This document shows, piece by piece, positions 1 through 64,000 of a DNA stretch of 64,000 nt. Each line of letters opens with the position of its first letter. The first letter of the stretch is position 1. Source of the stretch: Astrocystis sublimbata. Its lineage: Eukaryota; Ascomycota; Sordariomycetes; Xylariales; Xylariaceae. The notes under the pieces are model-generated. The model ran no database searches, was not told the origin of the DNA, and saw nothing but the letters and a program-made list of their open reading frames with translations. The DNA is taken from positions 558,001-622,000 of the forward strand of contig JAJNNY010000019.1 of assembly GCA_022453515.1 (NCBI GenBank), written 5' to 3'. The translations under genes and the position numbers were made by a program.

Positions 1-1105
1 GATGGAATCTTCATGATACAAAACTGATTGAAAGGGCGATTATGGGTTCAAGGATCACTGCAAACAAAGAATGGCAGCAAACCAGCCCAAAAACTCAACA
101 TGCCAAGCGTGATGAGATCATACATTATATCCTCTCATAAGTAATCATCCTGCATTGGGAGACACTACAACAATCGCCATCGTGGGTGTGAATGATAAGG
201 AAAGGCCAGATCTCGGTTCCATCATTACATTGAACGCCAGTGATCGGCAATATACCCGCCAGTTTTGCCACGGGCCTAGACCTCACGGAAACATGCCTGT
301 ATATACTAAGAATAGCGATATATTACAACCTGCTCCTGGGGTCGATAAGGCAACATTCAACAATGGCGAGCTCCCGGTCTAGAATACCATTAGGTATCAG
401 GGGGTTCGTGTGACATTTCTCACTAAAGTTCCGGGGATGAGGGGTGGGCGAATTTCCGGGTAATTAATTACAACCAATGGAAGAATCCGCAATAGCGGTG
501 TTTGGGCTGGCCAAGGGTAAACAATGTCACCGGTTAATCTTCGAGAGGAAAGACGAAGGAGAGTGCTAAGTTCCTTGACATGAACGCCAATTCTGTAGAC
601 ATTGAATTCGTCTGTATTCCCAGCAGAAGCAAAGGCTACAGCTCCTGTTCGAATAGCAGAACACAAGCTACATTAAATCCCGATGGCAAGCCTGCGCATC
701 TACAATTATAATTACAAGTTGTGTCGCATAGTACAAGTCAATTGATACTTGACTCCAATATCTAAGACTTAGACTTGTGATAGATTGTGATAGATTGTCA
801 CGACTCTTTGCTGCTCGAACATGCTAAGTATAACTACCAGAAGCTAAGTATGAGGTATATTCAATCAAAATTCTCACTTAGTGGCAACTGCAGTCGATGA
901 CTAGGTAAACATCTGAGTCGTAACTACTAGGCTGTCTCAGAAGTGGCAAATTACGAGCCCACATGCGTAATCCTACAAGTAATTGTTGAGTAGAGGCGTT
1001 TATTATAGAAATAAATCCCATTAAATGTGGTAGATGTCACTACAAAGTGTAATACATCAAGCAATATGCTGCATAATATCCAAGGAACTAACTAATTCAT
1101 CTAAG
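1..1105. other. Intergenic, mostly no gene
   Basis: Apart from the vWA-like relic near 537-776, I see no coding segment with splice structure or recognisable motifs. A 75-codon open frame at 155-382 has no recognisable features. The stretch lies beyond the 3' end of the minus-strand helicase gene. Confidence 0.5.
537..776 (+). pseudogene. Relic of a vWA-type gene
   Basis: A short open stretch, bounded by stops, contains a segment (about 570-630) reading K-x-LD, then VDIEFV, then SKGY. The intact von Willebrand A-type gene at 46777-47692 has the same pattern (KLDPDG, IDIEFV, ARGY) in the same order and similar spacing. There is no plausible start, no DxSxS metal site and no room for the rest of the domain, so I read it as a decayed fragment of a related family member. 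The match is short and could be chance. Confidence 0.3.
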
Positions 1106-4100
1106 CTACATCCTACTTCCATCCATCGTCAAGTCAGCAATCGATTGATCCAACAAATCCTCGTAATCAACGTCCTTATTCGTATCCCCGCGGGCAAGTT
1201 CGTTCCGGTTCATATTCCTTTGATATCTCATCCGCTCTGAAACGTTATTGGGGTCGTATAACTGCCAAAGCATCACCTTCATGTCGTTGCCTGGTCTATC
1301 TGAACGCCCGAAAGACTGCTTCGCCTTCTCATCATCTACCAGGACTTCAGTGAGTATGACGCTGTTTACACGTTGAAGATTATGACCTTCTCCGAAGACG
1401 TCCGCTGTACTGATCAGCACCTTGCAGCGATTGTCATCCCGACAGCTCTCTTGCATGAATGTAGTATATCTTGATCTGACCGATGGTTCGACACCCGAGT
1501 GAGCGTACAAGAATATGATCTTCTTCTGCTTGATATCTTCGCGATGGCTGTGCCAAAGCACGATGAAGGTTAGAAATGCGGTAATAGGCGCGGAGCCGAA
1601 TACTAGACAATGTCTGGCATTGGTACCATCTGGTGGTGGTGGACCCCACACGCTATTGATGGCCTCGTTACCTGGATTGCATGCCTGGATATCAATCAAA
1701 TGACGAATGTATTTCTCAACCCAGTCAATTTTTCGGGAATCCCGCTTTAAATTGTGTATATGGGTATAAAATGGAGATTGGACGAGCACATCATCTACTT
1801 TCTGAACCAAGTCGCCAATCGGTTCGGAATTGAACTCCTTTGGATCAAGCAATCGACTTATCTCTTTTGCAATGTCTTGAAAGTTTTCAACCAGTAGGTC
1901 CTTAGGTTCGGTGTGACCTTTCTCGGTAAGAGTAGCGACATATGGAAAACAAGACGATCTGCTAATAATTGCGAATTCCCTATTATCATTTTCGCGATTT
2001 TGATCTGGACTTCTTGACATAGTACCCATGCGGGTTCGAAAAATATCTTTTTTCGCCTGGGGTTTGTTGTTGCTTTTTTGACACTCCTTGACATAATCAC
2101 GATATTGCTGCTCCATGTATGTCTTGACACGGCTAGAAAGGGTATGAAATACCTCCCGGGTTTCTCCGGCTGCCATTTCGAGCCTTTTGCGCCTTATTTC
2201 AGCATACGGGAGGCCAATTTGCTTCCCTCTGAACTTCGACTCCCGTGTCCGTAGGAGTGCCATAGTCGGACCAAACTGGTGCATAAACTCGCTTCAACCG
2301 CTGGGGTTAGTGTATTGCCTTTGAAAGTAAAACGGTTTCTTGTAAAGGAGGGGTTTGCAGGTGTTTCGGGAGCATAGATATTACATTCTAGGGTAATATA
2401 TGCCTCCGAGACTTGCCAACGGGGGTGACGAATGACTTCAGGGAATACATACTTATTTTTTTGTTTGGCAATGGTTAGATCTGCCCTCTGGTTTTCATTT
2501 AATCCTCCAGTGCCTAGTCGATTAACGAGGCTTTCGAAATTATTGATGCGCTGTTTAAACTCTACAAGACTCTTTATTGTGCCAATCCGCATTTCATCCG
2601 AATGGTTGAAGGCGTGCCTGACGAAAGGCCTCCAATTAGATAACCCCTTCAATATACTTGCGGAAAGCCCGACCGCCATAACTGGTTGCCCCGCTGTGTT
2701 GAGCTTTCGAATATCTTCGAGCACTTGAAATGGGAGGGTTGTATCTTTGTCTGAAGACCCCTTGTAGTTGTGGTACTCGTCGAAGAACACGAAACTACTT
2801 CCCAGTCGACCGGCATAGTTTGCTAGCTTAAAATTGGTGCTTGGAGGCGGGAAGCGGCTCGTCAGACCTTTAGGTTTTGAGCGACTAACTAAAATGACAT
2901 ATGACGATGACCCCGCTTGAGGCTTTAGATGATATGTTCTTCTTCTCACTGGACCGGCCCAGGTGAGCGTACCCTGAATTTTGTTTATATCGCCTCGTTG
3001 TAGGATGCGTTGATCGCCCTGGTTCTGATTAGGACGACATATGACCACATTTATCCCTTGAGCAGGGCTGCTTGATCCTCTATCGATGAACTGTAACCAA
3101 TAGAGTCAGTACTTGAATTCGGAGCAAATTCAGGAGTCCGGGGTGAGAAACAATACCTTTTCTGCCTCTGTGGCCCACTGGTCCAGTAAACCCGGTGGTG
3201 CCATAATAATGGAGGGAAAATCACCAAGACCTTTGACTAGCTTGGAGGCTAGACCTTTCGAAACACAAGGACAGAGTATACCCTTTATGCCATCGTTCTG
3301 TTGGGAGGGGCACCTATACCTCTGGAGTCAGTAATTGCCTCTTATAGTAAAGAAATTGCTCGTGAAACGGAGGTGTGCAGGTGTCTTAGTAATTACAAAT
3401 ACCCGTTAAGGTTTATGCCTCCGAGACTTGCTAGAAACGCGACGAAATAAATCAGCATGAAACATACTTATCTGCTTTAGAGGATGGTGAAAGGTGCGTT
3501 TGATCGGTTTCATTCTTCTGTGCTTTCAAAACTTCCGTATACTTTGCCTGCAAAATGGCAAATGTGACAACAAGGCCAAGACACACTATACGAGAATCAT
3601 TAGTTTGTGCCAATTATTCAACTATGCGACATGTAAAGAACCACTGCAGCTGTACGATATGAAAGGTGTAGTGAATTGAAAGACAGAAAATATTTACCTG
3701 CTGTTTTTCCAAGTCCTGGACTGTCCCCCACGATAAAAGACGGGATTTTCTTGTCAACGGCTTGCGTGAAAATTCTCCAGATGGCGTACGCCTGGTACGA
3801 AAAGAGCGGAATTCGTAAGCCTGGAATTTCGATCTTCTCTGCATCTCTTGAGCATCGGAAAAAGGAGCACATACTTTCCCAATCCTCGTCTGTAATATCA
3901 GGGTCGAGCACTGCATCCTCGAGGACATTATGCCCAGCTTGGTCGTTTTCCATTATATCTTCGTCCAAATCGGGCACGACCTCTTTTTTTGGTGGTTTGA
4001 CCCGAGTCGGTGTATCTGGGACATTGTCGTCGTTGGGGCGAGTAGATAATTCCAAGGTTGGCAAACGATACGTTTTTGACTGAGCAATTGGAACTTGTCT

Positions 4101-4568
4101 TTGAATTTGAGTCAGGCATCTCCGAAACGAATTCTGATCTCGGATGTGTGTGTTGACGAGCCCCGCGTTGGATGGATAAAGCGTTACATCAGGGTCGACT
4201 TTGAGACTCTTGAAAAGTTCTTCGCGGAATAGCGCATAGTCGTAATCTCCAGGATCTAATGCCCTTGTGGTCAGTAATTGCTTGTTAAATCAAATATATC
4301 TCTATGAACCGGGGGATTGCAGGTGTCTCGGGAGTACAGATAATTACCCAATAGGATAATTTATGCTTATGAGACTTGCCATAAACTGAAAATAAATGAC
4401 TCTCGCGGGATACGTACTTCGAACTGTGGATTGGCGCCCTTGTTCGCTCCGGAATTCGTTCAAAGCGTGGGCGGTGTTATCACCGCGATCCGTGATTGAA
4501 ATGATCAAATGATCAAGTTGGGTTTTTGGAGCTGTCTTGAGTGGACTAACAAACTCGTCGTCCTCCAT
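1106..4568 (-). CDS. SNF2-like DEYH-box helicase/ATPase, six exons
   Basis: Predicted ATP-dependent nucleic-acid translocase of the SNF2/helicase superfamily 2 type, 917 aa. Exons that keep frame throughout: 4568-4418, 4255-3698, 3531-3468, 3313-3157, 3090-2453, 2291-1106. The Walker A motif GDSPGLGKT lies near residues 227-235, a motif II DEYH (FVFFDEYHNYKG) near 411, and a C-terminal helicase motif VI-like QSFGRSDRPGN near 846, preceded by an LISTADVFGEGHNL segment. The N-terminal ~200 residues are acidic and unassigned. DEYH in place of DEAH/DEAD suggests a divergent fungal subfamily; I cannot name its substrate. Introns 1, 3 and 5 are homologous to one another (separate entries). The acceptor of intron 2 was chosen to keep frame and is the weakest junction. 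The start is the only ATG that opens exon 1. Confidence 0.75.
2292..2452 (-). repeat. Introner-like element, copy C (intron 5 of helicase gene)
   Basis: A 161-nt intron with donor GTATGT, branch site CACTAAC and acceptor TTGAAG. It shares GGCAAGTCTCGGAGGCATA, ACACCTGCA and a GGCAATACACTAAC branch region with copies A and B. The central part can fold: GTCTCGGAGGCATA pairs with TATGCTCCCGAAAC at about 11 of 14 positions, around a perfect TATTAC/GTAATA inner stem. The intron begins after the AA of a split codon completed by C in exon 6. Confidence 0.75.
3314..3467 (-). repeat. Introner-like element, copy B (intron 3 of helicase gene)
   Basis: A 154-nt intron with donor GTATGT, branch site TACTGAC and acceptor GTATAG. 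It carries the blocks GCAAGTCTCGGAGGCATA, ACACCTGCA and GGCAATTACTGAC in the same order and spacing as the other two copies. The central stem is weaker than in copies A and C. As in copy A, a first AG a few bases after the branch site is skipped to keep frame. Confidence 0.75.
4256..4417 (-). repeat. Introner-like element, copy A (intron 1 of helicase gene)
   Basis: A 162-nt intron with donor GTACGT, branch site TACTGAC and acceptor CATTAG. It shares ordered blocks with the introns at 3314-3467 and 2292-2452: GGCAAGTCTC about 40 nt from the donor, ACACCTGCA in the middle and GCAATTACTGAC at the branch site. GTCTC in the first block and GAGAC just before ACACC are complementary and enclose an inner pairable AATTATCC/GGGTAATT stem, so a hairpin is possible. 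In frame, the true acceptor is the second AG after the branch site. Confidence 0.75.
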
Positions 4569-5478
4569 CGTGAGAGAGATTGCAAGAGTGGGATGCTTTG
4601 ATGACGAGATTGATTGAGTTTTTGATGTTGGATATAAGGTCGGTGCGGTTCTGGATATTTAAATATAGATAGTGAAGCAGGTAGATGGAATGGCTGAGCA
4701 CTATATCATGTAATTATAGACATACGACTTGAGTGTCAGTTGTCTGGCACGCTGAAGGGTCCAAGGATCCTCATCAATCAGAAGCATCCACCTTCTTTGT
4801 GTACTGACTTTCCGACTCAGCATGAAACAAGAGATACCATGAAAGTTAGAAATGTATAATACAATGCTTCTAAGACAAGGAACGTATCAATGTGCAATCG
4901 GTACACCAAGAGACTATGAATTTCTTGGTTCCATTGGAAGCGCGCCGTCTGTCAGGCAAGGACACTCCCGCGTGTCCCGGTCCCATTGATATTGACGTAT
5001 AATAATCAGAACATTTTATCCTGTTTATTAGATTGGTATTCCAATGATAGAACACAATGGACAGACGCAACGTGTGGATTTTCCCTATATTTTCCAACCC
5101 AAAACATGACGTTTCAGCCCAACATCACTGTACAACGATATGGGTGAAATCTTTCATGGCAATTATGTAACACTCAGCCTCTTTTAGGATAGCGAACGGA
5201 TTAATATTTATGATTATACAGATCATAAGGTAAAGAATAGACAAACTTGAGGTAGTCGCTCTTTGTCACCCCTCTTGGACAAAGATAAATGTGGCCAGTT
5301 GGAGACGGGCACCATCTTTCCACCAATGACATGGCGATGTCAGTTACATTGTAGAAATATAGAACCCGCTAATATCATAGTCTCCAGACTGCATGTGACA
5401 CGTCGTTCGTTCCCTGCTTCATGGCATAGCCATCATCCTTCATTCTCTGCACGACTCCACGAGTCCCAAGCTGCTGCC
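4569..5478. other. Intergenic, divergent promoter region
   Basis: About 0.9 kb between the helicase start (minus) and the GH43 start (plus), so it should hold both promoters. No coding segment or strong TATA element stands out. Confidence 0.5.
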
Positions 5479-7092
5479 ATGCCTCAGGTCCGGAACCCCA
5501 TCCTCCCGGGCTTCAACGCTGACCCTTCGATACTCAGGGTCGGCGATGACTATTATATCGCAACCTCAACGTTCGAATGGTACCCGGGCGTCCAAATCCA
5601 TCACTCCCGGGACTTGGCAAACTGGACGCTCATCACGCGCCCGTTGAGCCGGAAGAGCCAACTTGACATGCGAGGGGACCCGGACTGCTGCGGAGTCTGG
5701 GCGCCGTGTCTGAGTCACGACGGCGATAAGTTCTGGCTGGTGTATACGGATGTGAAACGCAAGGATGGCTCTTTCAAAGACACCCATAATTACATTGTCT
5801 CATCTCCCACGATAGAGGGCCCCTGGTCGGACCCCGTCTACACCAATTCATCTGGCTTTGACCCGTCTTTGTTCCACGACGATGACGGCAGGAAGTGGTT
5901 CGTCAACATGTTAGCGGACCATCGCGCCCGACCGCGCTCCTTTGCCGGCATCGTGATACAGGAATTTGATGCGTCTGCGGGGAAGCTGGTGGGACCAAGG
6001 AAGAACATATTCTTAGGCACCGACTTGGATCTGGTGGAGGGCCCGCACCTGTATAAAAGAAACGGCTGGTATTATTTGCTCACAGCTGAGGGGGGGACTG
6101 CATACCACCATGCCTGCACACTTGCTCGCTCGCGCGACATCTGGGGACCTTACACCGTGCACCCGCAACAGCATATCCTGTCATCGAAAGACCACCCCTT
6201 TGCAGCGCTACAGCGAGCTGGGCACGGCGACATAGTTGAGACGCCAAGTGGTGAGACCTTCTTGGTGCATCTATGCGGGCGTCCGACTACTCAGGAGCGG
6301 CGTTGTGTCCTGGGTCGTGAAACAGCCATCCAGGAAGCTTATTGGGAGGATGACTGGCTGTATGTCAAGAACGGACCTGTTCCGTCACTATACGTGGATT
6401 TACCGGCCGCGCGGGACGACACGTCGTATTGGGCTGAAAGAAAGTATACCTTTGACAGCAAGCTTCATCAGGACTTTCAATGGCTACGAACGCCAGACAC
6501 TGACCGCATATTCTCCCTCGGGGGCGAAAAGCTTACCTTATACGGGCGGGAGTCAATTGGTTCTTGGTTTGAGCAAGCTCTGGTAGCCAGACGGCAAGAG
6601 CACTTCTCCTACGACGCCGAGACCGTCGTAGACTTCTCCCCAGAAGACGAACGGCAGTTCGCTGGTTTGACTGCCTACTACAGTCGGTACAATTTCTTCT
6701 ACCTTACAGTGACGGCTCACTCGAATGGACAACGGGAGCTTTTGATCATGTCGTCGGAGGCGTCATTCCCACTTGGACAACTCCAACGTCCATTCCCAGA
6801 ACCAGTGGGAATTCCCCCAGAGGGAAAGGTGAGACTAGCCGTGACAGTTCGGGGCCGCGATCTTCAGTTCTGGTACGCGCTGGAAACCGATCCGGAATTG
6901 AAAGAAGTTGGGCCTGTGTTCGATGCATCAATCGTCTCCGACGAATGTGGCGGGCACCCGGTACACGGTAGCTTCACGGGTGCGTTCGTCGGCGTAGCTT
7001 GTTCTGACCTGAACGGGACTGCTCTTCCTGCGCGGTTCGATCACTTCATTTACCGGCCTGTGCAGCATCATACAGACAGGTATGAAGTCTAG
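5479..7092 (+). CDS. GH43 beta-xylosidase / alpha-L-arabinofuranosidase, intracellular
   Basis: Single-exon, 537-aa glycoside hydrolase family 43 enzyme, expected to release xylose or arabinose from short oligosaccharides by inverting hydrolysis. The three catalytic acids of the five-bladed propeller are visible: base D15 (FNADPS), D128 (GFDPSLF) and acid E187 (LVEGPH), positions that match those I recall for bacterial XynB3-type beta-xylosidases. After about residue 320 comes the C-terminal beta-sandwich domain typical of this subgroup, and total length fits the family. There is no signal peptide from the ATG at 5479 (good context GCCATGC), so the enzyme is probably cytoplasmic. The frame is open further upstream to 5263 without another ATG. 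No sugar transporter or regulator is adjacent. Confidence 0.9.
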   Translation: MPQVRNPILPGFNADPSILRVGDDYYIATSTFEWYPGVQIHHSRDLANWTLITRPLSRKSQLDMRGDPDCCGVWAPCLSHDGDKFWLVYTDVKRKDGSFKDTHNYIVSSPTIEGPWSDPVYTNSSGFDPSLFHDDDGRKWFVNMLADHRARPRSFAGIVIQEFDASAGKLVGPRKNIFLGTDLDLVEGPHLYKRNGWYYLLTAEGGTAYHHACTLARSRDIWGPYTVHPQQHILSSKDHPFAALQRAGHGDIVETPSGETFLVHLCGRPTTQERRCVLGRETAIQEAYWEDDWLYVKNGPVPSLYVDLPAARDDTSYWAERKYTFDSKLHQDFQWLRTPDTDRIFSLGGEKLTLYGRESIGSWFEQALVARRQEHFSYDAETVVDFSPEDERQFAGLTAYYSRYNFFYLTVTAHSNGQRELLIMSSEASFPLGQLQRPFPEPVGIPPEGKVRLAVTVRGRDLQFWYALETDPELKEVGPVFDASIVSDECGGHPVHGSFTGAFVGVACSDLNGTALPARFDHFIYRPVQHHTDRYEV

Positions 7093-7476
7093 GTGTGCGA
7101 TTGGTCCGGTCCAGGACGTCACATCTGTCATAATATTGGTAGTCCATGAAAGCGCTGTTGGGAAATATGTTGGATGGTCAATTACAAAAGAATTGAGGAG
7201 TTGATCTATTTCTATCGCTTTCTCTTCATATGTGCCAATCGTGCAGAGTCGCATTCGCCTATGTGCAACCGCCCATTATCCAGTATCCAATTACCAGCCG
7301 TTAGAAAGATTCTGCACAAGGCATCCTAACATTATATCTATATAAGGGCTTAAATATCTCTCTACCACTCATCCGCATAGTCGCCGCAGTCGACCGCCAA
7401 GCCGTGAATGCAACCGCGATCGGAAATATAATCGTTGTTGAGCGTTTTCAACGTTACCGAACGTAGACATTAAAGT
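7093..7476. other. Intergenic between convergent genes
   Basis: 384 nt between the 3' ends of the GH43 gene and the minus-strand membrane-protein gene. A TATA-like TATATAAGG near 7340 has no convincing gene after it. Nothing else seen. Confidence 0.5.
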
Positions 7477-8394
7477 CTATAGATACAACCCCAATTCCGT
7501 ATGATACGACCATTCCGCGAAGCTACTGGAGTCGCTGCGCTGTACATCGTGCACTGCTAGATGCCCATGCCACCCCGGTAGCTTAATGCCGGCTGGCTTT
7601 GTTGAGGTTGTCTCCAAAACAGTTTGGCGAGGGGAACGCGACTGCAGCCGTTCCCAATCCTGACCCATGAGCGCGGTTTTTTCATCATCAATATTTGATG
7701 TGCTATGAGTGTCGACTGGTGTAGTTTTCCCATCATCTGCAAAGCCTGAGGGGGCAGGCAGCGTGGTCACGTTCTTGTCGCCGAAGCCTATGTAGTCGCA
7801 CGTTCGAAGCATCGCCTTTATGAATCTCTGCGCAAGTCTTTCGTGTTTGTGCGAGCTGGTATCTGCGGAGACTTCGTTTCTGAGCATGTTCGCGGCGTTA
7901 TACATTGCTAACCAGCTTCCAACTACAGTGAGTGCCCTAGTTAGTGGTTGCTACATTCGTAACTGCAAGCCTCCAATGCGACCAAAGCATCGTACTTTGT
8001 CAGACATGAGAAATTTAGCACAGAAACGCCCAGCACGAAGAGATCCTCAAACCAAATCCACGACCAAGCTGCGTAGCGTTACAACGTTCGGACACTTACA
8101 CGATCCAAGGATGACCAGGAAAATGTCGCAGGCGGCTTCGCTGTATAAAACCGTTTCGACAGCCGCAATAAAACTCTTGCCGTGTATGTGGACGTCCTGG
8201 ATATGATACCTGAATGCTGGCAGAAAAGACCAGGCGTTGAGGAGGGAGAGGTCGAGACATAGCAAACAGGCGCACAAGAAAGCGCCTGCGCATGCTAAAG
8301 TGTTTTGTCGCACAAAAGCAATGAGTGTGGCAACAACATATAGAATAAGTACTAGCCAACACATGGTGTAAACGATGTGAAATAAAATTTCCAT
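7477..8394 (-). CDS. Hypothetical small membrane protein
   Basis: Two exons (8394-8100 and 7922-7477), 246 aa; donor GTAAGT, acceptor CTGTAG, joined in phase 1. The N-terminal half is hydrophobic, with about three candidate membrane segments: LVLILYVVATLIAF near residue 15, a cysteine- and alanine-rich stretch (AGAFLCACLLCLDL) near residue 36, and a segment near residue 85 (AACDIFLVILGSF) that crosses the splice junction. The C-terminal half is polar and Ser/Thr-rich and is probably cytosolic. I do not recognise a family; the layout could fit the C-terminal part of a larger fungal integral membrane protein, so an upstream exon cannot be excluded. Start is the first ATG of the open exon. Confidence 0.5.
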
Positions 8395-11105
8395 TGAAAG
8401 AACGACGTAAGTATCCTTACTAAACTAACCGACCTATCATCATCTGTGGGTGGATGATATTCGACTCTCCTTCGTGTATTACAAGTAGCCGTGGTGAGTT
8501 GTAGGCTGCGTTGAGACTCCGATTGAAAAAAAGAAGAAGACGTTAGCGGCTGTCGGTGGAAGCAACCGCCGAGAGAATCACATGCATGAATACCTAAGTA
8601 GTATAAGAGTAATGCCCGTTCCTCAAGCTACTCGATATTATCATGATCTATGAGTATCCCTGTAGGTGTCGTGCTGAAGTAAGCCCATTATCATTCTCCG
8701 TATTCAGAAACATACAGTAATGGCGGCGCTGTCCTGCATTGCAGATACTGTTCTACTCCGAGAAGTTCGAGGGATCTGGGAATACCTAGGTAACGAAGAG
8801 GCGTGACAGATTAGCCATTCAACAGCTCTTGGAACATCTGGTAGTAGCCGCGACAGTGACCATGGCGAGTCTGGTCAGTACTTACCCAGCCTGCATATTC
8901 CAATGCGAAATATCTTGCGTCACTTGTAACACAACATTGTACTGAAAGATTATATAGTCAATGCGCGGGAAAGAGAGGAGTTTTGCGACACTGCGGGTGC
9001 AAAGTCAGAATTTCGGAGGCGAAGTCGAAAACCGAGACCTGCGTTTATCGCCAAGTCCTTTGAAAAACGAAGGCCGCTCTAGCTGACGTGGTCGGCCAAT
9101 GCTGACAGTCTATGCAAAATGCTAATCGAAGTAATTCGCTCGACCTCAAGCCCTTGACATGTTCTGAATAATTCGCGATACTGAACCGAGTTGCCTCTGT
9201 CAGCATTTGACGAGCATGCCAATACTGGCAGCGCCCTATGGCATCGTTCGCTGGATTGCAGTACGTTGGAAGATTTTGAGTTTGTCTCGGACTTTGTGAG
9301 CGTATATGGATGCTGACCCGACGTTTCGATCTTCGTAAATGTGCATTACACAAGGCTACCAAGGCAGCTCGTCTGACACAACTTGAGAAAGCCAATAGGA
9401 AGACGGGAGGGGGTGATGAAAAAACGCACAGGAACGTGGACGAAGTGCTGCGGCATACATCATGGTTGATCATCATCTAGGAGAATAGATGGCGACAACG
9501 CATGACAAACAATTCCCAAAAACAGTTCATCTCAGTACCTACCGCTACCCGGTCATGATACCCAATACCCAATGTCTTGTGTCGTCCGAGGATGCGCGGT
9601 GCCTTCTGACCGGGTAACAAGCCGGTTGCACTGCCAATGAATGCACTTGGCATGTCAATCTCGGCACGACTCAATTGCTTGGTAAGAGTGATACAAAGGA
9701 TATCAACGGCTGTCATCGGATGTTTACTTACATTCAGGTAGTCTCCGCTCGGTTCGCACCCTAGTTTGCAGTTGCTTATGAAGTCATTCTCAGAGCCTAA
9801 AGGTGGAAAGAGAGGATCTCAGGATCAGAGATTCAGAAGCGAGAGAGCTCGAGAGGGCACCTGCAAGGTGTGAGACAGGCATACAGGGCAATTTGGACAA
9901 GCATTGGGTTTGCTTTTAGCCTGCGCAATCCCGCGGCGCGTCTTCTTCCAGGGCCGTTGCCCGCCATGCGACGTGCTCCTCGTAGGGGAACCCCGGGGCT
10001 GATCCCGCTGAGTCCCTCCGCTGTCGTTGCAGTGGGCTGCCTACGCCCAGCCGAGCCAGGCTCGCCAGGCTCTATGATAGATGAGCCCAGAATGCGCTAC
10101 TGGTCCATGAGAGTCCAAGAGCGCTAAAATTAGCAATTGTATATATTGCTTACCCCTCCGGTTTTTGATTGATTGCAGGAGCACACTCAATCCGACTTCA
10201 CCTACATTTCTCGCCTCAATGCCATCTCCTACCTACCTACCTACTACAACCTGCCTGTCCACACGATGATGATCTATTCCACATCACGATGGCCTTTCGG
10301 GCCAAGTGTCTTCTTCTGAATACGACCGTGTTCTAGAATACCGGCACACTCCACCGGTCCAGTCCATTGGCTGACATTTCCCCAAAGGCGAGACGTCCGG
10401 TGTCTTCTGTCCAAGACAATCTTGAACGACCATAAGAAACAATAGTCTCAGTTGCGACTCCGAGATTATGGCCGACTATTCCTGTCGTAGCAGCGGTGGA
10501 ATTACGCTGAAGGAGTGACGGAGCAGCAGCATGTGCTCCTCACGGGTAACACGATGCTGGATTCGTAACAATGACTGGATCCGACCACACGTTGTGTGCA
10601 TTGTCTTTCGACGGGAATGGTGGTTGCCCCCACGACCTTCGGTCGCGCCTATAACAAAAGTATTGTGCAAATTGATTTCCTGGCGCTGTCCGTTTCTAGA
10701 ACGCCTTGCCAATGCGGTGATACATGCCGTCATAGTTTTCCTTCGGGGCCATGAGCTTGTCCAGGGTGACTTTGCAACCCTACCTACCACTCGAGGGCAC
10801 AGCCAAGAAGGCAATTGCACGATTCCGCCGCTGCCCCCGTGGGGGCTTTGGTGTGATGGGGTAGATCAACGGGCCCTTGCCTCATATGTGTGTTGATTCG
10901 AGCACTGGAAAGACTGTCAATCGCCTGATTGTGCCCAGATGCAATGTTGTTTCCCGCCGACTATAAATAGTGCGCCTTGATACCCGTGGCGCATTCCTGA
11001 TCTGTTTGCTATCCCCATCATCATTCCAACATCTCCCCATCTGCTTCTATATAGTCGAGACATCACATCTTTACCCATTGCAACATCAGTGCCCATTGCG
11101 TTATC
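8395..11105. other. Long gene-poor spacer
   Basis: 2.7 kb with no open frame that combines splice signals, codon regularity and recognisable motifs; frames of 80-140 codons on both strands overlap each other and look random. It contains a TACCTAGGTA palindrome at 8783-8792, a CTAC tetranucleotide run near 10230, and the promoter of the secreted-protein gene at its right end. Confidence 0.5.
10962..10970 (+). promoter_or_regulatory. TATA box of the secreted-protein gene
   Basis: TATAAATAG lies about 140 nt before the ATG at 11106, in the right orientation, followed by a pyrimidine-rich leader as is usual for well-expressed fungal genes. Confidence 0.5.
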
Positions 11106-11792
11106 ATGAAGCTGTCTACCGTCATTCTCTCTCTGGGCTGCATCGTCAGCAGTGTCCAGGCTGCTCCTACTGCGGGCCCGGAGCTTTTCAAACTCAAAGT
11201 TGTCTCGTGAGTGTGCCATACGTTCCTCTGAAGATATTTCTATTTAGCTGACGTCTCTGGTGTTCGGTTTTAGTTCCTCGAAAGAGCTCGATGGCCATTA
11301 CCTAGCGTCCAATGCTTCGACCCTTGGCATTTACGGAAGTGAAGACGTCTCCCCTATTCGGGTCTACCAGACTAGCAGCGCAAAGAAAGGCTGCAGCGAA
11401 CTACACACATATCCCATTGGCATTGTTGACCACGCACTCGGTCTCGTTGGCTCCAATGGCCTCATGACCCTTACCGACATGGTGAACCCCTTGGGTGCAA
11501 AGCCAGCAGACGGTCAAGATATGGAGTGGGATTCGTTCCGGATCTCGGACAGCAAGTTGACCAACGACGGCGAAGGCTATGGCACCTGGGTTGTCTTCCC
11601 CACGACCAAATCCAGCTGGACCGTGAAGTGGACAGACGGCAAGTCTTGACCTTCCCATCTGCCAAATAATCCCATGTCGGCATGCATCGACTAATGTTAC
11701 TTTCTTTGACAGGCTCCGCGTTTATGACGACGGACTACATGCCAATCGAGATCATGATGGAGGCAGCGGGTGATGGTCAGAACAATGAATGA
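11106..11792 (+). CDS. Small secreted protein, 181 aa, with a GC-AG intron
   Basis: Three exons (11106-11206, 11274-11638, 11713-11792). The N-terminus MKLSTVILSLGCIVSSVQA is a clear secretion signal with cleavage expected after VQA. The mature protein is about 160 aa, neutral and glycine-rich, with a single conserved-looking cysteine in the centre; I do not recognise a family. Intron 1 is an ordinary GTGAGT-TAG intron. Intron 2 begins with GCAAGT, the consensus for minor GC-AG introns, and ends TTGACAG; using it continues the frame smoothly to a TGA at 11790. Without it the protein would end right after WTDGKS at 11649. A TATA box and pyrimidine-rich leader suggest strong expression. Cell-wall protein or effector-like roles are possible but unsupported. 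Confidence 0.75.
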
Positions 11793-12914
11793 TGGACTGG
11801 CGACCTGAGGGAGCCGAACATTGGCTGACGGCGTAAGCCAAGGAAATTCCGGATGCTGAAATGCGACCTTGGGAGAAGTGTATGATGTGCTCCAAAATTG
11901 TAACGACTGTATTGGTAGATAAAAGTTGATGATCGTTCTGGCTCGTATTGGGCGTCTCTGGTGGTGTGTATCCGCCCTTGAAGTAGGCTGAGAAGTGGTG
12001 CACTGGTAGTAGCGCACTGCTAAAGACAATGTTCCAGCATGTGCGCAAGAATTTTGGCGATATATTTGTCAACTCCTTAACGTCTGGAGCTTGACACGAA
12101 CTCCATAAAGCGACAATTGTGCATCTTATCTTTGCCACGTTTCGGGCACCCTTTCGTGTTAGTGCTGTTACTTACAGAGAAGGATGCCGTGTCACAAAAC
12201 ATGTCCACTCTTTCAACTCCCTCCCCATAACAGGACGTTGCCAAGGCTTATAATTCAAGTAATAATAAGTAGAATCCACGGCTCTAGACTTACTTATATC
12301 ATATCTAATCACCAAACTTAGACCTATTGGTTTTTAAATACTGATTTGAAGATGTTGTTGTCCAGCAATGTAGGTGGCTGTAGCTGGGGGTTGCCTACTA
12401 TTTATTTTTAATTAGAAACTGAAGATGGGAGGTTACATAAGACAGTAAATTTGGCATCAACAACGAGACCTGTTAATTTGCCCTGAAACCAAGTTGCGAC
12501 AATCATCTTTGTAATTGGCCTGCTCGGACTTTGCCCCTCTACACGAAGCTTCAATTGGCCTAGCACTGCCTTCGTTGCTGTCCTGCCTCACCAAGGGGCA
12601 GTCCAGTGGGCCCCATATGCCAGGGTCTGTGTACCTAGGTACTCATTCACGGAAATTCCCATACAATTTGGTCGTTCGAGGCCAATCGTTGATTTCTAGA
12701 GTATATAAAGTTCAAATGCAATATTCAAAATCCAAAGTCGTGTAACCATTCTCGGGGACCAAGAGAACACATTTAGTTACTTTGCCGCGACGCTCCCTAC
12801 AACGCTGGATCAGCTCCACTGACGTCTCCCTCCACCCATTGGCTCATCTTTACCCCGAACATCGAGATCGGTACTACACGCTGAGTCGCAGACTTGAAGA
12901 AGTCGCCCGTTGTC
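11793..12914. other. Intergenic spacer
   Basis: About 1.1 kb, AT-rich around 12240-12440, with a TACCTAGGTA palindrome at 12632-12641. No gene seen; it should hold the promoter of the regulator that starts at 12915. Confidence 0.5.
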
Positions 12915-14650
12915 ATGGCCCGTAAAGGCAATGTGAAGGTTCGAACAGGCTGTTTGACTTGCAAGTTCGTTTCCTCGTTGCTTCGCGGCTGGATTGGACC
13001 CGCCTCCCTCGCTACCGCTCTTATGTCGGCTAATCAAAATCCTCATGGGTGTGTAGGATCCGAAAGGTAAAATGCGACGAGGAAAAACCGCATTGCAAAC
13101 GCGTGAGTGCTCATCTCTGACCCGGACGAGACCAGCGAATCTATTGATGTCCCGCGTCCATTTGTTCCTTCGTCTCATTGGTCTCAACACTCTCAGCGAC
13201 AACCAGAAATAAGCTGACCAAGCTGTGATACCTGTGCTCGGTTTAGTGTACAGGCACAGGCCGTAAATGCGATGGCTATCCACCAATCTCTACCTCATCG
13301 GCTCTGTCATGGCATCGGCCTCGCCACTTATTCCCCGACGTGAATAACACGCTGGAGAGGCGATCCTTGGAATTTTTCTGCGAGGTCGCCGCGCCGGTCC
13401 TCTCCGGCCCCTTAAATCCATATTTTTGGACTCATCTTATCCTTCAGTTCAGTCAAATGGAGCCGGCTGTTCGACATTCGGTTGTCGCAGTCGGTTCGCT
13501 CTACGAGCAGGTTCATCGTCATCGCAACGCCAGTTCCCTGTTGCCGTTTGATAATGGATTCGTCATCTGTCATTACAATGCAGCAATAAGACATCTGAAG
13601 ACTATGAAAAACGAGTCTTTGGTCCTCTTAGTGTGCATACTCTTCGTTTGCATAGAACTCATTCGTGGGAACAGAGATGGCGCAACCGAGCATTTCCAGC
13701 ACGGCATCTCCATCTTGCAAAGGGTGAAAACAATATTGCCGTGGGCTGAAGAATACCTATCACCTATCTTTCAGCGCTTGAGTTTAATACCCTTCTTTTT
13801 CTCGGAAGTCGGTCGCTCGCAACCTCAACTCTTATGTCTGGACGAGACTATCCCTCCGTTCTCCTCTTTGGCAGATGCGCAGTTTCGTCTAGATGGGATT
13901 ATATGTCGTACCATCAAACTAGTCCGATGTGGTGACCCGTATCGTCTCAGCCATTTGATACAGAAGGCAGTGTCCCCGGAACTCATCGCTGAACAAGCCC
14001 TTATGCGCACGCTGCTTGATGATTGGCATTCGAGACTCGCGCAACTGGCTTCCAAGTTCCCGTCACTCAACCCGACGCCGGTCGATAGATGCAACATGTT
14101 AATTCGACATCAAATATGCCGCGTGTGGATAGAGACACCGTTCGATTTCTACCAAACTTCATATGACGAGCACCTCAAATCGTTCATGTCAATTGTCGAC
14201 ACAGCGTCTGAAGTTGAGTCCCTCAACTATGGCGCCAAGCCTGTACAATTTACCTTTGAGATGGGTTTCATGCCCCTGCTGTTTTTTGTCGTGACAAGAT
14301 GCCGCTGTCTCGACACCAGACTGCGGGCGCTGTTGCTGATGAGGCGATTGGGAGCCGCTAGGGAAAACTTGTGGGAGATCGGCATCATGTTCGCCGCCGC
14401 CAAACGCACTGTGGAAATAGAGCACGGCACGATTCTGACCGATGAGGGGTATGTATCTGTCGCGCCTTCGTGCCCGGGTTTTCCTCCGGATGAGCTGAGG
14501 GTTCGAGATTTTACGAGTGAGCCGCAGCCAGTTACACAACTAGCAGACGGCGTTGAAAAAGTGGGCAAATTGGGAGGCTTTTTCATGCGAGCCCCCGATG
14601 ATCGCATATATGTCCGATCAGAATTCTTCCCACTGCCTACCTGGGCATGA
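12915..14650 (+). CDS. Zn(II)2Cys6 transcription factor, 499 aa
   Basis: Three exons (12915-12964, 13057-13102, 13247-14650). The first 45 residues form a binuclear zinc cluster with the exact spacing C-x2-C-x6-C-x6-C-x2-C-x6-C (CLTCK, VKCDE, HCKRC, RKCDG); both early introns interrupt it, so exon order is confirmed by the motif itself. The rest resembles the helical fungal-specific regulatory region (PAVRHSVVAVGSLYEQ and later helices). It is a short regulator of the kind often found beside catabolic or secondary-metabolite genes. The nearest partners are the sulfite-oxidase-like gene (convergent) and the dienelactone hydrolase, but no functional link can be shown. The first intron has an atypical GTTCGT donor, supported by frame and motif. 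Confidence 0.85.
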
Positions 14651-15049
14651 ATTCCTTGTTCCCAGAATTACCCAAGGGCATTCCAATCTCTCCAGTCGTG
14701 GCATCACAATACGTGCGTACAAATGACACGTTCGACTTGCTCAATGTCCATGAAGGTGTTCGAAATGGAAGGCCGTCACTGTCGCAAAGACTCTCCTCAG
14801 GATTCAAGTGAGAGGCAAGACCCGGATTTGACACAATGCGTTGTTTGAAAGAAAAGAGTGTCACTTGTCTCGAGTATTCAAGATCGAAATTGAAAGATAG
14901 TTGACCCTTTCGAGGTCATTTACACAACTCTTTAGTGACACCAAGCTGCGCAGCGGCAATTGTGAACTCATATCGGCGTTTATAAAATGGTCACCTTTCC
15001 AATGCCTATAGCCTTCAAAGAGGCGAAATCCACCACGTGAAGGAGAGTC
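14651..15049. other. Intergenic between convergent genes
   Basis: About 400 nt between two 3' ends; it probably holds both 3' untranslated regions. Nothing else seen. Confidence 0.5.
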
Positions 15050-17418
15050 TCAGACGTCAGCATCCCGTGGCCCATTCTCAGTAAAGTAGTCCTCGTACTC
15101 GTCCCAGCTCATGGTCGGGAACTCCGTGGGTCGGGTAAGCGGCACGAAACTAATTTTCCGCTTCTCGAACTCTTCCAATCTCGCCCTCGTCCTCTGCTTA
15201 CTCTTGTTGACGCTATATATCCTCACCCTGTGCGCACTACTGGTGACATGCAACCCCCAATTCCAAGTATTTCGCACCTCGGTGGGTTGAGTATCTACTC
15301 AATGTTAGCATATCGTCAAACACAAAAGAATTTTTCTGGACGTTGGCGCGTACTAAGAAACAGTTAGCTGGAATCGCACTGCAACAAGGAAAGATGGAGG
15401 TCTAAGAGGACAGAGTCGTGGGATGTCTCGGCACATACCTCAGACTGTTGTCCCAACAGCGAACAACAAGCTCAATCCAACCTTCAACATCACAAGGCAC
15501 CTCCGTGCGCCATGTTCGCCATGCGAATTTGTGCTTTGGACTGAGATTTCCGACGGGGACCGCATACCATGAAAACCCACCGTTGATGCTTACTTCGACC
15601 CGCTCGGGCCATCGACCACCCCCGGAATATGCCCAGCCTTTGACCGATATCTTGCCATCGTGTATCACAACTTGCTTATTCCAAGGGGACATCTGTATAG
15701 CGAATTAGCAAGACAGCCGGAGCTACAATAGTAGACAGAGCGAAGAAAGCCGCCACCCCCGGGAATAACGGGTGACTGGTACCCTGAGGACACCCTCGAT
15801 ATATTGTTGATGAACAGAGTTTGAAAGGCGACTTACGATGGCGCTGCTAACAGGCATCTCCTGTATCTGTATGCCATCTGTCCAGCGTTGATTGTGTTTG
15901 CCCACCTGCTGATTGAAATACAGGTATTCCTTGCTCTGCACTGGCGCGCGCGTGGGCTCCTTGAGCGCTGTGATCCGATACAGCCATTTCACGCTTCGCG
16001 CGCCGATGTAACCCATGACCACAGCACGAATCGGAGCGCCATGAATCTTGGGGAGCGGCTCGCCGTTCATCTCCCACACGAGCATGACCTCGTGCGCTCG
16101 CACTTTGGAGTACGGCACGCTGATTGCGTAGTTCATGACCTCGTTCTGCTTGAAGTAGGTGTCGGCACCGACGAGCTCAAGATGCTGCGCACCGTCAACT
16201 AGGCCGCCGCAGTGCTTGATCACTTTCTTCAGCGAGACACCAACGTAGCGCGCTGTGCCGATAGCGCCTTCGGCCCACGGTGCATTGATCATCTCGTCGC
16301 CCTCGCCGGCGTAGAGCGCAATCTGTTCGATTCGGCGAGTACCGCTGCATTGGATCGTGACTAGTCTTTCCATGCGCGGGAATCGGGTTGTGTCTTGGAG
16401 ATCGGCTAGCGTGAGTCTTTTTGGCTCTCTCACAAGACCCTCAAGCCTCAGGAACCATGACTTCGGGTCTATGGACGGTATCCTGTTCTTGTTTGAGATG
16501 TTATACTCCACGCGGCTTGTATTGGGCATGACTTACCCCCCGTGATTTCGTATGAAGTGTAGTGGGTTGGGAGTGATGTCGTGTTCAGTGACGAGTTTCT
16601 TCGGTGGCTCCCCATTATACGGGAACTGAAGAAGGTGAAGCATCTTCGGGTCTTTCTCTTTCTGCACGATAGCCCACGATTCATCGGGCACGTTTTTCAG
16701 ACGGCCGCCAACTTTGAATGGAGTGTTAGTTCATCGCTCTCTCAAGGCCAAGCCAAGCAGCAGTGTCATGCTGTGGTTATATCACTCGCCAATGATGGCC
16801 AAATCTAAGAAAAGAAGAATGACACCGACACTGGTCTGGGCAACAATGGAACAGTACTCAAGTCACTCACTTGCGCGATGCCATGCTTTCCATCGCACAC
16901 CTATATTTCTTCATTTAGCGTGAAGCCAGTCATATCGTTGCTGAGTACTCGCCTTCCAACACCGGATTCGTGCCCGGAATCTGTTCAAGTTGGAATTCCG
17001 GAGGAGGAGGGAACTCCTGCGATATCAGGATCTCATGGGCCGCCTTCCTTTTCTCAGGGTAGTCCTCCCACTCTACATATCTGCCCATAAGCCATTAGAC
17101 GTCAATCGTCAAACGAATCATTCGATTGTGCTTACCCATCCCAACCCGGGAGCTCATTCTTGGCGAGCCCGTCGTCGAACTTGCGCTCAGGCGGAGTGAT
17201 GGGCTTCTGGGGTCCAGCAAGAACCTTTGGGCCACCATGCCCTTTCGTCTGATCAAGCAGGTAAAGCTCTCCGCCTGCTATACCTTGTTCGACCAGCCAT
17301 TCGTCCTCCGGCTAGCAAGGTTGGTTAGTGGAAACTATTCTGGCATGATCACAAGACAATGGCCATCGCGAACCTGAGTATCATGTCCTGGTTCTCTGAT
17401 TGGAATATCTCCCTGCAT
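15050..17418 (-). CDS. Sulfite oxidase-family molybdenum cofactor oxidoreductase
   Basis: Eight exons: 17418-17374, 17311-17136, 17080-16953, 16900-16871, 16711-16537, 16482-15837, 15692-15439, 15294-15050; about 566 aa. The molybdopterin-binding domain starts near residue 160 (PHFIRNHGG-like element, then GLVREP, LTLADLQ) and has the molybdenum-ligating cysteine in VTIQCSG near residue 230. The Mo-co dimerisation domain follows (KISVKGWAYSGGG, GWIELVVRCWDNS, WNWGLHVTSS). No cytochrome b5 domain is present. The ~150-residue N-terminal extension is of unknown role. Intron 3 starts with GCGAGT (a GC-AG intron), forced by frame. The last junction is one base out of frame: donor GTATGT at 15438 and acceptor TAG before 15294 leave one base too many. 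It could oxidise sulfite or another substrate; the substrate is not deducible. Confidence 0.8.
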
Positions 17419-19691
17419 TGTTTCAAGGTCTTCAAGTTCTTCTTTGCGTCTCTTTCTCACGAGAAAACACGTAGTTTGGGAAGAGGAGTTGTGAGCTACT
17501 CTGCGTTTGGGGTAGATGGGGTGAAAGTCTAAATATTGGGTTCCTCCGATGCGCGGGGCTCTAAGTGCGATACCATCATTGACCCATTCCCGTGTCACTA
17601 TTACATGGTACGGCAGTCATGCATGATAAGCTTGCATGCCAGTTCGTTGCGCCTAGCTGCGCGAATAGCTAGGGTGGTGCTTCCCTTGAAGTAGAGCAGT
17701 GAGAGGTTTGGAATCATGTGAATCGCTCCGAGCTTCTTGTTTGGGCTGTTGCTGATGTTGATGAAGTCTTCTTCCACCCACGGGCATCATAGTAAATCTT
17801 GTGCTCCTAGATATTGTTAAGATGTCTCCGAGCAGCTGCCTTTACACAACTGCACGTGCTGAGAGTAGGGTTATGTGAATTGCCTTCCAATTGATGACAA
17901 CAAACTGTTTGTGTTGTACCAATCGGTCGCGACCTCAGTCATTGACACCATGCATTGATACAGTATTAATACAGCCTACGAAAGCTTTCGCTAGGTTATG
18001 TGATTGGCCAGGTCAGCTTCACTTTTCACGCGTATCCTGATTTCTATCGACGTCCGATTCATTGACGTTGTATCTTGCTGCACACGTATGCCATCCTCAC
18101 GCTTCAGATGTCTTCTCATACTGGCGGGTGGTTTATCACAACTCCACGGAACGTGCTTGGGAAAGGACCTGATCCGAATTTTACCAATTTCATTTCCATT
18201 GAATCAGAGGCGTTTGCTTAGGGATGAGACTCCAAGTGCACACACAATCGAGTGAGCCCCAGGTACCCCGTGTTGTTGAGGCAGATCATCGCAATTTACA
18301 AACCTGCCACCCCCGCCCGCTTCGTCTACATACTACCTACCTAGCCAACACGAATTTCCACATGGCGCTCAGTAAGCACAAGTATCTTGATTGGTCCTAC
18401 CTAACGAGAAAGCAACCATGCAATGCAGGATCGGTTTTCGGCATATTAGGCATGTTTGTTCCTACGCCCTTTGATGTCCTCTTTCGTCTTCAGTGTCGGA
18501 AATATGGACGAAGCTCTGTATAATGCCCCATTTTGGTACCCTTAAACATTTTGTTCGTTTTCGTGACAGTTGTAATGCTTGGTTGGGACACCGCCCTGGA
18601 TATGATGTAAAAATGACGGGTAATAATGATCTGGGGTTTAGTTACGGTAAGGGATTCTAGAATATGCACCGTCCCTGGTGCCAACTCGCCAGCCCAGGAA
18701 CAATCAAGCTCGTAGAGATATCAATCAATCGCTGTATCTACCTTAAGTACCTAGGTGGGTATGGAGATAATTACTTTGTGCAACGACCTCGGGATATCTC
18801 ATTGGTTCCTCCAAGCGCAAAAGGTGTTAGACTTCCAAGGGTTATGTAATGTGCTACGTATACACAGTGCGTAGTGAATTTCATGGTACAGTTTGGAAAG
18901 ACATACGTACTGTATGTTGCCGGGCTAGCCAGTTCCCCGTGAGTACATGCGACCTAGAAAACATCATCTTTCCCTCTGTAAGCATCTTGAGTGAAGGAAT
19001 CTAGTGTGTCACTAACTCAACGCTAACCATCACATTTCACCCAGCTTTCTGACCGTCCCTACTTACCTGTCGGACCTCGGATCTCCGCGATAATCACCGA
19101 GCTACATAAGGCACACCATGGAGCCTTCTTATTTACCGTCCGTATATTCTCAGGCATTCTCAAAACGATTGAACGCTACTCAATTACTTCTTCGGCATGA
19201 GTCATGCGGGGTGAACTTGACGGATGTATGGAAATAGCGCATTGAGGCGCATTACCATCGAGTAGCGTGGCGGGCTTGCAGCATTCCGAACATTCACCTC
19301 GATTCCCTTGAAGCACCTAGCAGCAATGGAAGCAGCAACGGGGTTTGCGGGAGCGTGAAACTCCGCTCCGTACAGCAGCCCTGAGGCAGGCCACACGACG
19401 ATTGGCAGCTAGTAGCGCTGATAGCTTACCTCACCTGATGACCCACCCGGTACAGCCGAAGGAACAAAGTGTCTCGGTAAGGGAGATAAGATCTTAGTCC
19501 ACTGTCTAGTAGGCTGCGTAGATTGACCAAGAGCAACCTTGACAATGCGATATATTAATGGGCTAGTCCTGGGGGTTGGGTGTCAGCGCCAGATTCTGCG
19601 AATCTTCACTGCGTCTGTAACATATCCATCCTGAATATAGCATCTAAACCTTGGTTCAGTCTATTTCTGTTCAGTTGAGTAGGTGCTCAGA
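17419..19691. other. Long gene-poor spacer
   Basis: About 2.3 kb between divergent genes. Open frames are short, scattered and without motifs. A TACCTAGGTG element lies at 18748-18757. I see no gene. Confidence 0.5.
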
Positions 19692-20764
19692 ATGTCTTGT
19701 CCAGCTTGTTTCACCGGTGGTGTCCACGAGGGCACTCCAACGGGAACAATCACCAAGCTCCATGGTCTCGATGTCTACGTCGCTGAGCCTGCCAGTGGAA
19801 ATACACCAAAGGGCATCATCGGTAGGTGGGCTTTTTGGATCGGCGTCTGCAGACTGACTGCGGCATTGACTGAGTTTGCATGTTCAATGAAAGTTGCTGA
19901 TCACAAGCGGGATAGTGCTCCTACCTGATATCTTTGGCTGGGATTTTGTCAACATTCAATTGATGGCGGATAGCTTCGCGAAGAAGAAGGATTATCGGGT
20001 TTATTTACCAGATTTCATGGATGGTCAGACCTCCCTGCAGCTCGGAGCCGACTTCGGTATCGCTTGTAGCATTGTGCATCGTCCGCTAACGGTGATGCAG
20101 GCAACGCCGCGTCGCCCTCAATCATCAACTCCATGCAGAAGGTCCTGGCAGCAAAAACATGGTACGAGACCTCAAAACCGTAAGTGTGCCCTTCCCTAGG
20201 TGGTCCATGACAAATAGTCTTGACTGACCTAGTATCCGATGAAGCTATCATGTCGTGTCGCTTCTGACAGTCGCCCTGCCTGCGGTCTATTGGAACCGAC
20301 CTGGAAAGACCTGGCCTACAGTTAAGTCTTTTATGGAGGCACTGCGTCTGAATGAAGCCGCTCACCTTCCCGTCGCTGTAACCGGCTACTGCTGGGGTGG
20401 CAAGCACGTCGTCACACTGGCTGAGGGCTTCGAGATCAACGGCAAGCCACTCATCGACGTGGGCTTTACGGCTCACCCCAGTTTCTTGACCCTGTTCGAG
20501 GATATCGAGAAAATTATGGTCCCCGTCAGCTTCGCCATACCTGAGAGCGACAACCAAATTCCCCTCGAGAAGGCGAAGAAGCTGGGAGAAATCGTCCTAG
20601 CAAAGCCCGAGGGTCAGAAGGGGGAATCCCGCATCTATCCGGGTTATGGTCACGGCTTTGCTTGTCGCGTGGACGTGACCAACGAAGACCCCAAAGGAGC
20701 CGCTGAGGCCGAAGATCAGGCCCTAGCGTGGATCGAAAAACATTTTGACGGTGTGAAGTATTGA
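19692..20764 (+). CDS. Dienelactone hydrolase-family alpha/beta hydrolase
   Basis: Four exons (19692-19821, 19916-20023, 20101-20179, 20245-20764), 278 aa, all junctions in frame. The start MSCPACFTGGVHEGTPTG is characteristic of fungal dienelactone hydrolase-like proteins. The nucleophile elbow is GYCWGG with Cys155 in place of the usual serine, and the catalytic histidine is H242 in YGHGF; the acid is probably the aspartate in PESDNQIP. Carboxymethylenebutenolidase converts dienelactone to maleylacetate in chlorocatechol breakdown, but most fungal relatives have unknown substrates. No signal peptide, so cytosolic. The acceptor of intron 3 (GATGAAG) is unusual but required by frame. Confidence 0.85.
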
Positions 20765-22695
20765 AGAGCAAATTGGGAAGTTGTTGCGAATAAATTGGAC
20801 CGCACGCTGATGCCAGCTCGTATATGTCGAGCTGAAACAGCAAGCGGTCTGGTTGAGCGTGAATCTGGGCTCCTCAGGTGGTGTTGGCGGATTCTCTGTA
20901 CCAACATGCACTGGATCGACGGCGAAGGTGGCGTTTCTCGTTCTGTTGCCTCGCGGCAAGATTCCCCTTCGAATTTCCGACGTGTATGCAGACTAGTCAC
21001 GCTACACAACATATCACTGCATCCCTCCTTCTCGCATCTCATCTTTTCATTTACCTGTCGCTCGCCGAGGCCCGTGCTGCAAACTTCTAATTACTTTTAT
21101 CAAGTATTCTCATGCAAGAAAAATTTCCCTTCAAGGCTGCTTGCTCTTTCTCTCGATGGCTGAGCTTGGCGCCCTTCGGCAGTATTGTCGACCTGTCTTA
21201 AGAGCACAGATTCTTTCCCAGGGAAAAAATACCGTCAAGATTTTCATTGCCATTTAGGTAGCGTTGCCCTGTGCATATTGGGCTGGCTGTCTTACCTTGC
21301 TGTCGATCAGGCCAGGAACACAATTCTTCTGCGGCTCGCCGACCATTCTGGCGTGGCTTGCATCATGTTCCACCTGGGTACAGGAGAGGGCCGCAAAGCA
21401 CAGCATATCTAAGCTGTGATGTGTAACAAGCAAGATAGAACTCAGCAGGTTTTCCGCGTTCGCGATCATTTGATCGCAAAGATCGGAAGATGAGCTTGGC
21501 CTACTGGCTCTTGTTTTCTTGTCACTGTCGTGCATGGTCACGACTAGGACAAGTTGTGGTTGATGGGCACTTAGGTGCAACAGTCACTGACATCGGGTCT
21601 AGACTCGAGATCTGAACAAACGTGTCATTTTGAACTGAGGAATCTCGGTTTACCAAGAGCAACATTTGCCCGACTCAGCACTGCTGGGTCGGTATCTCCC
21701 GATGCTGCATGCCCGGGACCGAAGCATATGTACGTGATACAATACGAAATCCGATTGTATTTACCCTTGTATCGCGCCTTGTGCGTTGAAGTCGAGCTCT
21801 GACTCGTTGTATGCCCAAATGACATTATAACTAGACTGCCGGAGATCCGTACAATATTACCAGCGCTGAGCCTTGAAGTTCGGCCCGTGGATGGCCTACC
21901 AATATCGTCGCGTCATTCATCATGTGCGCGAAGAAATCCTATGGTGACATTGTCACATAGGGCAATTCTATCATATTTCGGTCCATGCAAACCCGATTTT
22001 TTGCTAGCCTGCAATCAGCGACGATGCAGCCTAGCTGACAGCCAGGGATTGTGGAATAGTCCGAAGTCGCCGACATGCTGCAACATCACCGCTTCAGGGG
22101 TGCCTTCGTGAGTCCATAGATCAGGCGGCTCTTACGTGGCATGCACATTGTGGTCCGCTCACCGTAATTCGCCTGGGGCTAGAAAATGAACGCCCGCAGT
22201 ATTCGTGGGATGCGCCCATCATCACCACCCTTGCAAAGCCTCATGCACGATACAACCATTGATCGACAGTGGAAGCAGGACCACACGTGGGATAGTATAT
22301 GCGAGGACTGACCACGTTCTAGCCCAATAGCGAGGAAAGAATGCGCCTAGATCGCAGCCTACCTGTCAGGCCGCAGCTTGCTCGCAGCAACAACAAGGTC
22401 GGTGTTTTCCCAGACCCACGGCCATGGCGACTGGCACTTTAGACAGAAGACCTCGGGACCACGGTGATAGACTCGAAATTGATATACAACATGGGTATAT
22501 ATAAGTATGGGCATCTCAGCCATTCAGAACTTCCTTTCCAATGCAGCAGCTCGCTAATCTCATCGAGTGCCTGCAGATCGCCAGCCGAGTATCATTTTGA
22601 AGCGCGGCTCGCCACTTTATTGGCAGATTCATACATCGCTTAGCTAGGTCACCTTGTCACTATTTCCATCCGGCCACCGATAAAACAAATCAGAT
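20765..22695. other. Long gene-poor spacer
   Basis: 1.9 kb with no credible gene on either strand. The right end carries the promoter of the peroxidase gene. Confidence 0.5.
22495..22505 (+). promoter_or_regulatory. TATA box of the peroxidase gene
   Basis: TATATATAAG lies about 190 nt before the ATG at 22696. It is the only strong TATA-like element in the upstream kilobase. Confidence 0.4.
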
Positions 22696-23901
22696 ATGCG
22701 GTTCTCCAATGTCTTACTCGCCTGTGCTGCCACTCAAACGCTTGCTCACCCAGGCATGAGCAAAATTGTGGCCGAGATCGAAGCCCGGCACGACCACGTT
22801 CTTGGACCCCGCTCCGCCATCCTTCTCGGCGACCTTCTTTCGGGCATATTCACCACTGTGGGACATACCATCGCCGACATTCTTCAGCTCGCAAAGTCGG
22901 CCATAGACCCCGGTAGTAATCCGTACAAGCCACCTGGACCGCTGGGCTCCCGCGCCTGCAACCGGGATGACCTCTGTCTATGGTACTACATTGCCACGGA
23001 CATGTGGGGTTCTTTTGCCGATGCGGACGGCTGCACTGAACTCGGGCGCGGGGCGATCCGACTCGGCTTTCATGATGCCGCCGCGTGGGACGTGAAATCT
23101 CCCTACGGTGGAGCGGATGGCTCGATTCTTCTATCAGACGAGTTCAGCCGCCCCGAGAACCGCGGGCTGGAAGAGATATTTGGCTTGACAAGGACTTACT
23201 ATAGCAAGTACCATCCTTACGGTGCAGGAATGGCAGACATCATCCAGCTCGGCGCCATCGTCGGGACCGTCTCCTGTCCAGGGGGTCCGCGAATCCGCGC
23301 CTTCGTGGGTAGGAAGGATAATCCCCGCGCCGCACCGCCCGGAAAGCTGCCGTTGCCCTTCATGGACGCGCCTGAGCTTATCAATCTCTTCATCCAGAAG
23401 ACGTTTACTGCCAGTGATCTCGTAGCTCTTGTGGGCGCGCACACGTCCGCGAGACAGCGTTTCGTTGATCCCAGCCGAGCGAATGCCCCGCTGGATCCCG
23501 ATCCGCAGATTTGGGATGCGTCGTTCTACAGCGCGACACTGACGGGAAACAATCAGACGTTCCTGATCCTGCATAGCGATAAGTCGCTCGCGACCAATCC
23601 AGCGACGAGGGGACAATGGAACACGTTCGCCGGCTCTAACGGACAGGCCCAGTGGAGTCCCGTAAGTGCCCAGTTCACTTATATGTTCTTGCTGCCACAA
23701 GAGTGCGTGCGGTCGCTAATTTGTTTCTCGTCATTGTAGCAATATGCACAGGCTTACTTTCGCATGAGCATGCTTGGCGTTAACAACCTCAACCATCTCA
23801 CGGAGATAACCAAGATTATACCTTCGCGTGAACAGACAGGAACTCCTGCTCCTCCTCCGCCCGCTTCTCCGCCCACAGGTCCGAAACTGCATTTCACATG
23901 A
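22696..23901 (+). CDS. Secreted class II fungal heme peroxidase
   Basis: Two exons (22696-23661, 23740-23901), 375 aa. An N-terminal signal peptide (MRFSNVLLACAATQTLA) is followed by a plant/fungal-type secretory peroxidase domain. The distal Arg and His are in RLGFHDAAAW, the distal calcium site in GGADGSILL, and the proximal heme-ligand His in LVALVGAHTSARQRF. The enzyme would use H2O2 to oxidise phenolic or other organic substrates outside the cell. The protein ends in a proline-rich tail (GTPAPPPPASPPTGPK), which is unusual and may act as a linker or wall anchor. I did not see the Mn-binding acid triad or the exposed catalytic tryptophan of white-rot ligninases, so a generic ascomycete peroxidase is most likely. 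It lies 0.75 kb before fahA on the same strand. Confidence 0.85.
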
Positions 23902-24657
23902 CTCCATTTTCGACCTCGGGAATCATTATTCTGCACGTTACCAAGATTGCATAGTTAATATTACCTGGTTGGGTTGTTGAATGTGAAGGTGGAGAAGGGT
24001 AAACGGAGGATATTATCATTTTAACCCTATGTATGGTTTGTCATATTTTGAGACAACTTCGCAATGTCCATGGAAGCTATTTGCAAGAGCATCTCGATGC
24101 TAGCCAATGTATAACTAAACGACATGCAATGAACCAAGATCTTGTCACAGAACTTGGTAGAACCTCCAGGCTTCCATCGAACGTGATTAAAACTCGCTAT
24201 CCTAACATCTGGATCAGAGCTTTTATGTTAAATATCCTGCCTGAAAGCTTGATTTTGGTTACGATCAAGTTCAGCGACGGTTGATATCTTGTTTCAATTG
24301 CAAGTAAGAGTTGAGAAATCATTCTACAAGATCGGAAATGCCTCCATGACATGTCATAGTTTGAACGTAGTCTATGTATCGCATTCGTACTTAACAATTC
24401 GAGGGAGGGCTATACGATTGAACCTAATAATTTGTCTGGAGCCGAGCTCTTGACGCGGTAGCCATGTTGATCGGCGGGCCAAGTTCGGCGTTCATCGGGA
24501 TAGCGGAAAATGGCCGCGGTTTGCGTCGGCCATCTACAATTCCGCATCCCACCTCACACGACAAGGTTGCGTTCACAACCATAGCCATGACCATGGACGG
24601 ATGAAATATTTCCCAAGTTCCCAAGGTTTGGTGATTGATTGATCAATAGGAGACAAG
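23902..24657. other. Intergenic, probable fahA promoter
   Basis: About 750 nt between the peroxidase and fahA. No gene seen. Confidence 0.5.
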
Positions 24658-26046
24658 ATGAGTTCTACGTGGGTGCCCGACGTCTCTCCGGAGTCGCCCT
24701 TCTCCCTGGCCAACATCCCGTTCGGTATAATACGCACGCAGAGCAACCCCGCGCCGCACGCCGCGACCGCGATCGGGTCGCATGTGCTCGATCTCAAGGT
24801 CCTCTCCAGCTACGACAAGTTCACCGAGATCTTCCCGATCTTGAAGGATCACTCCGACATATTCTCCCAGCCTACGCTCAACGCATTCGCGGCGCTAGGG
24901 AGAGCGGTGCATCGCGAGGTGCGGAGCACCATCCAGGACCTCCTGTCAGCCGAGACCACCCGCCCGGAGGTCTTGCGCGACAACGATGAGCTGCGCCAGA
25001 GAGCTCTTGTGCCCAGGGGGATTGTCAAGGTCCAGCTCCCTGTGAGCATCGGGGACTACACGGATTTCTACGCGGGGTACCACCATGCCTTCGCAGTGGG
25101 CTGCATGTTCCGCGGGCCCGAGAACGCGCTGCAGCCGAATTATGCACATCTACCCGTGGGATACCACGGGCGGGCATCTAGTATCGTAGTCTCGGGCACC
25201 CCGATTCGCCGCCCGAACGGCCAGATCCTGCTCGACCCCGCGGCGGAGCCGAAGGTGCCCATCACGGGGCCCAGCAGGCGGCTGGACATAGAGCTCGAGA
25301 TGGGGTGCATCATCGCGCAGGGAAATGAGCTGGGGACACCGGTCAAGGTGGGTGAGGCGGAGGAGCATATCTTCGGATATGTGTTGCTAAACGATTGGAG
25401 CGCGCGAGACATCCAGATGTGGGAGTACGTCCCCCTGGGCCCGTTCAATGGCAAGAACTTCGCGTCGACGATCAGCCCATGGGTTGTGGTGCCGGAGGCC
25501 CTGGAGCCGTTCCGTGTGAATGGGATTGAGAACAAGACCGAGGTGCAGGGCTACTTGCGGGAGGGGAGGGAGGATACGGTTTATGACATTGAGCTTGAGG
25601 TCGATATTACGAGTGCGTGATGACTTTTCTTCACCCGATCTCAACAGAACCATGAGACATTGATTGAATCGAGACTGACACGTTTGACAGCGCCCGAGGG
25701 AGACACGACGACCATTTCGCGGACGAGCGCAAAGAACCTCATGTGGTCGTTCCCGCAGATGATCGCGCACCACACACTGGGCGGGTGTCCGCTGCAGCCG
25801 GGCGATCTGCTCGGGTCGGGGACCATCAGCGGGCCGGACGCGGCGCGCGAGAGCGGGAGTCTGCTGGAGCTGAGCAAGGGGGGCAAGGAGGACGTGATGC
25901 TCTACGGCATGGATGTGCGGCGGTTCCTGAAGGACGGCGACACCATTACGCTGAGGGGCAGCTGTGGCAAGCCCGGACAAAAGGTCGGCTTTGGCGACTG
26001 TATCGGCCGAGTCGAGACTGCTCTACCCCTGAACATATCGAGGTAG
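24658..26046 (+). CDS. fahA: Fumarylacetoacetase
   Basis: Two exons (24658-25612, 25691-26046), 436 aa, close to the usual 420-430. Catalyses the last step of tyrosine/phenylalanine breakdown, hydrolysing fumarylacetoacetate to fumarate and acetoacetate in the cytosol. Conserved metal and active-site elements are visible: DYTDFYAG with the catalytic histidine in YHHA, LDIELEMG (two metal-binding glutamates), LNDWSARDIQ (metal aspartate), PFNGKNF (catalytic lysine) and SGSLLELS (catalytic glutamate). The intron uses GTGCGT and splits a Thr codon. The partner gene hmgA lies 11.7 kb away on the opposite strand; the intervening genes include a Zn2Cys6 regulator. No maleylacetoacetate isomerase (maiA) gene is in the window. 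Confidence 0.95.
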
Positions 26047-27963
26047 TTGAGGGTGAGAGGGGAGGACGGATGTTGCGCACATCACCAGCTACCTTGCTGA
26101 CTGGATTGGAGGAGCAATTGATACTCCGGACTTAGCTACCTGGCATGCCTGGTCACGCGCACATCCGTCAATCTTGACTATCTATCTTTCAAACAATCTA
26201 TAAAGACCTATCGAATTGTTTGAGTGCATAGGCATCCAATCAACCTATGCAACTTGTCGATCAGTTCGATGTCAGTTGTCACGATTGGCTTCAAGTATTT
26301 GGAATACCTTGCATGGCCCCCTATTCGGGGATGATGGAGCGATATGGGCACACATAATGCGGCATGCCTATTGCTCCGAGGATGATGCGGAAGATGTCCT
26401 GCTGATGGCTGCTTTGTATGTAGACTTGGCCGAGAAGAACTATCTTCCTTGCGCCGGTTTCTGTTTCTTTTCGCCCCTCCCGACAGCCTGGCACCATTGG
26501 CGCAAGCACCAATCACAGCCAGTCTAATTAGAGCTTCATATGTGCAGGGCTGCTAGCACCGTTTCTATCTTGTTTGCATCCGGTAGGCAGGATGAACATC
26601 ATGCAACGCTGCTTTCGTTTGCAAACCTCAGAGCTCTACTAGTAGCTATGTTGTTAGTGTGGCATAATGACATGACATATGAAGCTCCTTGCCCCTGCTT
26701 CTGGCAGCCAAAAACTTAGCTGGACAGAGCCGAGAGAGCTAGGGGAATCGACATCGTTCAGGGATTCTCCAAAAGGCCGATCTGCCTCGATCTATCCTTG
26801 GACAAAGACGCTGCCGAGCTGCTGCTGGATGCGTCCCGTACTGCCGCTATGTTTAGTGCGCTGCATGCGCACGTGGCTGCTTCGGGATTTTATGATACTT
26901 TTTTCTATCCCTTATCAGTGCCATCGGTAGATGTAGAATATCTATAGCGATGTAGAGAGACGGATAGACTGAATCATCCATGCAAGAGGAAGTAATCAAG
27001 GTCGGTAACCGGCGCAGCTATGAAGGCACATTGGGAAGAAGATCTGTAATCCTGTTTCAAGGTTCCAGGCGGGAGGCTTGGGTTTGGCAGGTTGGAGGAT
27101 TGTAGCAGAAAACAAGGGTTGGGAGGAAAGCTGAAGCCTGAAAGCAGGGTGTCATCATTGTTCCAAGGTTTAGGTACCCTCTGGCTCGCGTCAGATTCCC
27201 TGAAGTGGGCTAGATTGGCCCTTGATCGCTGCTCATTTGGGCCGGGGGAGAGGGGAATAGAGTGCCGGCATGCCCTGCGGCCACCTGCTACCGGGTTCTG
27301 TTACCGGGGACTGTATGGGGAGAGCCAGCGGATGGCTAAGACACCTATTCGTAAGTTCGCCCGCAACTTACTGTAGGTACCTACGGAGTAGAGCTACCGG
27401 TACCAAGATACGCTATTCTCGCACTATTCACCTCGCCCACGACACTATCTACTAATCCTACCTGGTAGCTTCGTCGACCTAGCAGTTGGTAATTCATCAT
27501 TGGAAGAAACTGGAAAGCAACGTGGGACTTCAAGGTCGAAAGGGAAGGAGCTAAAAAAAAAGCCCGTGCTTGTAGTTCACGTCAGTGCTCTGCTTATTGC
27601 GACCGCGTACATGTAGCGAAAAAGCGGACTAAAAGAGCTGCCTCGGCATACATGTACCTAAGGTAAGCTAGGTGGTTTGAGGAAGTGCCTATCGAGCCTA
27701 TCTGGGGGGTCTTAGGTACATGTAGTGAGTGTCCCGTCGCATATACGCGGGATTGTCTTTGTATGTCCGTCGGTCTCTTTTCCGTCCTCCCTCATCATCC
27801 ATAACCCATCCTCTCTAAAAGTACGAGCTGCTTTCCGCATTAAATTGCCTCCCCCCGGCCAGGCCGCGCTCTCCGGATGACCCCCCGCGGCCACGATGCT
27901 TGAGACCCCTGCGCTCCTTGCGATGCGAGACACAATCGACTTATCCTCACACCACCCACCGGC
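26047..27963. other. Gene-poor spacer
   Basis: 1.9 kb with only short motif-free frames on both strands. Contains TAGGTACCTA-type palindromes near 27375. It should include the promoter of the regulator at 27964. Confidence 0.5.
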
Positions 27964-30718
27964 ATGGAGTTCTTCGAGACCCAGGTCGGCGAGGTGCGAT
28001 ACCTGACCGACTTGGCCGACCCCACCACCCCCGCCACCGCCGCCGCCGCATCCCCCATCACCCCCGCCGGCGTCACATCACCACCCGCCGCGCCCGTCGC
28101 AAGAACCACCACCACCCACAACTCGACCAAGTCCGATAGGAGGACGAAGGCGCACACGTCTGTTGCCACACGACGCGACACCACAAGACCATCCGCCACT
28201 CCCTCCGTAGCCGCTTCGACTCCCGGTGCGCCCACTCCGGCACCCGTCCCGGCAGCTGGCGCCAAGAGGAAGAACCCCAACACCGACGCCGACGACGATG
28301 ACGATGAGGCGCAGAACGCGGCCAGGACGGGGCCCCAGCAGAGGAGCAAGCGGAATCGCTATATTTCCATTGCGTGCAACGAATGCAAGCGGCGCAAGAT
28401 CAAGTGCAATGGCGAGTCGCCCTGCGGACGCTGCGGCCACCTCAACCTGCAGTGCTTGTACGCCCCGAACTGCTGTGCCACCAGCTTCAAGGACTCGGAC
28501 GAGTTCAAGCAGATGTCGGCCCAGGTCAGTCACCTGCAAGACCAGGTCGACACCCTGTTCAACAACCTGAACGCCCTCCGCGCCGAGACCCTGCGGAACG
28601 GCTCGTTGCATCACCACCAACCCGACCGCTCACTGCCCGCGCCCTCTGCCTCGAGCACCCCGAGTTCGACCACCATGACGTTGCTTCCGCAGCCACGCCA
28701 GCCGTCTGTTGCTTTCCGGGGGCCTACCAGCAACTGCTTCAGCCTCGACGTGGCCAAGAACACCCTCCATAAGATGGGCTACTCGTATCCTAGCGACAAC
28801 GCCGATACGAACGGTCATACCCACGAGACACCCGGCACCTCCCCTAAAATAACCCCCCAGATCACACCTTCAGTCGACGGTGCGACGCCGGATGCACTAT
28901 GGGAGCTCGACAAGGATGAGATGACGCGCCTCTGTCGTATTTACGAAGACGAGGTCGGCATCATGTATCCCGTTTTGAGTATCGACTCCATTATCAACCA
29001 TGCGAGGACCTTGACCACGTGGATGGAGGCCGCCAAGAAGAACGGCCTGGCCAGTGGCCACCAAGGCGGGATCAACGATCCGAACACACTCCTTCTCAAG
29101 ATTGTTTTGTGTAGTGGTCTCCTGGTCGAGGGCCACGGTAGTAGTGCGCAAGCGCAAAGAATCTTCTCGGGAATCAAGCCCATCGCGGACAAGATGCTCA
29201 TGAGCGATCCACCGACTGTCCAGAATTTGCCATTCCTGGCCCTCGTTGTATGTTTGCTCACCCACCGATGTTGCTCATCATCGCGAATGCGTGTAAATCT
29301 GCGTTCAAACACAACTGACCTAGCTAGGCCGGATACTATTTCCTTTCTGCGGACGAGGTGTTGTGCTGGCGTGTCATGGGCCAGGTTGTACGACTTTGCC
29401 TCGAACTAGGCCTTCACCGACGCGACGTCATTGAGCAGATCAAGGATGAAGAGGAGCGCAAACTGGCCATCAACACCTTCTGGAGCGCTTATGTCCTCGA
29501 TCGTCGATGGGCATTCTCAGCCGGCCTCCCTTACGTAGTGCCAGACGAGGAGATAGATTATGATCTACCGTCTCCGGTGAGTAGAGCCATCCTTCTTCGA
29601 AGTTGTTTCCATGACGATAGGGGATCCGGGCTCACCAGGTTCTCTAATGTTTGCCGTGTTAGGAACAGTATCCATTTCTCGTGATGATGATCACATACTC
29701 GAAGCTCAGCGGGCGCGTGTGGCGCTTCGTGCGGCAATTTGACTCGGACGCCAAGATGGACGGACCCGTCGACGACCTCGAGGACCTCGACCAACACATC
29801 AAGACATGGTACAGCGAACTGCCCAAGGAAGTGCAGCTACCCCTATCCGACTGGGAGGATCTCCCGCGGTACATGAGCCCGCCCGTGAATTCGCAAAAGG
29901 AGAACGACATCCAGCGCCTCCAAATTTGGACATGGTTGCGGTATAACCAGATCCGCATGTGGCTGCACACGCCCATCCTGCACACTCACAGCAGCATCAT
30001 GGACAACCTGCACCAGGCCGAGGTCGCCGTCCGCCTGGCCAAGAACACGATCCGCTACCTCGCGCACCTGAATAATACCACCAACGTGTACCGCAAGATG
30101 CAGATCTTCTACCATCAGTTCCTCTCCTCGGCCATAACTATTCTCTTCGTGGCCTCCTGCCACGCCCCGGTGAATTTCAGCTCCTCATGCCGCGACGAAT
30201 TCTACATGGCCCTGGAGCTCCTAAAAGACATGTCCGCTAAGTCGTGGGTGTCGAAGCGCCTCTGGGGCACGGTCAAGTCCCTCCGCGACGTAGCGCCCCG
30301 CCTAGGCCTCGCCGAGGACCCGCACTCCAGCGCAGCCCTTACCATGGCTGGGTTAGCTACGGGGCGCGGGCAGACGACAGGAGGAGGAGGGGGGCCGGGC
30401 CCTTCGACGACGGGCTGCTCCTCCATCCCCTTTGGCCAATACGCGCCCTTAATGCCGACCTCGCCGGGCTTCGACAACGGCGTGAGGATGTCGAGCGAGA
30501 TGTCGAGGATCTTCGAAGGTGTCTCGGTGAAACATTCGCATGCCTCTCACTCGCACTCCCAGTTGCCGGTACATCACCACCGGCAGCAACATGATTCGTT
30601 GAGCTCCCATGTGGACCCGGTGGTGTCGGTATCGGTGTCCCCTGGGGCGGCGAGCATGCCGTTTGTGCCACCGCCAAGGGGTAGTGTGTATCATGCGTAT
30701 AGGGATACGTTTCTGTAA
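27964..30718 (+). CDS. Zn(II)2Cys6 transcription factor with fungal-specific TF domain, 862 aa
   Basis: Three exons (27964-29247, 29328-29576, 29663-30718), all phase 0. The N-terminal ~125 residues are low-complexity (Thr/Pro/Ala, then an Asp run). A zinc cluster at residues 138-164 has the form C-x2-C-x6-C-x5-C-x2-C-x6-C (ACNECKRRKIKCN, CGRCGHLNLQC), followed by a coiled-coil-like SHLQDQVDTLFNNLNAL dimerisation element. The fungal_trans middle homology region spans the exon 1-2 junction (LCLELGLHRR, NTFWSAYVLDRRWAFSAGLP, YDLPSP). The C-terminus is His/Ser-rich. It lies between fahA and hmgA, so it may be the regulator of homogentisate genes or of the neighbouring methyltransferase and monooxygenase; this is inference from position only. 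Confidence 0.9.
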
Positions 30719-33374
30719 GGTAGGTAAGGGAATGTGTGTACTTGAATATAGGCATCGCATGTCTGGTAGAGAATATCGAGGCTATATAGGTTCGGCATGT
30801 TAGGCATAGTGGGTATACTACTTACCTAGGTATGGAGAAGAAGACATCTGTCTATATATCTGGGATGATGGTTGGTTTATGTGTATGTGGAATGAGACGC
30901 CGGTTTATGCAATTAGACCGTAGGATTTATGTAGCATTCATGTCGATTACCAAGAGCCATGTCAATTTGCAGCCTATGATTGCAATGCGTTTTTTCAAGA
31001 CATCCTGACGTGCCTAGCCCAAGTCATCAAGGCATATATGACCTAGGTGATGTCATTCGATCGTCATTTGGCGTACAATCGGAGTCTACCTACCTACCTT
31101 GCAAGTTGTAAGTAATCATTGCTGTACGCGCACAAGTAAGTCACTGCAACATGCTGCCAACACCCGTTGGATTCAGGGCTTTGAGTGCATCCACCCTTAC
31201 TTGCTTGTTGCCAACGATGCAGAGCATTTACTGCCCGGCTTGCATTACCTTGGGCCCGTGTCTGTGGCAGTAAATGAGGGAGGACTTGAGCTGAGAACAC
31301 AGGGATGGCCTGGAATGGAAGCAGTGTACGTGGGAATCCGGACTTAGTCTATTCAATCTGTTTCACGTATATTGTGATAGCCAACACGGCAGAGTCGATC
31401 CATGGGTAGGGGTAATTGAGGTGTTGGATGTGAGGTTCTAGGGAGGTAGTAGAAAGTAGTAGTGTATGAGGACAAATGTTTCTTTTAAATACCCTTTCTT
31501 ACAAGCTGTTACTATTGTGGCATTTATTCCAAGTCATGTTTATCCTGGAGCAGATGCAAAAAAAAAAAAAAAAAGGGAGGTATTGCCTATCGTGAGATCT
31601 ACCATAACCTTCTACATAGAACATCCTGGCTTAATGCAGCCCTAACTTCCAGCAACAGCATCAATGCAGAACCTTGTAATTACCGAAAGACGGAAGAAGC
31701 CAGACAGGCGGTAGGATTGATTGGATTGGCAGCTACCGTCCTGTCCTTCATCCATTGCCGGGTCCCCTGCCGGGACTAGACATGATGGTGTTAGCCTGAC
31801 CGCTAAGGTAGAGACTAATCCTGTACCTCGGGTCCTGAGTGGGGGGATGATCGTGACGGCCTCGATGGGTTGGGTTTTAGATGGTTTTTTTGCTGTGGTT
31901 TAAGTTCGTTCTGCCCATGATGGAGCCGTCGTAGAAAGCGGTGATACCTAGTGTACCGTGACAGCCGCTTTCGCAATACGCTGCCTGCCGAGCTGCGTCG
32001 CGGGAAGTGGGCGGCATTATGTCGGGGACACTGCTCTTTAGGTGAGGATTATCAGGAGATAGTCAAGTACTAGAGAGTTGTATATTCGACAGCATTGCCC
32101 TGCAATGCTCACTGTCCCGATGGCAACTCGAAGTCAGACTATCAGAAGGACAACCAACCAACCAACCGCCAAGATGGCGTGCGTCTGCCTCGTCACTTTG
32201 TTATGTAAGTGATTTCGCACAGCCCGTCTCGCTTCCAAGCAGCCGTTTACAGCGACCGGAAAGGGCTAGACGATCCTCGTCTAGACACATGGCAAGACCG
32301 GGTCTCATGCAGCAAGATTAGCGCATCGTGATGAAACAAGGCCGTACCAAGACACTGATCAGCACCTAGTCCCGCGCTTGCTTCTGAGAACATTGGCGTC
32401 AGCCTGCATCGATGCGTGCAAAAGACGGCGGCATGAATCTGGACGTGTTGAGGGGAGTGTTCCGGCAACGGTAGGCTTATAGGCTTAGTGTGCACTAACA
32501 TCGGCAATGCGAGCACGAGACTAGAGGTTTTATTTTGATGATGCGGTTCTGAGGCACGGCAACTGCCAGGTAATACCAAGACCCTCTCTGTGACTGTCGT
32601 CGTGCTCTGCCAATTCGTCTTATACGAACGAACGAACGATCATGGTACATACAATTTGATACAAATTGAAGGGACCCAGCAAAAACAAGGTGAGACATGC
32701 CCAATTTGAGTGATACATACTTTACCGGGCTTCATCCCTGGGCGAATAGGCTTGCATTCCCCAGATCCCTGAGCATCGAGACGAACTGCCGTGATTCAGT
32801 TGCCCTTTTCGGGCCCCCCGTCGCCTGACGTGACACAAGATATCGTGGCGTGGCAGCTCCATAAGGCGGGCGCAATGCTGGCTATCTCTTCCGTACCGAC
32901 ACGACGGACACTCGAACAAAAGGAGAGAGCAGGGGTTCCGACCAGGAAGATCAACTTTTTAAGAAATGCCCTGCCTGCACTTGCTTAGACATCACCACAT
33001 ACACAGAAAACACGCGCTTATATCACCCTTTTTATTTATATATCACCCTGGTTGCTGACGCAGTATTGCAGGCTGCCAGATATACACATCTCGAACTCAT
33101 CTCTCTTTTTCACACTTCACGAATTCAATGTATAGACCGCGGCATCTATGTGAACACAACCCAAACCCGTGCAAGCTCCGCAGACACGAGCCGAGCCTGT
33201 AGAGGGCTGGTGTGTCGCCGTTGCTGTGGTTGTTGTTGTTACCGCTGCGCCGCACCACCCACTGCTCAGACCCCGGCCAAAGAGCCGACCATCGCTTGGT
33301 AATCAATCAATCAATCAGTCAATCCATCGAGCAGGCCAGCAAGCAAGCAAGCAAGCAAGCAGACACGAAAGTGC
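30719..33374. other. Long gene-poor spacer with simple repeats
   Basis: 2.65 kb without a credible gene. Contains a TACCTAGGTA palindrome (30823-30832), a 17-A run (31558-31574), CAAC repeats near 32155, GAAC repeats near 32625 and, just before the methyltransferase start, AATC and AAGC tetranucleotide repeats. Confidence 0.5.
33301..33361. repeat. AATC and AAGC tetranucleotide microsatellites
   Basis: About five AATC units followed, 16 bases later, by five AAGC units. They sit in the presumed 5' leader of the methyltransferase gene, 15-75 nt before its ATG. Confidence 0.85.
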
Positions 33375-34722
33375 ATGGCCGTCGAGGAGCAGCATGCCGG
33401 TAGACCCGGGAAGGGCAACAGCTTGTTTCTTTCGGCTCTGCGGTTCGCGGGCTACGATCTCGACGTTCGCACACCAGCGCCTGCGACCATAGCTCCAGGG
33501 GCAGGGAGTCTTTCTAATAGTCCGATATCGACAACTTCGACGGGCGCTGTCGCCACGGTCTCTGAGGGCGGGAGGTACATGCATGCACTCCCGGCAGACG
33601 TAGGGCCGACAAGGGTCCTTTTAGAACAGTATAGCGGCATCCCGGCTAAGGATGTGGACAGACATGTTTTCCGCATGGTACGTTGATGCTTCGCCAAGCG
33701 CTACCTATCTATACATTCCAGCCTTGCCTCATCTGCTCCCGCCTCTACCCGTCAAGACTTCATCGTCATATGTTTGTGCAGATATGTGCCTATCTGACAC
33801 TATACTCTGATAATTCAACACGAAGAAGTACAAGCTATAGAAAGAATACCACCTACCTTCCTTCGCCGTGGCTGAGCCAAAAAAAAAAGAAAAGAAAAAA
33901 ACGATACAGTAACTCACTAACACTTGCAACCGCATACAGCGCGACAGACTCTGGGATATATATCCATACGCCTGCGTCGGCCGCTTCCGGTTCGCGTCTC
34001 TTGAATTCACCGCCGACGCGTACTACCAAGTCGCACTGTTCCGGCTACTGCAGGCGCAGCAGGCCGAGGACGAGACGCGGCTGCTGGACGTGGGGTGCTG
34101 TGTAGGGCAGGTATTGCGGAAGCTGGCCTTTGACGGCGTCGACTCGTCCCGCCTGTACGGGACCGATCTCGAGCCCCGCTTTCTGGACATCGGATACGAC
34201 CTGTTCCGCGACAAGGGGAAGTTCAAAGGGAAGTTCATTGTTGGCGACATACTACATGGTAGTGGGGACGACGACGACAAAGAAGAACACGAAGATGCAG
34301 AAGGGGGGGCGGCGAAGAAGGGAAAGGCCAAGGCCAAGGGGAGGGCCAAGGGTAAAGATGCGCTGGAGGCACTGGATGGAAAAATGACCTTCATACACGC
34401 CACGAGCTTCTTCCACCTCTTCACGTGGGACGACCAGATGCGCGCCGCCACGCGCATGGTGCGCCTGCTGCAGCCGCACCGCCCGGACGTCATGCTCTTC
34501 GGCCGCCAGGTCGGCACCGTGCTCCCGCGCGACAACGGCAAGATCGGCAGCGACAAGGTCTACCTGCACAACGCCGCCAGCTGGCAGCGACTCTGGGACG
34601 AGGTCGGCGAGCGCACGGGCACCAAGTGGCGCACGACCATGGAGCCGACCGAGAAGATCGAGACGGGTACCGAGAGCTCTTTGAGGAAGATGACTTTCTC
34701 TGTTTCGAGAGCAGCAGCTTGA
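33375..34722 (+). CDS. Class I SAM-dependent methyltransferase, secondary-metabolism type
   Basis: Two exons (33375-33677, 33940-34722), 361 aa, phase 0. The elements YPYACVGRFRF, then motif I LLDVGCCVGQVLRKL near residue 150, LYGTDLEPRF, DIGYDLFRD and later FIHATSFFHLFTWDDQ resemble, from memory, the methyltransferases of fungal meroterpenoid clusters (AusD/Trt5 type). A highly charged insert (DDDDKEEHEDAEG then Lys/Ala/Gly repeats, about residues 215-240) interrupts the domain between motif II and the catalytic helix region and is absent from typical relatives. The 262-nt intron is long for this gene set and could hide a small exon. The gene is convergent with the FAD monooxygenase at 35104. 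The substrate is unknown. Confidence 0.75.
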
Positions 34723-35103
34723 ATATTTTGGGAAAAGCATACACAAAGGCGCATCGCATCGTACTGGGGTTGAAGGGTTTTTTTTGGCTTATATCTCTTT
34801 TGAACAGCATTGGAAAGGTGTTTGCTGCTCTTGCATAATTCGCATTGCAATTGGGGTTGGGCTGGGCTTGGGGTTCTCAAGACGTTGAGTAAAACGGAAT
34901 GGAATGGTTCCATGGGAGATAATACTGCTTGGTTTATTATAATTAGTTCTACTTGAGACACATTGGGCAAAGTAAACGATATATCATCACGCGGCACTAT
35001 GAATATCATATGAGACACTGGTATGTTGAACTTCTCGAGTCGGTTTAATACAGGTATAGGTTGGTTAGCCATACACAGACACAACACGTGTTCTTGAGCT
35101 ATT
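34723..35103. other. Intergenic between convergent genes
   Basis: About 380 nt between the 3' ends of the methyltransferase and monooxygenase genes. Nothing beyond likely 3' untranslated regions. Confidence 0.5.
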
Positions 35104-36750
35104 CTAGCCATCAAGATTCAACTCCGGAAACTCAGGCAATTTCCTCCCACCTCCACTCTCTGGCAGAAACCTCGAGACTAGATCAACAATCCCCGAATTC
35201 GCTATGAGGGAGATAATCGTCGTCAGAATCCAAACACCCCAATCAGACTCCGCGTACACGATTCTCGGCACCCCTGGAATCAGTCGCTGTGCCTGCTTCA
35301 CAAAGGGTTTCATCTCATCCTCGTACGCCTTGAGCGCCGCGACGACATCGCCCTCGGCGTGCCGCGTGAGCTCGCCGGCGAGGAGATACGCCCCCGTGAG
35401 CGAAAGGGTGGTCCCCATGCCCGTTATAGGAGACGGGCAGTATCCCGCGTCTCCGAGCAGAACCACGCGGCCCGAGACATAGCGTTCGCACTTTACCTGG
35501 CCGACCTCCATGGCGTAAAAGTCGTCGTCTTCAGCGAGTTTCTTCAGACCATCCACGAGCGCCGGAGTGCGCCACCCCTCGTGGTCCGCAAATGCGGTCA
35601 CGAACGCGCTCTTTTGATCCCCGACGACGGCAGAGGAGGCCGTCGAAGACTCCGTCACCGCGCTGGCGACGCCGTACCGGTCTTGCGCCCGGTCCGTCTG
35701 CACCGCCAGGTACACCTGCGTCGGCTTGTCCAGCTGCGCCGAGCGCGTGAAGATGGCGCGCTTCCCGGGCATCAGGTGCACGTTCATCCACTCGTTGTCG
35801 TCGGCCCCGCGCGGGAGCAGGTAGTGCGCCGTGAACAGGTTCAGGGAGTGGAAGCGCGCTTCCGAGTCGTCGAGGATCATGCGCCGCGTGCGCGACGATT
35901 GCCCGTCCGCGCCGACGACGAGGTCGTACGTCTCCTGGCGTCCGTCGGAGAACGCTACGCTGACGCCCGAGTCTGGGTCCTGGTATTGTTGCGTGATGGA
36001 GGTCACGGTGAGGCCGAATTCGTAGCGCACCCTGCCCGTGTCGTCGGTTACGGAGGCGGATGCCTTCTCCTTAAAAGTGGAAGAGTCGGACGTCTCTTGC
36101 TTGTCCGTGTTCCACCCGAGACTGGCGCGGTAGAACACGTCGACGAGGTCCCCGCGCATGATCTCGTACTCGCTCGTCATTGTCTGCGCGCCTTGGCCCG
36201 AGTCATTCTTGCCGAAGGCCGCGAATGAACGGCTTTGCGCGTCGACGAAGGACACGCCGCGTTCGGGCACCACGCGCTTGCGGATGGCTTCTATCACTGC
36301 ATCGCAGTGAAACCATCACTGTTAGTTATTGAATCGATCCGAGAGGTAGATATTTCTTTCTTAGGCAACCTCAAACACCCTCAAGCTCACCCCAGAGTCA
36401 CAAAAAGTGTGAGAGTGGCATAGATCATATGAAACCTAGAATCGGGGAGGATGAATAGAATGTGTGAAAGTCGGTGCATATCCACAATTAGGTTGGTCGG
36501 GTTATGTGCAGTGTGTAGGTAGGTGGGTAGGTAAGTAGACACAAAGACGAGATCACTTACAGCCCATCTTCCGACATACTGGAATGCCCTGCTCCCGAAT
36601 ATCGATCTGCAAGCCCGTGTCGCGGAGCTTCGGGGCCCTCTCGACCACGGTGATCTCGTACCGTTTCAATTCGGGATCGGCGCGGCGCAGCAACGTCACA
36701 AAGGCCGGACCGCAGACGCCAGCGCCGATGACGAGGATCTTAAGTGTCAT
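35104..36750 (-). CDS. FAD-dependent monooxygenase (aromatic hydroxylase/PHBH-like)
   Basis: Two exons (36750-36561, 36296-35104), 460 aa. The N-terminal Rossmann motif ILVIGAGVCGPAF binds FAD; an internal DLVVGADGQSSRTRR is the DG motif seen in flavin hydroxylases that bind FAD and NAD(P)H; and VVLLGDAGYCPSPITGMGTTL is the second FAD-binding GD motif. The C-terminus has a hydrophobic stretch (ILTTIISLIANSG) that may attach it to a membrane. Such enzymes hydroxylate or epoxidise small aromatic or terpenoid substrates with O2. The 264-nt intron is unusually long, like that of the neighbouring methyltransferase. Position beside hmgA and a methyltransferase suggests tailoring chemistry, but no synthase is visible. 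Confidence 0.85.
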
Positions 36751-37703
36751 TGTTGCACGTTCTTGAGAGTTCGTGGTTCTATAACCCCTTCCTCTACTCT
36801 TACTTTTGCGTTTGGTAATGTGTTCAATATAGCAGTGACAAGAATCTGGTCATTATTGAGGAGTGAGACGGAAATTGGAGATGGTGTTCACAAGAGAGCG
36901 CGTCGATAAGATTGCTGGCTGTCTTACCTTTTCGTGGGTGTTTGTTTTCCTTAGTCAATGGTTAGACCGATAATAAATCGCCAGATCTTCAAGATACCCG
37001 GAGGCCAGCTACCAATTTTTTTTTCACATGTTCATAACACCAAACGATATAAGGATCCAGGCTCAGCGCGTCTTGGTATTGACGATACCATGTGCGCGCT
37101 ATAATGCCTGGCTAGCTAGGTAGTAAATCAGTCACTACCGACGGATTCTGCCCTGCAAAATTATTTACTCAGGCACACACGACAAGGGGTGAATCCTCAT
37201 CCGATTCCTATGGCTGATATGATCTAGCGCGCAGGTCTCCATCCATCGATTGGATGGGCGCTGCATCTTCATTCAACAAATCCATTGCGTCATGATGCGA
37301 AAGAGGGGATCGATCAGGTTCGGGGTCGGGGTCGGGGTCGGGTGTGCTGCAGTCAGCCGGCCGAAGTAAGGGATGTGGTGTGAGCTGGGTCGTAGGGTTT
37401 CGGGTTTTGATGAGACAATTATCGTGCGCTAGAATCGGTCCAGAGCCCAGTGATTCATCGCAACTCTGGTCATGTGGGGATATATGGAAAGTACCTAAGT
37501 TTAATTTGATAGGTATTCTGACAGCTACAGATGCAAGAGCGGGTTCTTATAACTATCCGTTCGGCTGGCGGCTACACTAAGGCTTGCGGGCTAAGGCTGC
37601 GCTAAGGAAGCAAGGGGAAATCAGGCGATCAAGCTGCGAGTCTATCGAATCGCTAATCTAAGTCAGAAATATGCATGGTCGTGACGGTTCGTGAGGTGGT
37701 GTA
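36751..37703. other. Intergenic spacer
   Basis: About 950 nt. Contains four units of GGGGTC at 37319-37343. It should hold the monooxygenase promoter (minus). No gene seen. Confidence 0.5.
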
Positions 37704-39161
37704 TTAGTTAGCCGGTTGCCCATCCACTTGAGCATGTTCGGGTCGTTTCCAGTGGACCTTGACGCCGCCCCAGCTCTCGTCGTTGTAACCCTGTTGGATC
37801 TTCCTGCACTTCTTGAGGCCCCATTCAGTTACACCAACCATCAAGCAACTCTCAAACATAAATGCGCAGCTCCCCTTGCCCACCATAGCCGGCTTGAGCT
37901 CCGCGTTGCTCGCGCCCTCGAAAGCTGCGGCGTCGGGTCCATGACCGCTCATCACGTTATGTAAGCTGGCTCCTCCGGGCATGAAACCGCCTTGTCCTCC
38001 TTTCTTCGCATCATAGTCACCCGCGATGAGGCCCATGAACTCGGACATGGTGTTGCGGTGGTACCACGGCGGACGGAACGTGCCTTCAGCCACCAACCAG
38101 CGCGGCGGGAAGATGACGAAGTCGGCAATAGCTGTTCCAGGGTGGTCCGATAACGCCGACAACACGGTGAAGATGGACGGGTCCGGATGGTCATACGAAA
38201 TGGAGCCGATGGTGTTGAATCGGCCGAGATCGTACTTATAGGGGTAATAGTTACCGTGCCAGGCCACGACATCAAAGGGTGTGTGAGGCTGCTGGGTCTG
38301 GAACAGTGAGTTGTTGAACTTAACAGTGATCGTATAGGTGTTCGGTCCCTCGGAAGCAGTGGCGCCGTAGTCCTCGGTGAAGGAGGCCGTCGGGGCCTGG
38401 AAGTCACGGGCGTTGGCGAGACAGTTGGAACCGATGGGGCCTAGTTCCGGGAGGGTGAAGTGCCCCTGATACAATTCCAGCGCATAGCCACGCGCTGGGC
38501 CGGATGGCAGATGAACCTGATATTTGATACCGCGCGGAATGACACATATCTCCATTGGACGAACAAGAAGCCATCCTAGCTCTGTCCTGATGTTGAGGAC
38601 ACCCTCTTGAGCCACGATCAACATGTCCCCATCAGCCGAGTAGAAGGCGGCGTAATCGTCCATGGACTTGCCGGCGGCGTATACGTAGATACCAACGCCC
38701 TGCTTCAGTGTGGGATCGCCAGCCCCGGCCACGAGATGTATACCGGACGCGAAGTCGGTCCCCTCATCGTGGTCAAAGGGGTCCCAGCGCAACTGGTTGG
38801 GGATATACTCCAGCCTCGCAGGGTCGCTTGGCTTATCAGAACTGAAGGGCCCATCCGCCACAGATGTGAAGGGAGGGTGAGCACAGGATGGCAGAATGCG
38901 GTACAACCACGATTGCTGATTCTCGTGTCTAGGTGCTGTGAATGCTGTGCCAGAGAGCTTCTCTGCATAGAGTCCGTAGGGGTGCTTCTGAGGAGAGTTT
39001 TGGCCGATAGGAAGTGCACCCGCAATGGCTTCGGTTCTGTGCAAGTCAGCATTGGGTGAATGAACAACGGCGGGCAGTGAGCAAGCAGCCTACTCAATAT
39101 ATGAACCGAAGCCGTTCTGATAGCTGTGCCGCTCGGGAAACTCAAAGGCTGTGACGGGCAT
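37704..39161 (-). CDS. hmgA: Homogentisate 1,2-dioxygenase
   Basis: Two exons (39161-39094, 39036-37704), 466 aa. An Fe(II) dioxygenase that opens the ring of homogentisate to maleylacetoacetate, the committed step of tyrosine catabolism; its loss causes homogentisate to accumulate and polymerise to pyomelanin. The start [20 protein letters not shown] is close to other fungal homologues. Iron ligands are visible in [13 protein letters not shown] (His and Glu) and in [11 protein letters not shown] (His), and the [12 protein letters not shown] block is diagnostic. The small first exon is joined through a GTAGGC donor and a split Glu codon. It is transcribed away from DPP IV and toward the monooxygenase. 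See fahA for the rest of the pathway. Confidence 0.95.
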
Positions 39162-40718
39162 CGTGACGACTTGTGTTCTTGGTGAAGGGGTCAACTTTGC
39201 AGGCTTTAAGGCTTCGAGGCTTCAAGACTTCAAGGCGGGTGGTCCTGATCAACAAACAAATGTCGTGAGACGAAGAGGCAGTCTACGACCGTTTCCATCT
39301 TAGACAATGGGCTTCAGTCACGAGAAGTTGTATGAGTTAAATGTAACCATGCGGGCCAGCGACGGCTACTGCAGGCTCAATAAACCCGAGAGATAGCTAC
39401 CTCTGGCCGAGATGGAGAGGGGCAAACCCCCAAATTCCGTTGGGAGAGGTTCCAATTCCGAGCTTGGAGCTTAGTGGTGGCGGGGCTGGTCCATCCGTGC
39501 ACCAGCCATGTTCGGGGTGTTGGGGTACCTTAGGTACCGAGGGTACCTAAGACGAGCCTAAGATTTGGGGGACTTGCAGCGACAGCACCTACGCGCTACC
39601 CACGCCGGCCACACGACCTACAGCATCAATTACCCGCCTAGGTAGATTCCTAGGCTGGCCCTTACCCTTATCCGAGGTTGGGCGGCATCCTCCTCATACC
39701 TGCCGCCTGCCGACCTGCTCGCCTGCCTCCGTCCACGGAGGCAATGCATGTTCAATAAACGGAATGGATCTGCGCGCGGATCTCGCTCTACTCTGTACAA
39801 TTCGCTGGTGTCAAAACATCAAAGAAATGTAACCGAACGAGCCGAACAATGTACCGCTTGCTCAGTTGCGGAGTGCGGGGGAGCTGACCGTGGAGACAGA
39901 CTGTCTGTCGCCTCTTGTCTTTGTCCTCTGCCCTGCTCTGATCTTTGGCAACTTTCCCTCGCTCTCAGACTACCAGAAATGCATTATCCCGAAAGCCATA
40001 ATATCATATTCATATTCAGTCTCCGCATTTGATCACACATACTGGACTGCAAATTGGGAGGCTCTGAGCCCTTGTTGGGCAGCGCAGCTTGAATACATAC
40101 AATCCTAGCATCCTAGATCTTGGACTTATGTTGCTCGTTGTCGTAAAAGACCTTCCAGCCAGTCACAAGAGCCAGTCAAAGCACATAGACATAATGCCTG
40201 AGACAGCGTTATTGCTTCAGCAGATTTCAATCCAAAGTGCCCCAGTCCGCGATGACAGTTCGGTTCTCACAGTATTGCATGCCAAGAGCAGAGCATCAAT
40301 GAGATGCAACGTTGATAAACCAATCTCAACCCGATGCCAAGTCGACCGGGGAAGCTCTGAGCTTTCCGCTACAGGAAGGCGACATCTTTTACCAAGCATC
40401 CAAGATTGATCTCATTGGAGCTGCTCTCGAGCGGCCCCCGCTACGCACTTGACGTGCTATTAGCCAAGAACCGTTGGCGATATCATGTTTGCTCGGCAGG
40501 AACACAATATGATAGCGCGGCGCGTATGATAATGCATGATAAGACTGACGTCCGGAAACTATAAAGTGCGGACAGGCTGTGTCCTTCGTATAGTCCAGTA
40601 GTTCCTTGTTCTACCTAGCTACAACGTGTTTTGCGCCTGTGAACTGGAGCGGAACGTTGCCTCCCGTTGCCTTGCTTCATACTGGTAGCTCACATCCAGG
40701 TAGGACGAGGAGCGCATC
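39162..40718. other. Divergent promoter region of hmgA and DPP IV
   Basis: About 1.56 kb with nested GGTACC-centred palindromes near 39525-39550. No gene seen. Confidence 0.5.
40560..40566 (+). promoter_or_regulatory. TATA-like element before DPP IV
   Basis: TATAAAG about 155 nt before the ATG at 40719. Confidence 0.35.
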
Positions 40719-43218
40719 ATGAGGCTCTATCTTGTCGCTTGCCTGGCACTGGCCCCGTCTACGGTTCTAGCCATTGAGCCTCCACGGCAGCCTCATGCGC
40801 CGACCGGTAATGGTGACAAGATTCTGACCTGGAACGAGACGTACGTGAACAATCAATTCCGCACGAGCAGTATCTCTGTCAGCTGGCTCTCCGGCGGCGA
40901 AGACGGCCAATATGTAAGTGGTGAAGGGGGCGCTATGGTGCTATTACTTTCCCCTGGGCGCTTTTACATCCCAACATGAGACTCCCTCCATCCCAACAAC
41001 ATATCCTTCATGATTCGCACAATCGATGGAAAGTTTGGCCATGAGTTCTAAAGGCTAATTCATGTTTGATAAGATCTACCAAGCTGAGGATGGCGCTCTT
41101 ATGCTCGAGAACTACATCACCGGGGAATCTTCCACCTTTGCCTCGGCCGAAGTGATCCCGGACGGAGTGTGGGAGTATTGGATTCACACCGACCTTTCGA
41201 AGGTGCTGTTTGCTACCAACTACACGAAACAGTACCGCCACTCGTATTTTGCAGATTATTCTGTTCTGGAGCTTGCGTCGGGCAAGGTTACCCCGTTGGT
41301 CGACGACCAGATTGGCGACATCCAATATGCCGAGTTCGCTCCTGTTGGCGACGCGATCGCCTTTGTTCGCGACAAAAACCTGTTCGTGAGCCTGAACGGC
41401 ACCATATCCCAGATAACAGACGATGGCTCCCCGGATATGTTCAACGGAGTTCCTGACTGGGTGTATGAGGAAGAGATCTTTGGTAGTCGTTCGGCTATCT
41501 GGTGGTCGCCCGATGGCAAGAAGCTCGCTTATCTCGGATTCAATGAGACCGGTGTCGAGACCTTTACCGTTCCGTACTTCATGGACAACATGAAGATTGC
41601 CCCAGTCTACCCGAAGAACCTCGAATTGCGCTATCCTAAAGTGGGTACCAAGAATCCGACCGTCAGCTTGACCTTGCTCTCCGTTGGAAGCAACGAAAAA
41701 GTAGCGATCTCTTTAGACGCCTTTGACGAAGACGACTTGGTCATCGGAGAGGTTGCGTGGGTAACAGACAGCCATGCTAGCTTCGTCTATACCGCCTTTA
41801 ATCGCGTGCAAGATTTGTCGAAGCATGTTCGCGTCGACGTTGGGGACAAAGTTACATCCGAGGTAGTGCGGGAGCGCGATGGCACCGACGGATGGCTTGA
41901 TAACAACATCGCCATACAGTACGTTGGGCCGATCAATGGATCGAGCACCGACTACTACGTTGATCTTTCGGACGAGTCGGGTTGGCTGCACCTTTACTTG
42001 TACGCTGCCGACGGGTCAAGCTCCAAAGCACTGACCAGTGGAGACTGGGAAGTCGTTAGCATCTTGAAGGTTGACACGTCACGCGAACTCATCTACTTTA
42101 CTTCGACACAGCATGACAGCACCGAACGACATATTTATAGCGTCTCCTATTCGAGCGGCGAGAAGAAGGCCCTTGTTGATGACTCTGTAGCGGCTTCATG
42201 GGGCGCTTCTTTCTCTTCAGGCGGTGGCTACTATATCCTTAGCTACCAGGGTCCAGATGTACCCTTTCAGGAATTGTACGCTGTCAATGATACCAAAGCG
42301 CCATTACGCACTGTCACGTCCAATGAGAACCTGTGGGACAAGCTTCAGGACTACAACTTGCCGAATGCCACATACTTCAAACTGAAGCATCCTGACGGCT
42401 ATACTATGGACGTCAAACAAGTTCTTCCGCCAAGTTTTGATCCTGAGAAGAAGTATCCCGTCCTCTTCACTCCCTATGGTGGACCTGGTGCCCAAGAAGT
42501 CCACAAGACTTTTGCATCCCCCAACTGGAATGCATATATCTCCTCGGATCCAGAGCTCGAGTACATTACATACACGGTTGATAACCGAGGCTCAGGCTAC
42601 CAAGGCCGGGCCTATCGATCCTTCGTAGCTTCCCATCTCGGCGAGTTCGAGGCAGAAGACCAAATTTGGGCCGCTCAAGAGCTCGTCAGGCAGCACAGTT
42701 TCATCGACAAGGACCATATCGGTATTTTTGGATGGTCATTCGGCGGTTATCTATCGTCAAAGATTGTCGAGGCGGACTCTGGCGTCTTCTCACTGGCCCT
42801 CATCGTAGCACCTGTGAGTGATTGGCGCTTTTACGACAGCATGTACACTGAGCGCTATATGAAGACATCACAGACCAACCCCGACGGCTATGCTAAGACG
42901 GCGGTGCGCAACGTCGACGGTTTCAAGAACATTGCCGGCGGCTTCGCCATCATGCACGGAATTGGAGATGATAACGTCCACTATCAAAACACGGCCGCGC
43001 TCGTCGATCTGCTCGTCGGCGCCGGTGTGCCTCCGTCGAAATTTCAGTGGCGCTCCTACACAGATTCGGATCACGGGATTCGCTACAATGGCGCAAATAC
43101 GTATCCGTACAAGGAGCTGACTCAATTGTTGTTTCGGGAAAAGCTCCGGGGTAAAGAGACGATCGCACATCAGTGGACCAAGAGATTGACGAGCGATACA
43201 GACGAGCCATCGTCGTAA
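40719..43218 (+). CDS. dpp4: Secreted dipeptidyl peptidase IV
   Basis: Two exons (40719-40913, 41074-43218), 779 aa, the usual length. The N-terminal signal peptide ([18 protein letters not shown]) predicts secretion. The N-terminal half is the DPP IV beta-propeller, with the substrate-anchoring double glutamate in [10 protein letters not shown]; the C-terminal half is the S9 alpha/beta hydrolase. Catalytic triad: S620 in GWSFGG, an aspartate in HGIGDDNVH (about 697-698) and H732 in DSDHGI. The enzyme removes X-Pro or X-Ala dipeptides from peptide N-termini during extracellular protein digestion. Many N-x-S/T sites suggest glycosylation. The intron is phase 0, from GTAAGT to GATAAG. Confidence 0.95.
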
Positions 43219-43929
43219 TTAAGTAGTATCTATAGTCTGCACGCTTTCTTACTATTTGTATATATACTTTATATTTATTGTGGAATCATTTGACTTATGC
43301 CACCATATGCAACGGGATGTGACAATACTACCTGATGTGTGCCCTGCCCGTTTTCAAACCTCGTTCCTTGATGAAGGAATGTGATAGTAGAGCAATCAGT
43401 TGCTCAAGATGAACCATGACTTATCCTTTAATCTCATTCTCTGTTCAAGTACTCATTCGCGTGTTTTATCCTGCTATAGCGAGGTCGTATGTAAATGTGC
43501 TAGCCGCACACTTACAATACTGCCCATCTCCATCCACATTGGGCCTTGAAAATCGTGCTTCATCATACCATCTACATCTGATCAGCAATATGAGGACAAG
43601 ATTGAGAAGATGTATATTAAGTGCTGTCTATTCCATTGGGCCACGACATCATTAAATTTGAGGTGCTTGGGACGTTAATATCCAGGTTGAGGTTGGTACA
43701 CAACACCATTTCCACAAGGTGAAATAGGCTCAGAGGTCAACCTAATTCGATCGCACGAGATTCTCTTGCATTCGACGAATGGGAGCCTGTCCACCCCAAG
43801 ATGCGAACAGACTGGATGGAGGAAGATCTCAACCCTCAGTGGCTGTCCATGTAGGTCCAGGCGGAAGCAATTCAGGCTATAAGCGTAATTATCCTTCAAC
43901 TTTTTAGCCCTATGACGATACTTTACTAT
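43219..43929. other. Intergenic between convergent genes
   Basis: About 700 nt, AT-rich, no gene seen. Confidence 0.5.
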
Positions 43930-45069
43930 CTAGTAATAGATAGGGATGCCAATGAAGGTGAGGAAAAGAGGAATTTTCATAACGTCCAAGAAGATATCTC
44001 TTTTGCGCCCTAGCCGAACACCACTGCGGATTGGCCCTTCCATTCCTTTTGGCGTCATCTTAAAACTGCGGGCTCGCGAATCTCTGCCGATATTAACTTG
44101 GAGATCGCCACACTTCGTGAACCACGCAGGAGAGCCGGCCAAAAGGCCCCATTCCCCCGGCTGCCAGTCTGACATCTGAACTTCACATTTCCTTCCCGCG
44201 TTGGCGTCGGGCATCGTCCATGCGAATAAGGATTCGTCCATGATGTGACTCGAAAGGAGTATCTCTTGCAAACGTCTAAATGCACGTGGGCCTCCTTCTC
44301 CGTACACCACAGGCATAGCAATGTTGAAAATCCCTATCATACTGTATGCCATATCTTCTGGATAGGTGGTTTCGCGATGAGACATCCAACTCATCTTGAC
44401 TGCAATGCACTAGGTTGGGCGATCAACGTCAATTAGATAGGGTCTCATCAAAACGATTCTTTCCAACGGGTTACTCACAGCTTCATTGATGTGTTTCTCG
44501 CCAGTATGGTATCCTGAGTCGATGCCCGTGATGGTGGCGAGCGCAGTAGCCAGCTCCCTTTTAGTGCCCATGTAGTTCCAGTCCATGTCATAGAATTCCA
44601 AGCTCCACGGCGCCAACAATTCCTGGAGCGTCCATCCTCTTGAAAACCATTCGGAGAATTTCCCATCCGCGCGTCTAAAGACTTCGGGGTCTCTAGAGCG
44701 GTGGTCTTTTCGAATTCCTACATCACTCACGTAGGTGATGCACAATGCTGCGTCGCGATACCAGCTATACATGGCGTTGATAGCTTCGGCATAGTCTCTC
44801 GCGTCCGTCTTGTCGATGCAACACGTATCCATCCATAACCATCTGAGTCCCTATTTTCGGGCGATCTCGCAGGCGCCGCGGATCTTGTCCACCTGAGGCA
44901 GCTTCAAAGGTCGCTCGCCGGATCTTAACTCTGCTGTATAATTTGGAAGCTGTTGATATGTGATCTCTTCGTCTCCAAGCCAGCGGTGCGACAAGATGCC
45001 ATATTGTTCGTTATGTACGCCGCTGTTGTTACTCTTTACCTCGTAAGTCTCTGTGTTGAGGAGTCGCAT
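43930..45069 (-). pseudogene. HET-domain (heterokaryon incompatibility) gene with an in-frame stop
   Basis: Exons 45069-44480 and 44409-43930 would encode 356 aa with the HET domain signature: GILSHRWLGDEEITYQQL near the start, LWMDTCCIDK, SRGWTLQELLAP, then YPEDMAYSMIGIF and MPVVYGEG. HET proteins trigger cell death when incompatible strains fuse. A TAG at 44853-44851 (codon 73) falls between EIARK and GLRWLWMDTCC, where relatives have an uninterrupted helix; no splice signal removes it. The frame is otherwise intact, so the loss looks recent. A CAG-to-TAG change would be a C-to-T transition in the CpA context favoured by repeat-induced point mutation. The intron (GTGAGT to CCTAG) restores the expected INEA-CIAVKMSW join. 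Confidence 0.75.
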
Positions 45070-46243
45070 GACGAATGATGTGGTGCACGATGCCTCTTCA
45101 AAGGGGAAAAAGCTAACAAGAGTGCAGGGATTATGCTAAATGGAACTTGGTTATCTCTGATGCATGTGAACAATTCATAGCAAGACTCAGTCAGCATCGA
45201 GAAATACATAGTCTCTAAGTTGAGCCACGCCGTGTTGTTACCTCTAATTATACCCTGTCTTCATCGGCCACGTCATCATAAGATAGTCCTAGCCATAATA
45301 TGTACTTCACAACGCCACAAGGCATGGATATGGAGTCATGCTCGCTCCTAGCTGGACAGCAACATCTACGCGGCGCATTGCCACCCATGACACGAAGTCC
45401 GCCTACCTAGGTATTTAAACAAGATTTGCCACTTCTACCCTGTCATTGTTCGAATATGACTATATACTCAGCATTCGACATTCACTAATGTAGCTTGAAG
45501 AGCTGGTTCGTACATTCATCAACCCCTCGCGCGCAATCTTACTATAACACTTATTTTCTTCTGTGATATCCTTCACGATATTTTCAGACCTCATACTTGT
45601 AGCGGAACTCAAGGCCATATAGATACGCTGAGCTTCTATTGGCATGATATAATTAGATCTTGCAGAGCGACATATATTCACCGCGGTATGGTGATCTCAT
45701 CCTCACCTGCGCACATCCACACGCCAGCAAAATGGGCGACCTGATTAGGTACATGTACTTCTTATTTGATGTCATGGGCTGTCAACAACTTACATCAGCT
45801 TACCAGCCAAGTGCTCAGCCACGCTGCCGCCGCCTGCCACTCATGGCTTTCGTTGTCTGTTGGTTTTAGCCCATGAGCAAAGTACGGTCCAGCTTTTCGG
45901 CGAATAAGTTGCGCAAGGCGATGACTGCAGATTGCATAAACTACTGTACCACCCGAGTTATAACGCGTCATTGAGATACAAAATGAACGTTAAGTGGGTA
46001 ACGGGACTTTGGTTAATCTGACAAGTTTGTTTGATAAATGTTTTCGTGCTTTCCTGCATATGGCAACAATACAGTCGTACGGGAAAGCCGACGTTGATGG
46101 CCAAATAGACTTGACTGGCTGCTGAGTGGCTGCTATGGTAGGATCTGCGCCCTGGCTCTAGCGGTCCTGTTAGGCATTCTACACTAAAGGATTCAAATGA
46201 TATTGGGTTAAGCAAACCTCAGGATTAATGGTGATCTCATTTC
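45070..46243. other. Intergenic, AT-rich
   Basis: About 1.2 kb. Contains TACCTAGGTA at 45404-45413. No gene seen. Confidence 0.5.
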
Positions 46244-46711
46244 ATGACGCTCGATGGCGAGAGCTACAACTTCGACGCCGGAATGGCTGGTTGTGAGTGG
46301 GCGGCGTACCTACGTGTCAGGCATTCGGAGGCCATTGTGTTGCGCGTGTATCCCAGAAACCGTACAGCAAAGGGAGAAGATATACTGTGCCAGATCATCA
46401 GCTCCTTGATCTATAATCTCGCCACACTTGTTCCCGACACCTTCAGTAAAGTGGACGGCTTGGCGAAATCGCACTTCGAAACACTAAAGCAAGGCGGCAC
46501 TCGGGGTATCAGTGCGGGAATAGAAATCATTGAGTCACTTCCAGAATTGAAAATTCCAAGTGATAAAATTCTATGGGTTGTGGATGCGATGAACCTAGCA
46601 GAGGGAGAGAATACGTCGGCTGGTGTGAAGAATCTGAAGGTTGGGCTACAGCGACTATTAGCACGTCGCAAAGGGCATCTACTATACACCATAGCCAAGA
46701 AAAGACACTGA
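46244..46711 (+). CDS. Hypothetical protein, 155 aa, probably a fragment of a larger gene
   Basis: An uninterrupted frame with convincing protein character: EAIVLRVYPRNRTAKGEDILCQIISSL has beta-strand/helix alternation like a nucleotide-binding or effector fold, and KILWVVDAMNLAEGE looks like a buried strand ending in acidic residues, similar to a Walker B strand. There is no Walker A loop and the frame starts abruptly, so this may be the remnant of a longer fungal protein or a gene whose 5' exons I could not find. It converges with the vWA gene, 65 nt apart. No family can be named. Confidence 0.4.
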   Translation: MTLDGESYNFDAGMAGCEWAAYLRVRHSEAIVLRVYPRNRTAKGEDILCQIISSLIYNLATLVPDTFSKVDGLAKSHFETLKQGGTRGISAGIEIIESLPELKIPSDKILWVVDAMNLAEGENTSAGVKNLKVGLQRLLARRKGHLLYTIAKKRH

Positions 46712-46776
46712 CACAAGAGTACCACAGATTCATAGTCCCCAGTTTAGAAATAGGAAATCGCACAAATACAGAATGT

Positions 46777-47692
46777 CTAGACCTCATGGTAATCAAGTGA
46801 TCGCCTCACGCCTCCAAGTGCGACTTTCAGTTTGCCCGCCTCCGACAATTCGCCCGGCTTCCCAGTCCAAGTTGACATATCTACCATATCTCTTATGCGA
46901 TTCCTCTTCCAGATCCCGTCATCCAAGAACCTGATTATATCCTCGGGTACCTCTCGACCGGCATCCCCCACCCTGAAGAATTGCACGCCGGCCTGGTATT
47001 TCGGAGCCCCCACAGTGTCCAGCCTCCTCGCCGTGTCAAAAATTGCTTTGAAGCAACCAGTATCTACGTGCCATCGCATGTCTGTGATAACGATGACATT
47101 CAACGGGGTTATGAGCGTCTTGCCTCGGGACTTTTTCAGAGTGGCTTCGTATCTCTCCATGTACGGGGTTAGGATTGAGGCTAGCCGCTCTTTCATGTGG
47201 CACTTGCCTCTCGGCATCACGTTGTGGTAGATACCCGTAACATTGTCGGGCATGTCCAGGTTCCCCTTCATTTCTCCGATATGTTCGTATCCGGAGCGAC
47301 CCGTCAAGTGATATCCTCTTGCGCGATGATTCACAAACTCGATATCAATCCCATCTGGGTCCAATTTGATGCCGATGGGTGCGATTATCCTGAGGATGTC
47401 CCAAACCTCATCCCAGCACTTTTGCATTGAATCGGAATCGTCGATGAGAAGAAGTGTATTTATCTGTTTGAGGGCCAGGTATGGATCCGCTTCTCTGCCG
47501 ATGTGGCCAATGTATACAGGTTCGTCGCGGGGCCCTTTATACATATGGTCTTGGATAGGGTCGGACGGCCCTGGAATGGTCGAATCGAGGGGGTAAGGGA
47601 GACCTGTGCTATCGTCAGTCCAGGTTCGTTACATCTGAGCCTCTGTCGAACTTGAAATACGCACCATGGTCATATGGCTTGTTTCGCGGCAT
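46777..47692 (-). CDS. von Willebrand factor A-type domain protein
   Basis: Two exons (47692-47665, 47603-46777), 284 aa. The vWA fold is indicated by the metal-ion-dependent adhesion site TLLLIDDSDSM (D-x-S-x-S) and the central strand NVIVITDMRW, which ends in the aspartate expected at the third MIDAS loop. Short N-terminal proline-rich segment, no signal peptide. Intracellular fungal vWA proteins of this type are poorly studied. The first exon is only 28 nt (GTGCGT donor, GCACAG acceptor) and begins MPRNKPYDHG. A decayed relative may lie at 537-776. Confidence 0.7.
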
Positions 47693-48465
47693 TGCGAGTT
47701 GATCGAGCAGGTGGACTTGCACAGGATAGTAATTATTTGCCCCAACGTATGCAACATACGATCTTAAATACATGATCATTCGGTGCTCGATCTGTTTAAT
47801 CGTCTTTGTGTCTCTGATGAAACATTACTGGCCCCTATTCCAGTCTCCCCATTGTGTCACCCAGTTCTAATATGATACATATTTTTTATCGGCCTACTGC
47901 AATACGGCATGGGACAAAGCAGCACACCACAATCGCCTACCTAGCAGTTTAGCAACCAAAGCAACGGTTCGTTTTCCACTTTCATGTAAGTTGAACGTTT
48001 GGTGCTTCTCTTGGGCTGTTGGCTTTGTTTCATAAGTGATACTCTAAGCTTTTCAATTTTATTTCAACCGTATTTCGGCCAGAAATTGACGAAAAGTCGT
48101 TACTGCCGGGGCCTGATCTTTGACCTACCTAATTTGACCCTAACTTGCTAGCTCATATAGCTGCATCTTCATCACCTCAATCAAGCTACTTTAGAAAATA
48201 ATGGCAAGGATTGACCCTAAGCTAACCCTAACCCAAGATGTAGAGAGAAGTCAAAAGCTCGGGCCTCACTGTCGCAAGCTGCATGCCCACGAACGATCCG
48301 CCGAATCCCCGACAACGTGTGCGCCGCTGTTGTGTTGTATGTACTCATATGCTTGGTGGAAGCGAAGCGACTAGGCCAAATCCTATATGATAATAGCAAA
48401 GTGTATGATCTTATTGGAAGCGACGAACTCTAAAACATCAAACCAACTCAAAATACCCAAATTGT
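47693..48465. other. Intergenic spacer
   Basis: About 770 nt. Contains two telomere-like CCCTAA units at 48222-48234. No gene seen. Confidence 0.5.
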
Positions 48466-51349
48466 TCAATCATGACGTGGTCTTACAGCCCTTGGTTGCT
48501 CAAGCATTTCGTCAGCTGCTCTTTTGTTTGCGGCTGTTGGCACTTCACTGGTGAGCTGTTTTGCCCCCTGTGAAGCCTTGAGTCCTTCTAACATGACAAT
48601 CTCACGGTAGACAGTATCTCCCAGCAATTCCTTCATGTAGTCGTTTCGTAGGTTGGCGAAGGTGGCTTCAAACCGATCAAACCTGAGCCGGTATTCTCTT
48701 AGGCTTTCTTCAAACTCTTTACCCGGAAGCTTGGAGACTTTGAGGTCTTTGTGTTCAAGGCCGAAGTTGCATTCGACCTTGAAAAACGTTTTAGGCAGTC
48801 TGTAAGAAATATGCGGTTGGGAAACTTCAACAAATTCAAATATCCGTTCTGACTCGTCTTCTGCTTGTAAAAACTTATCAAGTTCCTTGCACAGGCTGCA
48901 TCCACACCCTCTGGGCTTGAAAGACCAGCTCGTCAATTCGACAGGACACGAAGGGGCACGAGAATATATATACCGGCGTATCAAGAGCGTGAGCAGTTGG
49001 CGCGTCGAATCTTGGCTCACAGCGTCATACTTCTGCAATCTGCCGCTCCAATGGCCGACGAAATACTCCACATTCTCCACGTATGCCGTTAGTGGCTTCG
49101 AATGTTCGTCCTTATGGCAAGCGTCCATATTCGCCCAGGATGCGTCTAAGAGTTGTGCGGCGATGGACTGCAAGCCGTGTACGAAGCACCGTTCGAGTAC
49201 ATTGAAGAAATTGTAGATTGCTGCATCGTGCGCCCGCCTCCAATCAGTGGGCTTGAAGTCCACAGCATCCAATGCTATCTTTGAAAAAGTGCTTTGCAGA
49301 ACATTTGAGGCAATTTGCACAGTCGTTGAATTTGCTGCATCCGACTTTTCAGGTAAAAGTCTCTGTACAATATGTGTGACAAGACGCTTTTGACCTCGTG
49401 CGGCAAGAGCAGGAGCAAGACTGTCGCGTGTTGAGTTAGAACATATAATGCGGAATAAACAGGGCATAACATACCACTCGGCGAGCCAATCACAACGACC
49501 CAACCCCAAAATAATGAACTCTTCGTCGTTCAGGTCCAGAGAGCCTTTTGAGTGAAATTTGGCTTGTTCCATTGCAGTTCTCCACGTCGAAAAGGCGGGC
49601 CTGTGGCTTTCAGTGATTCGCTTTTCAACCTCAAGAAGGCCGCAAGCTAGATTACTGAGACTTTTGACTTTATTAATTGCACCCTCGAGGCTAATATTAG
49701 ATGTCAGTAGTGCATTATCGGTCTTCCATAGGTGTTTAGGATGCCTACTATCTTTCCCATTGTACCTCGGTCTTGTCGTTTGCTTCAGCAATATCGGAGT
49801 TGATAATCGACGCAACCGTCTCCAAGACGTTGCTATGGAGCAAAGAAGAAGAGACCGATTTGTGAAACAAATGTTTGAAGTTGTTGTTCCAAGCCCAGTC
49901 GACCATTCGTACGTAAATCGGTGATCTAGGGTGACCGTAGAAGTCGACTATCCCTTCAAGCACAGCCAATCCATCATCTGGAGCACCTAGAGCATTAGGA
50001 TTTTCGTCGATATCCTTCATGACCATCTGAATTATGTTATTGAGGTCGACAGTTGATGTTGAATGCCCAAGGCGCTGGGATACTTTGACGTAGGCCACTA
50101 GGTCAGCCTTGCGATAGATTATCGCGACCTAATATGGTATCAGAGCTGTCAGTAGAGAGCATCGCACCTTGACACCAACAGGTAATGTAGTACATACCGC
50201 GTCGTAATACTTATATATGTCAGGTGATTCTTCATTGCCAAGATGTTCCGATGCCTCAAAATCGTCCTCGCCCCGATCACAGTATGGGTCTTTAAACAGG
50301 TCGCTTTCAGTAAAGAGGAACCCTCCCACCAAGGTTCCTCCATGAGGTCCTTTGATCACGTCGATGGATAGAGTCACCTCGACCTGGTCTTCGCCGTAAC
50401 CATCAGTCTCTTTGGCTTCCTCCTTCGTCAAAAGACCAAGAAGGAGATAGAAGCCATGTTGGCTACACAGCCTATGCAAGCTCTCACAGACAGCAGAATC
50501 CCGACCCTTCATGTTCCGCAATGAAAGATCCGCTTGCGAGTACATGTGATCTAGCGGATACATCTTCTTTGAAGTATGAGAGTCATCCAAGCGGCATCGG
50601 GTCAGCGCAGAGTCAATCGCATCGAGCTGTTGGCTGAAGGCAGCAGCAGAGTACTCGATCCCGGATTTGTGTATGATGTTGTAGGTCAAAACCAAACGAT
50701 GACCAGACCTAACACTTTTCACTTCGTGCGTGACATCGGAGAACCATGCCAACGCAGTGGTATCAAAAAGGGAGGAATCGCTAGTATCGAACGTGCGTTG
50801 TTGTCCGGCATGGGAGAGAAAAACCTCCCCTCCTTTGTGTTCCGATGGCAAGCAAACAGCCAGTGTAGCTACCATTCCCTGTTCTTTCTGCGAGTCTTTG
50901 TGAGCCTTGAAGAACGAGCCCTCCTCGTAGAGAAGTAGCTTGTGGGCATGTGCCTCGATGGACCCGACAATGCCTAGTTTATCCTCGCAAAGCTCATGGA
51001 TAAGAGTTTGCATGAATGAAGACCAGGCGGGGTTTAAGATTCGAACGTTGTCGTGAAGGCTAAGCTCCCAGGTTCGGCGGACTTCGAGATCTACAACGGT
51101 CTCGTTCCCTTTTCCGAAAGGGGCTTGTCGACTGTGCTCCTTGATAAGTTCGGCGTCACGAGTATTGAGTGGCAACGGGATAATGCAGTCTCCAATTTTT
51201 AGGACTGGATTAGGTGCAGGTTGGTATCTTTTCATGGCGGCAAAGTCCCCTGCACTTTGAATGCAATCGAGAAGGGACCCAAGATTCTCCCAACAGTCTT
51301 CGTGAGACGATGCGTCTGAGCGCGAATCGCTCATTAACTTGTCCGACAT
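48466..51349 (-). CDS. 2-oxoglutarate/Fe(II) oxygenase domain protein, 918 aa
   Basis: Three exons (51349-50198, 50128-49749, 49690-48466), all in frame. The N-terminal ~230 residues contain a prolyl-4-hydroxylase-like 2OG oxygenase domain: iron ligands H150 and D152 in FFKAHKDSQK and H208 in SDVTHEVKSV, with the 2-oxoglutarate-binding R218 in SGHRLVLTYN. The remaining ~690 residues are a long, mainly helical region with a small CGCSLC cysteine cluster near residue 745, ending in a basic tail (RAVRPRH) that may be a nuclear signal. I recall large proteins of this layout as common and uncharacterised in filamentous fungi. Substrate unknown. Start is the ATG of an acidic, Ser-rich leader. Confidence 0.8.
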
Positions 51350-54300
51350 ACTGGCGTCGTATGTCAGAGCTGTGGAAGAATGAAGGAAGGTACGAAGCAG
51401 TAGGAGGACAGTTGAGCGGCTAGTCTGTTGGGATAAGCAAGATCAAGAGGAGAGTAAGTAGGCGTCGCGTGCTTTCAACACGGAGATTGAGTTGTGGACG
51501 ATCAGAACCCTTGAGTGATTCGGCCGAGGAAAAATGCGGTTCTATGGGGGTTTGTTCCAAGCCGTCTATGAAACGGTTTCCGGTCAAGCACAAACAAATG
51601 TGATAAAAAAACATAAAGTGGAAGGGGACAGGAGTATTGGCAGGGTAACAAATTTCAGCTTTGTAGTGTACCACCCACCCACCTACTTAGCTGTAGCGGG
51701 TACTTAATAGAATTTTTCTGTCATTCACTGGCTGTTGACCTTTCCCTTGGGAGGAACCCAGGTACGATCAACAAACAAAGGCAGAAGCCAGAACCAATCA
51801 ATTCAGATTCCAGTATGTCAAGGATGCCAAATATAGTAAGTTTCGAGACACAGAGGGATGACTGGCAATTGATGCATTTCGGTAGCATTGTCACAGCATA
51901 GCTGATTAACGAACTATATAGACTCTTGCCATCAATGACTTTGCATCGTTGGTGTAGCTATTATCTATCACAGTCACGTCGCAAGGCTGTATCACAGACA
52001 GACTCACATGCAAGGGCAACTGGTTTGTGTGGCCCTTCCTTAAAGTCCATGCCTATTACTACTTCCAAAACGATACAAAGCCTCATGTAAGAATTTTGGC
52101 ATCATCGAGTGCTTGCTCTCTTCCTAACTGAAGAGGATAATTTCCATATTGAATGATCCAAGATATATCACAACTTTGAATCATCATATTCTAGACAAGA
52201 CACCGCGCAGGATGGCATAGTTCGAGGCAAGGGACACTATTCCTATTGTATAAAACTTCAAAGTGAACCTGATAAAGCGTGCAAAGTATTGTTTGTGGGA
52301 GAGTATCGTGTGGCGCAAACCAAACGAGTAGATGTGGTGTAAATTAACCAGCCGCATGTGTGATTAGCAGTTGGTTGTTGATGATCTGACTTGGGCTAGT
52401 GGTGTGTCTTCGTTTGGTGTGACTCATCCCTACTTAACAACAGGGATGGTGTATTGGCCCATGGCAGGAAGCTTGCAGCGAGGCGACATCATTCTTCACC
52501 AATGAAAGCTAGCGATGTGAGCCATGCCGCGAGTCCGCGACATGACCACAACAATAGAGGTCTGCAGATGACGGGAGACTTGACCAAGCCCCCTCGAGCT
52601 TCCAGGGTCCGGAAGACAAGTCGAATGGCCACTGATGGCGGGCCAGGTTTGCAACAATAATAATACCAATTGTATATGATGGAATAAACAGCATCTATCT
52701 TTCATTGTATTTGCTACAAACTCTACGTAGCAAGATATTATATGTATAGGCGTGGTGTTTGCACTTGACGAAATGCCACATGCTATACCCCGCCCGCTGG
52801 TAGTTCTTCGAGCGCCTCCGTATGATCATAGCAAGTGTAATCCCTGAACTGTAGGGATGCGCAAGTATCTCAACATCCCCGCACTCCGCCATGTTTTGCG
52901 TTTCGATATGTCCGACATGACGAGTGTCTGCAGAGTTAGATGCGGCTGTCCATGCATCTGACTGGAGTGCTATTAATTGGGTTTCAACCTGGAAGCTGAG
53001 GGAGGGAACTCCCTGTGCTTCCCACTCACTCCACAAGTGCATTTTTTCCATATTGACACGCGTCTTATACCCAGTGAACCTATTTTTTTTTTTTAATTTG
53101 AAAGGGCCCTTGTGTCCCTAAATAATGCCAGAGACGTAGTTGATAACAACAAAAATAGGGGCTGCTAAGACACGCCTAGCATTGTATTAGCTCTCCAAGT
53201 AGCAGGGTACTGCGACTATGAATGATGATGAAGGTCGTCAGGTGCTGGAATCCGCAGGCACGACAAGACATTGCCATTGCACGGTGAGTTTCCGTGCCGT
53301 AAGGCAAAAGGGACAGCGCTCTCGTCGCATAGCTACGATAACACGGTGTAAAGGTCACGGGTAGACTAATTGCCAGAGAAAACATAGGGATATGAGAAAC
53401 TGTACAAGTCCATCGACAGTACCCTTGCTAGTACTGTACTCCTAGCTTCGGTGATCTCACCAATTAATTTGGGGCTGTCAGACACATCAGTTACGCTAGT
53501 AATGTCTCTTGGCGCTACTCACAGTAACGCGTATTTTCTTGTGCACAAATCAGTTAGGTCGCCTTCCCACAGAGACTGGGCAGACTGACGTTCCATGTTT
53601 CATGTTCCACGGTCTTCGCGCGTAACCCAAGGATCACAAAGATCGTGTTACTCGACGCGGTCATCCATTGAAAACGCGCTTTCGGGTCGATCTCGGAGTG
53701 CGCAGGATTCATACGAATTCCAGAAAAACCTGTCCGACATACCTCGTGTACGATACATAATGCTGTATCAAAAACATGTCACGTCTTACAGTCTGCACTC
53801 GATCTCCGAGATTGGCGAATTGGTGTCGTTGTCGTGCATTCAATAGTGCTATGCGAGCGCAGCTTGCCACATTGGCTGCATGGTTTCATTTCAGCTGACA
53901 CTTGGAATCTAGCTTACACATTGCAGATCCCTACACCCCGCGAGCAATGGTTTCGAGAACTCTTGGTGTAGTAGACAAGAAACTAGTGCACCGACACTGC
54001 CCATGTCTACCTCTATCATCATCTAGTAGCAGATGATACTGGGAGGTGTATAAGTACAGAGCACACTGGCATCCAATTCGTACGTGGACGAGATATCCTA
54101 CGACTACATACACCTTCAGTCGCCTCCATATTAAACTGCCTGAGACCCAGGATTTTTTTGCGACAGCCGTGGCTGTAATTCGTGTAGTAGGAGCACGGCT
54201 TAAGAGAATGATGCATGCCGACCCCGATTGCTCTCACAGTTCCCAAGTGGCTGCTGTGGTAAGGACAGATGCATGATTCGAAAAAGCGTTTGAAGCAGCG

Positions 54301-54625
54301 GGTTTCACCGTGTGCTAAAGATTCGGTCTGCGTGAGACCTGGCGTCATCGCTGCTACCACCCAATGCCAATTTTCGCGTTAACGAATTCACGTTGCGTCA
54401 ATTGAGACATGTGCTCGGACAGAAGTTCACCTCATCGGGCAACGAAAGGATACGTGCATCGAGTTACCGGAAAGGGAATAATTGTCAAATTGTGGCGAGC
54501 TGTAAGCTGATCACTTTGATGCCTTGTGTGTTGGTGTAAATGATATATCACTGGAGTGGGTGTCAGGAGCTTTTGCTGATTTTGTCGTGGTAATCGACCC
54601 ATCTGAATGAATTTTCATAGCCACA
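51350..54625. other. Longest gene-free stretch of the window
   Basis: 3.3 kb, AT-rich, with no open frame showing protein-like composition or splice structure. It should hold the promoters of both flanking genes at its ends. Confidence 0.5.
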
Positions 54626-57600
54626 ATGGTGAGCACGAAGAACACAATGGATCGGGGGCTCCGCTCGGCCCTCGGGCTTGCTCAACGTGGTCTCCCCATG
54701 AGGCCCATTTACGGGCACATCTTGACCATCTTTCTCAAGAAACATGACAAAGAAACCCAATCAAGGCTTCTCAAGATAATTCAAGACCTAGACGAGGAGA
54801 TCAACACAAATCATCCCGATGAAGCCTTCATCGCTGGTTTCGCCCCGGCACTCTGGGGTCGATGGGTTGGGCGTGACATCCCTATCTCAAGTACAGTCCT
54901 CCAGCATGGTCTGCAGTTTAAAGATACCGGAGGGGATGTCCTGCTGTACATCAAATCTCGAGACAGAAAGGCAGCAGCAGCAATTGTTGCAACCTTCATC
55001 CGACAGCTGTCTCTACTAGCAAACGACGTGCACACGCTTAAGCTAGGAAAGCGTCCCGATGGCCGAGTGATGGGTGGCCGTTATGTCGATCACATCACCA
55101 ATCCCAACGACCCCATCAGCCTTGCTGAAGATATCTTGGTCGGTGGCAAGGGCCCAGACAGCGGCGCCACCTTCGGCTTTACGCAAAAGTTCACCTTCGA
55201 CTGGCAGGACATCAACTCGCAGCCTGGCGAGGGTCTCGACGCCGTATTCGGTCGGAGACCAAATGGCGAAATCATCTCCCAGCAAGCTTCCCAAGCCGTC
55301 AATGCTCACATCAACTGTGCTCATACTCTGGACCACAACCGTGACCAGAGGAAGCTGCTGCGTCAGGCACTACCTTACGACGAGACCAACCAGCACGCTA
55401 GCCGTGAGGAAGGCCTAATGTTCGTGGCCTTCTGCAACGAGCAGATGCGATTCGAAGAGGTCCTGCAAAGCATGCTGGGCGACCGTCCAGAACGGCCCGT
55501 CGATCGCTTGATGGACTTTGTCCAGGGCGAGGGGGGCGCTTATTGGTACATACCATCAGCCCGTGAGTTAGGTGTCTCGGGTGTTAGGACGGGAGATGAG
55601 TTAGTAAAATTCAGTCTTTTATTCCCTCATTCGGCAAAAGTTCTGCTCTTAAGTACTACATGATTATACATGCACTTGAAACACCTGATTCGTGAGCCAA
55701 AACTTGTCCAAGGACGGCAGATTCTGACTCTTTTTCTCCAGTACCTACGAAGATCCACACTGGAAACTTCGCAGCAAGAACGGGTACCTCTTCTATAACA
55801 CACAGGACTACATGCACCAGATGGCCGAGGGGTACTATGTCGCGGGCGATCAGCCCAGTGTGCGCGTTCTAAGTCTCTTGTCGAGATCGTTCAATCATTG
55901 GCGAGACGGGTGGATGAAGGGTGGGCATTTCCCAGCACTGCCTCACTTGAAGGACCTGCTACATTACGCCAAGGAGGACTCCGTGCCCACTTCGATTCTT
56001 GAGCGCAAGGGGTTGGCAAACTATATCACCCTTGCCAACCTCCTCTCCTCGCCAGACTCCAAAGTCGTTAGAGACACCGGCTTGGCTCGGATCACGGCCA
56101 AAGAACTGGTCGTTGGTGCGATTCCAGACTTCACGCTCGGCAGAGGAAGGAGGTGATCCCCTATCTGACCGAGGATGAGACTATGGCCGCATGGCTGAAG
56201 TGTCAACTCAGCGAAGGGTCGGCCATGGGACATATCGTCCCCAATTTCCAGACTCTCGTCGATCAGGGGCTCGGAGCTATGATCGCAGACCTTGATCAAA
56301 AGGCCGGAGAGGCGAGAAAGCAGCAAGACAGCACAGAGATAGTGTCGTTCTACTCATCTGCTAGCAAGTCTCTCGTAGGTGTCCAGGTCTATCTCGAGAA
56401 CTGGGCGGAGATTGCTCGCAAAGCACATGCACAAGCTACCGACGCAGACGATGTAGAGAACATGGCTGACGTCGAGAAACGCCTCAGACGACTCATTCGC
56501 TCACCACCCACCAGCTTCCAAGATGCAGTGCAGCTGATTTTCTCCATGCATGCGTGTCTCCATCTCGTCGGCGAGCTCACGGCCTTTGGTCGAATCGACC
56601 AGATCCTCTGGCCCTTCCTTGAAAAGGACCTGAAGGACGGCAAGATCACTCTCGATTTTGCCCAGGACATCATCGACTGTCTGTGGATCAAGATCGGCGA
56701 GAATGCCTTCGTCAACCGCGCCTTCATCCACGACTATCGCAGCTACGGCACTACTTCTGTCAACGGTATGGGTGGCAACTTCCCGCAGGGCGGTGGTATC
56801 AATCAATGGGTCCAGCAGATTACCATCGGCGGGTATAAGCCGACGGACTCGGAGACTCCCGAGGGGGGCGCCAACCCCGTCACCCTGCTCTGTCTCAAAG
56901 CAGCCCGCCGCATCCCTGTCAACGCCCCAAGCGTCTCTATGCGTTTGTATAAGGGAATCGGAAAGGAATACATTGACGAGGCTGCGGCGTCCATTCTCTC
57001 CGGCGGCGCGCACCCTGCGCTATACAACGACGACAAGCTCTGCGAGGGCCTCTTCCGCGCGGGCGAGACCGTCACGCGGGCATGGTCGCGCCATTATTCT
57101 GCCGACGGATGTTTTGAGCCGATGTTAAGCGGCGCCTCCGAGTTCACGTTCGCCAGCGTCGAGCCCATGGCGGCGCTGGAGCAGACGCTGAACCAAGGCT
57201 CGACCTACGGCGCCGGATCGGTGCACCTGCGTGGTCTGAAGCAGACCTTCCGCGCCCCTCCAGCCTCCACGATCGAGACCTTTGAGCAGCTGCAGGAGTT
57301 GTTCCTCCAGCAGCTCGCTTGGCTCATCCAGCGGAGCTATCACTTCGTTCTGAGCGCTTACGGCAACTACGAGGGGATCTGCCCTTCGCCTCTGCTGTCT
57401 GCGATGCTGGATGGTTGCGTCGAGTCTGGTCGTGATCTGACCGCCGGTGGTGCAAAGTTCCACATGGGTGCGTATCAACCTTCCCCCACCTCAAAAAGAT
57501 ATCCCCCTCCTATTTTCGATTCACAATCCCGCCAAACAAGATCTAACATAGACTGTTCGCAGTCGCACCCCTCTGCATCGGCGTAGCCAACACAATCGAC

Positions 57601-58437
57601 TCGCTCTACGCAATCAAGAAGCTCGTCTTCGACCCGGCCTCGGCGCGCGTGACTCTCCCCGAGCTCGTGCGCTGCCTCATCTGCGACTGGGGCTTCAACA
57701 TAATCGAGCCGTTCCAGGACAAGAGTCTCGGCCCCGCCAACGCCGCCGCCAACGCCGTGCGCTACCAGGAGCTGCGCGACGTCGCCCTCGCCCTGCCCAA
57801 GTGGGCGAGCGGGAAGCGCGATGACGAGGTCAAGGAGCTCGGGCGATGGTTCTTCGACAACATGGTGCGGATGTGCGTCGACGCCGTGCGCCAGCCGACG
57901 GGCCTGAAGCCCGTGCTGGACAGCATCTACGCCAAGCATGGGCCGGACTTTGAGTTCGTGGTGACGCCCGGCGTGGGCACCTTTGAGGGCTTTGTGGGCG
58001 ACGGCCTGACGTGCGGCGCCTCCGCCGATGGCCGCCGCAGCGGGATGCCCATCGCGTCCGACATGTCACCCGTGCCGGCGTACAACAACATATACAAAGC
58101 CATGTCCAGCTACCGGGACGACAACGTGGAGATCGGCATCTCCAACGCCGCTCCTGTGGATATGAACATCCCCGAGGACTTCCCCCTCGAGCACCTGAAG
58201 GAGTTCATCACTGCGTTTTCGGAAGGCAGCGTAGGCGGGAATCTGCTGACGCTGACGTGCGCCGATCCCGAAACGTACAAAGGCGCCTCGGAGGACCCGG
58301 AGAAATATAACTTAGTCCGAGTCCGCATGGGCGGGTGGTCTGAGTTCTATCCTACCATGTTCCCTGACTACCAGGAACAGCAGCGGCGCCGACCATATTT
58401 TGATGTGAAAGAAACAACGAATGGTGTTGAGGTTTGA
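54626..58437 (+). CDS. DyP-type heme peroxidase fused to a glycyl radical enzyme
   Basis: About 1,200 aa. Exons: 54626-55562, 55742-~56150, ~56150-57467, 57563-58437. The N-terminal ~315 residues are a dye-decolourising peroxidase: distal Asp155 in GGRYVDHITNP, proximal His228 in NAHINCAH, distal Arg246 in LLRQALPY. The C-terminal ~780 residues are a glycyl radical enzyme of the pyruvate formate-lyase/glycerol dehydratase class: N-terminal ITAKELVVGAIPDF, GRIDQILWPFLEKDL, catalytic Cys in DGCFEP (57110-57112) with glutamate two residues on, and the glycyl radical loop RMGGW with Gly at 58333-58335. So both catalytic centres are intact. Two joins are one base out: the GTGAGT donor at 55563 with acceptor before 55742, and GGAAGG near 56146. 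No activase gene is near. Reaction unknown. Confidence 0.8.
55563..55741 (+). other. Intron 1 of the DyP-glycyl radical gene with a phase mismatch
   Basis: The strong donor GTGAGT after CCATCAGCCC leaves one base, while acceptor CTCCAG before TACCTACGAAG needs two, so the frame is short by one. Weak GTTAGG or GTTAGT donors 4 and 37 nt downstream would restore frame. An extra C in the CCC run would also do so. Confidence 0.5.
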
Positions 58438-59112
58438 TACGGGTAGTTAGTGAGCTAAAAGTATGAATGAAGGAACAAGCTTTGCTGGATATCGTGATGA
58501 TGTTATATGAGCTCACAATTTGATAGCTATGTGGCCTATAGGATCCGCCTCTATAGTTGCCACTTCATGACAAATGTGCGCAATCGTCCACGTACACATA
58601 TTGCCTGCAGAACGGTCAGATTTCTGGATAATTCTGCTTGTGACACCGTCCTGGTCGTATACACACTCAGCTAGTTGTAAATAATACGCAGATCTATTCA
58701 GTTGGATGGTTCATGTATCACATTACGTCTTGCATGGTCACAATCGTTACCTTCGTCTGCTACGCCAGTGTCAAAACGATAGGCTAGCATTCTTTTGCCA
58801 ATGTTCGTCGTACGGTGTTGCGTATCAAGGGTCAAATTGTATCAAAACACCAAGGATCTGGTTGATGCAAGAAGTGATTTGCGTTGATTGAGTCGGACCC
58901 ACGGGTCTTGATGGTTTGATATCAGTACATCAGAGCGCTTCCCAGCATAAATGGGAGTCACGCTTAGGTTTTGAAGCCTTCAGTGCATGTCATGCCGTCC
59001 GAGCATTCTATTACAGGCCCTATGTGCCTAGGACAAGGGCAGAGCTGATGACGGCCAGCAAAAGAGTTTCGGAGCGAAACAATTCTGAGGGTAGGGAATG
59101 GCTTGAGAGGGC
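58438..59112. other. Intergenic between convergent genes
   Basis: About 675 nt. No gene seen. Confidence 0.5.
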
Positions 59113-59889
59113 CTATTCGGCGTTCTTCTTCTTCTTCTTTCCTCCGCCGACGTTACTCGTCTCGGGAACGGACGACAGGTGAATGAGGAGGGTACCCCAT
59201 TGCTTCTCCCTCGTGTGTTCCCTCTCGTCTTCCTTGACCTTTGACATCTCGTCTTCCCAGCTGGGATGCGCGGGCGGCCACTCGAAACCCTTCAAGTAGG
59301 GCTCAGTAAGTTCATCGTCCGCCTAGGATAGAATGAGTTAGCTTCCAGGTGGGCAGAGGGAACAGTAGAATCGGAAGCGAAGCAATGAACATCTATAAGG
59401 TTTTGGTTGGTCAAGCTCACCTTCTTCTTCTGTGTCTTGTATATCGCGTCCATTGCATCTTTGATTGTCACACCAAACTTATTCCGTGCCGTGACGGTAG
59501 TCCCGAGAGGGAACTGAAGGTCAATCACCCTCACTAACGGAGTGACCAGCGGCTTGGTCAGGATGTCCTTGTCCTCCACCGTTCCAGATGATGTGTTCAT
59601 CTTCCTGATGGCCATTATGAGCACACGCTGTGAGGAGAAATGTGAGTCATTGGGATTGCTTACCACCCTGATTTCTGTGTTTCCACGGAGACCTTGAGCT
59701 CCGTCTTGGTGTGATCTAGGAGCCGTCAGCTTGCGTTGGCGCAGCGAATCGAACCAGCAAACGCTTACACATTTCCTTCACGCTGGGCACGCCAGGGACG
59801 CTAGAGCTCTTTCTATGAGCTTTCTCCTTGGGTGGCGAGGAAGAGAGGCCTTGGACGGCGGAGTCCACCTTGGTCAAAGGTTCCGTCAT
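59113..59889 (-). CDS. Hypothetical protein, 195 aa, DUF6699-like
   Basis: Four exons that keep frame: 59889-59771, 59715-59664, 59627-59421, 59322-59113. The N-terminus is Ser/Pro-rich; the middle has PLVTPLVRVIDLQFP and GVTIKDAMDAIYKTQ, which recall small fungal DUF6699 proteins (a beta strand followed by the helix of a GVTV-x-D-x-x-D-x-I element), and FEWPPAHPSWEDE follows. The C-terminus ends in a run of lysines (GGGKKKKKNAE). Function unknown. The first donor (GTGTAA) was chosen because the alternative GTAAGC two bases on breaks the frame; the first two exons are therefore less certain than the last two. Confidence 0.5.
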
Positions 59890-62471
59890 GGTGGATTGGA
59901 TGAGTGGCTTGGTGGGAAGCCGTGGAGGTTTGGTGGGGGAACTTGGGTCGACTTTGCTGTTCGCGCAACTTGTCAGTTTGAGGCAATCAAAGCTATGATG
60001 ACACTGACGAATTTACCTTGGACAAAGCCGGGTGTTGGCCGAGTTGACGAGGTAATATCGAAAGATACTGGTTGCTGTTGCCGCTGCGAATGACGCAGAT
60101 ACAGTGATTGGGAGCGTAGAGTAGGTAGGTTGGAAGTGTTGTGCTTGTCTGGCAAGTATGATATGTAAGACAGGAGAGGGGAAGCCTGGGAGAGCGGGAA
60201 GAAGAGGAGAGAAGAGGACGAGGGAGGGGAAGCTCGGGGACTAATAAAAAGGCACAGGGTTGAAAGGAGGACAGAGGAGGGGTTGAGGTCCTGATGCAGC
60301 TATCCAGGCTGGCTCAGATGGCTCAGGCTCAGATGGGCAGCTCTTGTCCGTCCGCGGTTACGGTTACGGTTACGTGTTTCCAAGGCGGCACTGTGGGCGG
60401 TTAGAGCAGCACTTACAGTGACAGTGACCTACTGAAGTACAAGCAGGCCAAGGCATCGTAGGTATTTCCGGGTAGCTGCGGGTGTTGACCACGGCGGCAG
60501 GTACGAGCAGGTTACGGGCGGGACGGGTAGTCTGTCTGCTTAGGTACGGACAGGCAGGCAGGCAGGCAGGCCACACTTGAAGACATGATCGACGACCAGC
60601 TGATGCACTAGAACCGTTCCTTTGCCTCGCTGTCGCAATTCGTTGTCGTAATAGGCCGCAGCACTATTACCTAGCATGGCATGATGCGCGGGGTCGGGAA
60701 GACGATTAGACGCTTGAGCCATCATAGCACCACTTACTCAAAATAGCTATTACCTTGTCCTATGTAGGAACCTAGGTTGCCAAAGTCGCAGTCGTAAGAG
60801 ACCGGAACGGTGGCATGATACAAATACAGTGGCATCTTGACAACCAACGACATCGCGTGACCTCAGGTCCTCAAGGTCTAGATGCTCCGACGGCCACTGG
60901 CATCATTTCCGCGCGCGGGCATGCATGCGCCATGTACAGTACCTTAGCGGGCTTAGGTACGCCCGGGCAGCTAAAACATGCGCTCCCGGCGCTGAACTCC
61001 GCGTCCGCGTCGACGAGAGCTGCTGACAACGTATCATTTCGCATAGCTCGTTACCCGATGCGGCCTGGCGCGCTTCACGGGTGGGTCTGCGGATACTTGT
61101 ACAGCTGCGCTATCGTTCACCAAAACCTGGGGTAAATCCGGGGGCAACGGGGCCTCCTGCATCTTCCAGCCCCTCTATCCCCACCTGTGCTGAGCCTGTA
61201 CCTAGGACTGCTGCTGTGCGCCAGCCGAATCAGCCATCCATCCAGCATGAGCATGATCTGGTACCCAACCCCGATGAGAGCATATGACGTTGCGCCAAAC
61301 CCCCTCATCTCAACAGATCCCCCGACAGGCCCAATAAGAGACCAGTCCTGAATTTTGGGGAAGCGCAACTGCACACTGTGCCCTCGATTCAGCGGTTTCA
61401 TCACCACGCCCGGCGGCAGAGACATCGATCAACCAATTGCGGAATCCGGCATCACGTACCTCATCAAGATGCTTACTTAGTGCGTATATTGTAATAGTAG
61501 GTGTAGACGGCACCGCCGCGAACGGCCTCATTGGCTCGTCTGGGGAGCGACCTTATTCAAAGCGGGATTTTACCTCAAGGCCTAACGTTCTGTTCCAACG
61601 AGGTCTGCATATCGGGGCAAACGCCGACTTGACTATCAAATTTCGAAATGAAACCCGCAAAATATGAAGGCGACTTTTCGAGCCAAGAAAGAATGATACA
61701 AATATCAGCAGGTATTTATTTAGTGCCTACCTAGGCGCTCAAGGGTTAAAGGCTTGTTGAAATATCAATACGTAAGTAAGTATTCATGTATAGACCAAAT
61801 ACCATCACCAACCAACCCCGCATGCCTGTGTTACCTCCATATAGGTACCTATCTAGGTACCTACCTAACTAGACCCCTATGTCCCCTGTAATCCGGTATG
61901 CCCGGGCGTCGAGTGGAGATAACTTGTTTCCGGTCTGATCACAGCTACATAGGACGTTTTCTGTACCAAATCCATCTTGCAGCAGCAGTCCGCCTACTGG
62001 GCAGTATGTGGTCAAGTTGTTCAGATATTGAGCTGGATGCCGATTATATGTTGCTGCAAGGCCTGCAGGTAAAAGTGAGCTATCATGAGCTTGGCAGATA
62101 CGCGAGCCCGTGGTGCCATCAACATCAGTCGATCGTGGCCTGTTCAGCATGGAATATCACGTATAATTGGAGCCAAATCCACCTCCGAATGGCCACATTC
62201 GAGAAGAGGCATCATGTTGAGTTCGAATTGAATCACGTTGTCATTATGACCATACTAAAAGAGCGACACCCAACCCGCAAGCGTGGTAAGTATGTGAGTA
62301 AGGGCCAAAGCAAAGCACGCAAACACAGAACCCTGCGCCGTCCCATCTCGGACTCCCTCAACATCCGATCGAGACCCCATTATGGCTCCAACGAACGCCC
62401 GCGATAGCCCGAGTGTTGACCCACAGACCCCAGTCCCGTCCTCAATGCATCGTCACTCCCGACGCCGTCCG
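59890..62471. other. Gene-poor spacer with simple repeats
   Basis: 2.6 kb. Contains GGTTAC units at 60356-60374, CAGG repeats at 60550-60571, and nested TAGGTACCTA/TACCTAG palindromes at 61842-61868. A 169-codon plus-strand frame at 61898-62407 has no motif or splice support and is probably chance. Confidence 0.5.
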
Positions 62472-62867
62472 TTACTTCGTCTGCTGCTGCTGCCCTGAGC
62501 CCGCCACGCCTTTCACCGTGTCGTCCACCAGCCCCGTGGTGCTCTTGACCGTGTTGCCGGCGCCAGTGGTCGCGGACCCGGCGATGTTGCTCACGCCCTC
62601 GGTTGTCGACCGAACCGTGTTGCTGAGGCCCTCGGTCGTTGAGCCGGCGACGTTGCCCACGCCTTGGCCTGTTGTGTTGAGGGTGTCGCCAACACCCTCG
62701 GTGGTCTTGCCCACGGTGCTGTTCAGACCACCCAGGAGTCCGCCTTGGCCATCGGCCTTGTCGCCACCGGACAAGACATTGCTGACACCGCCGACGAGGC
62801 CCTGCAGGAGGCCATCTGGTCCTCCTTGCTGCTGACTCTTGTCCGATTTGCCGGGTGCGCCTGACAT
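62472..62867 (-). CDS. Small repeat protein of tandem 11-residue units (LEA/synuclein-like pattern)
   Basis: A single-exon 131-aa protein rich in Gly, Thr, Ser and Gln, without cysteine. From about residue 48 it consists of seven consecutive 11-residue units of the type x-G-N-T-V-x-S-T-T-E-G (for example LSNTVRSTTEG, VSNIAGSATTG, AGNTVKSTTGL). Eleven-residue periodicity with regularly spaced Thr/Glu and hydrophobic positions is typical of group 3 LEA proteins and of the synuclein KTKEGV repeat; both are disordered in solution and can form an amphipathic 11/3 helix on membranes or when dried. A role in desiccation, spore or membrane protection is likely but inferred. The N-terminal leader (MSGAPGKSDKSQQQGG) has no signal peptide. 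Confidence 0.7.
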   Translation of the reverse strand: MSGAPGKSDKSQQQGGPDGLLQGLVGGVSNVLSGGDKADGQGGLLGGLNSTVGKTTEGVGDTLNTTGQGVGNVAGSTTEGLSNTVRSTTEGVSNIAGSATTGAGNTVKSTTGLVDDTVKGVAGSGQQQQTK

Positions 62868-63719
62868 GGTTGCGGTGATAGATGGAGTGTGATGGGGTAT
62901 AGAGTTCTAGCTGTTCTTTTGAAGAGCGTGTCTGATTTGGCTTCTGGGTATTGATCTGCAAATTCTAGCGGGGTTTGACGGAGAATGTAGCAACCCAAGT
63001 CGAATCTCGCGGAGCGGTAGGCTGTTATACATGCCGTGTGGCTTTAGAGGGACAGTGACCAAGAAGGTGTTTGCCTCCTGCCGTTGGTATCCGCGCCTTC
63101 ACTTGTGTTGACGACGTACAGTGGTCGTCATGGACTCATTGGCTCATCACTATTAGCCACTGATGCTGGGGTGATGCTATCAAGCCATGGCACACTTCCA
63201 CGATTGGTATGTATAAAATGCGGAGAGCATCGACGCTACCCTGGTTCCAAACCTTATTGAGGTCAGGAGTTACACTTTACTCGGCTATGCAACGAGATGT
63301 TCCCTGCTCATTTTACTGGACATACTGCTAAGCAAGTTGAAGTGCCTCGAGGTCATTGTTGCTGTCATAGTGTCATACACGGGCCCATACTGAGCGCCAC
63401 GGTTGTGGCCGAGATGCTCTCATCAGGCGGTCTCCTGTCAGCAGGCGATCGGCTTGTGCAGTGCAACTCCCCTTTTTAGATGTCAAGCCAAGTTTACAAT
63501 CGCGATAGCAATAAAATTAGGAATTATCTGCCAGTTGAGCAATCTCAAAATACTATCTACGTTAAAACGATCCGATTCTCAGGTCGACTTTCTCTCTTTG
63601 CCGATGACCCTTAGCAACCAACCTCAAGACAACCATCAAAACACCCACTGAACTGATACCAGGACCAATGCATGGTAACCAACCTCTTCAACACAAAAAC
63701 ATGACTCATTATCATTATT
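62868..63719. other. Intergenic spacer
   Basis: About 850 nt. It includes the promoter of the repeat-protein gene (minus). No gene seen. Confidence 0.5.
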
Positions 63720-64000
63720 TCATTGCGATGCGGCTACAGGCGGTGATTTCTCGTCGTTACGCTTCCCCTGTGCTTGATCTGAATGTGCCGCATCGGGGGT
63801 CTCGGCCTCCTTCGTGGTCGGATCCTCCTTCGCAGCTTCGTCAGTCTTGGCGTCCCCTTCCTGCTTTTTTCCGAAAATATTGACAGTTGGCATGGGCATG
63901 GACGGCATGGACGGCATCTGCGGCATTGACCTCGGCACGAACGAGCTGAAGCTTGGGCCCGACGGTATCTCGGGCATCTTTGTTGGCACGTAAGACCTGA
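63720..64000 (-). CDS. Partial gene, C-terminal part, proline/methionine-rich then acidic
   Basis: The open frame runs off the right edge of the window, so only the last ~93 residues are seen. A Pro/Met/Ser-rich segment (MPQMPSMPSMPMP) is followed by NIFGKKQEGD and a low-complexity Lys/Glu/Asp/Ala tail. No domain is recognisable; it may be the disordered end of a larger protein. Confidence 0.45.
   Translation of the reverse strand, partial: RSYVPTKMPEIPSGPSFSSFVPRSMPQMPSMPSMPMPTVNIFGKKQEGDAKTDEAAKEDPTTKEAETPDAAHSDQAQGKRNDEKSPPVAASQ

Follow-up and report, generated by a model that had tools for sequence, protein, structure and literature searches.

How a fungal gene that joins a DyP-type heme peroxidase (DyP) to a glycyl radical enzyme (GRE) could supply the GRE half with its radical is the question raised by positions 54626–58437 of the window, the 64,000-nucleotide stretch of Astrocystis sublimbata DNA analyzed here. 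To our knowledge, every GRE of known activation needs an oxygen-sensitive radical-SAM activase, which is one reason why GRE chemistry is viewed as anaerobic.

The fusion is real: one gene of three exons, all on the plus strand, encodes a B-type DyP in its N-terminal part and a GRE in its C-terminal part. Exon 1 (54626–55599) extends from the start codon to the donor and includes the DyP domain, with matches to PF20628 (Dyp_perox_C; Pfam, E 1.3e-22) and to TIGR01413 (128 bits against a cut-off of 100.5). Its end was set by the frame match to Xylaria curta P0076, which it follows through ELGVSGVRTGD. Intron 1 (55600–55741; 142 nt, GTTAGT..CAG) and intron 2 (57468–57562; 95 nt, GTGCGT..CAG) are predicted from frame and homolog agreement at the sequence level. 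The first-pass annotation had started the first intron at 55563; this is corrected to 55600, since a donor at 55563 would disrupt the frame and omit residues conserved in the relatives. Exon 2 (55742–57467) encodes the N-terminal region of the GRE half and most of the PFL-like domain, and exon 3 (57563–58437, stop codon at 58435–58437), placed by PF02901 and its translation, encodes the C-terminal part of the GRE with the glycyl loop. PF02901 (PFL-like) matches the pieces 56138–57484 (E 1.2e-84) and 57547–58437 (E 7.9e-14) in Pfam and has no second match in the Astrocystis sublimbata genome. The proposal that both domains belong to one gene is thus upheld by Pfam matches on both sides and by the public annotation P0181, likewise one fused protein (1173 aa). 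Of the DyP, PFL-like, and Gly_radical families that the first-pass annotation had named, the first two are found; the third (PF01228) has no match in the window and lies slightly above cut-off in 9 related DyP-GREs. The suspicion that the architecture was already known is also correct: PMC5041501 (BMC Genomics, 2016) describes a DyP-B/PFL fusion of Chaetomium and bacteria, with the same order of an N-terminal DyP-B and a C-terminal PFL-like domain as in the window, which has one frame break in addition. It was the only paper on the fusion found in a literature search whose reach excluded most subscription journals.

The DyP of the window was aligned with 73 DyPs of related loci, and the three residues named earlier all fall in catalytic columns. 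The proximal heme ligand His228 (codon 55307–55309) is His in 73/73 related DyPs, and the distal Arg246 (55361–55363) is Arg in 69/73; the column of the distal Asp155 (55088–55090) has Asp in 35, Glu in 34, and His in 4, and both distal Asp and Arg are absent from four of the 73. GxxDG is a DyP motif; the window reads GRYVDH, in which the Asp is retained and the final Gly is replaced by His, and the bacterial relative L001, an intact fusion from Andreprevotia lacus (L001 positions 8750–12253), reads GRYLDG. Relative to DypB, DtpB, and YfeX, which we take to be B-type DyPs, the DyP of the window differs in its fusion to a GRE and in this His after the catalytic Asp, and the related DyPs differ in the 34 cases of Glu for Asp. 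By fold, as seen on a bacterial relative, by profile, and by its proximal His and distal Asp and Arg, the N-terminal half is predicted to be a B-type DyP.

Searching prokaryote genomes with the GRE half alone yielded 80 loci, across which the catalytic residues of the C-terminal half prove to be invariant wherever they are covered. The catalytic Cys of GCFEP (57110–57112) and the Glu two residues after it in the CxE motif (57116–57118) are each present at 80/80 loci, and both Gly of RMGGW (58330–58335) at all 78 loci that reach that far. In the alignment of L001 with glycerol dehydratase (1r8w), the second Gly of RMGGW pairs with the loop Gly. The barrel fold, again seen on a bacterial relative, with its active-site Cys and Gly loop marks the C-terminal half as a predicted GRE. 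Its identity to glycerol dehydratase, 1,2-propanediol dehydratase (9rco), and CutC is about 20%, and glycyl radical dehydratases and lyases have RVAGY in the loop where RMGGW is found here, with GGW common to the nearest PF01228-type GREs. Trp363 (L001 numbering) is present in 65/65 rows of the clade, and the nearby PF01228-type rows have Met (12/12). The substrate probably differs from those of glycerol dehydratase types because in the alignment neither GHSISPARFDQ nor TEGWHD is retained.

The first-pass description of the GRE as complete fails for this assembly: the reading frame of exon 2 shifts by a net one base at about 56129–56150, where the conserved VGAIPDFTLGRGKE block lies close to the beginning of the GRE domain. 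ORFs 55728–56156 and 56072–57586 lie in different frames, and relatives read through. The public model bridges the break with a 32-nt "intron" (56112–56143) that deletes a conserved block; an intron of only 32 nt is implausible in a fungus, and for both reasons a short intron was rejected as an explanation for the second frame change. The window may therefore hold a broken allele, a pseudogene in an isolate where nothing works and whose relatives are intact, and we give this reading a real chance that falls somewhat below even. The frame break and the need for a 32-nt "intron" at the cost of conserved residues favor it, but there is no other stop or frame break on either side, the catalytic residues are intact, and the branch of the window copy (0.094) is similar in length to the one leading to the intact gene of Xylaria cubensis (0.079). 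Given the otherwise open frames, the intact catalytic residues, and the ordinary branch length, the break is no less likely to come from one assembly error than from a null allele. Intact fungal copies of the gene exist, and a broken copy here does not conflict with any of the explanations offered below for the family.

The setting of the gene is wider than one fungus. At 77/77 evaluable loci in the prokaryote scan, the DyP is fused to the GRE or lies directly beside it; three further loci (L054, L068, and L073) are not evaluable because of contig ends, and the flank is shorter than 5 kb on one side at 19 of the 80. Full fusions in a single ORF account for 61 of the 80 loci, which, with the fungal fusion proteins (at least 50 fungal-named proteins with both Pfam domains among the best 120 of 159 relatives, one being the window's own), rule out a chance or annotation artefact. 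One locus (L076) is a fusion cut by a contig end, three (L032, L058, and L079) are split genes with an adjoining or overlapping DyP ORF, and 12 have an unfused GRE with a same-strand DyP gene next downstream. The clade with DyP-linked GREs covers ten bacterial phyla, and many of its hosts are presumably aerobes. Phosphodiesterase- and phosphatase-type genes recur near the loci; because the neighbor genes differ between groups, no substrate is claimed from them. A defense-system role for the unfused operon was rejected, as PADLOC run on seven proteins matched only two PLD-domain proteins, weakly.

The fused and unfused loci appear from sequence comparison to have recruited different peroxidases. 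Fused DyPs (those of the window and L042 were tested) match DypB-type structures, whereas the unfused partner DyP of L057 matches EfeB-type (E 1.5e-28) and DtpA (E 1.3e-15) structures, resembling these A-type enzymes in its structure match and differing from them in its coupling to a GRE; in the 12 unfused operons the DyP starts −10 to +23 nt from the GRE stop. At E ≤ 1e-5, 3782/3782 and 132/132 pairs match within the two groups, as against 0/744 cross-pairs (best 1.2e-5). The fused loci are thus assigned B-type DyPs, and the sister clade is assigned a distantly related A-type-like DyP encoded as a separate gene. Among the fungi, 12 rows of the tree form one clade (SH-aLRT 94), which joins eight proteobacterial rows with a support of 100, seven from four betaproteobacterial families and one from Pseudomonas cichorii. 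The fungal gene probably came from proteobacteria; in PMC5041501, ascomycete DyP-B/PFL genes likewise group with proteobacterial fusions.

Glycyl radical dehydratases and lyases have an activase partner, in contrast to the DyP-linked GREs. Host genomes, first 37 and then 12 further, were profiled with the GRE-activase model TIGR02494 and PF01228. In 44 of the 49, this search turned up no intact GRE activase and no canonical GRE, a count that refers to draft genomes of unstated completeness and rests on a model that a PflX-like type of radical-SAM protein can escape. The activase model was above cut-off in three genomes and strong yet below cut-off in two more, and a strong PF01228 match, indicating canonical GREs, occurs in these five and in no others (one-sided p 2.3e-6 for co-occurrence in the first 37). 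All six strong activase matches adjoin another GRE, five a PFL and one YjjI. None of the 80 loci has a GRE activase of its own, the activase at L045 being beside a PFL, and ORFs with CX3CX2C occur within at most 10 kb at 5/80 loci with no recurring single family. Eight of the lower TIGR02494 matches were rejected as intact activases: three look MoaA-like and four AmmeMemoRadiSam-like by motif context, and the eighth, G015 (73.6 bits), is a remnant without CX3CX2C. The best of the lower matches in the 12 further genomes reached 42 bits. TIGR02494 has no match in the Astrocystis sublimbata genome. The fungus does have a radical-SAM gene (L089) that matches NrdG2 (E 6.5e-10) and PFLA (E 3.4e-7), both far below cut-off, and that we take to encode a PflX-like protein; the PflX-like fungal protein is annotated "pyruvate formate lyase activating enzyme" and may be a candidate activator in trans. 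Because a dedicated radical-SAM activase was found neither at the loci nor in most of the genomes nor in the fungus, the DyP-GRE is not classed as a canonical GRE.

Many bacteria without the usual GRE activator carry the same DyP–GRE pairing, so the peroxidase may be what switches the radical on. The DyP-GRE protein would then be a self-activating, peroxide-driven glycyl-radical-type enzyme. The heme of the DyP would be oxidized by peroxide to a ferryl/porphyrin-radical state. Acting on the GRE half directly or via protein Tyr/Trp radicals, this state would abstract a hydrogen atom or an electron, so that the RMGGW loop comes to carry a glycyl radical or the Cys of GCxEP a thiyl radical. Dehydratase- or lyase-type radical chemistry could then begin from the thiyl radical, with a small polar molecule as the substrate. 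The transfer of the radical from DyP to GRE, the residue that would carry it, and the reaction class are all inferred in this scheme. We consider it an even question whether the DyP uses peroxide to generate the radical of the GRE and so takes the place of the radical-SAM activating enzyme that other GREs require, allowing the chemistry in aerobes. The rise in expression of the Chaetomium fusion gene with H2O2 and peroxyacetic acid, detailed below, speaks in its favor. Two general considerations count against it: we know of no GRE activated without radical SAM, and oxygen cleaves glycyl radicals. The PflX-like protein of the fungus, the draft state of the host genomes with short flanks at 19 loci, the four DyPs without distal Asp and Arg, and the lack of a PF01228 match in the window weigh on the same side. 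The first-pass annotation had left a choice between protection from peroxide and a new route to the radical; the comparative evidence (the 77/77 linkage, the two DyP subfamilies, and the 44/49 genomes without an activase) favors the new route and stops short of proof, and the linkage and conservation are also compatible with a protective or a sequential-reaction role.

In a protective role, which we regard as rather unlikely, the DyP would only scavenge peroxide near an oxygen-sensitive GRE whose radical is installed in trans by a radical-SAM protein that escapes the GRE-activase model, for instance the fungal PflX-like protein. PMC5041501 favors such a role in two ways: a radical-SAM PFL activase elsewhere in the genome is taken as the activator of the fusion, and expression of the Chaetomium fusion gene increases with peroxide, 3-fold with H2O2 and 18.5-fold with peroxyacetic acid. 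However, the PflX-like protein looks non-dedicated: its best 120 of 7998 relatives include proteins of many Ascomycota, Neurospora crassa and Colletotrichum among them, and neither of these two appears among the best 120 of 159 fusion relatives. The bacterial loci likewise offer no GRE activase for such a role apart from the one at L045, and protection leaves the absence of an activase from the 44 genomes unexplained. That the halves perform successive or separate steps, with the GRE-fold half binding or channeling the DyP substrate via a Cys/Glu pocket without a glycyl radical, would fit the marginal PF01228 scores (below cut-off in the window, barely above it in the nine relatives) and the two DyP subfamilies beside the same GRE, which also suit a two-step pathway, but it is improbable given that a non-radical scaffold is not expected to retain the glycine loop, which is invariant with the Cys and Glu over ten phyla.

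The fusion itself was already known, and its significance was called elusive in PMC5041501. What is new is the constant DyP linkage, the use of two DyP subfamilies, and the absence of an activase from most hosts; relative to that article, the clade is extended by a sister group whose GREs are unfused and paired with another type of DyP, and a GRE activase is missing from most searched hosts. We propose, tentatively and at slightly less than even confidence, that glycyl-radical-type enzymes activated by a heme peroxidase and peroxide in place of a radical-SAM enzyme form a whole class, which occurs in at least ten bacterial phyla and in ascomycetes, functions in aerobes, and recruited DyPs of two subfamilies for its activation. 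If so, a peroxide route would break the radical-SAM rule, open hard dehydrations and C-N or C-C cleavages to aerobes, and offer biotechnology a simpler, SAM-free GRE; a fusion of elusive significance in 2016 becomes a directly testable hypothesis.

The plus-strand gene at 54626–58437 has three exons and joins a dye-decolorizing-type heme peroxidase (DyP) to a glycyl radical enzyme (GRE), as the first-pass annotation had proposed. In profile searches exon 1 (54626–55599), which encodes the DyP, matches Dyp_perox_C (E = 1.3e-22) and, above its cut-off, TIGR01413, and DypB is among the best solved-structure matches of this half. Exons 2 (55742–57467) and 3 (57563–58437) together encode the PFL-like enzyme and match PF02901, for which the genome profile search gave no match in the fungal genome besides this gene. 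The catalytic residues are present: Asp155, His228, and Arg246 in the DyP half, and in the GRE half Cys and Glu within GCFEP as well as both Gly of RMGGW. Among the families suggested for a domain search, DyP and PFL-like were found in the model, and Gly_radical (PF01228) had no match in the window. The architecture, only vaguely remembered by the first-pass annotation, is indeed known: passages of the 2016 Chaetomium cochliodes genome paper (PMC5041501) describe a DyP-B/PFL fusion, give proteobacteria as the source of the transferred gene, report its induction 3-fold by H2O2 and 18.5-fold by peroxyacetic acid, and mention a putative PFL activase at another place in that genome. No further paper on a DyP/PFL fusion was found in the one open-access library searched.

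The window copy contains a net one-base frame change at about 56129–56150, close to the start of the GRE domain, which the public 1173-residue model (P0181) bridges by a 32-nt intron (56112–56143), dropping a conserved block. In Xylaria cubensis P0158, among other relatives, the frame is open across this site. Identity to P0158 is 85% and 88% for the two sides of the break, and the branch lengths in the GRE tree are roughly equal (0.094 for the window and 0.079 for P0158), so that decay, if any, would be recent. An assembly error and recent decay are about equally likely causes of the break.

An alignment restricted to the GRE half served to scan one genome per bacterial or archaeal species; of 81 confirmed relatives the top 80, picked by two short GRE patterns, were analyzed. 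They comprise 61 full fusions, a further fusion (L076) truncated by a contig end, three split genes with an adjoining or overlapping DyP ORF (L032, L058, and L079), and 12 loci with an unfused GRE followed by a DyP gene. Three loci cut by contig ends (L054, L068, and L073) were left out of the evaluable set; DyP is therefore encoded in cis in 77 of 77. Across the 12 operons, the position of the DyP start relative to the end of the GRE stop codon ranges from 10 nt upstream to 23 nt downstream, taking the first Met as the start in all but L060, where a Met was chosen. Many of the hosts, including Acinetobacter, Pedobacter, Sphingomonas, Ensifer, and Massilia, are presumably aerobic. Other companions in varying combinations (L057, L060, L063, L071, L074, and, fused, L011 and L075, among others) are an unnamed "SFYFFDxDDN" protein (15/80), a PLD-domain protein (11/80), and a cytidine-deaminase-like protein (5/80). 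A DUF2608-type protein, profile-scanned for L010 and L013, directly adjoins the fusion in seven of the 80 loci (L010, L013, L015, L016, L017, L019, and L077), some of which also have a PF04185-type phosphoesterase.

The GRE residues are conserved throughout: Cys and Glu in 80 of 80 loci, and both Gly and the His of GHV in 78 of 78. In the related DyPs the proximal His is present in 73 of 73 and the distal Arg in 69 of 73; the distal acid column holds Asp in 35, Glu in 34, and His in 4. The replacements of Asp by Glu and by His form an unusual distal heme-pocket series, and the change to His (L010, L011, L014, and L075) is coupled with loss of the distal Arg.

By structure matches, the fused DyPs (window and L042 examined) resemble DypB, and the unfused partner (L057 examined) resembles EfeB and DtpA. 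None of 744 fused-separate cross-pairs matched at E ≤ 1e-5 (best 1.2e-5), whereas within-group pairs all matched, the fused pieces including the linker, which lifts their scores. Both partners are DyPs and thus distant kin, acquired through either two separate uptakes or one replacement. The GRE tree (86 rows, quick method, SH-aLRT support, eight PF01228-type GREs as outgroup) left out 14 of the 80 loci as truncated or near-copies. The unfused GREs form one clade of 13 rows including L073 (support 99), and the fused bacterial and fungal GREs another (98). Within the latter, the 12 fungal rows form a clade (94) that groups with eight rows from Proteobacteria (100), of which seven are betaproteobacterial and one is from Pseudomonas cichorii. 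Because the bacterial branches are deeper, we infer that the gene moved from bacteria to fungi.

The AlphaFold2 model of the Andreprevotia lacus fusion L001 (52-sequence alignment, pLDDT 88.4, pTM 0.90) matches DyPs at 3–302 and GRE dehydratases and CutC at about 342–1167. Confidence falls below 50 at the glycyl loop (1139–1143) and at 635–641, which may reflect mobility or merely the shallow alignment. Early in the GRE half, each of the 65 clade rows has Phe360 and Trp363, where all 12 nearby PF01228-type rows carry Arg and Met; these 12 rows share the loop GGW with the clade.

The GRE-activase model TIGR02494 was run on 49 host genomes (37 + 12), mostly of named isolates out of the 80. It scored above cut-off in three (G018, G022, and G025) and strongly, yet under cut-off, in G001 and G002. 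Each of the six strong matches (two in G025) directly adjoins another GRE, PFL for five and YjjI for one, and these five genomes are exactly those that match PF01228 strongly (E < 1e-10; one-sided co-occurrence p = 2.3e-6 among the 37), none of the 12 additional genomes having such a match. By these models, therefore, 44 of the 49 draft genomes lack both an intact activase and a canonical GRE. The DyP-GRE-carrying genome G015 holds a GRE-activase remnant without the radical-SAM motif CX3CX2C (L096). In the flanks covered, which reach up to 10 kb but are shorter than 5 kb on one side in 19 of the 80 loci, ORFs with this motif occur at five loci and belong to no recurring family; the sole activase among them, at L045, adjoins a PFL and is 7.7 kb away from the DyP-GRE gene.

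The profile search found no TIGR02494 match in the fungal genome. At least seven matches to the radical-SAM family PF04055, searched without allowing for introns, best fit MoaA, LipA, viperin, Elp3, TYW1, and BioB models, except that L089 (G000:C146) fits none well. From its sequence L089 looks PflX-like. Among the best 120 of 7998 matches, its relatives occur in many Ascomycota, several labeled pyruvate formate lyase activating enzyme, a label probably transferred through homology. The genome also encodes a viperin-like radical-SAM protein, L085 (G000:C124; TIGR04278, E = 2e-52 across the matched stretch).

It is possible that DyP protects the GRE and that an unrecognized activase acts in trans. 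DyP-GRE could also be a non-radical two-step enzyme. The simplest reading of the gene content is that DyP performs the job of the activase for the GRE, using peroxide: the radical residues are all kept, the peroxidase is always in cis and comes from two DyP subfamilies, and the hosts mostly lack a GRE activase. A peroxide-driven DyP would then replace the activase in making the GRE radical.
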